64,000 nucleotides of DNA from an uncultured Bacteroidales bacterium (GTDB taxonomy: Bacteria > Bacteroidota > Bacteroidia > Bacteroidales > Bacteroidaceae). How positions within the stretch are numbered: the stretch's first letter is position 1; the number at the start of each line of letters is the position of its first letter. Below, in pieces: positions 1-64,000 of the stretch. The notes under the pieces were generated by a model. The model worked only from the letters and a program-made list of their open reading frames with translations. It was not told the origin of the DNA and did no database searches. The stretch covers positions 112,967-176,966 of the forward strand of contig CADBXO010000004.1 of NCBI GenBank assembly GCA_902798685.1. The letters run 5' to 3'. Made by a program: the position numbers and the translations under genes.

Positions 1-852
1 GGTCAGGTAGTTGACCACGGCAAGGTAATCGGTCTGGAAGATATTCCATGGGCCGGCCGCCAGCTTTGGGACTGCGACGTTCAGGAGTATGAGATCGAGG
101 TTCCCACAAATGCAGAGGAACAGGCTCAGGGAATGGGCTACAGCAAGAAAACCAAGCGTTACATCATGTACTTTCCCATGAAGGACCGCAACGATGTGTT
201 CCACTGGGGTACAGCCATCGCTCAGCGTCCCGAGGGTCCGTTTATTCCCAACCCAGCACCCGTAGCAGGCAGCTACAGCATCGATATGTGCGCATTCCGC
301 GACGATGCAGACGGTGAGGTTTACGTATACTTCGGCGGTCTGTGGGGCGGACAGCTTCAGCGCTATAAAGACAACATCCATCTGGAGACTCCGTACCTGC
401 CCGAGGGCAAGGAGGATGCTCTCCCCAGCCGCTGCGTACGTCTTACCAAGGACGGTCTGAACTTTGCAGAGGCTCCGCGTCCGATCCTGGTGGTTGACGA
501 GAAAGGAAACCCCCTCAAGGCCGATGATCCCCACCGTTTCTTCGAGGCTTCATGGATGCACAAGTACAAAGGAAAATATTACTTCTCATATTCAACCGGT
601 GACAGCCATCTGCTGTGCTACGCAACCGGTGACAACCCCTACGGTCCTTTCACTTACCAGGGCGTTATCCTGACTCCCGTTGTAGGCTGGACCACCCACC
701 ACTCAATCATCGAGTACAAGGGTAAGTGGTATCTGTTCCATCATGACAGCGTGCCTTCAGGCGGCAAGTCATGGCTCCGCAGCCTGAAGGTCTGCGAGAT
801 TGAATATGATGCTCAGGGCCATATCAACACCATTGAAGGAATTGATAAGTAA
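1..852 (+). CDS. Glycoside hydrolase family 43 enzyme (5' end missing)
   Basis: The frame is open from the first base, so the start lies upstream and about 283 residues of the C-terminal part are seen. The sequence has the five-bladed beta-propeller style of GH43: repeated blades with KYYFSYS and KWYLFHH strands, a SYSID segment that fits the conserved transition-state Asp, and FFEASWMHKYKGKYYF, which fits the catalytic-acid Glu strand. GH43 enzymes remove xylose or arabinose from xylan, arabinoxylan or arabinan. It stands 42 bp before a FAS1 lipoprotein and SusC/SusD, so it is probably part of the same xylan-type PUL. Exact specificity and the signal peptide cannot be read because the front is missing. 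Confidence 0.88.
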   Translation, partial: GQVVDHGKVIGLEDIPWAGRQLWDCDVQEYEIEVPTNAEEQAQGMGYSKKTKRYIMYFPMKDRNDVFHWGTAIAQRPEGPFIPNPAPVAGSYSIDMCAFRDDADGEVYVYFGGLWGGQLQRYKDNIHLETPYLPEGKEDALPSRCVRLTKDGLNFAEAPRPILVVDEKGNPLKADDPHRFFEASWMHKYKGKYYFSYSTGDSHLLCYATGDNPYGPFTYQGVILTPVVGWTTHHSIIEYKGKWYLFHHDSVPSGGKSWLRSLKVCEIEYDAQGHINTIEGIDK

Positions 853-894
853 ACGAGATTACCTAATTGATTCAATAATCAAAACAACCAAATA

Positions 895-3800
895 ATGAAA
901 AGATTTAAATCTCTTACAAACCGTTCCGGGTTGTTTGGAGCAATTCTGGCTGTCATGGCCACAGTGTTCGGCGTAACTTCATGTAAGCCGGACTTTGACC
1001 TTGACAAAAGGTTCCCCGAATGGCTCGGTACAAGCATCTATGAGACTCTCAAGGAGGGCTTCAGAAATGACAGCACCGGTGAGCAGTACTCATTCAACAC
1101 GTTCGTCAGACTAATCGAAGATCTGGATCAGGTCAGCGTTTTGGCCAAGACCGGCAGTAAGACCCTTTTTGTGGCCGATGACAAGGCATTCGAGCGTTTC
1201 TTCAAGAATTGCCCGTTCTTACTTGAAAACGGTGAGAGGGTAACCAGTTATGATCAGTTGAGCATAGCTCAGAAAACAATGATCCTGAACGGATCAATGC
1301 TTAACAACGTTTATCAGGTTGCAATGCTTTCAAGCAGCCCTGGAAGTGATCAGAACGGTAACGTGACTCCTCCGCTTCCCGGTACCTGTATGCGTAAGGT
1401 TTCCGCATCTACAGTCCTTGATACCATACCGGTTCTCAAGGCCAGCGACTTCCCCAAGCACAACGAACATTGGGACCGTCTTCGCACCAAGAACGCCGGC
1501 AGAGGCATCGTTCTTCTCCAGGATGGAACAAACAAGCCTATCATATTCTTTGTAAACAAGTTCCTTGTTGCAAAAAGAATTGACACTGATGACTATGATT
1601 TCCTGTTCCGTCTTGGCAAATACAGCAAGGTCGGCAAGCCTGCTCACAAGCCCGGTGATGCCAGCATTAACGGTACTTCAATAGCATGGCCCAACAAGAA
1701 GTGCTTCAACGGATTCCTCCACGTAATGGAAGATGTAGTATATCTGTTGCCTAACATGGCCGATTACATTGCGACAAATCCCAACAGCCAGATATTCAGC
1801 TCTATTATCGAGCGTTTCGCTGTACCTACCTATTCACGCAATGACAGAGGCAGCCGTGACGAGAACATCAGAATGCTTCTTGATGCAGGTCTTATCAAGA
1901 GCACGGCTCTGGAGCAGGCTATGTCAGGAAACGCTGACTCTGTGTTTGTAAAGAAGTATCTCTCCAGCCGAGCCAGTGTCAGCCAACAGAACAAGTTCGT
2001 GGGACAGAGTACCGGCCTTGACGGAATTCCTGTCAAATCCGAGGCTATTCTCAGATTTGATCCGGGCTGGAACAGTTACATCGCATCCGTCAACGGAAGC
2101 AGTGCTGACGTAGCTATCCAGGAGGATATGGGCCTTATGATGGTTCCTCTGGATTCTGCTCTCATGCAGTGGTGGCTTGATGAGAGTCAGGTAGGCGCCC
2201 GACTCAGAGCCACATTCGGACTTAAGAAAGACATGCCTGCCGCTTCCATGACCAAGGAAGATGTAATAGAGGATATGGCAGGTATTCCTTTGGATGTTGT
2301 TGTAGAACTTGTAAACAATAACATGCAGTATTCTCTGGTAAGTTCAGTTCCCAGTAAGTTCCAGAGCGTTCTTAACGATGCTCAGGATCCTTTCTTTGAG
2401 GACAAGACACGTACCGAGGCCGAGAACACTATCGATGATGTGGTTATGTGCTGTAACGGTGCGGTCTATTTCACATCTACCGTATACGTACCTACTACAT
2501 ATAGGTCAGTAGCATATCCGGTTATCGTAAACCAGAAACTCAAGATCATTGACTACGCTATACGTAGCGATAAGAAACTGGCTTACAAGGCTTATCTGAA
2601 CTCAATGGTGGCAGAGTACAGTTTCTTTGTTCCTCTGGTGGATTCCATAGGAACGGGTATCCCTGCATTCAAGGATAAACTTGTCTGGATAGATCCCGCT
2701 TCATTCTATCTTAAGGCAAACGGTCAGGGAAGCGTCAAAGTCATAGCATTCAGTTATGGCAAGCTGGATGAGACCGACCCGTTGGCTCAGCCAACTCTCA
2801 TGGGTGACATCTATGATTATGATGTGGACAATGGTACATTCACCGAATTCGGCAAGAAGCTTGTCCTTAAGTTGAAACTGGACGGCGGTGAGTATGTTGC
2901 CGATGAAAGTGATGATGCCACTGCATTCTTCCGTAACAGGCTTCAGGACATTATGGATTACCATATTGTAATAGGTGATGTCGAGACTCCTACGGTAGCT
3001 GATCCCGAAGGCTACTCATACTTCAGGACCAAGGGTCGCGGTACCATCCGTTTCAAGGGTGTAGCAGATCCCGTCAACGACTATGAGAACATGATAGTCC
3101 AGGGAGGATGGCAGATTGAGAATGAAGGAAAGGGCGATGCCATTGAAAGACCTATAAAGGTGGTTCAGCGCGTTGACCTGTCCAAGAAGACTTCACTTAC
3201 TCCCGGTAACGGCCGCACCTATATTATAGACCGTCCGTTGCAGACTTCCAGAAAATCAGTTTTTGACATCGTATCGGATTCAGTCAACTATCCTGAATTC
3301 ACTACCTTCTATCATCTGATGAGTGATGCAGGAGTCTTTGCCGAGTTGTCAAACGGCAACAGTTTGGGTGCATCTAAGTGCGTTTCATCATTCAATACAT
3401 ACCATTATACTGTTTATGTTCCCACGAATGCGTCACTGAAGACTCTCTATCAGAGCAGAGTCCTTCTGACCAAAAACCAGTTGGATTCAATCGAGAAAGC
3501 ATACAATACAAATATTGTAGAGAGCATCAAGGATGATTATGAGGATGAGGATGACTATAATCCCGCCAAGGTGGACAGCATCATTGGCGTAAGGTATCCT
3601 CCTTATCTAATGGCTCTTTCCATGGAACTGTTCGGAACCAAGGATAGTCTGAATGCAGTCAAGGCTGCAGCTCCTCTGAAAGCAGGTGAAACCAATGATG
3701 CCTACAGAGCTCGTTTCGGTGCGACTTTCTTTGTCAACAAGAAGAAAAATCAGATGAAGGATTTCGTCAACTATCATATTCAGGACAACTCTGTTTACAT

Positions 3801-4152
3801 CGGTGCTGATTTCAATGCCGGTATTGATGACAGAACAGGTCTGCCCGCCGAGAAGGCCGAGTATGAGACAGCATTCATGAACAGCAACCAGCAGTTCGTA
3901 AAACTCACCGTTAAGGGTGGCAATCATATCTACGTTACCGATAGGAAAGGCAATACCCGTCAGGTTCAGGAGATCAAGAGCCCGACAGACAAGCCCTACT
4001 ATAATATAATGTGTCGTGAGTATGAGATCAAGCCTACCAGCGGAACCACATTGAGTGAGACCTCATATGAGTTGTTCTCAATAGAGACTTCATCATATGC
4101 TGTAATTCATCTGATTGATGAGCCGTTGTGCAATGGTGTTTTGGATTTTTAA
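895..4152 (+). CDS. FAS1 (fasciclin) domain surface lipoprotein, 1085 aa
   Basis: A long hydrophobic leader ends in a lipobox (VTSC, Cys30), so it is a lipoprotein. After it come at least two or three FAS1-like modules: an opening segment with TFVRLIEDLD and TLFVADDKAFERFF, and a later one with TFYHLMSDAG and YTVYVPTNASL. FAS1 domains mediate adhesion or binding. It sits 18 bp before susC, in the slot where a surface glycan-binding protein is often found, so a glycan-capture or SusCD-accessory role is inferred. It is very large for a FAS1 lipoprotein, and the middle region (about residues 300-720) is not clearly assignable. Confidence 0.8.
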   Translation: MKRFKSLTNRSGLFGAILAVMATVFGVTSCKPDFDLDKRFPEWLGTSIYETLKEGFRNDSTGEQYSFNTFVRLIEDLDQVSVLAKTGSKTLFVADDKAFERFFKNCPFLLENGERVTSYDQLSIAQKTMILNGSMLNNVYQVAMLSSSPGSDQNGNVTPPLPGTCMRKVSASTVLDTIPVLKASDFPKHNEHWDRLRTKNAGRGIVLLQDGTNKPIIFFVNKFLVAKRIDTDDYDFLFRLGKYSKVGKPAHKPGDASINGTSIAWPNKKCFNGFLHVMEDVVYLLPNMADYIATNPNSQIFSSIIERFAVPTYSRNDRGSRDENIRMLLDAGLIKSTALEQAMSGNADSVFVKKYLSSRASVSQQNKFVGQSTGLDGIPVKSEAILRFDPGWNSYIASVNGSSADVAIQEDMGLMMVPLDSALMQWWLDESQVGARLRATFGLKKDMPAASMTKEDVIEDMAGIPLDVVVELVNNNMQYSLVSSVPSKFQSVLNDAQDPFFEDKTRTEAENTIDDVVMCCNGAVYFTSTVYVPTTYRSVAYPVIVNQKLKIIDYAIRSDKKLAYKAYLNSMVAEYSFFVPLVDSIGTGIPAFKDKLVWIDPASFYLKANGQGSVKVIAFSYGKLDETDPLAQPTLMGDIYDYDVDNGTFTEFGKKLVLKLKLDGGEYVADESDDATAFFRNRLQDIMDYHIVIGDVETPTVADPEGYSYFRTKGRGTIRFKGVADPVNDYENMIVQGGWQIENEGKGDAIERPIKVVQRVDLSKKTSLTPGNGRTYIIDRPLQTSRKSVFDIVSDSVNYPEFTTFYHLMSDAGVFAELSNGNSLGASKCVSSFNTYHYTVYVPTNASLKTLYQSRVLLTKNQLDSIEKAYNTNIVESIKDDYEDEDDYNPAKVDSIIGVRYPPYLMALSMELFGTKDSLNAVKAAAPLKAGETNDAYRARFGATFFVNKKKNQMKDFVNYHIQDNSVYIGADFNAGIDDRTGLPAEKAEYETAFMNSNQQFVKLTVKGGNHIYVTDRKGNTRQVQEIKSPTDKPYYNIMCREYEIKPTSGTTLSETSYELFSIETSSYAVIHLIDEPLCNGVLDF

Positions 4153-4170
4153 TAAGCAAACATACAGAAA

Positions 4171-7100
4171 ATGAAATATACTGACAGATTATTTAGAGGG
4201 GCTTTGGCCATATTGATGGCTTTAACGCCCGGTTTGCTTCAGGCACAGAAGGCCGGTGATGTCATCAGTGGTGTCATTGAGGACAATGAAGGCCCGATGA
4301 TGATGGTGAATGTGACTGAGAGAGACGCAGCTGACCGTATCGTGGCTCACGCCATTACTGATATGGAGGGTAACTTCTCTTTCCGTCTGGTTAATCCCAG
4401 TGACCGTCTTCAGGTTACATACGTAGGTTATGAGACCGTTGATATCCCTATCGACAAGGTCTATTTTGAGATAAAGATGAAGGAGGCAGGTGAGCTTCCT
4501 ACAGTTGAGATTACCGCAGAACGTGTACAGCAGACCACCGGTCTTGCCATTCCTCTGCGTGAGGCATCAAGCGTAGTCCAGACCATTAACATGGAGGACT
4601 TTGAGGGCCTGGGTATTACAACAGTCGATGAGGCTCTTCAGGGTCAGGTTGCAGGACTTGATATCGTGTTTGACTCCGGTGACCTGGGAGCACGTTCATC
4701 AATGCGTCTGCGTGGTCAGTCAACCCTTACCGGTGACGGTAACCCGCTGATCGTAATTGACGGTATCATCCTTTCAATTGATGATAATACCAAGAACCAG
4801 TTCGCCGATGGTTTGAATGCTTATCTGGATGCCGGTATCGAGGCCCAGTTCGAGCAGGACCGTCTGGCTGAGTTGCTCAGTATCAACCCGGCCGATATCG
4901 CATCAATATCATTCCTTAAGGATGCGTCTGCAACAGCCATCTGGGGTATGCGCGGTGCTAACGGTGTTATGGAAATCACAACCAAGCGCGGACAGCGCGG
5001 TGCAACACGTGTCAACTATCAGTACCGTCTCAACGCCAATTTCCAGCCTAACGGTTACAACTACCTGAACGGTGATCAGTACACAATGTTCGTAAAGGAG
5101 TCTCTGTTCAACCCGCTGTTGAACGACAACAAGACCAACGATATCTGGGAGATCAACTACGTCAAGACCAAGCCCGAATATGAGATGTGGAATGACAATA
5201 CCGACTGGGTGAATGCAGTCAAGAGGGTGGGTATCTCTCATTCACACAACCTCTCAGTATCCGGTGGTGGTGACAAGGCCCAGTTCCGTATATCTACCAG
5301 TTTCGATAACGAGACCGGTTCAGTAATCGGACAGAAACTTAACCGTTTCACAACCCGTGTAAACTTTGACTACTTTGTATCAGAGCGTATCAAGGTTCAG
5401 ACTAACTTCTCATTGTCTTACTCTAACAACCGTAGAAGCGGTAACACTGCCGTAAGCAGTGCTCAGGAGATGATGCCTAACCTTGCCATCTATTATGAGG
5501 ATCCTCTTACCGGTGAGCCCACCGGCGTTTACTACCTGATGCCCGATAATTCATCGCGTGACCTGCCTAAGCAGGGTAACCCGTTGCTGGAGGCCGAAGA
5601 GAAGGAGAGTTACAGCATTAACCTGAACGTTAACCCTGACTTCCACATCACTTATAACCTGTTGGGACTTGAGAACAACCAGACACGTCTTATCTATGAA
5701 GGTCAGGTTCAGTTCGGTGTTACAAACAGCAGCAGTGAGAGTTATACTCCCCAGACCCTGGATCGTAAGGGCTGGAACGGAGGTGGCTCAAACAAGACCT
5801 CAAGCAGTGCCAACAAGAACTCTTCAATCAACACACAGCATTCACTTACTTTTATTCCGCATCTTAAGAACCCCAACCACAGCATTCAGGCTTTGGCCCG
5901 ACTGACGGTTCAGAACAGTAACGGAAAGAATATGAGTACCGGACTTTCAGGACTTCCTTCAGGTTCATTCAAGTCTGTAGGTCTTCCCGGTACTATAGAC
6001 GACATGTCAACCAGCGCAAACCGCAACCGCAGCGTTGGTGTTTCAACCCAGATTCACTACTCTTACAAGAGTAAGTATTCTGTCACTTTCACCACCCGTT
6101 CCGATGGTACAACACGTACCGGTAACGCCAAGAAGTGGGGAACCTTCCCTGCAGCATCAGCACGTTGGAACGTATCTGATGAGAAGTGGTTTGACAACAT
6201 CCGTGAAAGCGGTCTGCTTACAATGGCCGGATTCACAGCCAGCTGGGGTTATACCGGTAACGCTCCGGGCGGTGACGATATGTTCCGCAGCCGTTACTCT
6301 TCAGGTAACTCATATATGGGACAAGCTACCATTTATCCCGCAAACATCAGACTCAGTGATTTCCAGTGGGAGGAGAAAACCGAGTGGAACTTCGGTCTGA
6401 ATCTGGGTATGTTCTATGATAAACTGACTGCAAACATCAACTTCTATCATTCTACAAGTGACAAGCTCATCAATAACAACTATCCTATTCCTTCATCTTC
6501 AGGTTTTTCATCACTGAGCGCCGTAAACGACGGTAAGATGCAGAATGAGGGATGGGATTTGAGCATCTCGGCAGGCCGTATCTACTCCACCAAACTTGCA
6601 GGTAAGGACTTCAGCCTGGGCGCCAATGTAAACTTCGGTGACAACACCAACCAGGTGCTTGAGATGAATGAGGTTGTCCTTAAGAGCTGGCAGCAGGATT
6701 TTGATATGAACAATCCTCATAACAAGTACCTCTCATACGTAGCCCTCAATAACTCTTACGGTTCAATCTACGGTTTCAAGTGGAAGGGTATTTATCAGTA
6801 CACTGACTACAGTGAGGTTGAGGTTCCCGGCGTAAGCGGTCCTAACGCTCCTGTAGTAAGGGATGCTGACGGAAACGTAATTCTGGATTCCAAGGGCAAG
6901 CCCATGCCAATGGTATTCGGCTTCGGCAAACTCACCAATCCTTACAAGTTCGTAGGTGGTGACGTTGAGTATGAAGATATCAACCATGACGGTAACATCA
7001 ACGAACTTGATATAGTTTACCTGGGTAGTTCTCTGCCTAAACTGAACGGTGGTTTCAGCGTCCGTATGTCATGGGGCCGTCTTTCATGGAACAACAACTT

Positions 7101-7524
7101 CAACTTCCGTTACGGAAACCGTATCGTAAACGCTTCACGTCTGGGTGCTGAGGCTCCCCGTGAACTCCGTAACGTTATGGCTGCCATCAACTGGCGCTGG
7201 CGTGTTGAGGGTGATATAACTGAGGTTCCCCGCGCACTTTACAAGTATGGTTACAATGACCTGGGTTCAGACCGTTACGTAGAGGATGGTTCTTTCCTGC
7301 GTTGGACTTCAACTTCTTTGAATTATTCACTTGATCCTAAGATTACCAAGAAGATTCATCTCAGCAATGTAAGCTTCAACTTCAACATCAACAACCTTGC
7401 AACCTGGACAAAGTATACCGGTCTTGATCCTGAGGTCAGCTCCGGACGTGGTCAGGTAGCTACTGATAACAGCCGAACCCCGCGTGCACGCAGGCTCACG
7501 TTCGGTGTCAATGTGAATTTCTAA
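4171..7524 (+). CDS. SusC/RagA-type TonB-linked outer-membrane transporter (first of two)
   Basis: 1117 residues with a signal peptide ending in LLQAQ, then a carboxypeptidase-regulatory-like beta-sandwich (about 30-110). The plug domain carries the SusC hallmarks VDEALQGQVAGLDIV, LRGQSTLTGDGNPLIVIDG and SINPADIASISFLKDASA followed by GMRGANGVMEITTKRG. The rest is a beta-barrel ending in a terminal aromatic residue (VNVNF). It imports oligosaccharides across the outer membrane using TonB energy, with the SusD lipoprotein as lid. Its partner follows after 20 bp. A 45-residue insertion (about 205-250) stands between the IDG motif and the DIASISFLKDA motif, longer than in many SusC proteins. Substrate inferred as xylan fragments from the neighbouring enzymes. 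Confidence 0.96.
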   Translation: MKYTDRLFRGALAILMALTPGLLQAQKAGDVISGVIEDNEGPMMMVNVTERDAADRIVAHAITDMEGNFSFRLVNPSDRLQVTYVGYETVDIPIDKVYFEIKMKEAGELPTVEITAERVQQTTGLAIPLREASSVVQTINMEDFEGLGITTVDEALQGQVAGLDIVFDSGDLGARSSMRLRGQSTLTGDGNPLIVIDGIILSIDDNTKNQFADGLNAYLDAGIEAQFEQDRLAELLSINPADIASISFLKDASATAIWGMRGANGVMEITTKRGQRGATRVNYQYRLNANFQPNGYNYLNGDQYTMFVKESLFNPLLNDNKTNDIWEINYVKTKPEYEMWNDNTDWVNAVKRVGISHSHNLSVSGGGDKAQFRISTSFDNETGSVIGQKLNRFTTRVNFDYFVSERIKVQTNFSLSYSNNRRSGNTAVSSAQEMMPNLAIYYEDPLTGEPTGVYYLMPDNSSRDLPKQGNPLLEAEEKESYSINLNVNPDFHITYNLLGLENNQTRLIYEGQVQFGVTNSSSESYTPQTLDRKGWNGGGSNKTSSSANKNSSINTQHSLTFIPHLKNPNHSIQALARLTVQNSNGKNMSTGLSGLPSGSFKSVGLPGTIDDMSTSANRNRSVGVSTQIHYSYKSKYSVTFTTRSDGTTRTGNAKKWGTFPAASARWNVSDEKWFDNIRESGLLTMAGFTASWGYTGNAPGGDDMFRSRYSSGNSYMGQATIYPANIRLSDFQWEEKTEWNFGLNLGMFYDKLTANINFYHSTSDKLINNNYPIPSSSGFSSLSAVNDGKMQNEGWDLSISAGRIYSTKLAGKDFSLGANVNFGDNTNQVLEMNEVVLKSWQQDFDMNNPHNKYLSYVALNNSYGSIYGFKWKGIYQYTDYSEVEVPGVSGPNAPVVRDADGNVILDSKGKPMPMVFGFGKLTNPYKFVGGDVEYEDINHDGNINELDIVYLGSSLPKLNGGFSVRMSWGRLSWNNNFNFRYGNRIVNASRLGAEAPRELRNVMAAINWRWRVEGDITEVPRALYKYGYNDLGSDRYVEDGSFLRWTSTSLNYSLDPKITKKIHLSNVSFNFNINNLATWTKYTGLDPEVSSGRGQVATDNSRTPRARRLTFGVNVNF

Positions 7525-7544
7525 TCCTAAAGACGAATAATGAT

Positions 7545-9290
7545 ATGAAACATATAAAATCATTAATTTTAGCAACACTGTTAGGGGCGTCATTCACATC
7601 ATGTAATGATTTCCTTAACCTGGAACCCTTGAACGATATCGTTCTGGAGAACTTCTGGACAGACAAGTCTGATGTCGAGACAGCGCTGTTGGGCGTATAT
7701 GAAGCCCTTGCGTCATCTGACTGCATAAAGCGTATTTGCTTATGGGGCGAGATTCGTGCCGACAATTATGTTGAAGGCAATCAGACCAGTGAGGATATCC
7801 GTCAGTTATTGCGTGAGAACCTGATATATACCAATTCATATTGCAACTATGTATCATTCTATAACGTGATCAACCGTGCCAATACAATACTCTACTTTGC
7901 TCCCCAGGTGGCCGAGAAAGACCCGAACTACCTGTATGATGAGCTTCTGGCACATGAGGCCGAGGCCATTACCCTGCGTTGTCTGAGTTATTTTTACCTT
8001 ATCCGTTCTTTCCACGATGTACCATACGTACTGGAACCTTCAATCGATGATGAAGGCGGTCGTGCCAAGTTCTATGTTCCGCAGAGCTCTTTTGAGGATA
8101 TTCTGGATTCTCTGATCACTGATCTGGAGCATGTCAAGAAATATGCCGTCAATAAATATGCAAGTGTGGATGCCAATACCGGCCGTATCACCAGGGCTAC
8201 TATTTGTGCCTTGCTTGCAGACATGTATCTGTGGCGCGGACGTGCCGATGACTGGGACAAGTGCATAGCAGTTTGCGAGGAGGTCAATACTCTCAAGAGA
8301 GCTGATTATGACAAAATCAAGGGTAAGGAGGGACAACTGAGTGACCTCAGGTTGTACAACAACTATCCTCTTATATCCGATGTATGGGATGAGGATTATC
8401 TGGGCAATGCTTTCTATGAGATTTTCGGAATAGGAAACTCTTTTGAGTCCCTGTTTGAACTCCCTTACAGTATTGATGTAAAGAACCCCACCAAAGGTTT
8501 CTACCTGAGTACATGGATGAACCAGACCAATTACGGAGAACTCAAGGTGTTCCCCAAGATAGGTGATTCATTCAGCGGTACAGGAAATGATGTATTTGAG
8601 CAGCCTCTTGATAACAGGTACTATCATAACGTATTTGACTTCAGTGGTGATCCTAGCCAATACATGCCTGGTAAATATATTATCAGTGATCTTGAGGTTT
8701 ACATAAGCGGAGGAGATATTGCATTAGACTATACTTCATACCGCGGCAGTGAGAACAGCGCCCAGGCCAACTGGATCATCTACCGTTACTCGGAGGTTCT
8801 TCTGTTTGAGGCCGAGGCATATCTGGCAAAAGCCAGGAGAGCCGGTGACGGCAGTGAAGATGCCAAGACTTTCAAGAGCAAGGCTTTCGATCTGATTGAC
8901 GCCGTCAACAAGCGCGCCATCGGTATCGATAATGAAAAGATTGAGAAGACAGACCCCAAGACCCTTGAAACCATGGGTTATAAGACTGCTACACTTGAGG
9001 AGATGGAGAACCTCCTCTTGAAGGAGCGTCGCCGTGAATTGATGTTTGAGGGAAAACGCTGGTATGATCTGGTCCGTTTCTCACGTCGTGAAGGTAATCA
9101 GGAACGTTTGATCAAAGCAATTGATGCAAGGCATGACGGTGCAACCATGAGTGCCATCAAGATCAAACTCAGAAATCCTTATGCCATGTACTTCCCGATT
9201 GCCAGGGATGAGATGCGTAAGAGCGAGGGATACCTTAAGCAGAATCCTGCTTACAAGGATGATGAGAAGATTGAACAGTCTTCACATTGA
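7545..9290 (+). CDS. SusD/RagB-type glycan-binding lipoprotein (first of two)
   Basis: 581 residues with a lipobox (FTSC, Cys20) followed by the classic SusD opening NDFLNLEPL. Tetratricopeptide-like helices carry AEAITLRCLSYFYLIRSFHDVPYV and ATICALLADMYLWRG, and the C-terminal half has LLLKERRRELMFEGKRWYDLVRF, a strong SusD signature. It should cap the SusC encoded just upstream and bind oligosaccharides at the cell surface. It is followed after 27 bp by another FAS1 lipoprotein, giving the order FAS1-SusC-SusD-FAS1-SusC-SusD. Confidence 0.96.
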   Translation: MKHIKSLILATLLGASFTSCNDFLNLEPLNDIVLENFWTDKSDVETALLGVYEALASSDCIKRICLWGEIRADNYVEGNQTSEDIRQLLRENLIYTNSYCNYVSFYNVINRANTILYFAPQVAEKDPNYLYDELLAHEAEAITLRCLSYFYLIRSFHDVPYVLEPSIDDEGGRAKFYVPQSSFEDILDSLITDLEHVKKYAVNKYASVDANTGRITRATICALLADMYLWRGRADDWDKCIAVCEEVNTLKRADYDKIKGKEGQLSDLRLYNNYPLISDVWDEDYLGNAFYEIFGIGNSFESLFELPYSIDVKNPTKGFYLSTWMNQTNYGELKVFPKIGDSFSGTGNDVFEQPLDNRYYHNVFDFSGDPSQYMPGKYIISDLEVYISGGDIALDYTSYRGSENSAQANWIIYRYSEVLLFEAEAYLAKARRAGDGSEDAKTFKSKAFDLIDAVNKRAIGIDNEKIEKTDPKTLETMGYKTATLEEMENLLLKERRRELMFEGKRWYDLVRFSRREGNQERLIKAIDARHDGATMSAIKIKLRNPYAMYFPIARDEMRKSEGYLKQNPAYKDDEKIEQSSH

Positions 9291-9317
9291 TTAGTTTGAA
9301 CTTTAACAGATAAAGAT

Positions 9318-11039
9318 ATGAAGAAGTTTTTCACTATAAGCAAAACCGTTCTGTTGGCAGCTGTTCTGGTTGCATTCGGATCATGCAAGGATGCATGGAA
9401 TGATCACTACAGCTTCAAGGAGACGGAGAGCAAGTATCCGGTCGATAAACTGGCCGAGACACTGAAACTGAAATCCGGTGACGGTTTCAGCAATTTCTAT
9501 GAAGCCCTTCGCACAACAAAGATGTGTGACAAGCATGGCAGACCTATTGATATCACATACCTGGAACTTCTTGAGGAGGATCAGTTCCTTACCGTATGGG
9601 CTCCGTCCAACAGTTCAGTTGATGACTGGTCACTCTATACCAAGAAGGACAAGACCAATGCTGAGCACAAGGAGGTAGGTGAAAAGTTCATTATGAACCA
9701 TATAGCCCGTTTCAAACACTCAGTTGGTGACGGTACTGATGAGAAGATCTATATGATGAACGGAAAACCTTACCGTTCAACCGCCACAGACATCGCAGGT
9801 CAGAAATACCATGCAGATGACAAGAATATCCGTTGCAGCAACGGTGTCCTGCATTGCATTGACGGCTCACTCGGATATCTCCCTAACCTGTATGAGTTCA
9901 TCACTACTGATCCCAGATACAAGGATGCATTCGGAAAGTGGTACAAGAGTTACACCGTAAAGGAACTGGATCTCGGCAAGAGTGTTGCACAGGGTGTAAA
10001 TGAAAACGGTGAGATGGTTTACGTCGATTCCGTTATGACAGAGTCCAGCGATCTGATGAGATATTTCGGTTACATCAATTCAGAGGACAGCACCTATGCG
10101 ATGCTGTTGCCTACTCCCGAAGTATTTGCATCCACCTTTGACCGTATCAAGGAACATTTTGTTTACAGGGAGGATGACCTTAACAATGATTCCCTGCAGA
10201 AGTACTATACATACGGCTTTATGATGTGTGACATGGTTTTCAATACCAACAAGAAGGTCAACATTTATCTGCCGGATTCAATTTTCTCAACCCAGTACTA
10301 CGCTTATGAGAACCGCAGGGATAACAAGCCTTACCATATCTTTGGCAAACCTTACCAGCCAGGCGGTATATTTGGCAGCTGTATTGATTCTGTAGTCTGC
10401 AGTAACGGTGTTGTTTACATAGTAGATCAGTGGCCCATCAAGGATGAACTTTCATATCTTCGTCCCATACGACTGGAGGCCGAGGACTACTCAGGCAACC
10501 TGTCAAGATTTGTTGTGTCTTATGTGAACATCAAGTCATTCAACGGTCGTGAATATGAGGAGCCCGTAAAGATTATGAGACTTTACATGAAGGGTATGGA
10601 CAAGTGGGATGCACAGTTCTATATAGGCCATACCCTGAAGGGTAAATATAAAGTGAAGATAGTTGTTGCTCCCAACATCCTCACAAATGTATCTGACGGT
10701 CAGGGCGGCACCAAACCTCTGCCTTTCAAGATACATCCCAAGATTCTTTATGATACTCCCACCATGTATGATTCAGTACTTGTTGATTCTACCGGATACG
10801 ATACAGTAGTAAATCCCAGAACCGGACGTATAAGACTGGTTCCGGCTGATTACACAATCACCAATAACGTATATGATCTGGATACCATAGAGTTGGGAGT
10901 TGTTGACATACCTTACTCAAGTTACGATATGAAACAGTCAAGACTCTCAGTCGTATTAAGCAGTAAAGTTGAAAATACTGCCAAGAATACCAGCGAGTTG
11001 TGGCTTGACTGCTTTATTTTGGAACCTGTTGTTGAATAA
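9318..11039 (+). CDS. FAS1 (fasciclin) domain lipoprotein, 573 aa
   Basis: A signal sequence with lipobox FGSC (Cys23) opens the protein. Two FAS1-like modules follow: about 50-190, with FSNFYEALRTTKMCD, LTVWAPSNSSVDDW and NGVLHCIDGSLGYLPNL, and about 190-380, with YAMLLPTPEVFASTF and SNGVVYIVDQWPI. The C-terminal 180 residues look like a beta-sandwich (AQFYIGHTLKGKYKVKIVV), possibly carbohydrate-binding. It lies between the first SusD and the second SusC with gaps of 27 and 14 bp, so it is in the operon. The role as surface glycan-binding protein is inferred from position; FAS1 membership is moderately sure. Confidence 0.8.
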   Translation: MKKFFTISKTVLLAAVLVAFGSCKDAWNDHYSFKETESKYPVDKLAETLKLKSGDGFSNFYEALRTTKMCDKHGRPIDITYLELLEEDQFLTVWAPSNSSVDDWSLYTKKDKTNAEHKEVGEKFIMNHIARFKHSVGDGTDEKIYMMNGKPYRSTATDIAGQKYHADDKNIRCSNGVLHCIDGSLGYLPNLYEFITTDPRYKDAFGKWYKSYTVKELDLGKSVAQGVNENGEMVYVDSVMTESSDLMRYFGYINSEDSTYAMLLPTPEVFASTFDRIKEHFVYREDDLNNDSLQKYYTYGFMMCDMVFNTNKKVNIYLPDSIFSTQYYAYENRRDNKPYHIFGKPYQPGGIFGSCIDSVVCSNGVVYIVDQWPIKDELSYLRPIRLEAEDYSGNLSRFVVSYVNIKSFNGREYEEPVKIMRLYMKGMDKWDAQFYIGHTLKGKYKVKIVVAPNILTNVSDGQGGTKPLPFKIHPKILYDTPTMYDSVLVDSTGYDTVVNPRTGRIRLVPADYTITNNVYDLDTIELGVVDIPYSSYDMKQSRLSVVLSSKVENTAKNTSELWLDCFILEPVVE

Positions 11040-11053
11040 TAAAAGAATAGAAT

Positions 11054-14000
11054 ATGAAGATATTTGACAAGATAAGGTCTTTAGCCTTAGGATTGGCAGG
11101 TTTTATGCTGCTGTTCTCAACTCCTGTTTCAGCTCAGAACACTACGGAGGATCTTGTGGTAGTTACCGGTTTTGTAACCGATGCGGCTCTCAATACTCCC
11201 ATGCCCGGTGTCAGAGTTCAGGCTTATAATAACACCCGTTACTCAGCAATGAGTAAGGCTGACGGTTCATTTACAATCAGGGTTCCTGAATATGTAACAT
11301 CACTTACATTCAGTCTTGAAGGTTGCAATACCATAGTTGAATCCCTTAAGGGACGCACCGAGGGTGTCAACGTAAAGATGTTTGATGAGAATTTCTCAGA
11401 GATTTACAGAACCAGCACCAGTGCGAATTCAGTTTCTGAGGCCGGCATATCACGAGTTAATGCCGATCTGAGTGTGGATGTCCAGATGCAGCAGTCTTTG
11501 CAGGGCGGCATCTTTTCAATCATGCGTTCAGGTCAGCTCGGTATGGGTGCGCTGATGCAGATTGACGGTATCAATTCACTGAACATCAACACACAGCCGC
11601 TCATTGTACTGGACGGTGTCATTCTCGATATGGGCTACGATCAAGTAGCGATGCATGACGGATTCTATAATAACCTGCTTGCAAACATCCCCGTTGAGGA
11701 TATTGAGTCTGTTCAGGTTCTCAAGAACGGATACGGAATTTACGGATCAAAAGGATCAAATGGTGTCATTCTTATCAATTCCAAGCGTATCAAGACTATG
11801 GCCACCAAGATTGATGTGAACATATCCGGAAACTATCAGTTGATGCCCAAACTTCCGATGGTAATGAATGAGTCACAATACCGTTCATACGCTTCTGAGT
11901 TGCTGGGTACCACAGGAACCAAACTGACAACATTCAAGTTTCTCCAGTCAGACTACAACTATCCGTACTACTACTGGTATCATGAGAATGAGACAGACTG
12001 GAGCAAGGTATCATATCAGGATGCTTTTGTACAGAGTTATGACGTAACCGTACAGGGTGGTGATGATGTTGCCAATTACAGTCTTGCAGTAGGTTATGTG
12101 ACAGGTGATGCTACTCTTGCCGAGAGTGAGTTCTCACGTTTCAATCTGCGTCTTAACTCAGATATCATACTTGGAGACAAGGTATCAATGCGTTTTGACG
12201 CTTCATACAGTGATGTAACACGTGACCTTCGTGACGACGGTGCTCCCGATGACATTGACAACACCATGATCAATGCTCCCGGATTCCTGGCACTGGTAAA
12301 ATCTCCTTTCCTTTCACCGTATGCACATATGTACGGAGGTGGTGTAACCAATTATCTTGCCACCGAGGATGATTATCTTGATGAGGTTCTCGGTACCGAC
12401 GTATCTCTTGCAAACCCGTTGGCAATTCTTGTAAACGGTGACGGTATCAACAAGAACTATTTCGGCAGCCGTTTCATTACACTGAGTGTTATCCCCAAGT
12501 GGGAGATCAAGCGTAACCGACTGAATATGTACAGCCAGTTCACTTACACTCTTGCCAATTCTGACGAGAACAACTATATTCCTCTTAACGGAACCCCGCG
12601 TTTTGACATTGAGGGTATAGGTACCGTAGAGAACAAGGTTGCCGCCATGTCTGCAAAGCAGGACGGTTTCATGAGCAATACCTTCCTTGAATACATTCAT
12701 AAGCGTAATGCCCATGACCTGAACATCCAGGCTGGTTTCCGTTATATTAACAACTCAAGGTTCCAGACCACAATGACCGGTTACAACTCAGGTAACGATA
12801 AGAAGCCTAACATGGATAAGAACCTTAAGTACAGAGTTACAGACGGTTCCGAGGCACAGGACATCTCTCTTACCTGGTGGGGTCAGGCCGGCTATAACTA
12901 CAAGGAGAAGTACTATCTGGCAGCCAGCGTAGGTCTTACCGCATCATCACGTTTTGGTAGTGATGTAAAGACAGGAATCCGTATGTTCGGAGTGCCATGG
13001 GGACTCTTCCCGTCAGTATCTGCTGCATGGGTTGCTTCATCAGAGCCTTGGTTCAAGGTTGATGCTGTTGATTTCCTTAAGTTCAACGTGGGATATGATA
13101 TAACAGGTAATGACAGTTATGATGCAGGTGCATCCAAGACATACTTCTACCCCGTAAAATTCCTGAACAAGGAGGGTATTGTCATGGCTAACATCGGTAA
13201 CGGAGACCTCCACTGGGAGACAACCCGTAAACTGACAGCCGGAATGGAAATGATACTTCTCAAGAACAGGCTTTCGCTGTCAGCCAACGTATTTACGTCA
13301 AACACTGACAATCTGCTTTCAATCAGTTCCCTGTCATATGTATCAGGCCTTCCTGAGACATGGAGTAACGGAGGTTCTCTTGCCAACAAGGGTTTTGATG
13401 CATCATTCAATCTGAAGGTGCTTAATACAAAATCACTCAAGTGGGAAGTAGGTGCTGGTATCGGTAAGTACAAGAATGAGGTTACCATGCTTCCTACATC
13501 AGGTTATGACACAGAGTTGTATGGAGCAACCGTCAGAACCGAGGTCGGCAAACCCGTCGGAGTGTTCTACGGTTATCAGACCGAAGGCATATTCAAGACT
13601 ACAGTCGAGGCTAATGAGGCTGGTCTCAGCATGCTTTCCGATAAGGGTATAAAGACACCGTTCGTGGCAGGTGATGTCCGTTTTATCGACCAGAACGGTG
13701 ATAAGATGATTGACAAGAATGATATCGTTCAGATAGGTGATCCCAATCCTGATTTCTACGGACGTCTGTTCACCAGACTGGGTATGGGTAACCTGGCTTT
13801 GAGCGCAACCTTTACATATTCTGTAGGAGGTGATATCTACAACTATGAGCGCATGCTCCTTGAGAGCGGTTCACGTTTCATGAACCAGTCTCTTGCCATG
13901 ACCAATCACTGGATGGTTGAGGGCCAGAATACAGATGTTCCCCGTTTGGAATACGGTGATTCACATCATAACGCACGTTTCTCAGACCGTTGGATTGAGG

Positions 14001-14236
14001 ACGGTTCTTACCTGCGCCTTAAGAACGTTACCTTAAGCTATAAGATTCCTGTTCACAGCACATATCTGCAGGGTCTTACCGTTTGGGGATCGGCCAACAA
14101 CCTGTTTACCTTGACCAGATACCTGGGCTCAGATCCTGAGTTCGTGTCAGGTAACAATGTTCTCCTGCGCGGCATTGACCGCGGTCTTGCTCCGCAGTCA
14201 ACCAATTTCTCATTAGGATTGAAGATTAACCTTTAA
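11054..14236 (+). CDS. SusC/RagA-type TonB-linked outer-membrane transporter (second)
   Basis: 1060 residues with a signal peptide (TPVSAQ). A regulatory-like beta-sandwich (about 35-110, VTGFVTDAALNTPMPGVRV) is followed by a diverged plug containing LIVLDGVILD and NIPVEDIESVQVLKNG with GSKGSNGVILINSKR. The barrel ends in LGLKINL. The usual early plug signature (the DALQGxVAG motif) is replaced by QQSLQGGIFSIMRSG, so this paralogue is clearly diverged from the one at 4171 and is not a recent duplicate. Two SusCD pairs in tandem are known from xylan PULs (the XusA-D arrangement), which supports a xylan role. Confidence 0.95.
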   Translation: MKIFDKIRSLALGLAGFMLLFSTPVSAQNTTEDLVVVTGFVTDAALNTPMPGVRVQAYNNTRYSAMSKADGSFTIRVPEYVTSLTFSLEGCNTIVESLKGRTEGVNVKMFDENFSEIYRTSTSANSVSEAGISRVNADLSVDVQMQQSLQGGIFSIMRSGQLGMGALMQIDGINSLNINTQPLIVLDGVILDMGYDQVAMHDGFYNNLLANIPVEDIESVQVLKNGYGIYGSKGSNGVILINSKRIKTMATKIDVNISGNYQLMPKLPMVMNESQYRSYASELLGTTGTKLTTFKFLQSDYNYPYYYWYHENETDWSKVSYQDAFVQSYDVTVQGGDDVANYSLAVGYVTGDATLAESEFSRFNLRLNSDIILGDKVSMRFDASYSDVTRDLRDDGAPDDIDNTMINAPGFLALVKSPFLSPYAHMYGGGVTNYLATEDDYLDEVLGTDVSLANPLAILVNGDGINKNYFGSRFITLSVIPKWEIKRNRLNMYSQFTYTLANSDENNYIPLNGTPRFDIEGIGTVENKVAAMSAKQDGFMSNTFLEYIHKRNAHDLNIQAGFRYINNSRFQTTMTGYNSGNDKKPNMDKNLKYRVTDGSEAQDISLTWWGQAGYNYKEKYYLAASVGLTASSRFGSDVKTGIRMFGVPWGLFPSVSAAWVASSEPWFKVDAVDFLKFNVGYDITGNDSYDAGASKTYFYPVKFLNKEGIVMANIGNGDLHWETTRKLTAGMEMILLKNRLSLSANVFTSNTDNLLSISSLSYVSGLPETWSNGGSLANKGFDASFNLKVLNTKSLKWEVGAGIGKYKNEVTMLPTSGYDTELYGATVRTEVGKPVGVFYGYQTEGIFKTTVEANEAGLSMLSDKGIKTPFVAGDVRFIDQNGDKMIDKNDIVQIGDPNPDFYGRLFTRLGMGNLALSATFTYSVGGDIYNYERMLLESGSRFMNQSLAMTNHWMVEGQNTDVPRLEYGDSHHNARFSDRWIEDGSYLRLKNVTLSYKIPVHSTYLQGLTVWGSANNLFTLTRYLGSDPEFVSGNNVLLRGIDRGLAPQSTNFSLGLKINL

Positions 14237-14247
14237 TATAAGGTATT

Positions 14248-16224
14248 ATGAAACTGAAAACGATATTGACAATTGCTCTCGCCGCTGTTATCGGCGCGGG
14301 AGCAACCTCATGCGAGGATATGCTCAGAGTAGAATCCAAGACTGTGATGTATGACTATCAGAACTCTCTGGACAGTCCTACTGATACGGTTTACACTGTC
14401 CTTGGTATCATCAAACTGATGCAGACTGTTGCAGACCGTGCAAACATACTTGGTGAGATCCGTGGTGATCTTGTAGCTCTTACGGACCATGCTTCGGATG
14501 ATCTGCGTGAACTCTACAATTATGATTTCAAGTCACTTAGGTCAACAAACAAGTATGACAAGGCTCTTGATTACTATGCAATAATCAACAACTGCAATTT
14601 CTACCTTAACAAAGCTGACACCACTTATACACGTAATCAGCAGCATCCTGTCATGAAGGGTGAGTTTATTGCTATCATGTGCTTCAGAGCATGGGCTTAT
14701 CTGCAGTTGGCTCAGATTTACGGTGAGGTTCCCTATTTTGACAAACCTATTACCGCTGATGTTGCATCCAACCTTGAGAAAAAGACTATCAAGCAGGTTG
14801 CCGAGGCTCTTTTGCTTGATTTCAAAGGCAAGGAACAGAATTACATCGAGTACATGGACAAATTTTCTCCCAACTACGACAAACTGGGAGGACAGGATCT
14901 TGGTAACGGTGAGAAGACTACTGAGCATAAATCAAAGGATTTCTTTATTCCAGTCCGTCTGATTCTTGGTGATCTTTGCCTCTGGGCCGAGGATTATGCC
15001 CATGCAGCTCTCTATTATCATGACTACCTGGCAGGTGATGACCGCCAGGTAACCACTGGTCTTGGATGCATTACATGGCTGACTCAGGATTTCCTCAACA
15101 TGGGCAGTGACAACTATCTGAGCAACCAGTTCGGCAGCAATGGATGCATCTGCTACATTCCTATGGAGGCCGATGAGTATAGTGGCACCACAAGTGACCT
15201 GCCCAACATTTACTGTTCAACCCTGGACAACTACTGTTGGTATCAGTTGACCCGTTCACGTGCTCTCACAGCAACCAGCGCGCGTCAGAATTATTGCTAC
15301 CATGCAAAGATGGAAGGCAGCCGCTACCAGTACCCGGTTTATATGACAGACAAGGAGGATGAACCTTCAATACTCCGTCGCGGAGACTTGAGATTGCTGT
15401 CCGTTCTGGAGCCAAGTTCAGGCGTTCTTGATGATCTTACTAAAGAGCAAATCAATACCGGATTGTATAGCACTGACGACGTTCAAACGTTAAATAAAAT
15501 TAATTCAGAAAAAATTTGGTTATATCGCAAGGACGTCGTATATTTGAGGCTTGCAGAGGCATTGAACCGTTGCGGACTGCCCCAGACAGCATTTGCAATA
15601 CTCAGGGAAGGTCTTTGCAAGGCGACCATTGACAGTTTGAGTCAGGGAGAAAAACTCAGGGCTAAGAACATCAACGGTGTTGATATTTCTGAAATATTTA
15701 ATTTCTCAACAAACAAGTTCGAGAAAGCTCAGCCTAACTGGGTCACCAGAAATTACTCGTCAGGTACCGGTACAACGAGTGCATATGTCGTAACATGGCA
15801 GACAGGCAATACGTTCGGTATCCATTCACGCGGTTGTGGTGATGCATCATTCGACACTCTCTACACAATCGGTAAAAAGATGGCAGCAATGTCAGCCGAT
15901 GGTAGATTGATTGGAAATGCTTTGACAGATTCTATACGTGCCGTTGAGGAATACCTGATTGATGAGATGGCTCTTGAGACATGCTTTGAGGGATACCGCT
16001 TTGGTGACCTGATGCGTATCTCACAGCATCGTGGTGAGGACATAGGCGGAGATTTTGAGAATGATTTCCTTGCCAGAAGAGTTGCAACCCGTGAAACCGC
16101 AGTTTTGAATGACAAGGTTGACTACTACAGGGACATGGATATGGATCTGTACAACAAGCTTCTCGGCACTGACAGCAAGAAACTCAATAAAGCCTGGTTC
16201 CTGGTACTTCCTGACGAGAAATGA
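14248..16224 (+). CDS. SusD/RagB-type lipoprotein (second)
   Basis: 658 residues with a lipobox ATSC (Cys22). Helices of the TPR scaffold include AIINNCNFYLNKADT, AIMCFRAWAYLQLAQIYGEVPYF and KIWLYRKDVVYLRLAEALNRCG; the C-terminal region has LIDEMALETCFEGYRFGDLMRIS. It is longer than most SusD proteins (about 500-600). It starts 11 bp after its SusC. The DNA around 15480-15540 is noticeably more AT-rich than the rest of the gene. A strong hairpin without an obvious T-tract follows the stop. Confidence 0.94.
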   Translation: MKLKTILTIALAAVIGAGATSCEDMLRVESKTVMYDYQNSLDSPTDTVYTVLGIIKLMQTVADRANILGEIRGDLVALTDHASDDLRELYNYDFKSLRSTNKYDKALDYYAIINNCNFYLNKADTTYTRNQQHPVMKGEFIAIMCFRAWAYLQLAQIYGEVPYFDKPITADVASNLEKKTIKQVAEALLLDFKGKEQNYIEYMDKFSPNYDKLGGQDLGNGEKTTEHKSKDFFIPVRLILGDLCLWAEDYAHAALYYHDYLAGDDRQVTTGLGCITWLTQDFLNMGSDNYLSNQFGSNGCICYIPMEADEYSGTTSDLPNIYCSTLDNYCWYQLTRSRALTATSARQNYCYHAKMEGSRYQYPVYMTDKEDEPSILRRGDLRLLSVLEPSSGVLDDLTKEQINTGLYSTDDVQTLNKINSEKIWLYRKDVVYLRLAEALNRCGLPQTAFAILREGLCKATIDSLSQGEKLRAKNINGVDISEIFNFSTNKFEKAQPNWVTRNYSSGTGTTSAYVVTWQTGNTFGIHSRGCGDASFDTLYTIGKKMAAMSADGRLIGNALTDSIRAVEEYLIDEMALETCFEGYRFGDLMRISQHRGEDIGGDFENDFLARRVATRETAVLNDKVDYYRDMDMDLYNKLLGTDSKKLNKAWFLVLPDEK

Positions 16225-16232
16225 CAATATAC

Positions 16233-16273
16233 CTGAACCTGTGGGGAATTTTCCCCACGGGTCCAGGTTTCAG
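16233..16273 (+). promoter_or_regulatory. Strong intercistronic hairpin after the second susD
   Basis: CTGAACCTG-TGGGGAA pairs with TTCCCCA and, after a short bulge, CAGGTTTCAG. No T-tract follows, so it looks more like an mRNA processing or 3'-end-protecting hairpin, or a weak terminator, than a standard intrinsic terminator. It separates susD from the next gene by 150 bp. The rest of that gap (16274-16374) is AT-rich leader with no recognisable box. Confidence 0.55.
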
Positions 16274-16374
16274 TGATAGTTTAACTAATTGATTAACCGA
16301 TTAAATTAAAGAACTATTATTAACAAGAGAGAGAAAACGAGTTATTTAACCTATTTATTAATTAACAATTTTTT

Positions 16375-19300
16375 ATGAAACAACGAGACTTATTATTTGC
16401 AGGGTTGATGCTTATGGCAGCTCCCGCTTTTGCTCAAGAAGACGGTCCGACTTTTGATGAGTCAAAAGACGCTAGGGTGGTCTTCACTCAGAATTTCGAG
16501 GCTGAATGGGATAAATGGTCTACCATACCGGTGGATACAATCAAACAGGTTGAGTATTACAAGAACAAACAGGACAAAAACAGTAACTCTCTGAAACCTT
16601 GGGAAACCCCCCAAGACTGGCAGAAGGGTATTTTCAGAGATACTACCATTTATCTTAGAAATGGTGTCGTAATCACCGATGATAAGAATGAGATTTGGGC
16701 TGAGAAGGATGCTACAGCCGGTACTATCATTGCCGATGGAGGTCAAGAGAAGCAGGCAAGATCTCAAGCTATGAGAGGCTATGGTGAGACTGACGGCGGT
16801 GGTGACCGTTACTTCAAGTTTTTAACCGATACTGCTCCTAAGGCAGTAGAGGGTAAGACTTTGTCTTCAAACAGTTATAGCGGTGGTAACGCTGCCCGTT
16901 ATCGTCGTAACCTGTTCGTACGTGGTGTTGACATTGAGGATCATTCATCTTACAGACTTACATTCTATGTAAAGGCTAAGCCCCGTAAGGGTCATGAGAA
17001 TGTTAACCCGTACTTGGTTGCTGATGTAATGCGTGGTTATTTCCATGCTGAGAAGCCCTTCTCAATGGGTTACATCGACAATTCAAAAGAGTACCAGTAC
17101 AATAGAGCTTTCGAGTACTCTAAGGACTTCTTTAACGGTGAGTGGGAGAAGTGCACATTCATGACCTACTACATTAACGATGAAGTTGCCAATAACTACG
17201 TATTCGTAAACGGTTACTGGTGGGCAGAGGACAGCGCATGGTATTGGGCCAAGGGTTACAAAGGCAACAATACCGGCATGGACCTGTTCTATCATGTGCA
17301 GCCTGACAAGTTCTTTGTACGTCTTGGTTTCTCATCAGACTACACAGAGTTCGCTCTTGACAACCTGTCTCTGACCAAGTCATTCATCGGCGGTGTTGAA
17401 TATTATCAGCACATGCTTCGCGTTGACTTCGGTTACCAGACCAACCTGAAGGATCTGGCCAGAGAGGCATACGCAAAGACCAAGATTGACGCTGTTGAGA
17501 TTCCCGGTGAGTACTTTGATGTATGGGGTCTGAAGAAGAACGGAGAATGGGAGTACACCGATATCGCTTCTGCCGAGTATCAGGGTGACGGTTACATGTA
17601 TCTGTTCGCTGACGGTTATGAGAAGGACGGCGAGTTCATTCGCTACACCTTTGATCAGTACGATAAGGTATTGGTTTCTTTCTACAACCCGAAGGAGGCA
17701 GATATACAGTTGAAGTACACAGGTTCAATGTTCCCCAAGGCTGATGATATCGAGTGGATCAAGGCAGGTAAGCTGGTTGAGAACTTCTACAATGAAGAGG
17801 CTCATCAGAATCCTTATGTATTCACTGGCGTTTACTCAATGTATGACAGACCTCCTGTAATGCAGAGGGCTGAGTATGAGGACGGATCATTCGGCCTGGA
17901 CGGTAAGATCAAGTCTATCACCTTCAAGTTCTCACGTGAGATGGCCATTGATGATCCTGCCGACGCTGCGACTCGCGAGAAGTGCATTGTTTACGTAGGC
18001 AATGAGATTTGGGACCGTACATGGAATGCTGCTGACTCAACTCTTACTATCACCCGTCCTACTAAGTATCAGAACAATGATCTGGATGGTGACTATCTGA
18101 TTGAACTCAACAACCTGTTCATCCCCAACACACAGCGTAAGGCTGATGATGTAAAGATCCATTATAACTTTGGTCCTATCAACAGAGACCTCTCTTCTCT
18201 TTCAATAGGTAAACCTATCTGGGATGCCAAGTTCTATGACAAGACCGTCAATACAGGTGAAACTAAACTGATGCCTGCTGGTACAGCCGCTGCCTATGAA
18301 ACAGGTAGTTATGGTAGATATACTAAGTTCCTCGAGACTGGTGATGGTGTTTCTGTAAAGAATGCAGCACAGTTGTTCTTCTATCAGGATTCATACAAGT
18401 ATCCGAGAGCTCTGTTCCTGTGCCCCATGGGTTCAAGCGAGAACCATCCTGCCCGTCTCTTCTTAGGTTACGGTAATGGATTTGAAATCAATATGGGTAA
18501 CGGAGCATACATTGTTAAGTTTGATGCCGGTAGTTTCTACAAGAATGCTACTATTGGTGTTCGCTTACTGCCTTACAATGAAGATCCGCGTACTGTTGCC
18601 AATGAGGATATCTTAGAGATCGGTTCTTATGCATTCGATAAGAGTTTTGCCAAGGGTATCCACGATGATCCCACCAGTGATCTTGATACTTTGATGACTC
18701 CTATGCAGTTCGGTTTTGCCGTTGAGAAGTCTGGCAGGTATCTTATTGAAATCTACTGTAAGTCTCCTTCCAGCGGCTCAAATCCTGGTGTTATGTTAAG
18801 CAACGTAGAGCTTTACAGCTCTCCTGTATGCTTCAATCCTATCAAGGCTCTGAACGAGGCTGTTGACGCTGCTCAGGCCCGTGCAACTCTTGCTGCAGGT
18901 GCCAAGTATGAGGGTGAGGCTCTGACCGCTCTGACCGCTTTGATCAATCAGTATAAGATTGGTGGAACATTCACCAGCACAAAGCCTTCTGATTGGACAA
19001 ATGCTGCTAAGGCTACTACTGATGGTACTCAAGCAATGAAACTCCGTATGGATACTGTTGACCTGGTAGTTAAACAGGCAGAAGAGGTTGCCAAGAAGCT
19101 TACAAGCGCCGCTGCTGAGAATGCTAATTGGGCTAATCTGATAGACTACGTTGCTCTGAACAGTATCAAGGGCGTTTATGACGCATATGTATATTCTGAG
19201 AAGACCAATGCAGAACTTACCGCGTTTATCGATGATATGAAGAAAGCAATCGAGACTCTTGACGCACGTATCGCCGACACAAAGAAGTTCAATGCTGCTA

Positions 19301-20622
19301 TGAAGGCCGCCAAGGCTTTGATTGACGCTAAGGAGCAGGAGAGTTTCACAGAGTATGGAGATCTTAAGGATGCTTACGAGGATAAGGAAGGCTTCGATAC
19401 CATCCTGACAACCGACGATCAGCTGACCGCAGCTCTTAATGAGATTGTTGAATTAACAGATGCTTATAGATTATCTGTTGGTATCTCTAAAGTTGGTACA
19501 CGTCGTATCAAGGAACTCGACAAGCTCGCTAAGGATCTTGGTTCAACAATTGCTGACACAACAGTTGTTAAGGATCTGTTCGACAACCTGAAGTCAGATG
19601 ATGACTATCTGGCAGCAATCTATAAGTCAGCTATCAAGGCTGCTATTTATGAGAAGGGAGCTGCTGCCGGTGAGCTTGATTTGACCGCATTTGTAAAGAA
19701 CTACTATCTGTACGCTACTCCGTCCTTCATTGAGATGTTGGATAAGAATCAGACTGATAATAGAAATGACTTCAACTATGACGCAGATAAGCATGGTAAG
19801 GCTCGCGTTGTTCACACCAACCATAAGTGGAACAAAGTTGAAATTTGGATGACCATGACAAATGCCGACTTTGTTGACCTCATGCCGGGCTGGACATTCA
19901 AGTCAGTTAACGATGGTAACGGTAACGATATGGTTTATGTTGATTCTCTCAACAAGAATTCTAATCTTAAGGAAGGTGTAGCCGTATTTGATGGTGCCGT
20001 TTCTATGGACTGGGGTTCAAATGCTGTACTGACACAGACTGTATTAGGTCTGCCTGCAGGTGAGTACAACCTTGGTATTGATATCAGAAGTGACTACTCT
20101 TATGAAAACAAGGGCAAGGGTACTAGTGGTGGTTCACTTACTGCTCTTTCTGCAAGTGATACTGCTACAGCTTCTATTACAACTGACTATCTTGATCCTG
20201 CTACTTACACACTCCAGAAGATTGATTCATTACCTGGCCAATTTGACACTATAGCGATTGACAAGAGTCATCATTGCGATAGCACAGTCTTTGTATCAGT
20301 TGACGTTAAGGTTGGAGATGGAGAGAATATGGCAATCACTCTTGATCTTAGAACCAATCAAGGTGCTGCTCAGGCTGATAACTTTAAGTTGACATTCAAG
20401 CCGAGCGCTACATTTGATTACGCTGCTGCAGCTGCTGAGGCTAAGGCTAAGGTAGCCGAGGTTATCACTCTGGTTGACTTCAACAAGGCTCAGAAGGCTA
20501 ATGTCGAGTTCTACACTCTGGGTGGCTTGAAGGTTGACGGTGCTAAGGCTGGTCAGATCCTGATCCGCAAGACGACCGGTGCCAACGGCAAGGTTTCATT
20601 TGATAAGGTTCTGCTTAAGTGA
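16375..20622 (+). CDS. Large secreted multidomain protein of the PUL, 1415 aa, function unknown
   Basis: A type I signal peptide (APAFAQ) is followed by a long beta-rich region. Around residues 520-600 a segment (IKSITFKFSREMAID ... DSTLTITRPTKYQNND) resembles bacterial Ig-like Big_5 domains. From about residue 820 to 1050 it becomes Ala/Lys/Glu-rich and helical, like a helical-bundle stalk. A beta domain follows, and the protein ends in a short tail (VEFYTLGGLKVDG ... VLLK) resembling C-terminal sorting tails of Bacteroidales secreted proteins. No catalytic motif was recognised. Its place after two SusCD pairs is where XusE-type surface glycan-binding proteins sit, so surface binding of the polysaccharide is the best guess. 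It has its own 150-bp leader, so it may be expressed at a different level. Confidence 0.75.
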   Translation: MKQRDLLFAGLMLMAAPAFAQEDGPTFDESKDARVVFTQNFEAEWDKWSTIPVDTIKQVEYYKNKQDKNSNSLKPWETPQDWQKGIFRDTTIYLRNGVVITDDKNEIWAEKDATAGTIIADGGQEKQARSQAMRGYGETDGGGDRYFKFLTDTAPKAVEGKTLSSNSYSGGNAARYRRNLFVRGVDIEDHSSYRLTFYVKAKPRKGHENVNPYLVADVMRGYFHAEKPFSMGYIDNSKEYQYNRAFEYSKDFFNGEWEKCTFMTYYINDEVANNYVFVNGYWWAEDSAWYWAKGYKGNNTGMDLFYHVQPDKFFVRLGFSSDYTEFALDNLSLTKSFIGGVEYYQHMLRVDFGYQTNLKDLAREAYAKTKIDAVEIPGEYFDVWGLKKNGEWEYTDIASAEYQGDGYMYLFADGYEKDGEFIRYTFDQYDKVLVSFYNPKEADIQLKYTGSMFPKADDIEWIKAGKLVENFYNEEAHQNPYVFTGVYSMYDRPPVMQRAEYEDGSFGLDGKIKSITFKFSREMAIDDPADAATREKCIVYVGNEIWDRTWNAADSTLTITRPTKYQNNDLDGDYLIELNNLFIPNTQRKADDVKIHYNFGPINRDLSSLSIGKPIWDAKFYDKTVNTGETKLMPAGTAAAYETGSYGRYTKFLETGDGVSVKNAAQLFFYQDSYKYPRALFLCPMGSSENHPARLFLGYGNGFEINMGNGAYIVKFDAGSFYKNATIGVRLLPYNEDPRTVANEDILEIGSYAFDKSFAKGIHDDPTSDLDTLMTPMQFGFAVEKSGRYLIEIYCKSPSSGSNPGVMLSNVELYSSPVCFNPIKALNEAVDAAQARATLAAGAKYEGEALTALTALINQYKIGGTFTSTKPSDWTNAAKATTDGTQAMKLRMDTVDLVVKQAEEVAKKLTSAAAENANWANLIDYVALNSIKGVYDAYVYSEKTNAELTAFIDDMKKAIETLDARIADTKKFNAAMKAAKALIDAKEQESFTEYGDLKDAYEDKEGFDTILTTDDQLTAALNEIVELTDAYRLSVGISKVGTRRIKELDKLAKDLGSTIADTTVVKDLFDNLKSDDDYLAAIYKSAIKAAIYEKGAAAGELDLTAFVKNYYLYATPSFIEMLDKNQTDNRNDFNYDADKHGKARVVHTNHKWNKVEIWMTMTNADFVDLMPGWTFKSVNDGNGNDMVYVDSLNKNSNLKEGVAVFDGAVSMDWGSNAVLTQTVLGLPAGEYNLGIDIRSDYSYENKGKGTSGGSLTALSASDTATASITTDYLDPATYTLQKIDSLPGQFDTIAIDKSHHCDSTVFVSVDVKVGDGENMAITLDLRTNQGAAQADNFKLTFKPSATFDYAAAAAEAKAKVAEVITLVDFNKAQKANVEFYTLGGLKVDGAKAGQILIRKTTGANGKVSFDKVLLK

Positions 20623-20646
20623 TTAAGTAACAACTGACCTATAATG

Positions 20647-20687
20647 AATCGGCGGAGAGCATACGGCTCCCCGCCGATTCTCTTTTT
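20647..20687 (+). terminator. Intrinsic terminator
   Basis: AATCGGCGG pairs with CCGCCGATT, then after an A/C mismatch GAGC pairs with GCTC around a 5-base loop; CTCTTTTT follows. It ends the long PUL transcript after the 1415-residue protein. Any reading of the next gene starting at 20644 would begin inside this hairpin, so the start at 20788 is preferred. Confidence 0.85.
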
Positions 20688-20787
20688 ATCACTTTTTTAC
20701 TGTGTGTGTTATGAGGTTTGCCCAAAAGAGGGTATCTTTATGCTCGCTTACCAAATATGTATATTATTAACCTCTTATAATCAACAG

Positions 20788-22143
20788 ATGAAAGCAAGAT
20801 TTTCACTCCTGGCCGCTCTGATGTTGGCCGGCATTGCCGCTCAGGCACAGAACCCCATTATCCGCGATCAGTTCTCGGCTGACCCTTCAGCTCTTGTAGT
20901 AGGTGACCGCGTATATGTATTCCCCTCACATGATATCAAGGCACCGGCAGAGTATGCCCGCAAGGACTGGTTCTGCATGGCTGACTATCATGTATTCTCA
21001 TCGGCAAACCTTACTGATTGGACTGACCACGGTATGATTGTTGACCAGTGGACAGCTCCCTGGGTTAATGAAAAAGGTTATTCAATGTGGGCCCCTGACT
21101 GCAAGCAGAACCCCACTAACGGAAAGTATTATTTCTTCTTCCCTGCAGGTGCCAAACCGCAGCCCAGTGCAAACGGACGTCGTGGAATGGGCGGAAACCG
21201 TGTAGGTATCTGCACTGCCGATTATCCTGAAGGCCCGTATACTCCCGAGGCTACTCCTATTGAAGGCGTAGGCGGTATTGACCCCTGTATCTTTATTGAT
21301 GATGACGGTACCGGTTATCTTGTAATGCCCGGTATCACCATTACCAAACTCAATCCTGACTGGAAATCAGTTTCAACAGATCCTGCCGACCGTCATCGTG
21401 TAGAGGGAGTTCCCACCAAGGGTCTTGTAGAAGGTCCTTATCTTTACAAGCATGGCGGCAAGTACTATATGACATTCCCCTGGGCACGTGACGTAGAGGA
21501 GGTTCTGGCATATTGCGTTGCCGACAACATTTTCGGTCCCTATGAGTTCAAGGGTGTCTTCTTTGAGGAGCATGCAAACAAGTGCTGGACCAACCATCAC
21601 TCAATCATAGAGTTCAAGGGTCAGACCTATCTGTTCTATCATCATAACGAGTATTCACCTGAATTTGACAAGAACCGTTCAGTTTGCGCTGACAGTATTT
21701 TCTTTGATGATGAGAAGGGTGAGATCAAGATGGTTAAGCCTACTCTGCGCGGTATTGGTATTACTCAGTCTAATACTGAGATACAGCTTGACCGTTATAC
21801 TGCACTCAGCCAGAGCGGTGACTCTATCGCATACCTGGAGCCCAGCAACTACTTTGCAGGTTGGAAGACCGTATTCTATGAGAAGGGTGCTTGGGCACAG
21901 TATAATACCGTTGAGTTCAAGAAGGCTCCCAAGAAGGTATCTGTTAAGGTTGTAGCTCCTTCAGCCGGTAAGCTTGAGATTCTCCAGGATGACAAGGTAA
22001 TTGCTACTGTAGACGTTCCTGCTGACCGTCAGATGGTAATGGTTGACGCTCCTGTTAAGGGTGCTGCCAAGGGTATCCATCACCTTAAGGTCCGTATGGC
22101 AACAGAGGGTAAGATTCAGGTAGACTGGCTTACCTTTAAATGA
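20788..22143 (+). CDS. GH43 enzyme with C-terminal CBM6-like domain
   Basis: 451 residues from ATG 20788, chosen because it gives a clean signal peptide (MLAGIAAQAQ) and lies beyond the terminator at 20647. The propeller carries GH43 landmarks: FSADPSALVVGDRVYVF (general-base Asp32), VGGIDPCIFIDDDGTGYLV (pKa-modulating Asp) and GLVEGPYLYKHGGKYYMTF (general-acid Glu). NHHSIIEFKGQTYLFYHH closes the active-site face. The last ~120 residues form a beta-sandwich with WKTVFYEKGAWAQYNTVEF and IHHLKVRM, typical of CBM6. It probably removes arabinose or xylose from xylan. It forms a pair with the next GH43, 20 bp downstream. Confidence 0.93.
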   Translation: MKARFSLLAALMLAGIAAQAQNPIIRDQFSADPSALVVGDRVYVFPSHDIKAPAEYARKDWFCMADYHVFSSANLTDWTDHGMIVDQWTAPWVNEKGYSMWAPDCKQNPTNGKYYFFFPAGAKPQPSANGRRGMGGNRVGICTADYPEGPYTPEATPIEGVGGIDPCIFIDDDGTGYLVMPGITITKLNPDWKSVSTDPADRHRVEGVPTKGLVEGPYLYKHGGKYYMTFPWARDVEEVLAYCVADNIFGPYEFKGVFFEEHANKCWTNHHSIIEFKGQTYLFYHHNEYSPEFDKNRSVCADSIFFDDEKGEIKMVKPTLRGIGITQSNTEIQLDRYTALSQSGDSIAYLEPSNYFAGWKTVFYEKGAWAQYNTVEFKKAPKKVSVKVVAPSAGKLEILQDDKVIATVDVPADRQMVMVDAPVKGAAKGIHHLKVRMATEGKIQVDWLTFK

Positions 22144-22163
22144 TAGACAAGTGATTGTGTGAC

Positions 22164-23795
22164 ATGAAAACCAGGACTATATTTACAGCCATCCTGGCCA
22201 TGCTGTTTTTGGCATGGTCAGGATGCACTGCTAAGAATAAGCAGACTGCATGTATCAATCCTCTCACTTATACCGATATTCCGGATAATGACTGGATCAG
22301 AGTAGGTGATGATTACTATATGGTAAGCACCACCATGTATTTCTGCCCGGGTGCTCCCATCATGCACTCCAAAGACCTTGTTCACTGGGAACTGGTCAGT
22401 TACGTCTATGACTTCCTTGAGGATGATGATGTATATAACCTGCGTAACGGCCGTAACGCTTACGGAAAGGGACAGTGGGCAACATCACTCCGTTATGTAG
22501 ACGGTACCTATTATGCCCTGTTCATAGCCAATGACCAGAACAAGACTTACATCTATAAGACTAAGGATATCACCAAGAGCAACTGGGAGCGTTCAGTTAT
22601 AGACCGTCCCTTCCACGATGCATCCATGCTCTTTGAGGACGGACATCTCTATGTGGTATGGGGCAACGGTGAGATTCGTATCATTGAACTCGAGCCTGAC
22701 GGTTCAGCAATCAAGGCCGGTGCCGAGGAGAAGATTATTATTGACTCTCCGCGTCAGGGTTATAACCTGCGTGCCGAGGGTGCCCATATCTACCACATAG
22801 GTGATTATTACTATGTGATAGTAATTGACTGGCCAAGCGGCGGTGTTCGCACCGAGACATGCTGGCGCTCAAAGGATCTGTTCGGTCCCTATGAGAGCAA
22901 GACCATTCTGAGCGGTGCATTTGACGGCCGTGGCGACGGTGTTGCTCAGGGAGCCATCATAGAGACTCAGAACGGTGACTGGTATTCAATCATGTTCCAG
23001 GATCACGGAGCTGTAGGCCGCATTCCTACCCTGCAGCCTATGAAATGGGTTGACGGTTGGCCTATTTTGGGTGATGACACCAAGCCTGTAAAGCAGTTTA
23101 CAGTCAATCTGCCTGAAAGCGGAAAGAACCGCACATGGGACAATGACGAGTTCAAGTATAAGGAGAATGAGCTGGATCTGGTATGGCAGTGGAACCACAA
23201 GCCCGATAACAGCGCATGGTCTGTTACCGAGCGCAAGGGCTGGTTGCGTCTCAAGACCGGACAGGTGGCTACCAATGTGACCGATGCCCGCAACACCCTT
23301 ACCCAGCGCACTGTAGGTCCTCGTTGCTACAGCGAGGTACTGATGGACGCAAGCGGCATGAAACCGGGCGATAGAGCCGGTATAGTTGCCTTCCAGAGCA
23401 ATTACTGCACCATCGGTGTGGAAGTGGCCGATGACGGCAGCAAGAGTCTTGTGGCGATGACACATCGTAATATGGGGCGCCGTCGCGGTCCACAGGCTCA
23501 GGGTGCCCAGCAGCCCAGTCCGGATTCTGAAGCATTACGTATTCCTCTTACACAGGATAAGGTTTGGCTCAAGATACGCTATGTCTTTACTCCTCAGGAG
23601 GAGGGTGAGCGTGCCGACCAGGCTTTCATGAGCTACTCACTTGACGGTAAGAGTTGGACTGATGTCGATGCAGTGCTGCAGATGTCTTTCAGTCTGGACT
23701 ATTTTACCGGTTACCGCACAGGTTTGTACAGTTATTGTACGACCCAAGCTGGCGGTTATGCCGACTTTGACTATTTCCGCCAAGCAGTGTTTTGA
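22164..23795 (+). CDS. GH43 beta-xylosidase/arabinofuranosidase-type lipoprotein
   Basis: 543 residues from ATG 22164; a TTG nine bases upstream is possible but adds nothing. Lipobox WSGC puts it on a membrane, likely at the cell surface or facing the periplasm. The N-terminal propeller has NDWIRVGDDYYMVSTTMYF with APIMHSKDLVHWELVSY, FHDASMLFEDGHLYVVWG and AEGAHIYHIGDYYYVIV, matching the Asp/Asp/Glu triad of GH43. From about residue 320 a second beta-sandwich (WQWNHKPDNSAWSVTERKGWLRLKT) fits the GH43 C2 / DUF1349-like lectin fold of beta-xylosidases. This two-domain design points to xylo-oligosaccharide hydrolysis. Confidence 0.93.
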   Translation: MKTRTIFTAILAMLFLAWSGCTAKNKQTACINPLTYTDIPDNDWIRVGDDYYMVSTTMYFCPGAPIMHSKDLVHWELVSYVYDFLEDDDVYNLRNGRNAYGKGQWATSLRYVDGTYYALFIANDQNKTYIYKTKDITKSNWERSVIDRPFHDASMLFEDGHLYVVWGNGEIRIIELEPDGSAIKAGAEEKIIIDSPRQGYNLRAEGAHIYHIGDYYYVIVIDWPSGGVRTETCWRSKDLFGPYESKTILSGAFDGRGDGVAQGAIIETQNGDWYSIMFQDHGAVGRIPTLQPMKWVDGWPILGDDTKPVKQFTVNLPESGKNRTWDNDEFKYKENELDLVWQWNHKPDNSAWSVTERKGWLRLKTGQVATNVTDARNTLTQRTVGPRCYSEVLMDASGMKPGDRAGIVAFQSNYCTIGVEVADDGSKSLVAMTHRNMGRRRGPQAQGAQQPSPDSEALRIPLTQDKVWLKIRYVFTPQEEGERADQAFMSYSLDGKSWTDVDAVLQMSFSLDYFTGYRTGLYSYCTTQAGGYADFDYFRQAVF

Positions 23796-23825
23796 TTGTT
23801 AAAAAAAGATAAGTATTTAACTTCG
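23791..23825 (+). promoter_or_regulatory. Possible promoter of the first ECF sigma operon
   Basis: TTTG (23791-23794) and TAACTTCG (23818-23825, one mismatch to TAnnTTTG) are 23 bp apart, a little longer than usual. They lie just before the sigma gene. Confidence 0.35.
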
Positions 23826-23847
23826 GCACTGATTATTTATATTAAGG

Positions 23848-24438
23848 ATGAAACGTGAGGAAAATAGCATAGTGAACAGCCAAGGATCTCTTTCAGTTAG
23901 CGACGAATCCATTGCCCGTCTGCTATGTGATGATAATCACGTAGAGGAGGCCGTACGCCTCATCATGAAGAAATACGGAGAGCCGTTATATTGGCACATT
24001 CGCCGAATGGTGGTGGCCCATGATGATGCGGAGGACTGTCTTCAGGAGACTATGATTAACGTATACAAGTACAGGAGTACCTACTCCAACGAGTATCCGC
24101 TTTCATCATGGCTCTACAAGATAGCTACAAATGAGAGTCTCAAACTGCTCAAGAACCGTTCCGGTTTCACAATGTCGGTAGATGACTTGGGCGATTCGTT
24201 AAAGGACAGCGTACGTGAGGAAGCCAGTCCGGATGCCGATGAGACCCTGATACTCCTCCAGGAGGCAATTGCACTCCTGCCGGCCAAGCAGAAGATGGTG
24301 TTCAATCTCAGATACTATGATGACAAGAGTTATGAGGAGATACACCAGATAGTAGGAGACAGTGTGAATACACTTAAGACCAACTATCATTACGCAGTAC
24401 AGAAAATAAAGGATTATATTTTAGAACATCAGTTATGA
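23848..24438 (+). CDS. ECF-type RNA polymerase sigma factor
   Basis: 196 residues. Region 2 is seen as AHDDAEDCLQETMINVYKYR with SSWLYKIATNESLKLLKNR, and region 4 as MVFNLRYYDDKSYEEIHQIV with VNTLKTNYHYAVQKIKDYI. It directs transcription of an envelope or PUL regulon. The stop overlaps the next ATG (ATGA, 24435-24438), so it is coupled to the small membrane protein that follows, a usual sigma/anti-sigma order. It lies just after the GH43 pair, but this sigma-operon type is common in Bacteroidales and need not control the PUL. Confidence 0.92.
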   Translation: MKREENSIVNSQGSLSVSDESIARLLCDDNHVEEAVRLIMKKYGEPLYWHIRRMVVAHDDAEDCLQETMINVYKYRSTYSNEYPLSSWLYKIATNESLKLLKNRSGFTMSVDDLGDSLKDSVREEASPDADETLILLQEAIALLPAKQKMVFNLRYYDDKSYEEIHQIVGDSVNTLKTNYHYAVQKIKDYILEHQL

Positions 24439-24761
24439 AAGATTTTGATCTGGAAAGTTTGAGCAGAGAAATGCCCTACAGAATGCCTGAGCATTTCCTG
24501 GACGACATGACTGAACGTGTCGTAGCCCAGATTGGAAAGCAGCGCAAGCATCGCGTAGAGCGCAGGATTGTGGCTCTGTTCGCAAGCGCAGCAAGCGTGG
24601 CTGCAGTTGCACTGCTGTTCCTGCATCCCTTTGGCGGCGGGTTTGATATACCCGACTACGAAAGCATCTCACAGTGCGCAAGCGTGGATGAGGTGTTACA
24701 GAATATGACAGCCGATGAACTGGGTGTCTATTCTATGATGAGCAACTACTACGGCAACTGA
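24435..24761 (+). CDS. Small single-pass membrane protein, putative anti-sigma factor
   Basis: 108 residues. A charged N-terminal cytoplasmic part (FDLESLSREMPYRMPEHFLDDMTERV) is followed by one membrane helix (about 46-64, IVALFASAASVAAVALLFL) and a short periplasmic tail. No zinc-binding HxxxCxxC motif is seen. Translational coupling to the ECF sigma gene and the topology suggest it holds the sigma factor; this is inference, not homology. Confidence 0.7.
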   Translation: MKDFDLESLSREMPYRMPEHFLDDMTERVVAQIGKQRKHRVERRIVALFASAASVAAVALLFLHPFGGGFDIPDYESISQCASVDEVLQNMTADELGVYSMMSNYYGN

Positions 24762-24763
24762 TT

Positions 24764-25582
24764 ATGAAAAAGCGTTGGACAGCGTTGTTGATTCTGGCAG
24801 GCTTTCTCCTGACCTCTCCGTCAGTTATGGCGCAGGACAGGGACGAGCAGATGATCAATGCGTCCCTGCGTTTCATAAAGGAGAATGCAAATCTCACCAA
24901 GAAGGAGTACGAGAAGTTCGCTAAGATCTACATTGAGTATAACGAGCAACTTGTTAAGCTGAATCGTGAACTCCAGCCAGAATCACGTGAGTACATGAAG
25001 CGTTGGCAGGAGATAAACTCCAGCTATATGCAGAAACTTGACAAGGCTCTGCCTGACTCTACCCGCCAGAAAGTTGGTATTGCTCAGTGGGAGCTTGGTC
25101 AGAAAGTTTGGGGTGAGAGAACAGAGCAGACCCGAATCCATTCAGAGCGTCAGTTCCAGATGATGGGTCAGTGGAATATGATGAACCCGCAGTTCATGAT
25201 GCAGCCCCACATGTTTGATTTCCAGCGTCACCGCCAGCGCGAAATGCAGCAGGCTGATGAACAGCAGCAGCAGTGGTGGGAGAATTATTGGAGGAACTGG
25301 GGTCAACCCGATACTGCAATGATACGCCGTATGCAGGAGAACCGTCGTCGCTTTGAAAGCCGTGACAGTATCTGGCAGCAGCGTCGTCAGCAGTTCACTC
25401 CTCAGGGTCAGTTCCCCCAGGGTCAGTTCCCTCAGGGCCAGTTCCCTCAGGGCCAGTTCCCGCAGGGCGGTCAGCCCAACCAGTTAGGACCTGGATTCGG
25501 TCCCGGATTCAATCCTCAGAGAGGCGGCCAGCAGAACGGTCAGCAATTCCCTGGTCAACAGTTCCGCAGAGGGACACGTTAA
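24764..25582 (+). CDS. Secreted Gln/Met/Arg-rich protein with QGQFP repeats, possible periplasmic sensor
   Basis: 272 residues with a signal peptide (PSVMAQ). The first ~110 residues are helical (MINASLRFIKENANLTKKEYEKFAKIY), like Spy/CpxP/CnrX-type periplasmic helical proteins. The rest is low-complexity: QQADEQQQQWW, many Arg, and four exact QGQFP units encoded by 15-bp tandem repeats at 25403-25462. It ends in RRGTR. It begins two bases after the stop of the putative anti-sigma gene, so it is the third gene of a sigma/anti-sigma/periplasmic set and could be the signal input or a chaperone. Confidence 0.72.
   Translation: MKKRWTALLILAGFLLTSPSVMAQDRDEQMINASLRFIKENANLTKKEYEKFAKIYIEYNEQLVKLNRELQPESREYMKRWQEINSSYMQKLDKALPDSTRQKVGIAQWELGQKVWGERTEQTRIHSERQFQMMGQWNMMNPQFMMQPHMFDFQRHRQREMQQADEQQQQWWENYWRNWGQPDTAMIRRMQENRRRFESRDSIWQQRRQQFTPQGQFPQGQFPQGQFPQGQFPQGGQPNQLGPGFGPGFNPQRGGQQNGQQFPGQQFRRGTR
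25403..25462 (+). repeat. 15-bp tandem repeat, 4 units, coding for QGQFP
   Basis: Four in-frame units (CAG GGY CAG TTC CCN) differ only at third positions; a fifth starts and breaks off. Units of 15 bp keep the frame, so slippage would change length without breaking the protein. Confidence 0.9.
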
Positions 25583-25601
25583 TCTTTTATTTACTGATAT
25601 A

Positions 25602-25639
25602 AATAAGAAAAGGAGCAGATTTCTGCTCCTTTTCTTATT
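25602..25639. terminator. Bidirectional terminator between converging genes
   Basis: A perfect 17-bp stem (AATAAGAAAAGGAGCAG against its complement) with a 4-base loop. A/T-rich stem ends serve as T-tracts in both directions. It separates the plus-strand sigma operon from the minus-strand FAS1 gene. Confidence 0.88.
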
Positions 25640-25655
25640 GCCTTGCCAGAGGGGA

Positions 25656-27809
25656 TTAGTGCTTATCCTCTTTGTTCTCATAGATGCTCTTAGGAACAAT
25701 CTCTATGAAGCTGAAGGGGTTAACGCCTGTACCACCGCTGTAGACCTGACGTATGCGGATCCAATAGTCGGTGCTGGCTCTCATATACTCATTAGCTACG
25801 ATCTTTCTGTAGCAGTTCTTATCGTCACGGAGAGTTCCGTATGAATCTGGTGCCTTCATGTAACCGCGGTTACGCATACCACGGTCATTGGCTTCAATCA
25901 TAGCATCCTTATCATCGCTTTGCTCGTACTCGCTGTCCTTAACCCAGCCGATACGTGAATCGGAACCACTGATTCTGAGGTCAACAGGAATACCCTCAGG
26001 TATCCAGTTCCAGTTACGCCAGCCCATAGACCTATCTGCAGGCTCGGTCTGGTGGAAGTAGTACTGAACGATACCGCGGTCAGCTACATCAGTTCCCTCC
26101 ATAGCGTTGTTCCATACACGGATCTCATAGTTACCGTCTGAAGGTACGGGCGGGAGTTTGATGGCGATATCATAGCTGTACATAACAGTCATCTCATCAC
26201 CGTTGAATGTGCCGAATGAAGCATCACGGTAGCGTACATAGAACTCAGTCTGCTTGTCAACCCACTCAAAGTTGGCGCAATATCCATGCAGGTACTTGTA
26301 TACTATACGCTTTCCCTCGGTGTACAGACGGCCGCGTCCGCCACTGTTGATGAAATCAGGTGACAGGGTGCTGGTCATGATTCTCATTCTGCACTGAAGA
26401 GCGGTATTTCTGGTGAAATCATCATATACCAGAAGTTTCTCAACAAAGTGATACTCACCGTTCTTGCAGATTTTGTTGTAACCCTTATACTCATTCTGGA
26501 GTCCCTCAATAATCTTGATACCGGGAGCAACCAGATTCTTGTTCTTGGTGGTACCCTTACGGTTGATGAATATACCTATGCGGTCACTCTTGCTACTGCC
26601 TTTGTATGCAGAGCTGATACGCATTATTGAGTGGGGCATAAGAGTCTCATAGAAATCCTCTACATCCAGAGTCTCCTTGTCATTATGCTTCTTGATAAGG
26701 GCATCCTGGCTTGTGTTGAACTGGTCATATGACAGCCAGCAGGGCAGGATATGATATGAGAGGAGTTTGTTGAGTGAACTTCCTCTGTCTATGTCATCAA
26801 GATCCTTGCCTTCGGGGTAAACGGTCTTGGCATACTCGCGGAGGTCATCAACATTGTGGATGTTATAATTGGTTTCCAATACTGAATCAGGTACAACGAA
26901 TACTGTGAACTTGAATTCTCGTTTCTCCGGGATTACCTCCCAGTCAGTCTCATAAGATGTCTTGTGATAGTGTGTGTTCTGACCGTAAGTAAGACCGTTC
27001 AATGTCCACTCAGCATCAACCTCGGGATAAGTGTCATCCCAGTACTTTCTGAGAGTATCTCTCAGGTGAGTGGCGAATATTGCTGAAGTGAAGATGCTGA
27101 TATTGGGGTTCATTGCCATCAGGTCGGGAAGGAAGTCATTAGACTGTCTGATTACACTGTAGATGGTGTGAACAACGCCGTTTACTACGGTATCATCAAT
27201 CTCCTTGATGGTGGTGTACTGGTTCAACAGATATCTGAGTTCGATCATTGTTGAATCCTCACCGTTGGCACCTTTCAGAACTACACCGTCCTCTTTGACA
27301 GGAACTGTGTCAGGATAGCATGTGTAAGACATGTAGCGGTCCAGCATATTGGGGTGCGGAGCCACACCTGTACCTGACAGGTCCGATGCGAACATACGCT
27401 CAATGAAGAGGTGTGAACGTGCAATGGTATCACAAAGTTTGCGGTTCTGAAGAACTGTCTCGAGGCTCTGGAATACGTTGCGGATTGAGTCATTGGTTGC
27501 AATGCTGCGTCTCCATTCAAAGTACTCTTCCATGGCGTTGTTGTCAGGAGCGAAGCAGGTGTATGTACCGTATGTCTTAACCTGACCCCAAAGATCGGCC
27601 TTCTGAAGAATTGCTATGAAATCTGAGAAATCACCGTGATTTTCCTGAGTTCCTAGAAGATAATCGGCTATAGTCTCACCTGTACTTGTGTAGTAAGTTC
27701 CCGGGTGCTGCTCACTCCAGAGATCTTTACAGGATACGCTAAGTCCGATAAGGGCAGTGGCAAAGAGAGCCATTGCAGACTTTCTGATAAGTTTTTTGTT
27801 GATTTTCAT
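25656..27809 (-). CDS. FAS1 (fasciclin) domain lipoprotein, 717 aa
   Basis: The leader ends in lipobox SVSC (Cys27), followed by KDLWSEQHP, much like the other FAS1 lipoproteins of this window (C-KDAWNDHY at 9318). FAS1-like segments: about 50-220 (FSDFIAILQKADLWGQVKTYGTYTCFAPDNNAMEEYF, VVNGVVHTIYSVIRQSNDFLPDLMAM) and 230-460 (FKFTVFVVPDSVLETNYN, ENGEYHFVEKLLVYDD-like closing strand). The C-terminal ~220 residues form a beta-sandwich (YEIRVWNNAMEGTD). It is monocistronic, on the opposite strand and about 5 kb beyond the tandem SusCD block. Likely a further surface-binding component of the xylan system, by analogy. Confidence 0.78.
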   Translation of the reverse strand: MKINKKLIRKSAMALFATALIGLSVSCKDLWSEQHPGTYYTSTGETIADYLLGTQENHGDFSDFIAILQKADLWGQVKTYGTYTCFAPDNNAMEEYFEWRRSIATNDSIRNVFQSLETVLQNRKLCDTIARSHLFIERMFASDLSGTGVAPHPNMLDRYMSYTCYPDTVPVKEDGVVLKGANGEDSTMIELRYLLNQYTTIKEIDDTVVNGVVHTIYSVIRQSNDFLPDLMAMNPNISIFTSAIFATHLRDTLRKYWDDTYPEVDAEWTLNGLTYGQNTHYHKTSYETDWEVIPEKREFKFTVFVVPDSVLETNYNIHNVDDLREYAKTVYPEGKDLDDIDRGSSLNKLLSYHILPCWLSYDQFNTSQDALIKKHNDKETLDVEDFYETLMPHSIMRISSAYKGSSKSDRIGIFINRKGTTKNKNLVAPGIKIIEGLQNEYKGYNKICKNGEYHFVEKLLVYDDFTRNTALQCRMRIMTSTLSPDFINSGGRGRLYTEGKRIVYKYLHGYCANFEWVDKQTEFYVRYRDASFGTFNGDEMTVMYSYDIAIKLPPVPSDGNYEIRVWNNAMEGTDVADRGIVQYYFHQTEPADRSMGWRNWNWIPEGIPVDLRISGSDSRIGWVKDSEYEQSDDKDAMIEANDRGMRNRGYMKAPDSYGTLRDDKNCYRKIVANEYMRASTDYWIRIRQVYSGGTGVNPFSFIEIVPKSIYENKEDKH

Positions 27810-27848
27810 ATCTTTGGTTATTAATTATTTAGTCCAATTAGGGTTATG

Positions 27849-27912
27849 GTACTTATGCGTAGCGCGCGCCCGCGTTCACCGCGTTCATGCACATATGTAC
27901 TTATATAGCGCG
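27849..27912. repeat. GC-rich direct repeats in the leader of the third FAS1 gene
   Basis: GTACTTATGCGTAGCGCG (27849-27866) recurs as GTACTTATATAGCGCG (27897-27912). Between them lies a tandem 9-bp repeat CCGCGTTCA (27870-27878 and 27879-27887). This patch is much more GC-rich than the surrounding AT-rich leader. No function recognised. Confidence 0.6.
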
Positions 27913-27969
27913 TAAAGATAACAAGATTTTCAGAAAGCATAGCTATATAAGACGCTTTTTTTATAAAAA

Positions 27970-28007
27970 AGAGTGCCCCGGCCAATTTTTCGCGGCCAGG
28001 GCACTCT
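27970..28007 (-). terminator. Intrinsic terminator of the xylB-GH8 operon
   Basis: Read on the minus strand, AGAGTGCCC pairs with GGGCACTCT, and GGCC with GGCC after a one-base mismatch, around a 10-base loop; six Ts follow. It lies 19 bases past the GH8 stop. Confidence 0.88.
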
Positions 28008-28025
28008 GTATATTCGTGGTATAAA

Positions 28026-29318
28026 TTACCAGTTCATGCGATAGTTGCCGCTCAGGTGCAACAGGGCGAACAGATAAATCAGACCGTCGTAGTAAACGTC
28101 ATAGTAGCCGTCCTCATAGGGCTCGTGCTTGAGTGAGAACATGTGCTTAACCAGTTCCTGGTTGTACTCGCTGTCACACATCAGAGCGGTTGTAGCCATT
28201 GTGCCTACAAAACCGATTGAGTGACGCAGGTTGGGACGCCAGCGGCCGCCGCCCATGGGACGTGCTGATACATCACCGTTGAGTGCGAACTGATCAGGGA
28301 ACTCAGTAATGCCGTATCGGCCCAGGATGGTGTTCTGGAACTTCTGGGCATACTCGGTCTGCCATGCGGCATCCTTGTGGTACCAAGTGAAGTCCATTGC
28401 AATATTCATAGGTACGCGCCATGAGTCATAGTGGAACTCGCTGCCGCGGTTGGGAGTACCGTCAAACTGGCTCTGGTCGGGGTTGATACCGGTAACGGGG
28501 TCGCAGGCGCGATGCAGGTAAGCACGTGCGCTGTCGGCCAGCTCGCGGTAGATTGCCTCGCGGCCGTCCTGAGCGGTCTCGGCCCAGATCTCATAGAATG
28601 CGGGCAGGTGGTATGAAGGATCTGTCCACTCGTTTGAACGTACATCGGGGCAGAAGTTGATGAGCTTCTTCTCCATGTTGATGATGTTGGTTACACCGCC
28701 TGTGCCGTCCTTTGAGAAGAGGTCGTTGAGCAGTTCCTGTGCCTCGGCCAGGTAGTTGAACTCCTCATAGCTGCCCCAGCGGCGTGATGCCAGCAGAAGG
28801 TCGGTTACGTAGTAGAGCTCACCGTCACTGGCGGATCCGTTTGATGTGCGGCGGCCGTTGGTGCGGCATGACCATGCGAACAGTCCGTGTGAGGGACCAT
28901 CCTCATTGTGACGCATATAGTGCTTTGACCAGCGCCATACTCTGTTGAACAGTTCGGGTTTGTCCATCTGGACTGCAATCATCATTGCATATGACTGACC
29001 CTCGGTACGAACGTCGTTGTTCTTTACGTCTGAAATGTAACCCATGGGTACCATCTTGCCGTCAACCTCAACGTCAACGTCGTGGTATGCGGCTCCTTCA
29101 CCCTCGAATATGACTGAATAGATCTCCTGGATCTTTCCGTCAATCTCCTCCTGGCTGAAACCGAGCTCCTTGAGGTAGTTGCGGTACTTTCCGGTCTCGG
29201 CGTATCCCTTCTTGGCGGGAGCCAGCTTGGATGCGCTCTTGGATGATGAACATGCGGCAATGCCCAGGACTAAGCAGAGGGCAGCCAGAATGATAGTGGT
29301 TGTCTTGTTTGTTCTCAT
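28026..29318 (-). CDS. GH8 lipoprotein, xylan/xylo-oligosaccharide hydrolase
   Basis: 430 residues with lipobox (AAC, Cys23). GH8 landmarks are clear: NNDVRTEGQSYAMMIAVQMD with catalytic-acid Glu106, and NGSASDGELYYVTDLLLAS with Asp165. An alpha/alpha six-barrel pattern runs throughout (HYDSWRVPMNIAMDFTWYHKD, RHSIGFVGTMATTALMCDS). In Bacteroidales, GH8 enzymes near xylan genes act as reducing-end xylose-releasing exo-oligoxylanases or endoxylanases. The gene follows xylulokinase by 20 bp in one operon, which fits release of xylose for XylB. The choice between exo and endo action cannot be made from sequence alone. Confidence 0.92.
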   Translation of the reverse strand: MRTNKTTTIILAALCLVLGIAACSSSKSASKLAPAKKGYAETGKYRNYLKELGFSQEEIDGKIQEIYSVIFEGEGAAYHDVDVEVDGKMVPMGYISDVKNNDVRTEGQSYAMMIAVQMDKPELFNRVWRWSKHYMRHNEDGPSHGLFAWSCRTNGRRTSNGSASDGELYYVTDLLLASRRWGSYEEFNYLAEAQELLNDLFSKDGTGGVTNIINMEKKLINFCPDVRSNEWTDPSYHLPAFYEIWAETAQDGREAIYRELADSARAYLHRACDPVTGINPDQSQFDGTPNRGSEFHYDSWRVPMNIAMDFTWYHKDAAWQTEYAQKFQNTILGRYGITEFPDQFALNGDVSARPMGGGRWRPNLRHSIGFVGTMATTALMCDSEYNQELVKHMFSLKHEPYEDGYYDVYYDGLIYLFALLHLSGNYRMNW

Positions 29319-29338
29319 TTTGTCAGTAATTTGGCTTT

Positions 29339-30817
29339 TTATTGTTGAATGTATGATTTCCAGCGCTGGTATGCCTCATCATAAGCGGGCATATCGGATG
29401 CCTTGGGCTCAATCACACGGATCTTCTGCAGTGATGCGAAGGCTTCGTTATGGTCATTGTAGATATGGGCACCCATACCTGCACCCTTGGCGGCACCTAT
29501 TGAACCGTCGGTGTCATAGAGCTCGATGGTGGCTCCGGTTACACCTGCCAGTGTGTCGCGGAATAGCGGGCTGAGGAACATGTTGGCGTTGCCGGCGTGA
29601 ATGGTGTTCACTGACATTCCCATATCCTCCATTATCTCGATACCGTATTTGAATGAGAATACGATACCCTCCTGGGCTGCACGCAGCAGATGTGAGCGGT
29701 TGTGGATGTTGAAGTTTACGCCGTTAAAGCTGCAGCCGCGCTCCTTGTTCTCAAGAACACGCTCGGCACCGTTGCCGAAGGGAAGTACTGATACGCCTGC
29801 TGCGCCGATGGGTGCCTGGGCAGCCAGGTCGTTCATCTCGGCATAACCCAATCCCTCGGGTACTATGTTGCGCTTCATCCACGCATTCAGGATACCTGTG
29901 CCGTTGATGCACAGCAGGATACCCAGACGGTTGAAACCGGTCTTGTGGTTTACGTGGGCGAATGTGTTTACTCTTGACTTGGGATCATAGCTGATTTCAC
30001 CGTTCACACCGTATACAACACCTGATGTACCTGCGGTTGAGGCGATTTCACCGGGCTCGAATACGTTCAGTGAGAGGGCGTTGTTGGGCTGGTCACCTGC
30101 ACGGTAGGTAACGGGTGTGCCCTCGGCCAGACCGAGTTCCTTGGCTGAGGCCGATGTCAGGCGGCCCTGCTCGGCGAAGGTGGGAACGATCTTGGGTATG
30201 AATGTACGGGGAATACCGTAGTAGTCGAGCAGGAAGCCTGCTACATCACCGGTCTGGAAATCCCAGAACATACCTTCTGAAAGGCCTGATATTGTGGTTG
30301 CGATCTCACCGGTCAGACGCATTGCGATGTAGTCACCGGGGAGCATGATCTTGTCGATCTTGTCAAAGATCTTGGGCTCGTTCTGCTTTACCCATGCCAG
30401 CTTTGATGCTGTGAAGTTGCCGGGGGTGTTGAGCAGGTGGGTCAGACACTGTGAGCGGCCCAGCTCCTGGAATGCGTTCTCACCGATGCCTACTGCACGT
30501 GAGTCACACCAGATGATGGCGGGGCGCAGAACCTTCTGGTTCTTGTCGACGCAAACCAGTCCGTGCATCTGATAGGAGATTCCGATGGCCTTGATGTCCT
30601 TGACATCGACCTTGCACTGAGACATTACATCGGCAGTGGCTGCCTTGAGATATGACCACCAGTCGTCAGGATTCTGCTCAGCCCAACCCGGGTTGACTGC
30701 TTTAATGGGTGCTTCACTCTTTGGGGCGAACGCTGTTGCAACGCAACTGCCGTTCTGGGCATCTACAAGACTGCACTTCACTGAAGAGCTGCCTATGTCA
30801 TAACCTAACAGATACAT
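29339..30817 (-). CDS. xylB: Xylulokinase (FGGY family)
   Basis: 492 residues, the normal length. It phosphorylates D-xylulose with ATP to xylulose 5-phosphate in the cytoplasm, feeding the pentose phosphate pathway. The N-terminal ATPase half has YDIGSSSVKCSLVD and GISYQMHGLV with RPAIIWCDSRA; the C-terminal half has ASTAGTSGVVYGV and GGDG-equivalent HAGNANMFLSPLFRDTLAG, then GAAKGAGMGAH. It heads an operon with GH8. A minus-strand -7 box (TACCTTTG, 30869-30876) is upstream. No xylA or xylose transporter is in the window. Confidence 0.92.
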   Translation of the reverse strand: MYLLGYDIGSSSVKCSLVDAQNGSCVATAFAPKSEAPIKAVNPGWAEQNPDDWWSYLKAATADVMSQCKVDVKDIKAIGISYQMHGLVCVDKNQKVLRPAIIWCDSRAVGIGENAFQELGRSQCLTHLLNTPGNFTASKLAWVKQNEPKIFDKIDKIMLPGDYIAMRLTGEIATTISGLSEGMFWDFQTGDVAGFLLDYYGIPRTFIPKIVPTFAEQGRLTSASAKELGLAEGTPVTYRAGDQPNNALSLNVFEPGEIASTAGTSGVVYGVNGEISYDPKSRVNTFAHVNHKTGFNRLGILLCINGTGILNAWMKRNIVPEGLGYAEMNDLAAQAPIGAAGVSVLPFGNGAERVLENKERGCSFNGVNFNIHNRSHLLRAAQEGIVFSFKYGIEIMEDMGMSVNTIHAGNANMFLSPLFRDTLAGVTGATIELYDTDGSIGAAKGAGMGAHIYNDHNEAFASLQKIRVIEPKASDMPAYDEAYQRWKSYIQQ

Positions 30818-30868
30818 ACTTTTTCCTTATAATTGATTGTAATTTTCCTTGCTTTGCATTAGGGCAAA

Positions 30869-30876
30869 CAAAGGTA
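30869..30876 (-). promoter_or_regulatory. Promoter -7 box for xylB-GH8
   Basis: Minus-strand TACCTTTG matches the Bacteroidetes -7 consensus TAnnTTTG, 51 bases before the xylB start. A clear -33 TTTG is missing; TTGTG lies roughly where it would be. Confidence 0.55.
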
Positions 30877-30895
30877 GTGAAAAGTACTGGAATGA

Positions 30896-30927
30896 GCACA
30901 ATTGGGGCGATTCTTTTTGGTTGGTGC
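30896..30927. repeat. Possible decayed copy of the GGGGACAG palindrome
   Basis: ACAATTGGGG is identical to one arm of the palindromes at 47278 and 57463, and GCAC/GGTGC could form an outer stem, with TTTTTG in the right place. The CCCC arm is missing. It stands directly beside the left repeat of the transposase element. Could be chance. Confidence 0.3.
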
Positions 30928-30930
30928 ATA

Positions 30931-31070
30931 GACGTTCCGACACGTTTTCCGCGAGGGAGCGTATTGTTTTGGCCCAAGCGTCCAAGATTACGCCCGCACC
31001 TGCGTGAACAGCGGACGCTCCGACCGAGAACCCGCGTGCTAGCGTATTCTCGTGTCGGAGCGTCCGGCAT
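30931..31070. repeat. Left ~140-bp hairpin repeat flanking the Y1 transposase
   Basis: About 115 of 140 positions match the copy at 32057-32200, in the same orientation, by hand alignment. It contains a hairpin at 31012-31066: CGGACGCTCCGAC pairs perfectly with GTCGGAGCGTCCG, extended by CGAGAA/TTCTCG past a bulged base. The outer arm GACGTTCCGACACG (30931-30944) can also pair with 31051-31064 with one mismatch, so two folds compete. The repeat touches the transposase stop codon. Confidence 0.88.
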
Positions 31071-31991
31071 TTACAGTACCATACATCGGCTGATCTGGTG
31101 TTGTGGCAGGTGCAGATCGTTCTTGAGCACCTGTGCGACCTTGAGCTTCTGGGCATCGGACAATGCATACACCGAACTTTTTCCGTACCGCTTGATGAGT
31201 TGCTTATCAATGATGTTGCAAACCGCGACGTCATTTAGTGCGGTCGGGTTGTATCGAAAGCCCTTCTCGCACTCCAGCATGGATGATACGCTTTGCTTGT
31301 CGAAAGGGCGTTCAATCGTTCCGAGCGTTATGGGCGGTTCGTTGGAATTGTCCTCCATCTGTTCTCTTTGCCAGATTTCATCGGATATCCGGTTCATCTG
31401 GTACAGGAACCCTCTGGGCGTTACGAACAGCAACTCCAACTGCGGAATCTCCATGAACGATTCGCGCACAAACATCCCGTCTTCATTCATAACAAAGTGA
31501 TCCGGAAACTCAGAATGTCGAGGCAGGTAGGAAGCTATTTCCGCCCTCGATGTGATGGTGTGCCTTATCGGCGGCCGTCCCATCTCCTTGTTGAATACGC
31601 AATTCACGGTACAGTGCCGATAACCGAACGGTGTGGCACTCTGTGCATGGTGCAGGCCGTTTCTTAAAATGTAACTCAATGCCGCGTTCCGGTGTTTGGT
31701 GCCGATGATACCGGTCTGGAAGAATCCTTTGGGTCCCAAACGTCCCTCTCTTTTGTACTTGTAGTTGAAGTATCGGCCATAACTGTGTCTGAGCCGGGCG
31801 ATGAAGGGAGCCGGATCATGGGACATTACAGCCAGGTGATAATGGGTTGACATAAGCGCATCGGCCAAGAGTTCCTCGTTGGTCTTGTAGGTGGCCAGCG
31901 CCATCAGGTTGGTGAACGCGATGAAATCAGACTCATCCCTGAACAGGACTTCATTGTGTGATGCAACACACAGGTGGTAAAGATTTCTCAT
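31071..31991 (-). CDS. REP-associated tyrosine transposase (Y1/HUH family)
   Basis: 306 residues from ATG 31991; a start at 32021 would lie inside the promoter's -7 box. The family makes single-strand DNA cuts with a tyrosine. The HUH motif is seen as THYHLAV (His50-Tyr51-His52), and the tyrosine helix as RLRHSYGRYFNYKYKREGRLG (Tyr71 and Tyr74 are candidates). NLYHLCVASHNEVLFRDESDF is the family's opening strand. It is flanked by two direct copies of a structured repeat, as expected for a RAYT with its REP-like sequences. The C-terminus stops exactly at the left repeat edge, and may be a helix shorter than usual. Mobility of the unit is inferred. Confidence 0.85.
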   Translation of the reverse strand: MRNLYHLCVASHNEVLFRDESDFIAFTNLMALATYKTNEELLADALMSTHYHLAVMSHDPAPFIARLRHSYGRYFNYKYKREGRLGPKGFFQTGIIGTKHRNAALSYILRNGLHHAQSATPFGYRHCTVNCVFNKEMGRPPIRHTITSRAEIASYLPRHSEFPDHFVMNEDGMFVRESFMEIPQLELLFVTPRGFLYQMNRISDEIWQREQMEDNSNEPPITLGTIERPFDKQSVSSMLECEKGFRYNPTALNDVAVCNIIDKQLIKRYGKSSVYALSDAQKLKVAQVLKNDLHLPQHQISRCMVL

Positions 31992-32018
31992 AAACAGTAT
32001 TAGAATTGGTGTTTTATG

Positions 32019-32050
32019 CAAATATAGGCGAAACGCAAGAGACCGCCAAA
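32019..32050 (-). promoter_or_regulatory. Promoter of the Y1 transposase gene
   Basis: On the minus strand TTTG (32047-32050), 20 bp, then TATATTTG (32019-32026): a full match to the Bacteroidetes -33/-7 pattern. Expected transcript start near 32012, which decides for the ATG at 31991. It lies just inside the right repeat, between repeat and gene. Confidence 0.75.
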
Positions 32051-32056
32051 ACTGTG

Positions 32057-32200
32057 GACGTTTTGACGTGATTTCCGCGTGGGAGCGTATTTACGTAGCC
32101 CAAGCATCCAAGAATACGCCCGAACTTGTGTGAAGTGCGGACGCTCCGACCGGGAACCCGCGTGCTAACGTATTATCTTGGTCGGAGTGTCTGGCGTATT
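32057..32200. repeat. Right ~140-bp hairpin repeat flanking the Y1 transposase
   Basis: Same orientation as 30931-31070, roughly 80% identical. The inner hairpin (32138-32193) is kept: CGGACGCTCCGACC faces GGTCGGAGTGTCTG with two changes that become G-T (G-U in RNA) pairs. The outer arm is not kept. This suggests the inner hairpin is the functional part. Confidence 0.86.
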
Positions 32201-32245
32201 GAGCGTTTTTGCGCCTGATATGCCTGCTGTTCCGTTAAAAAAGAG

Positions 32246-32253
32246 TACTTTTG
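32246..32253 (+). promoter_or_regulatory. Promoter -7 box for GH95
   Basis: TACTTTTG matches TAnnTTTG, 31 bases before the GH95 start. No good -33 TTTG at the usual distance. Confidence 0.5.
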
Positions 32254-32284
32254 AAACCTATAATGTAGCTAACCCTATAAGATT

Positions 32285-34651
32285 ATGAAAAAACCATTGC
32301 TTTTTGCAGTTGTGGCCTTTATGTCACTTACATGCTGCTCACAAAACCAAGAGTTGAAACTTTGGTATGACGCGCCTGCCAAACAGTGGACCGATGCACT
32401 TCCGCTGGGTAACGGTCGCCTGGGTGCCATGGTGTTCGGCACTCCCGCTCAGGAGCGTATACAGATAAACGAGGAGACTATCTGGGGCGGAGGTCCTCAT
32501 AACAATGTCAATTACGCCGCCAAGGACGGACTGGAGCAGATCCGCCAGGCCCTTTGGGAGGGTCGCCGTTCTGATGCACAGGCCCTTTGCGACGAGTACA
32601 TATCATCCAAGAGCGCACACGGCATGCCCTACCAGACTGCCGGTTCGCTGATGCTGGATTTTGACGGAATCACTGATTTCACCGACTATTACAGGGAGCT
32701 GGACATTGCCCGCGCAGTGGCTCTGACACGCTTTAAGGCAAACGGTGTGGAGTACACCCGCGAGTGCTTTGTATCATTCCCCGACCAGGTTATTGCACTG
32801 CGTCTGACGGCATCGGCCAAGGGGGCTCTCTCATTCAAGGCCAGTTACAACCTGCCGTATCGTGACGACAGGATTCTGGGACGCTCGGCCGAGGTTACCG
32901 GCAAGCAGGCTGTCATGACCGTATCCTGCAAGGGCGATGACCACGAAGGCATTGAAGGTAAGATCCGTTTCACCGACAAGACCCTGATCATACCGGAGGG
33001 CGGCAGCATGACAACCGCCGATAATGCCGTGAGCGTAAGCGGTGCCGATGCAGTGACCATTTACATATCGATAGGAACCAACTTTGTGAACTACCAGAGC
33101 GTAAGCGGCGATGAGAACAAGGCTGCCGACCGCTGGCTGGAGCCTTTTGCCAAAGGTAAGAAGAAATATGCCGCCGTTCTGGCCGACAATATAAAGGAGT
33201 ATCAGAAGCAGTTCAACACCGTGACTCTTGACCTGGGAACCAACGAGCAGGCCAAACTTCCTACCGATCAGCGTGTGGCTCAGTTTGCATCAAACTTTGA
33301 CCCGCAGCTGGTAACACTTTATTTCCAGTTCGGCCGATATCTCCTGATCTGCTGCTCACAGCCGGGCGGACAGGCCGCCAACCTGCAGGGAATCTGGAAC
33401 GAGAGCCGCCAGGCACCCTGGGACGGCAAGTACACAACCAACATCAACGTTGAGATGAACTACTGGCCCGCATTCGTGTGCGGCATTCCCCAGACATTCG
33501 ATCCGTTCCTGCAGTTGGTAAAGGATTGCGCCGAGCACGGAAAGGAGACCGCCCAGATGTACGGCTGCCGCGGATGGACGCTGCACCACAACACCGATAT
33601 CTGGCGTTCCACCGGTGCAGTTGACGGCGCGTACAACGGAATGTGGCCCACCGGCGCTGCATGGTTCTGCCAGCAGATATGGGACGGCTACCTCTTCAAC
33701 CAGGATCCCAAGTACCTTAAGGAGATTTACCCCATCATGAAGAGTGCCTGCGAGTTCTTCATAGACTTCCTTGTAGAGGAACCCGTATCGGGCAACAGAT
33801 ATCTTGTGATTGCACCGTCATATTCACCTGAGAACGCACCCCACGTACAGGACGTTCTGGGCAAGGGTAACATAACCACCGTATTCGGCGCCACAATGGA
33901 CAACCAGATGATGGCTGACCTCTTTGGAAACACCATCGAGGCTGCCGCTCTGATGGGCGAAAAGGACGGTGAATTCGTGAAAAAGCTCAGTGAAGTCAAG
34001 GGTCGTCTGGCTCCCATGAAGATAGGAAGCTGGGGACAGTTGCAGGAGTGGTTTGAGGATTGGGACGATCCCAAGGACAACCATCGTCACGTATCACACC
34101 TTTGGGGAATGTATCCCGGTCGTCAGATTACGGCCGATGGCACTCCCGACCTCTTCAAAGCCGTACGCACCAGCCTTGAGGCACGCGGTGACGAGTCAAC
34201 CGGCTGGTCAATGGGTTGGAAGGTATGCCTGTGGGCCCGCCTGCTTGATGGCAACCACGCCTACAAACTCATTCAGGATCAGATAAAGCCCGCCCGCAGC
34301 CGCGGATTCGGCGGAAGCGGCGGTACATACAACAACCTGTTCGATGCTCACCCGCCATTCCAGATTGACGGTAACTTCGGTTGCACCGCCGGTATAGCCG
34401 AGATGCTCGTTCAGAGCCACACCGGCAAGATCGTGCTTCTGCCCGCTCTGCCTGATGTATGGAAGGACGGAACCGTAAAGGGTCTCTGCTGCCGCGGCGG
34501 ATTCGTGCTGGAGGAGCTCACCTGGAAGGACGGCAAGCCCGCAACAGTGACCGTACGCTCTACTGTAGGAGGCAAGTTGAACATCAGCTGGAACGGTAAG
34601 GATCAGAGCATCGACACCAAGTCCGGCAAGACATATTCCATAGCATTTTGA
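32285..34651 (+). CDS. GH95 alpha-L-fucosidase / alpha-L-galactosidase
   Basis: 788 residues. The N-terminal beta domain has WYDAPAKQWTDALPLGNGRLGAMVFG and EETIWGGGP; the catalytic (alpha/alpha)6 barrel has NINVEMNYWPA (Asn pair that activates water), DHRHVSHLWGMYPG-like and LFDAHPPFQIDGNFGCTAGI (the conserved Asp/active-site loop). The leader ends at a Cys-Cys (LTCC), so it may be a lipoprotein. GH95 inverts the anomeric centre when removing terminal alpha-L-fucose or alpha-L-galactose. In complex xylan PULs GH95 enzymes act on L-galactose side groups, so in this xylan setting that activity is a real alternative. Confidence 0.94.
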   Translation: MKKPLLFAVVAFMSLTCCSQNQELKLWYDAPAKQWTDALPLGNGRLGAMVFGTPAQERIQINEETIWGGGPHNNVNYAAKDGLEQIRQALWEGRRSDAQALCDEYISSKSAHGMPYQTAGSLMLDFDGITDFTDYYRELDIARAVALTRFKANGVEYTRECFVSFPDQVIALRLTASAKGALSFKASYNLPYRDDRILGRSAEVTGKQAVMTVSCKGDDHEGIEGKIRFTDKTLIIPEGGSMTTADNAVSVSGADAVTIYISIGTNFVNYQSVSGDENKAADRWLEPFAKGKKKYAAVLADNIKEYQKQFNTVTLDLGTNEQAKLPTDQRVAQFASNFDPQLVTLYFQFGRYLLICCSQPGGQAANLQGIWNESRQAPWDGKYTTNINVEMNYWPAFVCGIPQTFDPFLQLVKDCAEHGKETAQMYGCRGWTLHHNTDIWRSTGAVDGAYNGMWPTGAAWFCQQIWDGYLFNQDPKYLKEIYPIMKSACEFFIDFLVEEPVSGNRYLVIAPSYSPENAPHVQDVLGKGNITTVFGATMDNQMMADLFGNTIEAAALMGEKDGEFVKKLSEVKGRLAPMKIGSWGQLQEWFEDWDDPKDNHRHVSHLWGMYPGRQITADGTPDLFKAVRTSLEARGDESTGWSMGWKVCLWARLLDGNHAYKLIQDQIKPARSRGFGGSGGTYNNLFDAHPPFQIDGNFGCTAGIAEMLVQSHTGKIVLLPALPDVWKDGTVKGLCCRGGFVLEELTWKDGKPATVTVRSTVGGKLNISWNGKDQSIDTKSGKTYSIAF

Positions 34652-34669
34652 ATACCTAAACAATAAACA

Positions 34670-35893
34670 ATGAAATTCAAATCTTTAATCCTGCAGGCCC
34701 TTTTAGTCAGCCTGCTTCCTCTGAGTGCAAACGCTCAGAAAAACGTTTCAATCGATTGGTACGGCTTTGTTGCCGCACAGTCATGGATAAACACACATGA
34801 GAGTGTAGCCGGTGCCGAAGGATTCCTCTATCTGTATCCTACAGACCGCATCGAGAATGCGGCCGATCAGCATGACGAGAGAGCCATTCCGCAGGGTTCA
34901 TGGTTCGGAACCATGGCACGTCTGGGATTCGTTCTGAAAGGCCCCGAAATCTTCGGTGCAGCCAGCCGCGCAAAGGCTGAACTTGAGTTCTCAGGTCACT
35001 CATCTCCCGGTAGCATTCTTTACCGCCACGCATTTATTGCGTTGGATTGGGAAAAAAGCACACTGACACTGGGTCAGACCTGGCACCCCATGAACGACCT
35101 CTTCCCCAGCACCGTGGGTATTGCCATCGGCTCACCTTTCAACGCCCTCAACCGCAGCCCGCAACTCCGTTACGAGTACTTTATGGGCGATAACAAGAAC
35201 ATCAAGCTGACAGGTGCCGCAATCTTCCAGGCAGCAAACGGATCGTACGGTTATGCCACAGCCGGCAAATCATATACTTACAACCGCTGGTCAATTCTGC
35301 CCATGTTCTATGCAGGTGTAGACTTTACCTTTGGTGACTTGAAGGTGGGCGGCGGACTGGAATACAAGCGCACCACTCCCAGAATTGACTATGCCGACAA
35401 CAACAAGAAGTACTACCTGGACGGACTTTGCGGAATGATTCAGGCCCAGTACAACAAGGATAAACTTGCCGTAAAGGCAAAGACCCTGATCGGTCACGAC
35501 ATGTCACATCTGGGCATCTGCTCAGGTTTTGGTCAGGTGGCCAATCTTAATCCCGGTGAGATTCAGTACGCTCCTCTTGCAGCCTCTTCATCATGGGCTC
35601 AGGTTCAGTACGGCGGTGCCCTCAAGGGAGGTATCATGTGCGGTTACATGAGCAACTGGGGTGCCGGCAAGGACCTCATCCCGGGAACCATACGTGCAGC
35701 CGAGGGTGGAACCATCGACAATATGTGGCGTGTAGCTCCCAGTGTTCAGTACAACGTTGGCAACATGAACCTGGGAGTTGAATACGAACTCACCACCGTA
35801 GCATACGGCACACCGCAGGCAAACGGTACCGTGGCCGATACCCACAACGTCAGCAACAACCGCCTCCTGCTCTCCGTAATGTACGCTTTCTAA
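34670..35893 (+). CDS. Outer-membrane beta-barrel (porin-like) protein
   Basis: 407 residues with a signal peptide (SANAQ). Alternating hydrophobic strands and the terminal LLLSVMYAF (C-terminal Phe) fit an outer-membrane barrel. An early WYGFVAAQSWINTHESVAG and LGQTWHPMNDLFPSTVG resemble DcaP/porin-type trimeric channels. No plug or TonB box. It starts 18 bp after GH95, so it probably shares that transcript and may pass small solutes or released sugars; substrate unknown. Confidence 0.78.
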   Translation: MKFKSLILQALLVSLLPLSANAQKNVSIDWYGFVAAQSWINTHESVAGAEGFLYLYPTDRIENAADQHDERAIPQGSWFGTMARLGFVLKGPEIFGAASRAKAELEFSGHSSPGSILYRHAFIALDWEKSTLTLGQTWHPMNDLFPSTVGIAIGSPFNALNRSPQLRYEYFMGDNKNIKLTGAAIFQAANGSYGYATAGKSYTYNRWSILPMFYAGVDFTFGDLKVGGGLEYKRTTPRIDYADNNKKYYLDGLCGMIQAQYNKDKLAVKAKTLIGHDMSHLGICSGFGQVANLNPGEIQYAPLAASSSWAQVQYGGALKGGIMCGYMSNWGAGKDLIPGTIRAAEGGTIDNMWRVAPSVQYNVGNMNLGVEYELTTVAYGTPQANGTVADTHNVSNNRLLLSVMYAF

Positions 35894-35914
35894 TAGCAGG
35901 ATGTATCAGCATAG

Positions 35915-35948
35915 AGTCCGTACTCCTTTGTGGGGTACGGACTTTTTT
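35915..35948 (+). terminator. Intrinsic terminator after the porin-like gene
   Basis: AGTCCGTACTCC pairs with GGGGTACGGACT (one G-T pair) around TTTGT, followed by TTTTT. The loop supplies the -33 box of the next gene's promoter. Confidence 0.85.
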
Positions 35949-35957
35949 GTACTTTAG
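35927..35957 (+). promoter_or_regulatory. Promoter of dus, overlapping the terminator
   Basis: TTTG (35927-35930) in the terminator loop, 19 bp, then TACTTTAG (35950-35957, one mismatch to TAnnTTTG). The ATG at 35966 lies only about 9 bases after the -7 box, giving a nearly leaderless mRNA. Confidence 0.55.
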
Positions 35958-35965
35958 CAGGTTGT

Positions 35966-36964
35966 ATGAAGATAGGAGAGATTGATTTTGGGGAGAGGCC
36001 GGTGTTTCTGGCTCCCATGGAGGATGTCACGGACCCGGCGTTCCGTCTGCTTTGCAAGCGGTTCGGGGCCGATATGGTCTATACTGAGTTCGTGTCGAGC
36101 GATGCCCTGATACGTGAGGTGAACAAGACCATGCAGAAGCTGACCATCAGTGATGAGGAGCGTCCCGTGGCCATTCAGATTTACGGTAAGGAGACCGAGG
36201 CTATGGTGGGTGCCGCAAAGATGGTGGAGGCTGCCGGGCCCGATGTGCTGGACCTGAACTTTGGCTGCCCGGTCAAGAAGGTGGCAGGCAAGGGCGGCGG
36301 TGCAGGCATGTTGCAGAACATTCCCAAGATGCTGGAGATTACCCGTGCGGTGGTGGATGCGGTTAAGATTCCCGTAACCGTGAAGACCCGCCTGGGCTGG
36401 AACGATGAGAGCAAGATAATCGTTGAACTGGCCGAGCAGTTGCAGGACTGCGGTATTCAGGCGCTGACCATTCACGGACGTACCCGCGCCCAGATGTACA
36501 CTGGAGAGGCCGACTGGACACTCATAGGCAAGGTCAAGGAGAATCCCCGTATGAAAATCCCTATCATAGGCAACGGTGATATCACTACTCCGGAGCGTGC
36601 CAAAGAGTGTTTTGACCGATACGGGGTGGATGCCATCATGATTGGCCGCGGCAGTTTTGGCCGGCCCTGGATTTTCCGCGAGGTAAAGCATTATTTGGAA
36701 ACTGGCCAGCTTTGGGAGGATCCCGGATTCCAGTGGAAGATGGATGTGCTCAAGCAGGAGACTCTGGACAGTATTGCCCGCCTGGACGAGCGCCGCGGCA
36801 TAGTACACATACGCCGTCACCTGGCTGCCAGCCCGCTGTTCAAGGGTCTGACCGATTTCCGTCACACGCGTATAGAGATGCTGCGTGCCGAGACAGTGAG
36901 TGATTTGTTCGCGACTATGGATAGAATTACTGCCCAGTGGGGTAATGAATATGAACAGAGCTGA
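35966..36964 (+). CDS. dus: tRNA-dihydrouridine synthase (Dus family, DusB-like)
   Basis: 332 residues from ATG 35966; the frame extends upstream only into the terminator hairpin. It reduces uridine to dihydrouridine in tRNA with FMN and NADPH. Seen are PVFLAPMEDVTD (FMN-binding opening), QIYGKE, DLNFGCPVKKVAGKGGGAGML with the catalytic Cys, VKTRLGW, LTIHGRTRAQMYTGEADW and the phosphate-binding IGRGSFGRPWIF. The C-terminal helical domain follows (VHIRRHLAASPLFKGL). It overlaps the U32 gene by up to 20 bp, pairing two tRNA-modifying enzymes. Confidence 0.95.
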   Translation: MKIGEIDFGERPVFLAPMEDVTDPAFRLLCKRFGADMVYTEFVSSDALIREVNKTMQKLTISDEERPVAIQIYGKETEAMVGAAKMVEAAGPDVLDLNFGCPVKKVAGKGGGAGMLQNIPKMLEITRAVVDAVKIPVTVKTRLGWNDESKIIVELAEQLQDCGIQALTIHGRTRAQMYTGEADWTLIGKVKENPRMKIPIIGNGDITTPERAKECFDRYGVDAIMIGRGSFGRPWIFREVKHYLETGQLWEDPGFQWKMDVLKQETLDSIARLDERRGIVHIRRHLAASPLFKGLTDFRHTRIEMLRAETVSDLFATMDRITAQWGNEYEQS

Positions 36965-38201
36965 TTTTGAGATAATGGCGCCGGTGGGCTCGTGGGAGAG
37001 TCTGGCCGCCGCGTTCCAGGCCGGGGCGGGATCAATCTACTTTGGCGTGGAGAAGCTGAACATGCGTTCCCGCAGTGCCAGCCATTTTACTTTGGATGAC
37101 CTTCGTGAGATTGCCAGCCAGTGCAATGCCCATGGCGTTCAGAGTTACTTGACACTGAACACCGTGATGTACGGTGAGGACATTCCCCTGGTACATGACA
37201 TCGTTGATGCTGCACTGGAGGCGGGGATATCGGCCATAATTGCATGTGATATTGCGGTGATGACTTACTGCAACAAGGTGGGTATGGAGGTGCATCTTTC
37301 AACCCAACTCAACATAAGCAACATCGAGGCACTTAAGTTCTATGCCCAGTTTGCCGATGTGGTGGTGCTGGCGCGTGAACTGAACCTGGATCAGGTGACT
37401 GAGATCCACAAGCAGGTTATAGAGCAGGATATACGCGGACCCAAGGGCGAGCGTATCCGCATTGAGATGTTCTGCCACGGAGCACTCTGCATGGCCATAA
37501 GCGGCAAGTGCTACCTGAGCCTGAACGAGATGAACGCAAGTGCCAACCGCGGTGCATGCATGCAGCTCTGCCGCCGCGGATACATCGTGAAAGACCGCGA
37601 GACCGATATTGAACTGGCTATCGAGAACCAGTACATAATGTCACCCAAGGACCTCAAGACAATACGCTTTATGGACCGTATGATTGAGGCCGGCGTGCAG
37701 GTGTTCAAGATAGAGGGCCGTGCACGCGGACCTGAATACGTCCGTACCGTTGCCGAGTGCTACGGTGAGGCTATCCAGGCTGTTATTGACGGCGATTTCA
37801 CCGATGAAAAGAAGGATAATTGGGACAAGCGACTTGCTACCGTATTCAACCGCGGATTCTGGAACGGCTACTATCTGGGCCAGCGCCTGGGCGAGTGGAA
37901 TGATGTATACGGATCACAGGCCACTGAGACCAAGGTCTATGTGGGCAAGTGCACCGACTGGTTCTCAAAGATTGAGGTTGCTGAGTTCAGCATCGAGGCC
38001 GCACCCATCAGCGCAGGCGACAAACTGATGGTGACAGGTGCCACTACCGGATGCATCACGTTCAACCTGGATGATCCTCGCGTAGACCTCAAGACCGTTG
38101 AGACCGTGCCGCAGGGAGTACGCGTATCGTTCAAGACCCCGGAGCGGGTGCGACGTGGCGATAAGCTCTTTAAGGTTGTATCAAGGAAAATTGAGAATTG
38201 A
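36945..38201 (+). CDS. U32-family protein, TrhP/YegQ-like tRNA hydroxylation enzyme
   Basis: 418 residues from ATG 36945 (or 36951); both overlap the end of dus. It shows the U32 layout: MAPVGSWESLAAAFQAGAGSIYFGV, VHLSTQLNISN, VVLARELNLDQV, EMFCHGALCMAISGKCYLS, and four conserved Cys including NRGACMQLCRR, then MSPKDLKTIRFMDRMIEAGVQVFKIEGR. Proteins of this size and pattern (E. coli YegQ/TrhP) take part in prephenate-dependent 5-hydroxyuridine formation in tRNA, probably with an iron-sulfur cluster. Older annotation as a peptidase or collagenase is doubtful. The last codons run into an ATTGAAA tandem repeat. Confidence 0.87.
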   Translation: MNMNRADFEIMAPVGSWESLAAAFQAGAGSIYFGVEKLNMRSRSASHFTLDDLREIASQCNAHGVQSYLTLNTVMYGEDIPLVHDIVDAALEAGISAIIACDIAVMTYCNKVGMEVHLSTQLNISNIEALKFYAQFADVVVLARELNLDQVTEIHKQVIEQDIRGPKGERIRIEMFCHGALCMAISGKCYLSLNEMNASANRGACMQLCRRGYIVKDRETDIELAIENQYIMSPKDLKTIRFMDRMIEAGVQVFKIEGRARGPEYVRTVAECYGEAIQAVIDGDFTDEKKDNWDKRLATVFNRGFWNGYYLGQRLGEWNDVYGSQATETKVYVGKCTDWFSKIEVAEFSIEAAPISAGDKLMVTGATTGCITFNLDDPRVDLKTVETVPQGVRVSFKTPERVRRGDKLFKVVSRKIEN

Positions 38202-38217
38202 AAATTGAAAATTGAAA
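38190..38217 (+). repeat. Heptanucleotide tandem repeat (ATTGAAA), 4 units
   Basis: ATTGAGA followed by three exact ATTGAAA units. The U32 stop codon (38199-38201) is in unit two, and the repeat reaches to 10 bp before the GH51 start. Unit length 7 would shift frame or spacing on slippage. Confidence 0.85.
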
Positions 38218-38227
38218 GTTAGAAAGG

Positions 38228-40831
38228 ATGAAAAAATTACTGACCATTGCCTTGTCGCTGCTGGCTGTATCGGCCGGAGCACAGAACGAGTATGAGATTA
38301 CTGTTGAGAGCAAGCAGCCCTCAGGTATCATTGACGAGATGCTGTACGGACAGCTGTTTGAGCACATTTACTTCAGTGCCAACAACGGTGTCTGGCAGGA
38401 GCTGATATACGGCCGTTCATTCGAGCCGGAGCAGTATCCCGGCATTCCGCCGCGCGACGGTTATTTTGACGGCTGGTTCATGGATGATGACATGATCCTG
38501 CATTCACCCACACGTTACGAGCAGCCTCTGAACATAGCCACCATTGAGTCCGATGACTACGAGATAACAATGGACCTGAACTGGCGTTCATACAAGCTGG
38601 CACGCCGTTCATGGAGCGGCGGCCTGATGGACATAAGGTTCGCATTTGGACAAAAGGCCGATGGAAGCGCATATTTTGCACGCATCCACGATCCCTATTA
38701 TGAGGGACGCACATTCACACCCGCACAGACGGAGTCACAGATTGCAGCTGCCAATGAGGCAAACGCACGTGCCGCCCTGCAGCCGCAGAGCTCTACTGCA
38801 GATTTCTCAATCTGCGCCATGGAGGTTCGTGAATCACAGGGATTCGGCGGCCGTCCGGGCAGACGTATGAATACACTTGCCGCCCTGGCATCGACCCCTG
38901 CCACAAAGGATCAGGTGAACGAGAATCAGGACTGGCACAAGGTGCGCATTAGCCGTAAGGGTGCCGATGTAACCATGTATTTTGATGACAAGGAGGTCGT
39001 AAAGTACAGCGGCCTGGAGCAGACCGGTAAGAACGACCTGGTTTTCTGGGTCAACTACACCGAGGCAACATACCGCAACATCGTTGTAAAGAGCGGTGAA
39101 AACACCGTATTCACCGGAACTCCCAAGGATGTTCAGATTCCCGAGGTCGCTCCCGAGTGGACTGCATTCGGCGAGGGTAAGTACCGTCTTATTAAGGATG
39201 ATGCCGTGAACATGCGTTACTCACAGGAGATTACGGCAGGCAAGAAGGCTGAGGCCGGCATGGCACAGGGTCCGCAGAACATAATTGTCCGTGAGAAGTA
39301 TGTAGGTTCAATCTATGCCAAGGGTAAGGGTGAACTGATAGTAGGACTGCGTAACGAGAAGGGTGATTTTGTGGCTCGTCAGTCACTTGGCAAGATAAAC
39401 AGCAAGGAGTGGAAGAAATATGATTTCACCCTTGTACCGCAGGCTCTTGGCGAGGAGGGTACCCATGAGGATATGCACCTGAGACTGAAGATGGTTGGCG
39501 CCAGGGTTGACCAGATAAGCGGTGACGGTGATTTTGCAATCGTTGTAAAGGGTGGTACCGTGCAGGTTGATATGGTTACACTTTCAACCCAGACCGGTAA
39601 GGATCTGGGCGGTTTCCGTCCCGATATCCTGCAGGCCGTAAAGGAACTGCATCCTACATGTCTGCGCTGGCCGGGCGGCGGATACGTTGCACAGTATGAC
39701 TGGCAATGGGGTATCGGCCCTCAGGAGAACCGTGAGCGCTGGGCACACTGGATGTGGATGGACTATGACCAGAACTGCTTTGGCACCGATGAATTCATAA
39801 AATTCTGCCGTGAGGTCAACTCAGAGCCCGTGATTGTGGTAAGCGTCAAGTTTGAGCGTCCGGCCGATGAATACGACCGGATTCTTGAGGATGCCGTGAA
39901 CTGGCTGCGTTACTGCAATGCTCCCGCCACCGATGAGTGGGGTGCAAAGCGTGCCGCCAACGGACATCCCGAGCCCTATAACGTCAAGTACTGGGAGATT
40001 GACAATGAGATGTGGGAGATGGGTATTGAGCGCTATGAGAAGTGCGTTCGTGACTTCAGCACCGCCATGCGTAAGATCGACCCGTCTATAAAGATCATTG
40101 CCTGCGGCGGATTCGGTGAGGACGAGCAGTTTATCAAGCGCAGCGGCAATTACTTTGACTACCTGAGCCTGCACCACTACGAGCAGCAGGGCGGTTACGC
40201 TACCGGTCCCGCACGTCTGGGTCAGCAGTATGACCGTTATGCAAAGATGATTGCCGAGGGTCCCAACCCCAACATCAAGCTCTTTATCTCAGAGTGGAAC
40301 CTGAACAGCATCGACTGGCGTACAGGTCTGTTTGCCGGTGGATTCCTGAATATGTGTGAGGCGCGCGACGTAGTTGCAATGGGTGCAGCCGCACTCTTCA
40401 TACGCCGTACCGATGCTCCTGACTGGAACAACGCCTTCATCAACTTTGACTACAAGGATATGTTCAAGGCTCCCAACTGCCAGGTAACCGAGCTCTGGTA
40501 TGACCATTTCTCAAAGTACCGCCTTGCATTCAGCGGTGAAACGGGCAATATCAGCGTAAGCACCACCATGTCTGAGAACGGGGCCGATGTGATCGTAAAG
40601 GTTGTCAATCCCACTGAGGAGGGTGGAAAGATCCGCATCAAGGGTGATTGGACGGGCATATCGGACACAGAGTTCGAGTACTATGCTCCGGGTTCGCTGA
40701 CCGTTGCAAACAGCATGGATAACAAGAACGCCGTTGCCCTGAAGAAGGCAAAAGGTCAGGTTGACGGCAATGATGTGATTCTGGATGTTCCCGCTCTCTC
40801 AGCAGGTGTCCTGACCATCAAAAAACAATAA
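38228..40831 (+). CDS. GH51 alpha-L-arabinofuranosidase
   Basis: 867 residues, signal peptide (SAGAQ). It removes alpha-L-arabinofuranosyl groups from arabinoxylan or arabinan by retention. The catalytic (beta/alpha)8 barrel has CLRWPGGGYVAQYDWQWGIG, VKYWEIDNEMWEMG with acid/base Glu594, and KLFISEWNLNSIDWRTG with nucleophile Glu689. A long lectin-like insertion (about 95-300), including an AANEANARAALQPQ stretch, splits the N-terminal region, so it is longer than the plain ~500-650 aa enzymes. The C-terminal beta-sandwich follows the barrel. Next gene is an esterase, 34 bp on, which fits joint debranching. Confidence 0.95.
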   Translation: MKKLLTIALSLLAVSAGAQNEYEITVESKQPSGIIDEMLYGQLFEHIYFSANNGVWQELIYGRSFEPEQYPGIPPRDGYFDGWFMDDDMILHSPTRYEQPLNIATIESDDYEITMDLNWRSYKLARRSWSGGLMDIRFAFGQKADGSAYFARIHDPYYEGRTFTPAQTESQIAAANEANARAALQPQSSTADFSICAMEVRESQGFGGRPGRRMNTLAALASTPATKDQVNENQDWHKVRISRKGADVTMYFDDKEVVKYSGLEQTGKNDLVFWVNYTEATYRNIVVKSGENTVFTGTPKDVQIPEVAPEWTAFGEGKYRLIKDDAVNMRYSQEITAGKKAEAGMAQGPQNIIVREKYVGSIYAKGKGELIVGLRNEKGDFVARQSLGKINSKEWKKYDFTLVPQALGEEGTHEDMHLRLKMVGARVDQISGDGDFAIVVKGGTVQVDMVTLSTQTGKDLGGFRPDILQAVKELHPTCLRWPGGGYVAQYDWQWGIGPQENRERWAHWMWMDYDQNCFGTDEFIKFCREVNSEPVIVVSVKFERPADEYDRILEDAVNWLRYCNAPATDEWGAKRAANGHPEPYNVKYWEIDNEMWEMGIERYEKCVRDFSTAMRKIDPSIKIIACGGFGEDEQFIKRSGNYFDYLSLHHYEQQGGYATGPARLGQQYDRYAKMIAEGPNPNIKLFISEWNLNSIDWRTGLFAGGFLNMCEARDVVAMGAAALFIRRTDAPDWNNAFINFDYKDMFKAPNCQVTELWYDHFSKYRLAFSGETGNISVSTTMSENGADVIVKVVNPTEEGGKIRIKGDWTGISDTEFEYYAPGSLTVANSMDNKNAVALKKAKGQVDGNDVILDVPALSAGVLTIKKQ

Positions 40832-40835
40832 TGTC

Positions 40836-40843
40836 TATATTTG
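40836..40843 (+). promoter_or_regulatory. Possible internal promoter -7 box before the esterase
   Basis: TATATTTG is an exact TAnnTTTG match in the 34-bp gap between GH51 and the esterase. No -33 TTTG is evident. Confidence 0.45.
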
Positions 40844-40865
40844 CGTAACATAAAAGATTACAGAT

Positions 40866-41756
40866 ATGAAAAGGATTCTTTCTTTGCTGCTTGGTGCAGC
40901 GTTCGTGATGGGTGTCAATGCCCAGGAGACTTATACCAAGAACCGTACCGTCGAGGATGGCGGCACAGGTCCTTATAAGGCAATCATGGTTGAGGAGCCC
41001 AGTCTTGAGGCCCATACCATTTTCCGTCCCGCTGACCTGAGCAAGTTCAGCAAGAAGAACCCTCTGCCTATCCTGGTTTGGGGTAACGGTGCCTGCACCA
41101 ACTCACCCTGGGAGCATCAGAACTTCCTGAGCGAGATTGCATCACACGGATTCCTGGTAGTTGCCATAGGTTACTGGCCCGCCGAGGGTGAGCGCTACCG
41201 CGGCGCACAGTCCAAGGCCGAGCAGCAGATTGAGGGTCTTGACTGGGCAATAGCTCAGAATTCCGATAAGAACAGCCCTTATTACAATAAACTGGACGTC
41301 AAGAACATTGCCGCAGCAGGTATGTCATGCGGCGGTCTGCAGACTCTGGTCAACGCGGCCGATTCAAGACTCAAGGCTATCATGATCTGCAACAGCGGAT
41401 CGTTCATTGACCCGTCAGGTGCCGTTCCCGGTATGCCGATGCCTGCCAAGGAGGATCTCTTGAAGATCCACACTCCGGTAATGTATCTGCTGGGCGGTCC
41501 CGAGGATATAGCTTATGAGAACGGAATGGATGATTTCAAGCGCATCGACCATGTTCCCGCAATTGCAGTGAACTACCCCGTAGGTCACGGCGGCACATAC
41601 GGACAGCCTCACGGCGGTGAGTTCTCAATTGCCGCGCTGGCTTGGCTCGAGTGGCAGCTCAAGGGCGACAAGGAGGCAGCAGCCATGCTTAAGGGAAAAC
41701 CCTGCGGCCTGGAGTCACGTCCCGACTGGACAGTTGAAAAGAAAAAGATCGATTGA
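40866..41756 (+). CDS. Secreted alpha/beta-hydrolase, putative esterase
   Basis: 296 residues with signal peptide (MGVNAQ). The fold is alpha/beta-hydrolase of the dienelactone-hydrolase/chlorophyllase kind: LPILVWGNGACT oxyanion strand, AAAGMSCGGLQTL nucleophile elbow (GxSxG), PEDIAYENGMDDF as candidate Asp strand, and VGHGGTYGQPHGGEF with candidate His. In a PUL with arabinoxylan enzymes it may remove acyl groups such as acetyl or feruloyl; the substrate is inference. Its stop overlaps the galE start (TGATG). Confidence 0.82.
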   Translation: MKRILSLLLGAAFVMGVNAQETYTKNRTVEDGGTGPYKAIMVEEPSLEAHTIFRPADLSKFSKKNPLPILVWGNGACTNSPWEHQNFLSEIASHGFLVVAIGYWPAEGERYRGAQSKAEQQIEGLDWAIAQNSDKNSPYYNKLDVKNIAAAGMSCGGLQTLVNAADSRLKAIMICNSGSFIDPSGAVPGMPMPAKEDLLKIHTPVMYLLGGPEDIAYENGMDDFKRIDHVPAIAVNYPVGHGGTYGQPHGGEFSIAALAWLEWQLKGDKEAAAMLKGKPCGLESRPDWTVEKKKID

Positions 41757-42769
41757 TGAATATTCTGGTTACAGGTGGCGCCGGTTTTATCGGCTCACAC
41801 ACAATTATTGAACTTTACAAGGCAGGTCATACCGCCGTAGTAGTTGACAATCTGAGTAACTCCAACCCCGAGAGCCTGAGACGTGTGTCCAAGATTCTGG
41901 GCGGCACTGAGATTCCTTTCCATAAGGTCGATATCCGCGACCGCAAGGGACTGGACAAGGTGCTGGAGCAGTACAAGTTTGATGCCTGCATACATTTTGC
42001 GGGACTCAAGGCTGTGGGCGAGTCAGTGTCAATGCCCATTGAGTATTATGAGAATAACATAAGCGGTACGCTGGTATTGGTACAGGCCATGCGTGAGCAC
42101 GGTGTCAAGAACATAATATTCTCATCAAGCGCCACCGTTTACGGCAACCCGGAGATAATCCCCATCACCGAGGAGTGCCCCAAGGGTGTCTGCACCAACC
42201 CTTATGGCTGGACCAAGAGCATGCTGGAGCAGGTATTGACCGATATGCAGTTTGCCGACAAGGAGTGGAACGTGGTTCTGCTGCGTTACTTCAACCCCAT
42301 AGGTGCTCATCCGAGCGGTCTGATTGGTGAGAACCCCAACGGCATACCCAATAACCTGATGCCTTATGTAACCCAGGTAGCAGTAGGAAAACGCGATGAA
42401 TTGGGCGTTTTCGGCAATGATTACGATACCCCCGACGGCACAGGCGTGCGCGACTATATCCATGTTGTGGATCTGGCCCGCGGTCATGTGTGCGCACTCA
42501 AGGCAATTGAGCTGGGGTGCGGTCTGGGACTCTATAACCTGGGTACCGGACACGGTTACTCAGTGCTTGACGTTGTCAAGGCATTCGAGAGAGTGAACGG
42601 CGTAAAGGTTCCGTACAGCATCAAACCCCGTCGTCCGGGAGATATTGCAACCTGCTACAGCGATCCCTCAAAGGCAGAGCGTGAGCTGGGCTGGAAGGCT
42701 GAGTTCGGACTTGACGAGATGGTTCGTGACAGTTGGAACTGGCAGAAACAGAACCCCAACGGATTTTGA
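41756..42769 (+). CDS. galE: UDP-glucose 4-epimerase
   Basis: 337 residues from ATG 41756. It interconverts UDP-glucose and UDP-galactose with bound NAD in the cytoplasm. NILVTGGAGFIGSHT is the NAD-binding loop; FSSSATVYG and NPYGWTKSMLEQ give the Ser and Tyr-x-x-x-Lys catalytic residues; RYFNPIGAHPSG and YIHVVDLARGH follow. Length is standard. Shares its first base with the esterase stop and is followed after 6 bp by the GSCFA gene, so it is in one operon. Confidence 0.95.
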   Translation: MNILVTGGAGFIGSHTIIELYKAGHTAVVVDNLSNSNPESLRRVSKILGGTEIPFHKVDIRDRKGLDKVLEQYKFDACIHFAGLKAVGESVSMPIEYYENNISGTLVLVQAMREHGVKNIIFSSSATVYGNPEIIPITEECPKGVCTNPYGWTKSMLEQVLTDMQFADKEWNVVLLRYFNPIGAHPSGLIGENPNGIPNNLMPYVTQVAVGKRDELGVFGNDYDTPDGTGVRDYIHVVDLARGHVCALKAIELGCGLGLYNLGTGHGYSVLDVVKAFERVNGVKVPYSIKPRRPGDIATCYSDPSKAERELGWKAEFGLDEMVRDSWNWQKQNPNGF

Positions 42770-42775
42770 CCTGTT

Positions 42776-43720
42776 ATGAAACTGACGACTCCGGTAGAAA
42801 TTAAGCCGTTAAGCAACAGGCTGTCATACAAGGACAGCGTGTTGTTTATAGGCTCCTGTTTCGCTGATGAAATGGGTCGTCGCTGCACGGAGCGTTACTT
42901 TGATGCACGGGTAAACCCGTTCGGTGTGCTGTTCAACCCATGCTCGATATCAGACTGCCTGGGCTTGCTTGAGGGCTACGGCATAAATGCAGAGCAGTGC
43001 AGTTTCATACCCGAGGATGTGATTGAAACCAGCGGTGGATTCTGCTCTTTCCATCATCACGGAAGCATGGCACGCCCTACGGCGCAGGAGTTCCTGGACA
43101 ACGCCAACCGGGTGCTTGCGGATGCATCGGACTTCTATTACCGTGAGGGTTGGGTAGTGGTTACGCTTGGTACGGCCTTCATTTATACGGATAAGGAGTC
43201 AGGAAATGTGGTAGCCAACTGCCATAAGCTGCCGGCCGACCGTTTTGAGCGCACCATGATTGATTCCGATCAGGTGTATGATGCGCTGAGCCAGTACGTG
43301 GTTGCACGTCCCAATAGGCAGTGGATATTTACCGTCAGTCCCGTACGTCATCTCGCAGACGGTCTGCATGCCAACACCCTGAGCAAGGCTACCCTGCATC
43401 TGGGCATCGAGAAACTGGTTAACCGTTATCCCAACGCTCATTACTTCCCGGCTTACGAGATACTCATGGACGAGCTCCGTGACTACCGTTTCTATGCCGA
43501 TGACATGATGCACCCGTCGGCCCAGGCTGCCGATTACATCTTTGAGCGTTTCATGGACTTTGTCCTGGACGAGAAGGACCGCCCCCTTCTTGCGGAGGCT
43601 GAGAAGATACGCTCCATGATGCAGCACCGTCTGCTCAACCCCGAAACTGAGCAATCACGCGACTTTGAAGCCCGCAGGCATGCCTCTCTGGCCTCATTCC
43701 TGGAGAAAATACGTGAATAA
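42776..43720 (+). CDS. GSCFA-family protein
   Basis: 314 residues. The name-giving motif is plain (VLFIGSCFADEMG, about residues 21-33), then FNPCSISD, SFHHHGSMARPTAQEFL, FTVSPVRHLADG and DDMMHPSAQAADYIFERF. The pattern (G-S near the start, D-x-x-H near the end) is like SGNH-type hydrolases/esterases, so acyl-ester chemistry on a polysaccharide is possible but unproven. No signal peptide. The start of the next gene overlaps its last codons by 8 bp. Confidence 0.88.
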   Translation: MKLTTPVEIKPLSNRLSYKDSVLFIGSCFADEMGRRCTERYFDARVNPFGVLFNPCSISDCLGLLEGYGINAEQCSFIPEDVIETSGGFCSFHHHGSMARPTAQEFLDNANRVLADASDFYYREGWVVVTLGTAFIYTDKESGNVVANCHKLPADRFERTMIDSDQVYDALSQYVVARPNRQWIFTVSPVRHLADGLHANTLSKATLHLGIEKLVNRYPNAHYFPAYEILMDELRDYRFYADDMMHPSAQAADYIFERFMDFVLDEKDRPLLAEAEKIRSMMQHRLLNPETEQSRDFEARRHASLASFLEKIRE

Positions 43721-45746
43721 GATTACAATCATCCTAGTTATATTATCCGCTCACCTGTTACCTGCCTTTGCCCAGCGAGAAACGGGTGAGTTGAATGTTT
43801 TACTGGACAGTGTCGATATCACGGCATCAAGGAACGCTCAGTCTGTACGTACAATGTCTGACGGAAGTGTCCGCTTCAATATGGATATGCTTGACAAGCT
43901 GCCCAAGATCATGGGCAATGCCGATCCCATAAGCTACTCCAGGATGTTGCCAGGCGTTCAGACATCGGGCGAATACAACGGTGGATTGCATATAAACGGA
44001 AGTGAGAACTCACACAACACCATATCGGTGCTTGATGTGCCGCTTTTCAATGTAAACCATCTGCTGGGATTCTTTTCAACGTTCATACCCACACACTACA
44101 GTTCCATGTCGCTGTACAAGACTCCCCAATCGGCCGGTGCTCCCAACCGTCTGGGCGGAGAGCTGCTGTTCGTGCCTGATTCGGAAACGGCCGGACGGGT
44201 ATCGGGAGACATAACAACCGGTCTTATCTCCTCACAGGGAACACTTAAGGTACCCATCGGAAAAAAGTCCCTTTTGACCGCATCATTGAGGGACTCATAC
44301 ATCAACCTTCTCTATTCGTCATGGCTCAAAGTGGAAGGATCTTCCCTGAATTACAACTTCTATGACTGTAACCTGACATGGACCTATAAGCCCAATGACT
44401 ACAATACCATTCTGGCCGATGCATACAAGGGACAGGATAAGGCACGGATTTCAGAATCGGGCTTTGGCTCCCTGTTGGGATGCCGGTGGGGAAATGACGC
44501 AGAGGCATTGCACTGGATACACGACGGACTGAACGGATTCCGCTTTAAACAGACCCTGTTCCATTCTTCATACGGCAATGACGTAAACGGAGAGTTTGAG
44601 AATATGAGTCTGAGCCTGCCTTCCGGAATAGAGGATTGGGGATACAAAGGCGCATTGGGATGGAGGAACCTGAGCGTTGGAGCCGATGCCCAGTACTACC
44701 GGATGAAACTGCAATCACCGGTGATTACGGGCACCTACAATTATACGGAGATGGCAATTGTCCATAAGACCTCCAGTGAGTACTCCGCTTACGCTGACTA
44801 CAACTGGAACGTATTAGACAATCTGCACGTAAAGATGGGTGTGCGCGGCAGCATGTTCCGGCATGAAGACAATATCTTCAAAGCGCTGGATCCATCGGTC
44901 AATATCGTCTATTTCGGGGAGGGCGAGAAATGGAATGTATCGCTCAACCTGTCGCAGCGGCATCAGTATGCGTTCCAGACGGGACTGACCGGAAGCGGAC
45001 TGCCCACAGAGTTCTGGATGCCGGCCGATGCCGATTTCCGTCCGCAGTCCATGCGCGGTGTGACGCTTTCAGGTATGGTGAACCTGGCGGGCGGGCAGTA
45101 TACCCTGAATTCATCGGTCTATTACAAGAAACTGTATAATCAGGTTGAGTATTACGGATCGATGATTGATTTCCTTACATCGGAGTATGACATTTATGAT
45201 CATCTTATATGCGGTGACGGATTCAACTACGGTCTGGACCTGATGCTCACCAAAAATACAGGCTCCCTGACGGGATGGGTGGGCTACAGTTTTGGACGTG
45301 CATTGAGACGCTTTGACAGGGAGGGAATGGCAGGCCTCTATCCGGCCAGTCACGAGCGTGTTCATGAACTGGATATGGTGGCAGTCTACAGGACCGGCAG
45401 GCGCTGGGAACCTTCACTGAACCTTGTGATGGCAAGCGGAACACCTTTTACCGCGCCTGAATACTTCTACATGCTCAACCGTAACATCTTTGTCAAGTAC
45501 GGAGAGTTCAACGGCGAGCGACTGAGACCGTATATGAGGCTGGACCTTTCAGTCAATTATGACTTGAAGGTCAAGAGTTCATCATCTATAAAGTCACACG
45601 GACTGAATTTCAGTCTTTACAATGCGTTTTGCCGTGCCAATGACCTGGGTTACAGGCTGAAAATCTATAAAAACAGGTTCTATTTCCGGCATGAAACCTT
45701 TATGAAATGGGCGTTGCCCTCAATCAGTTATTACTGCAAGTTCTGA
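43713..45746 (+). CDS. TonB-dependent receptor lacking the usual N-terminal regulatory domain
   Basis: 677 residues from GTG 43713, chosen because it gives a clean signal peptide (LLPAFAQ); upstream extension overlaps the GSCFA gene. After the leader it goes almost directly into the plug: LLDSVDITASRNAQSV, MGNADPISYSRMLPGVQTSGEYNGGLHINGSE, ISVLDVPLFN. The barrel ends in a terminal aromatic (SYYCKF). Family members paired with DUF4249 usually have a ~100-residue carboxypeptidase-like domain before the plug, absent here. It likely works with the DUF4249 lipoprotein just downstream as an uptake pair; substrate unknown. Confidence 0.87.
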   Translation: MNKITIILVILSAHLLPAFAQRETGELNVLLDSVDITASRNAQSVRTMSDGSVRFNMDMLDKLPKIMGNADPISYSRMLPGVQTSGEYNGGLHINGSENSHNTISVLDVPLFNVNHLLGFFSTFIPTHYSSMSLYKTPQSAGAPNRLGGELLFVPDSETAGRVSGDITTGLISSQGTLKVPIGKKSLLTASLRDSYINLLYSSWLKVEGSSLNYNFYDCNLTWTYKPNDYNTILADAYKGQDKARISESGFGSLLGCRWGNDAEALHWIHDGLNGFRFKQTLFHSSYGNDVNGEFENMSLSLPSGIEDWGYKGALGWRNLSVGADAQYYRMKLQSPVITGTYNYTEMAIVHKTSSEYSAYADYNWNVLDNLHVKMGVRGSMFRHEDNIFKALDPSVNIVYFGEGEKWNVSLNLSQRHQYAFQTGLTGSGLPTEFWMPADADFRPQSMRGVTLSGMVNLAGGQYTLNSSVYYKKLYNQVEYYGSMIDFLTSEYDIYDHLICGDGFNYGLDLMLTKNTGSLTGWVGYSFGRALRRFDREGMAGLYPASHERVHELDMVAVYRTGRRWEPSLNLVMASGTPFTAPEYFYMLNRNIFVKYGEFNGERLRPYMRLDLSVNYDLKVKSSSSIKSHGLNFSLYNAFCRANDLGYRLKIYKNRFYFRHETFMKWALPSISYYCKF

Positions 45747-45748
45747 AT

Positions 45749-46636
45749 ATGAGAGGATTCCGATTACATATTATCCTGACTTTCTTCCTGGCCGCACTGA
45801 TGCTGTCATGTGAGAAAAGGTTACTGCCGGAGGATCAGAATGTGATCATTGTGGAGGGCTGGATCGATGCAGGCGGCCAGCCTGTGGTGATGGTGACACG
45901 TTCGCTGCCGGTAAGACTCAGGGATGACGCCATCGAGTTGGAACATCTTTCTGATTATGTTATCAAGTTTGCCAGAGTGACGGTCAGCGACGGAGTGAAC
46001 AGCGTGCTTCTGACGGGTCGTGTTGACACCCGATACGTGCCCGGATACATCTATACCTCCAATTTCCTTACCGGTGAGGCCGGTAAGACCTATACGCTTA
46101 CCGTCAGGACAGGCGGCCAACACCTGGAAGCAGAGACTACCATACCCCTGTATCCGCCTTCAGTAGACAGCGTGGTTTGCGGTCATGCACCATCGGACCC
46201 CTCCAGATGTGAGGTGACGGCCTATCTGAAACGTAATTCAGGCCGCGAGGAGTACTTCAAGTCTTTTTATCAGGAGGGGGTAGGTCAGGCGCAGTTCCTG
46301 TCATCTTTCCTGGGAGTCGTTGATGGAAGCCTTACTGACTCTCTGTTCACCATTCCCGTAATAAAGGGTATAACGGACTATGACAAGAGTGATGATTCCA
46401 GATTCTTTGCCAATGACACTCTTGTAAGTCTCAAGATATCCGCGATGGATGATATAAGCTATGAGATATGGCGCAGCTATGAGGACAACAACAGGTTCCG
46501 AAGCATGTTATTCTCATCCTCAGTCCGTGAGGTTGCTACCAATATTGAAGGGGGCCGAGGCTACTGGTGCGGCTTCAACTCATTCAGGCTTGACTTCAAG
46601 GCTGTCCCCGGCACTTATCCGGGCAATAACCTGTGA
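45749..46636 (+). CDS. DUF4249 surface lipoprotein
   Basis: 295 residues from ATG 45749, two bases after the receptor stop. Lipobox MLSC is followed by EKRLLPEDQNVIIVEGWIDAGGQPVVMVTRSLP, the family opening. The beta-rich body ends with EGGRGYWCGFNSF, also typical. DUF4249 proteins are partners of TonB receptors. The last 57 bp overlap the 3' end of the HAD phosphatase gene on the other strand. Confidence 0.85.
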   Translation: MRGFRLHIILTFFLAALMLSCEKRLLPEDQNVIIVEGWIDAGGQPVVMVTRSLPVRLRDDAIELEHLSDYVIKFARVTVSDGVNSVLLTGRVDTRYVPGYIYTSNFLTGEAGKTYTLTVRTGGQHLEAETTIPLYPPSVDSVVCGHAPSDPSRCEVTAYLKRNSGREEYFKSFYQEGVGQAQFLSSFLGVVDGSLTDSLFTIPVIKGITDYDKSDDSRFFANDTLVSLKISAMDDISYEIWRSYEDNNRFRSMLFSSSVREVATNIEGGRGYWCGFNSFRLDFKAVPGTYPGNNL

Positions 46637-47257
46637 TGTGTCATCGGCAATAAAGTCGGCAATTGTGAGCTCGTGACGGGGGCGGAATCCCCAGCTTACT
46701 GCTATTATCGGTATGCCGGCATTACGCGCGGTTTGGATATCGGTCCCTGAATCACCTACCATTATGGTGTGGGCGCGGTCTGTTCCAGCCTTGTCCATTA
46801 TGTACTCCACCAGTGCGGCATCGGGCTTTAAGGGATACTTGGGGCTGTTGCCCATCACTGCCACAAAGTCCGTATCAGGGAAGAATTTTGCAATCAGTTT
46901 TTCGGCTCCGGCCTGGATCTTGTTTGACGCCACCGCCAGTCTGTACCCCTGGGCGGAGAGGGTGCTTATGAGTTCCGGAATGCCGGGATAGGGACGGGTG
47001 TAGAGATCTATGTGCTCTGCATAGTATGACAGGAAGCTGGCCAGAGTGCTGTCCACAAAGGCGTCATCTGTGGCTTTATCGGCCGGAAGGGCACGCTCTA
47101 TGAGTTTGCGCATACCGTTTCCTACCATGAGTCTGTACTCATCCGGATTGTGCTGGGGCAGACCCAGCTCCGCAAGCGTATGGTTGGCCGCGTTACCCAG
47201 ATCCGCGATGGTGTTGAGCATCGTGCCGTCCAAATCAAAAATCACCAGTTTCTCCAT
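46580..47257 (-). CDS. HAD-family phosphatase, phosphoglycolate-phosphatase-like
   Basis: 225 residues from the ATG at 47257; an upstream extension to 47317 would run through a palindrome and lacks conservation. The HAD motifs are all seen: VIFDLDGTMLNT (nucleophile Asp), VASNKIQ, PLKPDAALVEYIM and MVGDSGTDIQTARNAGI. The cap domain (about 15-80) fits Gph-type enzymes, which clear 2-phosphoglycolate, but related pyrophosphatases look the same. A -7 box TATCTTTG (47266-47273) lies just upstream. Confidence 0.88.
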   Translation of the reverse strand: MEKLVIFDLDGTMLNTIADLGNAANHTLAELGLPQHNPDEYRLMVGNGMRKLIERALPADKATDDAFVDSTLASFLSYYAEHIDLYTRPYPGIPELISTLSAQGYRLAVASNKIQAGAEKLIAKFFPDTDFVAVMGNSPKYPLKPDAALVEYIMDKAGTDRAHTIMVGDSGTDIQTARNAGIPIIAVSWGFRPRHELTIADFIADDTSQVIARISAGDSLEVKPE

Positions 47258-47265
47258 ATCGGCCG

Positions 47266-47273
47266 CAAAGATA
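47266..47273 (-). promoter_or_regulatory. Promoter -7 box for the HAD phosphatase
   Basis: Minus-strand TATCTTTG matches TAnnTTTG, only 8 bases before the ATG, so the mRNA leader would be very short. It supports the start at 47257. Confidence 0.5.
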
Positions 47274-47277
47274 CAAA

Positions 47278-47310
47278 TGATACAATTGGGGACAGACCCC
47301 TTTTGTATCA
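47278..47310. repeat. GGGGACAG palindrome, copy A
   Basis: TGATACAA and TTGTATCA arms enclose TT-GGGG-ACAGA-CCCC-TT. The stem can be extended outward by three A-T pairs. It lies between two divergent genes. Its TTTG (47302-47305) is placed to act as -33 box for GH9. Confidence 0.85.
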
Positions 47311-47335
47311 TTTTCAAAAATTATCACTATATTAG
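47302..47335 (+). promoter_or_regulatory. Promoter of GH9, with -33 box inside palindrome copy A
   Basis: TTTG (47302-47305), 22 bp, TATATTAG (47328-47335, one mismatch to TAnnTTTG). Start ATG is at 47372. Confidence 0.5.
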
Positions 47336-47371
47336 CAGTCAACTAAACTAATTACTAACCATTTGCCCTAT

Positions 47372-49927
47372 ATGAAAAGGAACTTATTTCTGATTGGGTT
47401 GGCGGCTCTTCTGGTAGCCGCGTGTGACAAGGCGCCCAAAGAGGCTGCTGACCTTAAGCTGAATGACAAGGAGTATTTTGAGACGCAGGGTGTGAACGTC
47501 CTGGTGTTCAGCAACACTTTCAACGGTGGATTCAATGACGAGAAGAACTCCGGAATAGAGATCATCCATCACGGTGTACGTACCGTTCAGGGCGGTGCAG
47601 TCCGTCTTAACAAGACCCCCGAGCAGTGGGACCTGGTGCCTGCTTCACCTTCACGTGTGGTTGATTCAATAAACAACTCGATTGAGGTGACCATGCGCTA
47701 TGCCGATTATGACTTTGACTCACGCGTGGTTGTTACCGCAAAGGGTAAGGCCGTTGAGATTGCAGTATATCTGGACAAGCCCGTTCCGGAATTCCTGGCA
47801 GGCAAGGCTGGTTTCAACCTGGAGTTCCTGCCTTCACAGTACTGGGGCAAGACTTATCTGATGGACGGCCGTCCCAACCGATTCCCGCGCTATGCTGTCA
47901 GCCAGACCCAGGCTGTCTCCAATGACGAGAAACCGCGTCAGTTCAAGGGATTCCGCACATATGATGACCGCGGTACAGGTGAATTCGTGGATCCGATGCC
48001 TCTTGAGACAGGTCATTCTATCCTGATTGCTCCCGATGCACCCGAACGCATGATAAAGATCAACTCCGATGACGCCGTGCTGGAGCTGTATGACGGACGT
48101 ATGCTGGCCCAGAACGGATGGTTCGTACTGCGCTCGGTTCTGCCTGCAGGAAAGACCGGTAAGGTGGTAACGTGGACGGTTGAGCCTCATGCAATTCCGG
48201 GTTGGATAAGAGAGCCGAATATAGGCTTCTCGCAAGTGGGATACATCCCTTCGCAGCCTAAGGTTGCTGTTATCGAGCTTGACAAGATGGATACTCCGCT
48301 TAAGACCGCATCTATCTACAGGATTGAGGATGACGGCAGTGAGAAGCTGGCTTACAAGGGACAGATTGACGTTTGGGGCATGTACTACAAGTACAATTAC
48401 GTGAAGTTTGACTTTACCGATGTCAAGGATCCCGGAGTCTATTACATCCAGTACGGTGATTACAAGACCGGCAACTTCATTATCGACAATTCTGTCTATA
48501 ACTGGATAACCGATGCCACCAGCGACGTATGGATTCCCATTCACATGAACCATATGACCGTGAATGAGGGTTACCGTATCTGGCACGGCGAGCCGTTCAA
48601 GGAGGGTTATCTGCAGGCTCCTCAGAGTGACCACTTTGACCTGCACTCACAGGGTGCCCAGACCAACACCAAGTACAAACCCTACGAGCTCATTCCGGGC
48701 CTGAACGTGGGCGGTTACTTTGATGCCGGTGACTTTGATATCGAGACAGGATCAAACATCAGCGTGGTACAGAACATGGTTACCGCCTGGGAGATGTTCC
48801 ATCCCATGCGTGACGAGACATTCGTAAGTGAGGAGCAGCGTTATGTTGACCTGCACCGTCCGGACGGCAAACCTGATTTGCTGCAGTACATCGAGCACGG
48901 CGTACTGAACCTGCTGGCCCAGGCCGAGAACATCGGCTTCATGTCACAGACTCTGTCAAACTCTGTTCTTGACAACTATCATCATCTGGGTGATGCCGCC
49001 GCCATCACAGACGGTCTGCACTATGATCCCAGCCTTCCCAAGTATGTGAAGTCGGCCGATGGCAAGCGCAGCGGTACTCCTGACGATATGTGGGCTTTCA
49101 CCAACCGCAACCTCAACTCAGATATCAATGCTGCCAATATGTTCGCAGCTGCAAGCCGTGTGCTCAAGGGCTACAACGATAATCTATCGGCCCGCTGTCT
49201 GAAGCAGTCCAAGCGACTCCAGGAGGAGGCTACCAAGCTCATGAGCCAGCGCGGCGCAGGTATGCGCGGACGTCAGGGCGGTCAGAACATGCGTGGTGGA
49301 GGCAATCTGGCGACAAACCTGCAGCTTTACGTAGCAACAGGTGAGAAGTCATACCTGGACCAGTTCGTTGAGCAAATATGGCCGGCTCTGGAGCGTAACG
49401 TGAACAACAGTATCCGTACCGCCATGGATGCCATTCCGTATATGGATGCCGCTTACAAGGAGCGTCTGCGTCCGTATGCCGAGAAGTATAAGGAGTATCT
49501 GGAGCAGGTTACAAACAACAATCCTTACGGTGTGCCTATCGGCGAGGGTAACTGGGCCGGCAGCGGTGCCGTTGTTACTTACGGAACTACCGCAACCTTT
49601 GCAAACCTCTACTTCCCGGATATCATCGACAAGAAATACGCGTATAACGCCGCCGCATTCATGTTCGGATGCCACCCGTACCACAACTATTCACTTGTGG
49701 CTGCAGTGGGTGCCGCCCGTCCCAAGCAGGTATTCTACGGCAACAACCGCGCTGATTTCTCATTCATTCCAGGAAACGTGGCTCCCGGCCTGCTGTTCCG
49801 CAAGCCCGACCACTTTGAGAACTTTGATGATTGGCCATTCCTGTGGGGCCAGAACGAGGGTACCATAGCCGGCAACACCAGCTATTACATCTTTGGCGAG
49901 GCCTTCAAGCAGATGGCTAAGGACTAA
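47372..49927 (+). CDS. GH9 lipoprotein, endoglucanase-type
   Basis: 851 residues from ATG 47372 with lipobox AAC. About 270 residues of unassigned beta-rich sequence come first. Then a cellulase Ig-like domain (about 275-375, IGFSQVGYIPSQPKVAVIEL ... GVYYIQYGDYKTGNF), then the (alpha/alpha)6 barrel with GGYFDAGDFD (Asp451 and Asp454), FGCHPYHNYSLV and GQNEGTIAGN (general-acid Glu829). GH9 enzymes cut beta-1,4-glucans, including xyloglucan or mixed-linkage glucan. A Gly/Arg/Gln-rich loop (MRGRQGGQNMRGGG, about 632) is unusual. It ends overlapping the opposite EamA gene by 4 bp. Confidence 0.9.
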   Translation: MKRNLFLIGLAALLVAACDKAPKEAADLKLNDKEYFETQGVNVLVFSNTFNGGFNDEKNSGIEIIHHGVRTVQGGAVRLNKTPEQWDLVPASPSRVVDSINNSIEVTMRYADYDFDSRVVVTAKGKAVEIAVYLDKPVPEFLAGKAGFNLEFLPSQYWGKTYLMDGRPNRFPRYAVSQTQAVSNDEKPRQFKGFRTYDDRGTGEFVDPMPLETGHSILIAPDAPERMIKINSDDAVLELYDGRMLAQNGWFVLRSVLPAGKTGKVVTWTVEPHAIPGWIREPNIGFSQVGYIPSQPKVAVIELDKMDTPLKTASIYRIEDDGSEKLAYKGQIDVWGMYYKYNYVKFDFTDVKDPGVYYIQYGDYKTGNFIIDNSVYNWITDATSDVWIPIHMNHMTVNEGYRIWHGEPFKEGYLQAPQSDHFDLHSQGAQTNTKYKPYELIPGLNVGGYFDAGDFDIETGSNISVVQNMVTAWEMFHPMRDETFVSEEQRYVDLHRPDGKPDLLQYIEHGVLNLLAQAENIGFMSQTLSNSVLDNYHHLGDAAAITDGLHYDPSLPKYVKSADGKRSGTPDDMWAFTNRNLNSDINAANMFAAASRVLKGYNDNLSARCLKQSKRLQEEATKLMSQRGAGMRGRQGGQNMRGGGNLATNLQLYVATGEKSYLDQFVEQIWPALERNVNNSIRTAMDAIPYMDAAYKERLRPYAEKYKEYLEQVTNNNPYGVPIGEGNWAGSGAVVTYGTTATFANLYFPDIIDKKYAYNAAAFMFGCHPYHNYSLVAAVGAARPKQVFYGNNRADFSFIPGNVAPGLLFRKPDHFENFDDWPFLWGQNEGTIAGNTSYYIFGEAFKQMAKD

Positions 49928-50859
49928 AGAAGGAAGAAGAGGGCTACACCGATCATGCTGACAGTTACGCCCAGAATCTCTTTGAAGCGGATCTTCTGCT
50001 TGTCAAAGACTGCGGCGGGAATGAGTATCAGCACCGGAGTGAGCGCCATCAGCGTTGAGGCGATACCGGCATCGGTGTAACGCACAGCCATAAGTGAGAG
50101 TGATACTCCCACAACCGGACCGAACAGGCTCATGATGATTACGTAAAGCATTGCTTTGCGGTCACGTGCAGCCTGTTTCAGTTTGGGCAGGTCCTTACTT
50201 ATTATCACAAGAAGTATGAATCCGATGCTTCCGAATATGGCACGGATCATGGTCGATGCAAACGGCAGCATGGTCTCCATCATGTCGGGAGCCTGTGCGG
50301 GCAGTGCGGCCGAGTAGTGCTCCAGGCCGATTTTACTGAGCACAAGACCTACGCCCTGACCCATTCCGGCACCGATTCCAAGAAGTATGCCCTTAAGGGG
50401 CAGCGTGAACTTGAGATAGTGCTCGCGGTCGCGGCTCAATATGGATATTGCGATACCGCTCAGTGTAACCAGCATAGCCAATGCTGTACGCCATGAGAGC
50501 TGCTCACCCAGCAGCACCCATCCGGCCAGTGCGGCCATAGGCGGTGCCAGCGTCATAAAGAGCTGTCCGAACCTTGCGCCTATTGTGACATAGCAGTTAA
50601 AGAGGCACCAGTCACCGAACACGTAACCCACTATGGCCGATAATGCCAGCCAGAACCAGGTGCGTGCATCGGCATAAATAGGATAGGGATGACCTATGGT
50701 TACCCATAGAATTGCAGCCAGCAGGAAGGTTGAGAGTGTAAGTCTGGCAACGTTGGCAGACATTGCACCGATGCGGTGGCTTGCTTTGTCGGAATAAATG
50801 GCGGTAACTGTCCAAAGTACCGCAACAATCAATGAAATTATTTGGCCAATGTGGTTCAT
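49924..50859 (-). CDS. EamA-type (DMT superfamily) permease
   Basis: 311 residues from the ATG at 50859; the frame extends upstream into tRNA-Phe, which rules out a longer start. About ten membrane helices in two EamA repeats, e.g. IISLIVAVLWTVTAIY, FWLALSAIVGYVFGDWCLFN, MAALAGWVLLGEQLSW (first) and MSLFGPVVGVSLSLMAV, GIASTLMALTPVLILIPAA (second). Exports or imports small metabolites; substrate unknown. Its start follows the terminator of tRNA-Phe. Confidence 0.88.
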   Translation of the reverse strand: MNHIGQIISLIVAVLWTVTAIYSDKASHRIGAMSANVARLTLSTFLLAAILWVTIGHPYPIYADARTWFWLALSAIVGYVFGDWCLFNCYVTIGARFGQLFMTLAPPMAALAGWVLLGEQLSWRTALAMLVTLSGIAISILSRDREHYLKFTLPLKGILLGIGAGMGQGVGLVLSKIGLEHYSAALPAQAPDMMETMLPFASTMIRAIFGSIGFILLVIISKDLPKLKQAARDRKAMLYVIIMSLFGPVVGVSLSLMAVRYTDAGIASTLMALTPVLILIPAAVFDKQKIRFKEILGVTVSMIGVALFFLL

Positions 50860-50860
50860 G

Positions 50861-50900
50861 AACTTTAAAAAATGAAAGAGGCGCTGAAGCGTCTCTTTTC
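50861..50900 (-). terminator. Terminator of tRNA-Phe
   Basis: On the minus strand, AAAGAG with GCG/CGC pairs around TTCA; a run of six Ts follows just before the EamA start. Confidence 0.7.
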
Positions 50901-50905
50901 TTTTG

Positions 50906-50978
50906 TGGTGCCACCGGGAATCGAACCAGGGACACAAGGATTTTCAGTCCTTTGCTCTACCAACTGAGCTATGACACC
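50906..50978 (-). tRNA. tRNA-Phe (GAA)
   Basis: Read on the minus strand: acceptor GGTGTCA/TGGCACC, D-arm GCTC-AGTTGGTA-GAGC, anticodon loop CTGAAAA giving GAA, T-arm with TTCGATT, discriminator A. 3' CCA is not encoded. Confidence 0.97.
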
Positions 50979-51000
50979 AGAAACATTTGTCTCAAATGCT

Positions 51001-51076
51001 CGGAATGTAGCGCAGTTGGTAGCGCACTACGTTCGGGACGTAGGGGTCGGGCGTTCGAGTCGCCTCATTCCGACCA
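51001..51076 (+). tRNA. tRNA-Pro (CGG)
   Basis: Acceptor CGGAATG/CATTCCG with the C1-G72 pair typical of tRNA-Pro, anticodon stem CTACG/CGTAG, loop TTCGGGA giving CGG, T-loop TTCGAGT. CCA is encoded at 51074-51076. It is divergent from tRNA-Phe with only 22 bp between them. Confidence 0.96.
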
Positions 51077-51106
51077 AAAAAGGGAGCCAATCGGCCCCCT
51101 TTTTTT
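51075..51106. terminator. Bidirectional terminator between tRNA-Pro and tonB
   Basis: AAAAAAGGG-A-GCC pairs with GGC-C-CCCTTTTTT around AATC. It starts in the tRNA CCA end and reaches into the tonB stop codon, serving both converging genes. Confidence 0.85.
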
Positions 51107-51791
51107 AGTTCAGGCGGAAACTGACGGGAAGGCTGTATCTTACGCGGACGGCACGTCCCAGCTGACGTCCGGGTGTCCAGTTAGGCATCTGTGAGATAAC
51201 GCGGACGGCCTCCTTGTCAAGAGACGGGTTGACACCTCTAACTACCTCAACATCTACGATAGAACCATCCTTGTTCACCACAAAGCTTACTAATACACGT
51301 CCCTGGATATTGTTCTCGCGGCAGATGGCGGGATACTTGATGTTCTTGCGGAGATATTCCATCAGGGCTGCCGTACCGCCGGGGAACTCAGGATTCTCCT
51401 CAACGGCAACGTGTATTGTCTCATCGGGCTCCGGCTCGGGCTCCACCATTACAACTTCATATTCCTGCGGGTCAAGCCACGGGGTGTTGTCCTCAATTGA
51501 AGCCATGATTTCATCTTCTATATCGGCGTCATCATCCACAATTTCAATGATTTCGGCCTTGGTTACGGCTGCAGGAGGAGGCGGAACGGTTTTCTTCTCG
51601 GGAAGCGTGATGGGAATCATGTCCTCGGGTGCAAAAGTGACCGCCGTATAGGCCACTTCATCGTCAACCTCGTCTCTTTGAGTCCACTCAAGTGCTACAA
51701 ACATGATAGAAAGACTTATTACCAGTCCAATCATAAGGGATGTACCCTTGTCCTTGCCTATATCGGCGCGATTTGATTTCTTGATTTCCAT
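51105..51791 (-). CDS. tonB: TonB-family energy transducer
   Basis: 228 residues. A cytoplasmic start, one membrane helix (about 17-35, TSLMIGLVISLSIMFVALE), an acidic/proline linker (EPEPEPDE), and the C-terminal TonB domain: FPGGTAALMEYLRKNIKYPAICRENNIQGRVLVSFVVNKDGSIVDVEVVRG and DKEAVRVISQMPNWTPG. It carries energy from the inner membrane to SusC-type receptors. No exbB/exbD is beside it, as is common for accessory TonB copies. Which receptor it serves cannot be read. Confidence 0.93.
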   Translation of the reverse strand: MEIKKSNRADIGKDKGTSLMIGLVISLSIMFVALEWTQRDEVDDEVAYTAVTFAPEDMIPITLPEKKTVPPPPAAVTKAEIIEIVDDDADIEDEIMASIEDNTPWLDPQEYEVVMVEPEPEPDETIHVAVEENPEFPGGTAALMEYLRKNIKYPAICRENNIQGRVLVSFVVNKDGSIVDVEVVRGVNPSLDKEAVRVISQMPNWTPGRQLGRAVRVRYSLPVSFRLN

Positions 51792-51988
51792 AATTCCTTC
51801 TTTTTGAGTTCAACAAACTTTTAAGGACCTCTCTCAGCAAAAAGTTGCTTCTTTCTGCCTTTCACTATCAAAACGGCGGTAAAAATGCGATACGTCATGA
51901 CGATTTGATAAAATGTCGTAATTAATTATTAAACAATGTAAAAGGGCCGGTAATGATATCCTGATGCGTAATGAACTATTTTTATTAG

Positions 51989-51996
51989 TATATTTG
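51989..51996 (+). promoter_or_regulatory. Promoter -7 box for GH97
   Basis: TATATTTG matches TAnnTTTG, 17 bases before the GH97 ATG. No TTTG at the -33 spacing. The rest of 51792-52013 is AT-rich with no other clear signal. Confidence 0.5.
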
Positions 51997-52013
51997 CCAT
52001 ATACATTTTGTTT

Positions 52014-53780
52014 ATGAGAATCAAAGGCATTTCATTCGTAACGTTGCTTGGAAGTTTGCTCCTTGCCGGTTGTTTTTCAAGGTCCGTCAATTTTTATTCG
52101 CCCGATAAGAATATCTGTGTGACTGTCAATGACAGTACAATGACCGTAAAGTATAAGAAACAGGTGGTTCAGACGGTCAGGTTGGGTGATTGCTATTGGG
52201 CGGAAAGCTCACACATAAGGGAGACAATAACTGAAAGGTACACGATGCTTTCCGGCAAACGAAAGAAGTGCTCATATGTTTACAGGGCTATGTCATGCTC
52301 TGAATCCAGCGGCAGGAATCTTCTGATCCGTGTATCAAATGACGGTGTGGCATTCAGGTTCGACAGCGGTGAGGAGAACATATCATATGTAATTCCTGAC
52401 GGTACCAAACGCTGGCTGCAGCGCCAGAAGACGGATTATGAGGGATTCTACCCCGAGAGTACATCGGCCACAAGAGGTAAGTACAATTATCCGGCTCTTA
52501 TAGAATATGGTGACGGTGTGTTCGGGCTGATTACCGAGTCCGGTATCAATCACGGCAACAGCTGCTCATACCTGACCTGTGACGGTGAGAACTATACCGT
52601 TACTTATACTGATTCCGATGAGAACGATACCCATCCGTGGCGCATCATAATTCTGGGTGAATTGGCCGATATCGTTGAGTCCACCCTGGTTACCGATGTT
52701 GCTCCCGGATGCAGGATCACAGATACATCATGGATAAAACCCGGCGTTTCATCGTGGATTTACTGGGCATACAACCACAGTTCAAAGGATTTCCAGAAGG
52801 TCAAGGAGTATATTGACCTGGCGCAGGAGATGGGCTGGCCCTACACTCTGATTGACTGGGAGTGGGATGAGATGGCTAACGGCGGTAATATAGAGGATGC
52901 GCTCGCTTACGCACGTGAGAAAGGTGTAAAGGCTAACCTGTGGTACAACTCAGGCACATCATGGGTGGGTCCCGGCGCTCCCGGCCCGCAGGACCGTCTG
53001 CGTACAAAGGAGGCACGTGAGCGGGAGATGACCCGCCTGGAGCAGATGGGCGCTACCGGAATTAAGGTGGATTTCTTCCTGCCCGACGGACATGAGATGG
53101 TTGACTACTATCTGGATATTCTAGAGGATGCAGCGCGTCATCATCTGCTGGTTGATTTCCACGGATGCACCATTCCTCGCGGATGGAGCCGCACATGGCC
53201 CAACCTGATGTCAATGGAATCAGTCTACGGCGCCGAGTGGTATAACAACAACCGCCGCATGACGAATGCCGCCGCCGCGCATAACGCGACCCTGCCGTTC
53301 ACGCGCAATGTCATCGGCCCCATGGATTATACGCCCTGTACGTTTACTGACAGCCAGAATCCGCATATCACTACTGATTGTCATGAGCTGGCTCTGCCCA
53401 TTCTGTTTGAGTCCGGTCTGCAGCATATGGCTGACCGTCCCGAGGCATATCTGGGCCTGCCCGATGCTGTCAGGGAGCTGCTGAGCGGTCTGCCGTCGGC
53501 CTGGGATGATACGCGCCTGCTTGCCGGCTATCCGGGTGAGAGTGCGGTGATTGCGCGTCGTTCAGGTGACAGATGGTACATAGCCGGTATCAACGGAACG
53601 GCCGAGGAACTGACAATTGCCCCTGATTATTCCAGAATAGGTGCGTCAACAGTATTGAAGACCCTCTTTACCGATAAGGGCAGCGAGCCCGGCAAAGGCT
53701 TCAACATAGTGCACAACGCACCAGCAGGACAGCTTACACTGCCTGCCCGCGGCGGTTTTGTGGCTATCGTCGCAGAATAA
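52014..53780 (+). CDS. GH97 lipoprotein, retaining alpha-galactosidase type
   Basis: 588 residues from ATG 52014, lipobox LAGC (Cys20). N-terminal beta-sandwich (SVNFYSPDKNICVTVND) is typical of GH97. The barrel has SWIYWAYNH, YTLIDWEWDEM, ANLWYNSG and GIKVDFF, where Asp353 fits the nucleophile of the retaining branch. LMSMESVYGAEW and NVIGPMDYTP follow, then a small C-terminal beta domain (AGINGTAEELTI). Retaining GH97 enzymes remove alpha-galactose (or related alpha-L-arabinopyranose), whereas the SusB branch uses Glu bases and cuts alpha-glucosides. Somewhat shorter than the usual 640-700 aa. Divergent from tonB. Confidence 0.92.
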   Translation: MRIKGISFVTLLGSLLLAGCFSRSVNFYSPDKNICVTVNDSTMTVKYKKQVVQTVRLGDCYWAESSHIRETITERYTMLSGKRKKCSYVYRAMSCSESSGRNLLIRVSNDGVAFRFDSGEENISYVIPDGTKRWLQRQKTDYEGFYPESTSATRGKYNYPALIEYGDGVFGLITESGINHGNSCSYLTCDGENYTVTYTDSDENDTHPWRIIILGELADIVESTLVTDVAPGCRITDTSWIKPGVSSWIYWAYNHSSKDFQKVKEYIDLAQEMGWPYTLIDWEWDEMANGGNIEDALAYAREKGVKANLWYNSGTSWVGPGAPGPQDRLRTKEAREREMTRLEQMGATGIKVDFFLPDGHEMVDYYLDILEDAARHHLLVDFHGCTIPRGWSRTWPNLMSMESVYGAEWYNNNRRMTNAAAAHNATLPFTRNVIGPMDYTPCTFTDSQNPHITTDCHELALPILFESGLQHMADRPEAYLGLPDAVRELLSGLPSAWDDTRLLAGYPGESAVIARRSGDRWYIAGINGTAEELTIAPDYSRIGASTVLKTLFTDKGSEPGKGFNIVHNAPAGQLTLPARGGFVAIVAE

Positions 53781-53839
53781 TCAATAATCACATTTACTTT
53801 TTTCTGTTTTTTACAACCTATATACAGAGGATGTAAAAA

Positions 53840-54340
53840 ATGACGAGGCAGGAATTCGACTCATTTGCAGTAGCTGTCAGGAGCAAACTTCTGGCATTGG
53901 TTTGGCATTTCAAAGCCAGTGCCGATATGAAGGATGATCCTGAGGATATTGTCCAGGACGCATTGCTCACGCTTTGGCGTCTTATTGACGGTGGATATCC
54001 TGTCCGGGACAATGAGGCTATTGCCGTAAAGATTACCAAGAATCTCGCCATAGCCAGCCTGCGTCGTCAGAGGGCGGACTCTGTTTCTGTATCGGACATT
54101 GACATAGAGGGAGGAGCATCGGCCACGGAAATTACCGATGAACAGGACCGCTGTACCATACGTGAAGAACTCTACAAGTCGCTGACTGATACCCAGCGCC
54201 ACTATCTTGAACTCAGAAATGAACTTGGCTTGTCACTTGATGATATCGCGAAGATGACCGGCAAGCCCAAGACAAGCATAAAAACAACCTTATCAAACGC
54301 TAGAAAGCAATTACTGGAGAAAATCAGGAAAGAGATATGA
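53840..54340 (+). CDS. ECF-type RNA polymerase sigma factor
   Basis: 166 residues. Region 2: KDDPEDIVQDALLTLWRLID with VKITKNLAIASLRRQR; region 4: HYLELRNELGLSLDDIAKMT with PKTSIKTTLSNARKQLLEKI. The stop overlaps the next ATG (ATGA, 54337-54340), giving translational coupling to a membrane protein that may be its anti-sigma factor. 59 bp separate it from GH97. Confidence 0.92.
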   Translation: MTRQEFDSFAVAVRSKLLALVWHFKASADMKDDPEDIVQDALLTLWRLIDGGYPVRDNEAIAVKITKNLAIASLRRQRADSVSVSDIDIEGGASATEITDEQDRCTIREELYKSLTDTQRHYLELRNELGLSLDDIAKMTGKPKTSIKTTLSNARKQLLEKIRKEI

Positions 54341-54819
54341 TAATGAACAAAAAACATAGACAGAAACTCATAGCCAGATACCTTGAGGCCGATACTACCG
54401 TCCAGGAGGAGATAATGCTGGCCGAATACTACCGCACCCATAAGGCTGAGGCCGATGAGGCCGATGTAGCCCGCCTGATCCTTATGGATTACCCTGTGGC
54501 CGATATCTTATCGGACCCCGAAAGAAAGAGGGATATCAGCTACATCAGTATGGCTATTACGGCGATTGCCGCATGTATTGCCCTGATGGTTATGTTCATC
54601 ATACCACGCAGCGGCGATGAGTTTACCGTATCAGAAATTGCAGAGAATATGAATATTCTGATGGAAATGAACAACCAGGATGTGGAATCAATTGTTGCGG
54701 AACCCCAAGGCAGCAAGGTTATTCTGACTGCAACGTTGAAGGACGGTAATACTACTACGTTCATCATGGTTCGCAACCGATGGGACGGTTCCACCAGGAT
54801 AGTGGCACAAAACGAATAA
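54337..54819 (+). CDS. Single-pass membrane protein, putative anti-sigma factor
   Basis: 160 residues. A ~70-residue cytoplasmic part (RYLEADTTVQEEIMLAEYYRTH) precedes one helix (about 71-90, ISMAITAIAACIALMVMFII) and a periplasmic part of ~70 residues (VILTATLKDGNTTTFIMVRNRW). No zinc motif. Role inferred from coupling to the sigma gene and from topology. Confidence 0.72.
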   Translation: MIMNKKHRQKLIARYLEADTTVQEEIMLAEYYRTHKAEADEADVARLILMDYPVADILSDPERKRDISYISMAITAIAACIALMVMFIIPRSGDEFTVSEIAENMNILMEMNNQDVESIVAEPQGSKVILTATLKDGNTTTFIMVRNRWDGSTRIVAQNE

Positions 54820-54831
54820 ATACATAGAATC

Positions 54832-55704
54832 ATGCTTACAATATTACTTTCAATGTTCCTGGCTGCAGTTCCAATAACTGTAGATACAGAAGTTCAAGCC
54901 GATACTGTAGACTATATTTTCTATGTCGATGACGAGAGAGTAGAACCGGAAACGGCGAGGGCTATCAAACTTGCTGACATTAAGACCATTACTACCATTA
55001 AGGGTAATGCTGCAGTAGAAAACTATGGCGCTGAAGCAGGAAACAGTGTTATTGTCATCAAAACCAAGAAGGGGGCGAAGGACAGTAAAAAGAAGGAAAA
55101 GACCACTCATGAATATGTAGACCTGGGTTTATCAGTAAAATGGGCAACTTGCAACGTGGGAGCTGACAAGCCGGAGGATTATGGTGACTACTACGCATGG
55201 GGAGAGGTTATGCCCAAGGTTGGTTACACTTGGATGAACTACAGATTCTTTAAGGAGGGTACCTCAAACAATGATGTCACATTGTCAAAATATAGCTCAG
55301 ACATGGGCTTTGGTGTTAATGACAAAAAAAACAAGCTTGTCGCTGAAGATGATGTAGCCCACGTGAAGTGGGGCGGCAACTGGCGTATGCCCACCAGGAA
55401 AGAGATAGATGAATTACGTAACAATTGTACCTGGACGTGGACTATTATTGATGGCGTAGCCGGATATAAGGTGACCAGTAATAAAAAGGGATACAAAGAC
55501 CGTTACATTTTCCTTCCGGCTGCCGGATACAAGGATATCGGTAAAGATGTCGATGTGGGTCTGGCCGGACATTATTGGACAAGTTCACTCAGTTTCCTTG
55601 TAAATACCTGTGCTGATATACTGTACTGCTTTCCGAACTCTCGCGTTACATCCGCTACAGCCTACCGTTACTACGGACTGCCCGTCCGTCCTGTTTGCCC
55701 ATAA
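54832..55704 (+). CDS. FISUMP-domain protein with a SusC plug-like N-terminal segment
   Basis: 290 residues. A hydrophobic leader opens it. Residues about 45-80 (AIKLADIKTITTIKGNAAVENYGAEAGNSVIVIKTKKG, split by short gaps in similarity) resemble the stretch of SusC-type plugs around DIxSIxVLKDAxAxxxYGxxGxNGVIxITTKKG. After a Lys-rich linker, residues 95-290 form a Fibrobacter-type major paralogous (FISUMP) domain: HEYVDLGLSVKWATCNVGA, YYAWGEVMPK, NWRMPTRKEIDELRNNCTWTW, IFLPAAGYKD, HYWTSS and YYGLPVRPVCP. It is the third gene of the ECF operon. Function of FISUMP domains is unknown; surface or periplasmic placement is likely. Confidence 0.8.
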   Translation: MLTILLSMFLAAVPITVDTEVQADTVDYIFYVDDERVEPETARAIKLADIKTITTIKGNAAVENYGAEAGNSVIVIKTKKGAKDSKKKEKTTHEYVDLGLSVKWATCNVGADKPEDYGDYYAWGEVMPKVGYTWMNYRFFKEGTSNNDVTLSKYSSDMGFGVNDKKNKLVAEDDVAHVKWGGNWRMPTRKEIDELRNNCTWTWTIIDGVAGYKVTSNKKGYKDRYIFLPAAGYKDIGKDVDVGLAGHYWTSSLSFLVNTCADILYCFPNSRVTSATAYRYYGLPVRPVCP

Positions 55705-55706
55705 AC

Positions 55707-55737
55707 AGTACAAAAGGGGACAGACCCCAATTGTACT
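55707..55737. repeat. GGGGACAG palindrome, copy B
   Basis: AGTACAA and TTGTACT arms enclose AA-GGGG-ACAGA-CCCC-AA. It begins two bases after the FISUMP stop codon. No T-tract follows, so it is not a standard terminator. Confidence 0.87.
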
Positions 55738-55778
55738 ACTATATCAATAGTGCTAACTGTTTTTATTTTTAAAACCTT

Positions 55779-56246
55779 ATGAGAAATTTGTTATCCTTGT
55801 TGGGCGCCGCGCTGTTGGCGGTGCCCGTGTCCGGTCAGGACCTTCTCAGAATCCATCAGAAAGATGGCCAGTATGTAGACTTCTTGTTTGAGGATGAACC
55901 TGCTGTCTATTATCGGGAGAATTATCTGGTGATTAATACTGCCATTACAGAGGTGCAGTATCCTTTTGAATCAGTTGCCAAGTTCACTTTTACTGATGTT
56001 GCGACAAAGACGGAGGTCATAAAAGAGGACCTTCAGACTCCGGCTTTCACTCTTGACAATTATGCCATAAGCATAACAGGAGCAAAAGCCCAAGTCAAGG
56101 TGACCGTCATAAGCTCTGACGGAAAACCCGTAGAAACTTACAAAACCGATGCTGACGGAAATGCCGTTTTCAGCATCTCAGCCCTTCCTGCCGGAATGTA
56201 CATTATCAATTCAGAAAACCTAACCTTCAAAGTCCTTAAGAAATGA
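55779..56246 (+). CDS. Small secreted protein with secretion-tail-like C-terminus
   Basis: 155 residues, signal peptide (VPVSGQ). Residues 20-75 form a beta segment (LLRIHQKDGQYVDFLFEDEPAVYY ... YPFESVAKFTF) common in Bacteroidales surface proteins. The last ~70 residues (KVTVISSDGKPVETYKTDADGNAVFSISALPAGMYIINSENLTFKVLKK, broken here by eye into strands) match the type IX secretion sorting-domain style: VxVxxxxGxxV, then LPAGMYII and a basic end. The stop overlaps the next ATG. It may be a tail-only adaptor; no type IX machinery is in the window. Confidence 0.72.
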   Translation: MRNLLSLLGAALLAVPVSGQDLLRIHQKDGQYVDFLFEDEPAVYYRENYLVINTAITEVQYPFESVAKFTFTDVATKTEVIKEDLQTPAFTLDNYAISITGAKAQVKVTVISSDGKPVETYKTDADGNAVFSISALPAGMYIINSENLTFKVLKK

Positions 56247-57004
56247 AACAGATATCTATCAGATCTGCGCTCATGCGCATAATGGCCGTATTGTTTGTTG
56301 CTATGGTAAGCGTGTCGGCATCGGCCCAGTATTATATGAATGTTGTTCTCAGAAACGGAGATACAGAGATGTATCCGGTTGACGATATTGACAGCATGTT
56401 CATATCAGGAAAGCAGCCTGATCATCAGTATGTCGACCTGGGATTGTCTGTAAAATGGGCATCGTGCAATATGGGTGCAAATTCACCGGAGGAATATGGT
56501 GATTACTACAGTTGGGGTGAAACGAAACCGAAGGAGTATTATGGCTGGGATGCATACTTGTGGGGGACTGGGACTTTTTATCCAAGAAATCTCAACAAAT
56601 ACAATACAACCAGAAGTTACGGACCGGTAGACAAAATGACCATCCTTGAACTTAATGACGATGCACCCTTCGTCAACTGGGGCGCCCCTTGGCATGTCCC
56701 GACACAAGAGAACATGGATGAATTGCGCACCAAGTGTAAATGGACCTGGACTACTCTGAATGGTGTGAATGGATATCTTGTGACCAGCAAGGTAAAGGGT
56801 TATACCGACCGTTCCATTTTCCTTCCGGCTTCAGGTATAATGGAAGATGTAGGTTCATTGTATGAAGGTGAAAGAGGTTTTTACTGGACCAATTCACTAA
56901 CCAATGAGCCTATGAATGCGAATATTCTGTTGCTTGAAGAGCGAAGACCGTACTCTTCGGCAGCGACCCGCAGTTACGGTTGCTGCATACGTCCAGTCTT
57001 CTGA
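56243..57004 (+). CDS. FISUMP-domain secreted protein
   Basis: 253 residues, signal peptide (SVSASAQ). A short strand set (MNVVLRNGDTEMYPVDDIDSMFIS) precedes the FISUMP domain: HQYVDLGLSVKWASCNMGA, YYSWGETKPKEYY, PWHVPTQENMDELRTKCKWTW, SIFLPASGIMED, FYWTNS and YGCCIRPVF. It is a paralogue of the domain in the 54832 gene. Start overlaps the upstream stop by ATGA, so the two are translated together. Function unknown. Confidence 0.83.
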   Translation: MKQISIRSALMRIMAVLFVAMVSVSASAQYYMNVVLRNGDTEMYPVDDIDSMFISGKQPDHQYVDLGLSVKWASCNMGANSPEEYGDYYSWGETKPKEYYGWDAYLWGTGTFYPRNLNKYNTTRSYGPVDKMTILELNDDAPFVNWGAPWHVPTQENMDELRTKCKWTWTTLNGVNGYLVTSKVKGYTDRSIFLPASGIMEDVGSLYEGERGFYWTNSLTNEPMNANILLLEERRPYSSAATRSYGCCIRPVF

Positions 57005-57008
57005 CGTG

Positions 57009-57040
57009 ACAAAGGGGGCGTTTTCGTCCCCTTTGTTATT
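57009..57040. terminator. Bidirectional terminator
   Basis: ACAAAGGGGGCG pairs with CGTCCCCTTTGT (one G-T pair) around TTTT. It lies between the plus-strand FISUMP gene and the converging DUF1648-type gene, whose stop is in the stem. Confidence 0.85.
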
Positions 57041-57446
57041 TCTTATGGGATTTGAGGAGGCAGATTATGAAGGCTGCCAGGCCTAATACCATGATTACGG
57101 GCTCGGCGAACATGAAGATGGGTTTGGTGCCGAACGTCAGGGTGACCAGGGTGGAGGAGAGGATGGTCAGAGTTATGGCCGATGTAAGGGAATGGAGTCC
57201 TATCAGACGCAGTCCGCGGTCATCGGACCTGAAATAGGGGATTGCGTATGCCACCAGGCAGACAATAAAGCTTATTATGGGATAGAAGATCAGGGTGGTG
57301 CGCTCCATTGAGCCGCTGGCGTTGCCCTGAGGGTCAAAATGTGCGGGAAGTGTATCGGGCAGTGAATCCCAACTGATCCAGATTGTACACACGTTCACAA
57401 TGATAATGATTGCCGGAATGATCCAGCCGTTCTTAATTGCTTTCAT
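57036..57446 (-). CDS. DUF1648-type membrane protein
   Basis: 136 residues, four membrane helices. The segment SLPDTLPAHFDPQGNASGS after the first helix is the DUF1648 hallmark, as in SdpI-type immunity proteins, but the SdpI C-terminal half is missing. Located 46 bp after the DUF3784 gene on the same strand, so the two may be co-transcribed. Confidence 0.8.
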   Translation of the reverse strand: MKAIKNGWIIPAIIIIVNVCTIWISWDSLPDTLPAHFDPQGNASGSMERTTLIFYPIISFIVCLVAYAIPYFRSDDRGLRLIGLHSLTSAITLTILSSTLVTLTFGTKPIFMFAEPVIMVLGLAAFIICLLKSHKK

Positions 57447-57462
57447 AATCCTTTTTATATTT

Positions 57463-57495
57463 TAGTACAATTGGGGACTGTCCCCTTTTGTACTA
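57463..57495. repeat. GGGGACAG palindrome, copy C
   Basis: TAGTACAA and TTGTACTA arms enclose TT-GGGGACTGTCCCC-TT. Its right end holds the TAG stop codon of the minus-strand DUF3784 gene. Read in that gene's sense the order is AAAAGGGG first, as in copies B and F. Confidence 0.87.
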
Positions 57496-57798
57496 TTTTT
57501 TTGCCCAGGTATAGACAAGTATGTAGTATGCGATGAGCATAGTCCAGACGGCTGTCGAGAAGAGATATCCCGGCCACTTGGCTCCCTCGATGGAAAGGAG
57601 GAAATACAATGGTGCCAGGATTATCAGGAAAACACCCATGAGAATCCTGAGACGTCCGATATTAAACTTCTCTTCTTCTTTGGTTGATGAAAAATGGAAA
57701 CAGCCTAATACAAAATTATCACACTTACCTGTCAGAATAAATGTTCCAAGAATAAGGTTAAAGGCGGCTAGTACTATTAATACAATCAGCTTTCCCAT
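57493..57798 (-). CDS. DUF3784-type small membrane protein
   Basis: 101 residues with three membrane helices (LIVLIVLAAFNLILGTFIL, ILMGVFLIILAPLYFLLSI, WTMLIAYYILVYTW). The central NIGRLRILMGVFLI pattern fits DUF3784. Ends in AKK and TAG, the stop being part of palindrome copy C. Function unknown. Confidence 0.75.
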   Translation of the reverse strand: MGKLIVLIVLAAFNLILGTFILTGKCDNFVLGCFHFSSTKEEEKFNIGRLRILMGVFLIILAPLYFLLSIEGAKWPGYLFSTAVWTMLIAYYILVYTWAKK

Positions 57799-57892
57799 AG
57801 CGTTACAAAGAAAAGGTTTTTATTTCTGATTAGCAAGCAAGAGAACACAGAATGAAGATGTTACCCCCAACTCCTAATAATAAACGTTAAAA

Positions 57893-57908
57893 TCCTAAGA
57901 CTTTAGGA
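57893..57908. promoter_or_regulatory. Putative BlaI operator, site 1
   Basis: TCCTAAGACTTTAGGA is a perfect palindrome with 6-bp arms and a 4-bp spacer, 98 bp before blaR1. Site 2 follows with 23-bp periodicity, and a half-site TCCTAA lies at 57872-57877. Confidence 0.7.
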
Positions 57909-57915
57909 CTTTTTC

Positions 57916-57931
57916 TCCTAAAATGTTAGGA
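57916..57931. promoter_or_regulatory. Putative BlaI operator, site 2
   Basis: TCCTAAAATGTTAGGA has the same perfect 6-bp arms as site 1 with a different spacer, which points to selection on the arms. Confidence 0.7.
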
Positions 57932-57990
57932 TTTGGGATTTTTGCGGTTTTTCTTTGTTGCAGAGATTAACCTAATGATACTCCAATGAT

Positions 57991-60123
57991 ATGATTTACC
58001 TTGTTTTATCTTCATTATGCCTGGCCCTTCTTTACGGGGTTTACCGATTGGCTTTGTGCCGCACTACTTTGCACCGGTTCAACAGGATTATGCTGTTGTC
58101 AATAATAGGTCTTTCTGCCATACTTCCGGCAATCAGGATTAGTGGAATTGGCGCAATTCACGCAATTGGGGACAGTCCCCTTTTGCACGTGCATAATTCA
58201 GTTAAAGAGGCATCTTTTTCAGGTGCAAAAGTGGACAGTCCCCAATTGCCGGCTGAGTGGAGCTTGGAGGCTGTTCCTGAAGATGCAACAGCCGATGAGA
58301 TGTTTATTCCGGTTGAGAGGGCAGATGTCAAGACCAGCGTTGCTACGGGTGTGAAGGTGGCTGAGACGGTAACTCAGATGGATTGGGTTACGATTGTTAC
58401 CTATTTATATCTGATGGGTGTGGCGTTCTTTATGGTCCGCCTTCTAATCGGCATCATCCGCGCCGAGACGCTTTGCAGGTTGGGCGGACGTCGTTTGCCC
58501 GACGGCTCCAAACTGCTGGTATGCGACGGCCAGTTCCAGCCCACCAGCTGGCGCCATACCATCATAATAAGCCGCAGCGATTATGAATCGGACAACTCCC
58601 GTATGATAATAGAGCATGAGCAGGCGCATATACACAACCGTCACTCGATCGATGTGCTTCTGGCACAGATGGTATGTGCCCTGCAGTGGTTCAACCCTGC
58701 CGCGTGGGCTCTCAAGAACGCTCTCCAGGAGGTACATGAGTATGAGGCCGATGCCAACGTGCTGGCCGAAGGTGAGAACGAGCGCCGATATCAGTTATGC
58801 CTTGTCCAGGCGGCACTGAACGCCAGGATAGGGTATGTGACCAGCAATTTTGCCGATTGTTCAACCAAAAAACGTATAAAGATGATGAATCGTGACCAGT
58901 CTTCTCCTTTTGTTTGCTTACGTGCGCTGCTTATGCTGCCCGTAGTATTGGTTACCATCCTGCTGGCATCGGCCTGCAAACCCAAGGCCGCCCAGGATGC
59001 TTCTGCCGCAGCTCAGCCTGAGCCAGCTGTCGAATCAACTCCGGCTCCCGCCGTCCAGCCTGTCGCCCAGTCAGAACCTTTTGATGCCGATGCTTTCCTG
59101 AAGAAATATCCTCTGCCCGAACTTGTCAGGATGAACGATCTCATGGTTACTGTCGAGAGATCGGGTGAAATCTGGATTAATGCCGATATTTATCGTGCAT
59201 GCTCCAAGACATCGCTTCCAACTTTCGAGAAGGATCTTGAGCAATTCAAGAAAGATGCAGAAGAAGCTAATGTGAAAATCCCGGAACAGGACAGAGTGTT
59301 TGTAACCTTTGAACGGATTGAAGACCTTGAAGTTTGTTCCAAACTAACGGATATACTGTCCAAGACGTATGCCAAAGAAAAAATCCACGTGATGGAAAGT
59401 CGCATGGTTCCGATCATGGCAGTTGCACCGCGTTGGGGTTGGAACATGAATACTGAAAAAGACAGGTGTCTTGATGTTAAGATATCGGCCGATAACAAGA
59501 TAACACTCACAGCCTGGAATGCCCCTGGCAACCAGAAGAAAGTGGAGAAAAAGATTGCCGATGTTGAGGATGTGAAGGGAGAAATCGATAATCTCTTCCC
59601 CGCAGGAAGCGGTAAGGTCATGTATGGCTTGGGTGCCGATCAGAAAAGTACAGGACGTATATCGGCCAGGATCATGGCATTCTTACGGGAAGACAGGTTT
59701 GTCCAGGCTGATTATAACAAGGGCCCTGCAAACATGACCCATAAGGATTCAATTGACTACATTATCCTGGGAAAGTACGGTGATGACGGCGGTCGCAAGC
59801 GTCACATCAAGGATATGAAGTGGTATAACGAGAATAAGGACAAGAATGAGTTCTTCCGTATGGGATTCATTGACGGACAGTTGTGCGTATGCAAGGGTAA
59901 TGATCCTTCAAAACTGGCACCTCTGGCGTTTGAAGACCTGGTTCCTTATTTCAAGGCCAACTGCCCCGACGGCAATGAGCGCAGCGCAATCGTTCTTCTG
60001 GAGCTGCCCATGGATGATGAGTCCGTACCGGTAGAGTTTCTGGATAAACTGCTTACAAAAATGGAGGGTTGGGTAACCACATTCACCCGCCGTCTGTACG
60101 TGAGCCCCAAACATATTGAATAA
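57991..60123 (+). CDS. blaR1: BlaR1-type M56 metalloprotease sensor with long periplasmic C-terminus
   Basis: 710 residues. Helices at about 1-20, 33-50, 131-157 and 309-328. The M56 zinc motif is HEQAH (209-213), with HEYEAD (249-254) as third ligand region, so the protease looks active and should cleave the BlaI repressor upon an envelope signal. The linker after helix 2 contains two in-frame palindromic inserts (copies D and E, residues 58-66 and 79-87). The ~380-residue C-terminal periplasmic part (Pro/Ala-rich to ~360, then an unrecognised alpha/beta region) is not a penicillin-binding domain, so the signal is probably not a beta-lactam. Followed by blaI after 4 bp. Confidence 0.9.
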   Translation: MIYLVLSSLCLALLYGVYRLALCRTTLHRFNRIMLLSIIGLSAILPAIRISGIGAIHAIGDSPLLHVHNSVKEASFSGAKVDSPQLPAEWSLEAVPEDATADEMFIPVERADVKTSVATGVKVAETVTQMDWVTIVTYLYLMGVAFFMVRLLIGIIRAETLCRLGGRRLPDGSKLLVCDGQFQPTSWRHTIIISRSDYESDNSRMIIEHEQAHIHNRHSIDVLLAQMVCALQWFNPAAWALKNALQEVHEYEADANVLAEGENERRYQLCLVQAALNARIGYVTSNFADCSTKKRIKMMNRDQSSPFVCLRALLMLPVVLVTILLASACKPKAAQDASAAAQPEPAVESTPAPAVQPVAQSEPFDADAFLKKYPLPELVRMNDLMVTVERSGEIWINADIYRACSKTSLPTFEKDLEQFKKDAEEANVKIPEQDRVFVTFERIEDLEVCSKLTDILSKTYAKEKIHVMESRMVPIMAVAPRWGWNMNTEKDRCLDVKISADNKITLTAWNAPGNQKKVEKKIADVEDVKGEIDNLFPAGSGKVMYGLGADQKSTGRISARIMAFLREDRFVQADYNKGPANMTHKDSIDYIILGKYGDDGGRKRHIKDMKWYNENKDKNEFFRMGFIDGQLCVCKGNDPSKLAPLAFEDLVPYFKANCPDGNERSAIVLLELPMDDESVPVEFLDKLLTKMEGWVTTFTRRLYVSPKHIE
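58162..58186. repeat. GGGGACAG palindrome, copy D, inside blaR1
   Basis: GCAATT-GGGGACAGTCCCC-TTTTGC, coding residues 58-66 of BlaR1 (AIGDSPLLH). No frame break. Confidence 0.87.
58225..58249. repeat. GGGGACAG palindrome, copy E, inside blaR1
   Basis: GCAAAA-GTGGACAGTCCCC-AATTGC, the opposite arm order to copy D, coding residues 79-87 (AKVDSPQLP). D and E together form a larger inverted repeat across 88 bp and are read in the same codon phase (GAC AGT CCC). Confidence 0.87.
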
Positions 60124-60127
60124 AGAG

Positions 60128-60490
60128 ATGAAAGCACTGTCAGAAAGAGAGCAGGAGGTGATGAATGTCATCTGGGAGGTGCGCAACTGCTGCGTGGATG
60201 ATGTCCTGCAGCGTATGCCTGAGCCCAAACCTGCATACAATACGGTCCAGACCTTCATGAAAATTCTGGAGGAGAAGGGGTTCCTGGCTCATAAGCGCGA
60301 CGGCAAGAAGTTCATATTCTACCCGCTTATAGAGAAGCCGGAGTACAACAGGTGGTCACTTAAGCATATGAAAGACAACCTGTTCGGCGGATCGGCCAAA
60401 TCCCTGCTCAACACATTCATCCGCGACAACGACCTCACGGAGTCCGATATCAGTGACCTGATGGCGCTGCTTGAAGAACTAAAAAATTGA
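60128..60490 (+). CDS. blaI: BlaI/MecI-family transcriptional repressor
   Basis: 120 residues from ATG 60128. Winged-helix: LSEREQEVMNVIWEVRNCCVDDVLQRM and AYNTVQTFMKILEEKGFLAHKRDGKKFIFYPLI; the C-terminal dimer helices end in DISDLMALLEELKN. It should bind the TCCTAA-N4-TTAGGA sites upstream of blaR1 and be cleaved by BlaR1. The order blaR1-blaI is the reverse of the more usual blaI-first arrangement. Confidence 0.93.
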   Translation: MKALSEREQEVMNVIWEVRNCCVDDVLQRMPEPKPAYNTVQTFMKILEEKGFLAHKRDGKKFIFYPLIEKPEYNRWSLKHMKDNLFGGSAKSLLNTFIRDNDLTESDISDLMALLEELKN

Positions 60491-60497
60491 AGAGAGT

Positions 60498-60540
60498 AAA
60501 ACAGTACCAAACGGAACCGTCCCCAATGGTACTGTTTTTA
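60498..60540 (+). terminator. Terminator of blaR1-blaI, a diverged GGGGACAG palindrome (copy F)
   Basis: AAAACAGTACC pairs with GGTACTGTTTT, with an inner ACGG/CCGT; TTTTTATTT follows. The inner part (60505-60531) matches the palindrome family at most positions, with C-G replacing A-T in matching stem places. Confidence 0.8.
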
Positions 60541-60576
60541 TTTGCAGAAAAAATGCACAATGTCGGTTTTTTAAAG

Positions 60577-60584
60577 TACATTTG
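60577..60584 (+). promoter_or_regulatory. Promoter -7 box for inositol-3-phosphate synthase
   Basis: TACATTTG matches TAnnTTTG, 24 bases before the ATG at 60609. The -33 element is unclear. Confidence 0.55.
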
Positions 60585-60608
60585 CCATTTACTAAAAACA
60601 AGGTAAAA

Positions 60609-61934
60609 ATGGCTATTGACATAAAACCGGCAAACGGTAAGCTTGGAGTTCTTTGCGTAGGATTGGGTGCTGTATCAACAACGTTGATCACCGGTACACT
60701 GATGGCCCGCAAAGGTCTTGCAAATCCCGTTGGCTCATTCTCCCAGTTAGGCAAGATGCGTGTGGGACGCGGGGAGAAGAAACAATACAAGCATGTAGGT
60801 GATATTGTTCCGCTGACCAATCTTAACGATGTAGTGTTCGGTGCATGGGACGTATTTACCGATAACGCATACGAGAGCGCACTTTACTGCCAGGTACTCA
60901 AGAAAGAGGACATCGAGCCCGTGCGTGACGAGTTGGAGCGCATCAAACCCATGAAGGCCTGCTTCGACCCCGAGTACGCCAAGAATCTGGTAGATCCCTC
61001 ATTCGGCCGTGTTCCCGATCCGCTGTGGGCTATGCCTACCGATACCCGCTGGAACTACGCCCAGAACCTGCGCAAGGACATCCGGAACTTCAAAAAGGAG
61101 AACGGCTGCGACCGCGTGATCGTATTCTGGATTGCCAGCACCGAGAAATATACCCCGCGCAACGAGCAGGTACACGGAACACTCGCAGGATTCGAGGCTG
61201 CCATGAAGGCCGATGACCGCGAACACCTGTCTCCCAGCATGATTTATGCATATGCCGCACTGATGGAGGGCTGCCCGTTCATTATGGGTGCTCCCAACGT
61301 CTGCGTAGATATACCCGCCATGTTCGAGCTCTCCAAGAAGCAGAACCTTCCTATCGTAGGCAAGGACTTCAAGAGCGGCCAGACCATGATGAAGAGCGCA
61401 ATGGCTCCCATCTTCCGCACCCGTCTGCTGGGTGTTGAGGGCTGGTTCTCAACCAACATCCTGGGTAACCGTGACGGTCAGGTGATTGAGCATCCCGACA
61501 ACTTTGAGACCAAGCGCATAAGCAAGGCATCATCAATAGAGTGGATCCTGGAGCAGGATGAATATCCCGAGCTCTACACCGATATATATCATAAGGTAAA
61601 GATCAACTACTATCCTCCCCGCAAGGACAACAAGGAGAGCTGGGACAACATTGACATATTCGGCTGGATGAACTATCCCATGCAGATAAAGGTCAATTTC
61701 CTGTGCCGCGACTCCATACTTGCAGCACCCATCTGCCTGGATCTGCTCATATTCACCGACCTGGCACTCAGAGCCGGCATGAGCGGCGTTCAGGAGTGGC
61801 TCTCATTCTACGTCAAGAAGCCTATGACATATGATGATGAGCGCCCCGTACACGACCTCTTCCAGCAGTTTGCAATGCTCAAGAACCAGATCCGTCTGCT
61901 TGGCGGATATGAGGCCGATCAGGAACTCGATTGA
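60609..61934 (+). CDS. ino1: Inositol-3-phosphate synthase
   Basis: 441 residues from ATG 60609; a TTG 27 bases upstream lies in the promoter box. It converts glucose 6-phosphate to inositol 3-phosphate with NAD. Seen are the NAD loop LGVLCVGLGAVSTTLITGTL, DNAYESALYCQVL, VIVFWIASTEKY, GKDFKSGQTMMKSAMAP (catalytic Lys region), NILGNRDGQVIEHPDNFETK and IFGWMNYPMQIKVNF. In Bacteroides the enzyme serves inositol lipid synthesis; the lipid genes are not next to it here. It is monocistronic with its own terminator. Confidence 0.94.
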   Translation: MAIDIKPANGKLGVLCVGLGAVSTTLITGTLMARKGLANPVGSFSQLGKMRVGRGEKKQYKHVGDIVPLTNLNDVVFGAWDVFTDNAYESALYCQVLKKEDIEPVRDELERIKPMKACFDPEYAKNLVDPSFGRVPDPLWAMPTDTRWNYAQNLRKDIRNFKKENGCDRVIVFWIASTEKYTPRNEQVHGTLAGFEAAMKADDREHLSPSMIYAYAALMEGCPFIMGAPNVCVDIPAMFELSKKQNLPIVGKDFKSGQTMMKSAMAPIFRTRLLGVEGWFSTNILGNRDGQVIEHPDNFETKRISKASSIEWILEQDEYPELYTDIYHKVKINYYPPRKDNKESWDNIDIFGWMNYPMQIKVNFLCRDSILAAPICLDLLIFTDLALRAGMSGVQEWLSFYVKKPMTYDDERPVHDLFQQFAMLKNQIRLLGGYEADQELD

Positions 61935-61958
61935 TTTGGTATATACATTATACAGTAT

Positions 61959-61995
61959 AAGGAGGCGACTCAGACAGTCGTCTCCTTAATTTTTT
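61959..61995 (+). terminator. Intrinsic terminator after ino1
   Basis: AAGGAGGCGACT pairs with AGTCGTCTCCTT (one G-T pair) around CAGAC, then AATTTTTT. Confidence 0.88.
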
Positions 61996-62025
61996 AATGA
62001 TTTTTGCATAATTATTTCTCGATTT

Positions 62026-62059
62026 TTTGTATATTGAATTGCATTTATAACTAATTTTG
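62026..62059 (+). promoter_or_regulatory. Promoter of the argR operon
   Basis: TTTG (62026-62029), 22 bp, TAATTTTG (62052-62059). Between them TATTGAATTGCATTTATA weakly resembles an ARG box and could be an ArgR autoregulatory site. Confidence 0.6.
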
Positions 62060-62086
62060 CAGCCGAAACGAGAATATTTATGCAAT

Positions 62087-62569
62087 ATGAAGAATAAGAA
62101 CAATCGTTTGGAAGCTATCCGGCTCATAATTTCAGAGCAGGACATCAAGAATCAGGACCAGCTGCTTCAGGTTCTGAACTCCAAGGGTTACTCCGTGACC
62201 CAGGCTACTCTCTCCCGCGACCTCAAGAAAATGAAGATCTCAAAGGTTGCCAATACCTACGGTGACTATCTCTATGTACTGCCCAATCATGCAATCCTGC
62301 AGAAAAAGAGCGGTAACGGTGTTTCAGATGAATCAGTTCTGAACCAGCCCCGTTACGGTTTCGTATCACTCAACTTCTCAGGCAACATGGCAGTCATCAA
62401 GACCAAGCCCGGTTATGCAAGCAGTCTGGCCTATGACGTTGATAACCACAACCTGCCCGGCGTTCTGGGTACCATTGCAGGTGATGACACCCTGCTCATA
62501 GTACTGGCCGAAGGCGCAAACCGCATGGAGATAAAGCGTTTGCTCGAACCGATCATAATATCATTATAA
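62087..62569 (+). CDS. argR: Arginine repressor ArgR
   Basis: 160 residues from ATG 62087; earlier in-frame starts fall in the promoter box. Winged-helix N-terminus: RLEAIRLIISEQDIKNQDQLL, VTQATLSRDLKKMKISKV. The C-terminal hexamerisation/arginine-binding domain has ASSLAYDVDNHNLPGVLGTIAGDDTLLIVLAEG, with the paired Asp residues. It leads an arginine biosynthesis operon (GNAT, argG and more beyond the window). Confidence 0.95.
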   Translation: MKNKNNRLEAIRLIISEQDIKNQDQLLQVLNSKGYSVTQATLSRDLKKMKISKVANTYGDYLYVLPNHAILQKKSGNGVSDESVLNQPRYGFVSLNFSGNMAVIKTKPGYASSLAYDVDNHNLPGVLGTIAGDDTLLIVLAEGANRMEIKRLLEPIIISL

Positions 62570-62597
62570 AGAACATAAAAATACCGACTTTCAAAAA

Positions 62598-63197
62598 ATG
62601 AAAGACAATATTGAGGTAGTGGTTGCCGATGAGTCCCACGAGAAGTACGTGGATACGATTCTGGAAACCATATCTGAAGCTGCTAAAGTGCGTGGAACAG
62701 GTATCGCCAAGCGTACCCACGAATATCTATTGAACAAGATGCGCGAGGCCAAAGCGGTCATTGCGCTCGATGGTGACACATTCGCCGGTTTCAGTTACAT
62801 CGAGACCTGGCAGGACAAGAAATACGTGACCACATCAGGTCTGATAGTCCACCCCGATTACCGTGGACGCGGCCTGGCAAAACGTATAAAGGACATGACA
62901 TTCACACTGGCCCGTATCCGCTGGCCGCACGCTAAAATATTCTCGCTTACAAGCGGTGCTGCGGTAATGGCCATGAACACCCAGCTGGGTTACAAGCCCG
63001 TCACATTCGCTGACCTTACCCAGGATGAAGCTTTCTGGAAGGGTTGCGAGGGTTGCGTGAATGTTGACATACTGCACCGTACAAACCGCAGATACTGCAT
63101 CTGCACCGGTATGCTGTATGACCCCGAGGAGTATCTGCCCGCTAAGATATCGGACGATGTACTTAAAAGAATCAAGGAAATAGAAAAGAAGAAATAA
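62598..63197 (+). CDS. GNAT-family N-acyltransferase of the arginine operon
   Basis: 199 residues. The acetyl-CoA motif is VTTSGLIVHPDYRGRGLAKRIKDM, then SLTSGAAVMAMNTQLGYKPVTFADL. About 50 C-terminal residues contain several Cys (GCEGCVNVDIL, RRYCICTGML), unusual for GNAT proteins and possibly metal-binding. Located between argR and argG, 28 and 2 bp away. It probably provides the first step, N-acylation of glutamate; in Bacteroides the arginine intermediates are succinylated, so succinyl-CoA may be the donor. Substrate is inference. Confidence 0.85.
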   Translation: MKDNIEVVVADESHEKYVDTILETISEAAKVRGTGIAKRTHEYLLNKMREAKAVIALDGDTFAGFSYIETWQDKKYVTTSGLIVHPDYRGRGLAKRIKDMTFTLARIRWPHAKIFSLTSGAAVMAMNTQLGYKPVTFADLTQDEAFWKGCEGCVNVDILHRTNRRYCICTGMLYDPEEYLPAKISDDVLKRIKEIEKKK

Positions 63198-63199
63198 AG

Positions 63200-64000
63200 A
63201 TGGCAAAGAAGAAAGTAGTAGTTGCTTTTTCAGGCGGTCTGGATACAAGCTACAACGTAATGTATCTGACCAAGGAAATGGGTTATGAGGTTTATGCCGC
63301 ATGCGCTAATACCGGCGGTTTCAGCCCTGAGCAGCTCAAGAAGAATGAGGAGAACGCCTATAAGCTGGGTGCAGTCAAGTACGTAACACTTGACGTTACT
63401 CAGGAGTATTATGAAAAATCACTCAAGTATATGGTTTACGGCAATGTTCTGCGTAACAATTGCTACCCCATATCCGTCTCATCAGAGAGAATCTTCCAGG
63501 CACTGGCAATAGCCAAGTATGCCAACGAGATAGGAGCCGATGCCATAGCACACGGATCAACCGGTGCCGGCAATGACCAGATCCGTTTTGACATGACCTT
63601 CCTGGTAAAGGCTCCCGGTGTTGAGATCATCACCCTTACCCGCGACCGTAACCTAAGCCGCAAGGAGGAGATTGATTATCTGAACGCCAACGGTTTCAGC
63701 GCCGATTTCACCAAGCTCAAGTACTCATACAACGTGGGTATCTGGGGCACATCGATCTGCGGCGGTGAGATTCTTGACAGCAAGCAGGGTCTGCCCGAGA
63801 GCGCTTACCTGAAGCATCCCACCAAGGAGGGTTCAGAGATTCTGAGCCTGGGCTTTGAGAAGGGTGAGCTTGTAGCCGTAAACGGCAAGAAGTTCGATGA
63901 CCGCATCAAGGCCATCCAGGAGGTTGAGAAGATTGGTGCCGCATATGCCATCGGCCGTGACTGTCACGTTGGTGACACCATCATCGGTATCAAGGGCCGC
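63200..64000 (+). CDS. argG: Argininosuccinate synthase (3' end beyond the window)
   Basis: The first 267 residues are seen, starting ATG 63200 two bases after the GNAT stop; the frame is open to the window end. It joins citrulline and aspartate with ATP to argininosuccinate. VVVAFSGGLDTSYNVMYL is the PP-loop, and AIAHGSTGAGNDQIRFDMTF is the citrulline/aspartate-binding signature; YNVGIWGTSICGGEILD follows. Full enzyme is about 400 residues. Confidence 0.97.
   Translation, partial: MAKKKVVVAFSGGLDTSYNVMYLTKEMGYEVYAACANTGGFSPEQLKKNEENAYKLGAVKYVTLDVTQEYYEKSLKYMVYGNVLRNNCYPISVSSERIFQALAIAKYANEIGADAIAHGSTGAGNDQIRFDMTFLVKAPGVEIITLTRDRNLSRKEEIDYLNANGFSADFTKLKYSYNVGIWGTSICGGEILDSKQGLPESAYLKHPTKEGSEILSLGFEKGELVAVNGKKFDDRIKAIQEVEKIGAAYAIGRDCHVGDTIIGIKGR

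Follow-up and report, generated by a model that had tools for sequence, protein, structure and literature searches.

REP-like palindromes carried in frame by a BlaR1-type sensor gene of an uncultured Bacteroidales bacterium, and their probable turnover in coding sequence

How do two palindromes come to be read in frame within a sensor gene of an uncultured Bacteroidales bacterium? The gene lies in a 64,000-nucleotide stretch of DNA (the window), which belongs to a 2.26-Mb draft genome in 42 contigs that is 83.7% complete (G000 in our set). It encodes a membrane metallopeptidase that carries a Peptidase_M56 domain and has a BlaI-type partner gene next to it, which identifies it as an M56/BlaR1 sensor (Table 1). 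In an AlphaFold2 model of residues 1-325, built from a 12-sequence alignment, pLDDT is below 50 at residues 52-126, the flanking helices ending at residue 52 and beginning at residue 132. By the M56 protein, the closest named relatives are MAGs labelled uncultured Bacteroidales or Bacteroidaceae bacterium, namely RUG10612 (80% identity), RUG14751 (71%), RGIG7837 (65%) and RGIG7532 (64%). RUG in these names presumably denotes rumen genomes, RGIG7837 and RGIG7532 come from the reticulum and the omasum of water buffalo respectively, and more distant relatives come from yak and horse faeces. The bacteria carrying in-frame palindromes are an uncultured gut group with cattle-type animals as the main source.

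A sequence-only reading of the window had placed two palindromes, D and E, in frame in this coding sequence, with opposite arm order and one codon phase giving like peptides. The placement was borne out by the open reading frame, the Pfam match and the core coordinates, the arm order is indeed opposite, and the shared phase yields IGDSPLLH and KVDSPQLP. Together the two copies form an inverted repeat (58162-58196 / 58215-58249) with arms of 35 nt that are 86% complementary and a spacer of 18 nt, and the 88-nt D+E RNA folds into a single long stem of -45.6 kcal/mol (z -8.6). Folded alone, copy D performs well (z -3.95) and copy E poorly (z -0.22), the latter having GTGG where GGGG is expected, so in the 88-nt fold D pairs with E. 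Searching the window for GGGGACWGTCCCC with up to two mismatches returned 7 matches, against a mean of 1.14 and a maximum of 6 in 100 shuffles.

Table 1. Features of the M56/BlaR1-type locus and same-family palindromes in the window
Feature	Position	Strand	Remarks
M56 / BlaR1-type membrane metallopeptidase gene bearing both palindromes	57991..60123	+	710-aa ORF; Pfam PF05569 (Peptidase_M56) E 1.2e-12
Penicillinase_R (BlaI-type) repressor gene, next after M56 gene	60128..60490	+	Pfam PF03965 E 1.9e-31
Linker after membrane helix 2, codons 52-126, holding both palindromes	58144..58368	+	predicted disordered, AlphaFold2
In-gene REP copy D, core GGGGACAGTCCCC at 58168-58180	58162..58188	+	read ...AIGDSPLLH
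In-gene REP copy E, core GTGGACAGTCCCC at 58231-58243, one mismatch	58223..58249	+	read ...AKVDSPQLP; arm order opposite to D
REP pair D+E (inverted dimer)	58162..58249	+	core starts 63 bp apart; the RNA folds as a single stem of 88 nt
Same-family REP outside M56 gene, upstream, core 57473-57485	57464..57497	+	
REP core GTACAAAAGGGGACAGACCCCAATTGTAC, intergenic (L015)	55716..55728	+	
REP core ATACAATTGGGGACAGACCCCTTTTGTAT, probably intergenic (L014)	47288..47300	+	

The palindromes belong to a much larger population. A genome-wide search for GGGGACWGTCCCC with at most one mismatch gave 25 matches, and the reversed control pattern gave 2; for the looser centre GGGGNCNGNCCCC the figures are 92 and 33. 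Among the matches listed, 61 cores were read, and most of them stand at the middle of palindromes roughly 40 bp long that lie outside recognisable genes, for example AAAATGATACAATTGGGGTCAGGCCCCAATTGTATCATTTT; a dozen lie within 12 kb around a transposase gene at C2:115150. Eight of the 61, the blaR1 pair counted, sit in five identifiable genes, in-gene status being taken from open frames, plus Pfam matches for the five genes. The genome holds two Y1_Tnp (PF01797) genes scoring above the Pfam cut-off, one flanked by single palindromes of the REP kind and the other by inverted pairs with the centre GGGGACGGTTCCG. The sole NCBIfam match of both is NF047646 REP_Tyr_transpos, the REP-associated tyrosine transposase (RAYT), with E-values of 5.3e-15 and 2.2e-17 and scores of 55.6 and 63.3 bits, below the curated cut-off of 80, and one of them matches the E. 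coli TnpAREP structure (PDB 4er8) weakly in sequence (E 0.084). Palindrome-flanked RAYT-like genes are also present in the relatives looked at. Of 37 genomes of the genus, 23 have a Y1_Tnp match and 14 lack one, some of the latter with in-gene REPs (e.g. G007, 97% complete, and G027); many of the genomes searched are incomplete drafts.

With many, mostly intergenic palindrome copies and a resident Y1/HuH transposase gene flanked by them, the family resembles known REPs, and inverted dimers, a feature of BIMEs and REPINs, are present as the blaR1 pair, the pcrA pair described below and the pairs at the second RAYT. The tetranucleotide tag at the end of the palindrome is largely missing. Among 50 distinct 41-base copies from 32 loci of G000, a few of them in-gene, GTAG/CTAC was scored within 14 nt of the core in 3 and CGTC/GACG in none, in a count that left out a second (GGGACGGTTC) family, which holds GACG. 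Filed strictly, the elements are 'REP-like', and the REP name rests on features other than the tag. In a sample of 149 genomes across the order, with one other member of the family and zero other members of the genus, GGGGACAGDCCCC was found in 10, and more than two copies only in the window's genome. Judged by sequence likeness, D and E are coding copies of the genome's putatively RAYT-associated REP family. Their arm type in G000, GCAATT..TTTTGCAC, is unlike that of most REPs there, so the blaR1 copies do not look freshly written.

We then compared the BlaR1-type genes of relatives, taking the best match per genome (G032, G017 and G016, with 49-57% identity, may be paralogues). This gave 19 loci, of which 17 have the N-terminus, L028 and L035 being left out. 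Cores, counted at up to two mismatches and with a decayed copy in G011 scored as absent, are present in the linker of nine of the 17 genes (2, 2, 2, 2, 2, 2, 3, 3 and 4 copies) and missing from eight, and one and the same reading phase is used by all 22. The pair with 63-bp spacing and similar arms is common to six genomes including G000; the linker of G005 blaR1 contains three copies with arms ACAAAAGGGG..CCCCAATTG, and that of G022 two copies with ACCAAAGGGG arms. The clean absence of 25-75 bp that the sequence-only reading anticipated in relatives did not emerge: the core-free genes have differing linkers (six of the eight compared), and the segment between two conserved motifs measures 106-128 aa with cores and 97-127 aa without, overlapping lengths that leave no clean empty site to be seen. 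Further afield, among 80 loci from named genomes, 8 of whose matches start past the linker and are hence uninformative on it, the DSP-type peptide together with cores was confined to three loci of the same group: L201, L202 and, decayed, L204. Distant orthologues with the DSP linker on different DNA, which would have spoken for ordinary coding sequence, were not found in this set. In the distant homologues L213, L215, L231 and L242 a single core, at one or two mismatches, stands without any DSP-type peptide, which is taken as chance.

From open frames and Pfam matches, further in-frame REPs in the window's genome were located at two sites of manC, in a TIGR02452/PARG-like gene, in a feoA-feoB fusion (feoAB, covered for G000 alone) and in pcrA, where a pair with 63-bp spacing separates the UvrD_C domain from the tudor domain. 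Both manC sites fall at gaps or stretches of low likeness in a sequence alignment with the solved protein 2x5s. The edge of the REP palindrome carries TGA or TAG, and among 100 oriented copies (50 distinct) those with a stop number 86, 30 and 4 by phase. One phase is thus usually closed, and a gene can mostly keep a REP only in the other two. Consistent with this, the in-gene cores of four gene families that pass an arm filter (n=52, with only 10 of the 22 BlaR1 cores passing) are distributed over the phases as 28, 24 and 0, the last being the mostly closed phase; they are related by descent and so are not 52 independent events. The core DNA is read in a phase other than that of blaR1 in pcrA and manC.

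Clean empty sites were absent from the alignments of all four genes (BlaR1-type, ManC, PcrA and PARG-like), whose REP-free versions have unlike loops of similar length. In the PARG-like protein, the stretch from MF to DC comprises 24 residues in nine of ten REP-free genomes and 25 in the remaining one. Its length is 24-28 residues in the 14 single-REP genomes and 35-37 in the three that hold a pair. Site 1 of manC was compared in 25 genomes. Of the 12 with a single REP, 11 have 51 nt there and G026 has 60; of the 11 without a REP, 10 have 42-51 nt and G012 has 117; the 2 of the pair type have 93-96 nt. At site 2 the length is 36-39 nt where a single REP is present and 24-27 nt in the four REP-free genomes for which the site was extracted. 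Judged by eye, G013 PcrA has an inverted pair where a conserved stretch would otherwise stand, and this pair is of the same type as the one beside the Y1_Tnp gene of that genome. Either host sequence was replaced on REP entry, or the surplus was trimmed later.

These comparisons bear on three rival explanations. If the linker were ordinary conserved coding sequence, with the DSP peptide kept for the protein and the DNA palindrome a by-product, the common phase and like peptides of all 22 BlaR1-type cores would be natural; yet the same DNA core stands outside genes and is read in another phase in pcrA and manC, it is missing from eight of the 17 related genes, and distant homologues whose match covers the linker have no DSP-type linker. 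We find this explanation scarcely credible and have rejected it, the copies outside genes refuting it in practice. It is improbable, too, that selection maintains the 88-nt stem as a signal in RNA or DNA, for instance as an attenuator of translation or transcription within blaR1: its very stable fold and the retention of the 63-nt-spaced pair in six genomes speak for selection, but eight related genes do without it, the spacing is different in three others, which have three or four copies, and similar elements occur in unrelated genes. Rickettsia palindromic elements (RPEs), with which the sequence-only reading had compared D and E, are clean in-frame insertions. The comparison holds as far as mobile-type palindromic repeats carried in frame are concerned, eight of the 17 genes being core-free, and fails over clean insertion, to which the PARG-like, manC site 1 and BlaR1 lengths do not conform. 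A strict element of the Rickettsia type, unrelated to the resident RAYT, would share with our copies that it is palindromic, in frame and found in many genes, as the accessible text of Di Nocera et al. 2013 (PMC3733652) describes for RPEs in proteins. In contrast to RPEs, the family here is accompanied by RAYT-like genes flanked by related palindromes, and the PARG-like loops with a single REP have nearly the REP-free length, making this explanation highly improbable.

The in-gene copies differ in type from genome to genome. In the PARG-like gene (27 loci, a fragment in G002 and a weak hit in G018 being left out), a REP occupies the same place in 17 of the 27 genomes with differing arms, including ATACAA..TTGTAT, ATACCA..TGGTAT, GTGCAA..TTGCAC and others. 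Arm covariation was scored on 13 distinct rows, which represent 16 of the 17 genomes with a REP (the decayed G013 copy was left out, and one of two copies was picked by hand in G008, G015 and G020). The score is 0.239 versus 0.114 for shuffled rows, with 0 of 500 shuffles as high, though kinship among the sequences can by itself exceed shuffles. Cells changed on both sides number 16, versus at most 5 with slid partners; the number of double-change pairs is reached by 41 of 500 shuffles, and pair types show no excess. On a tree of the gene without its loop, in which only 5 of 24 inner branches have strong support, presence or absence of the REP needs 2 changes and arm type needs 10.

A similar picture was obtained for manC, for which the tree, like the gene trees in general one with weak branches, needs 4 changes for presence or absence and 11 for type (under a finer label that includes the centre). 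The two manC sites are about 200 nt apart, and in the 10 genomes with a core at both (G027, a partial gene, was left out) the two cores are 90-100% alike. Over 7 distinct pairs, the two sites of a genome have an identity of 0.951, compared with 0.882 and 0.836 when sites of different genomes are set side by side (33 of 20000 permutations). G030 departs from this pattern: the single REP at its site 1 and the REP at its site 2 differ in type. In G008 only site 1 holds a REP, and in G011 only site 2. Between the sisters G022 and G023 (support 100/96) the same three bases differ at both sites, two of them being stem partners; one extra base differs at site 2, and outside the REPs 46 of 980 positions differ, a comparison taken from this pair only because other pairs include unequal ends.

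In 12 genomes a Y1_Tnp gene lies about 1.5-4 kb from manC, and the manC copies of 8 genomes were compared with nearby REPs (in G000, copies up to C2:121000). Mean likeness is 0.880 to REPs of the own genome and 0.828 to those of other genomes (68 of 40320 permutations), and the own genome provides the best match in only four of the eight, G002, G005, G022 and G026. G021 and G018 fit their local REPs badly, the manC copies of G021 being of one type and its local REPs of another, and G000 and G023 fit another genome slightly better. By eye, transposase-flanking palindromes fit the manC peptides in G006, G008, G013 and part of G011.

Two further explanations would produce type differences with no REP overwritten by another. 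Homologous recombination could exchange gene segments, or a linked RAYT-manC block that, given how near Y1_Tnp is to manC in those 12 genomes, could travel with one REP type; the disagreement between the manC type of G021 and its local REPs would be natural under such exchange. However, the manC genes of G022 and G023 differ at 46 of 980 positions outside the REPs and yet show the same three changes at both sites, and the PARG-like gene has 10 type changes on its own tree. We judge recombination unlikely as the general explanation, if far from negligible. Quasipalindrome correction, in which template switching during replication matches the arms without a donor, yields arm covariation within a palindrome, so that the covarying arms are just what it predicts. 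It leaves unexplained why two manC sites separated by about 200 nt share identical changes that extend to the centre, and also the tendency towards likeness with nearby REPs of the same genome, and we give it only a small chance. Segment exchange can explain some cases, such as G021, and template switching can explain covarying arms; the same three changes at two manC sites are not easily explained by either.

The explanation we favour, and consider likely, is that D and E are an inverted REP dimer from a RAYT-associated population that turned coding, and that in-gene copies were later overwritten. RAYT-like transposases would spread the REPs, which would persist in coding loops and linkers wherever they leave the frame open and the residues are tolerated by the protein. 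The predicted disordered linker between membrane helices 2 and 3 of the M56 protein may tolerate extra or changed residues in this way, and the putative effect of the REPs on the sensor is probably close to neutral. Host sequence would be lost at REP arrival or soon after, and in-gene copies already present would be overwritten by whichever REP type was active in the genome at the time, either through RAYT-directed replacement or through gene conversion between REPs. The like types at both manC sites, together with the tendency to match nearby REPs, suggest that coding REPs may keep being rewritten. Only tentatively do we go further and propose that the resident RAYT itself might direct REP-for-REP replacement within genes, bringing the loops of the M56 sensor, ManC, PARG-like and PcrA proteins to the current type. 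Both proposals were graded slightly lower because REPs of the own genome are the best match for manC in only four of eight genomes. No transposition event was seen, and a clean target is not evident at any empty site. The strongest part of the account is the likeness to the REP family; rewriting is the weaker and more interesting part.

REPs were named as extragenic elements, and little is understood of the way in which RAYTs disperse and renew them. The in-gene copies provide an unusually clean record of this process, in which the frame and flanking codons fix the alignment and type replacement can be counted. If in-place rewriting is true, a domesticated transposase keeps editing loops of host enzymes, and part of the differences between species in those proteins is unrelated to function.

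The first reading of the window, which took D and E for in-frame palindromic inserts, is partly supported, and the novelty that it saw in a Bacteroidales counterpart of such inserts does not extend to their kind. In-frame intragenic REPs are in print: the accessible text of Di Nocera et al. (PMC3733652) reports GTAG and CGTC REPs inside ORFs of several species, over half of the intragenic REPs as dimers or groups, coding for 20-30 residues. According to that text, the targets include a UvrD/Rep helicase, two Xanthomonas species have different REPs at roughly one site of recB, Bacteroidetes is listed as one of the phyla that possess CGTC repeats, and the elements are proposed to be neutral where they fall in flexible linkers or loops. 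Compared with the REPs of that text, those described here have GTAC, ATAC and GTGC arm types, mostly without the GTAG tag (3 of 50 copies), and in-gene type switching is followed across many genomes, with arm covariation and paired manC changes. The E. coli TnpAREP/REPtron, as presented in the available part of a 2021 paper (PMC8266576), combines a HuH transposase gene with palindromes that are often in inverted pairs, and E. coli REPs need GTAG while some RAYTs tolerate changes in the tag. Our system is like it in having a HuH transposase gene with palindromes and inverted pairs, and unlike it in that most elements are without GTAG. For switching between REP types, the nearest precedent is the 'orthoswitch' of Nunvar et al. 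2013 (PMC3686654), in the available text of which orthologous RAYTs are flanked by different REP classes and old REP variants may be partly replaced by new ones. The word 'intragenic' is absent from the main text of that paper, whereas here the switch appears to reach in-gene copies and to change proteins; if RAYT-directed replacement is true, the orthoswitch is written into proteins, species by species. In the open literature searched, we found no account of in-gene REP type switching across orthologues. In-frame intragenic REPs are thus already known, and it is their in-place turnover across orthologues that looks new.

In G007, a genome of the same genus, the linker of the BlaR1-type gene contains three direct copies of the unit DAIGDSPLLH, which suggests that a REP within the gene was amplified along with adjoining codons. 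Elsewhere in G000, the genome of the window, a palindrome of the same arm type as the blaR1 pair (GTGCAAAAGG..CCAATTGCAC) lies outside any recognised gene.

REP-type peptides are frequent in the genus among the PcrA orthologues (L111-L137), where they occupy the linker ahead of the tudor domain; pairs of the GTVPFGSG..GTVPG type were found in several genomes, and the linkers of G016 and G023 hold additional units beyond such a pair. In the feoA-feoB fusion, an in-frame REP encoding the peptide VQKGSGPNCTV lies between the two domains.

At two places an ATG provided by a REP (AAAATGATACAA..) shares the reading frame of the gene downstream, phosphatase-like in one case and ndk-like in the other (both named by eye), and automatic annotation may stretch these N-termini into the REP. 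The 3′ end of the second Y1_Tnp gene falls within its own flanking REP pair, and the C-terminal residues of the transposase (..TKGTVPFDTPAESKNPV) are therefore in part REP-encoded. Around the Y1_Tnp gene adjoining manC, 12 REP cores were counted in 12 kb, including the two in manC, which may have been hit twice because of this crowding.

Coordinates of the features in extracted loci (L) and contigs (C)
Feature	Genome	Locus	Contig
BlaR1-type gene	G007	L023:1501-3615	
Palindrome of blaR1 arm type	G000	L071:1436	C10:93235
feoA-feoB fusion	G000	L053:1-1734	
REP, phosphatase-like gene	G000	L014:1501	
REP, ndk-like gene	G000	L077:2235	
Second Y1_Tnp gene	G000	L001:1462-2316	
REP cores around manC-adjoining Y1_Tnp gene	G000		C2:112592-124219
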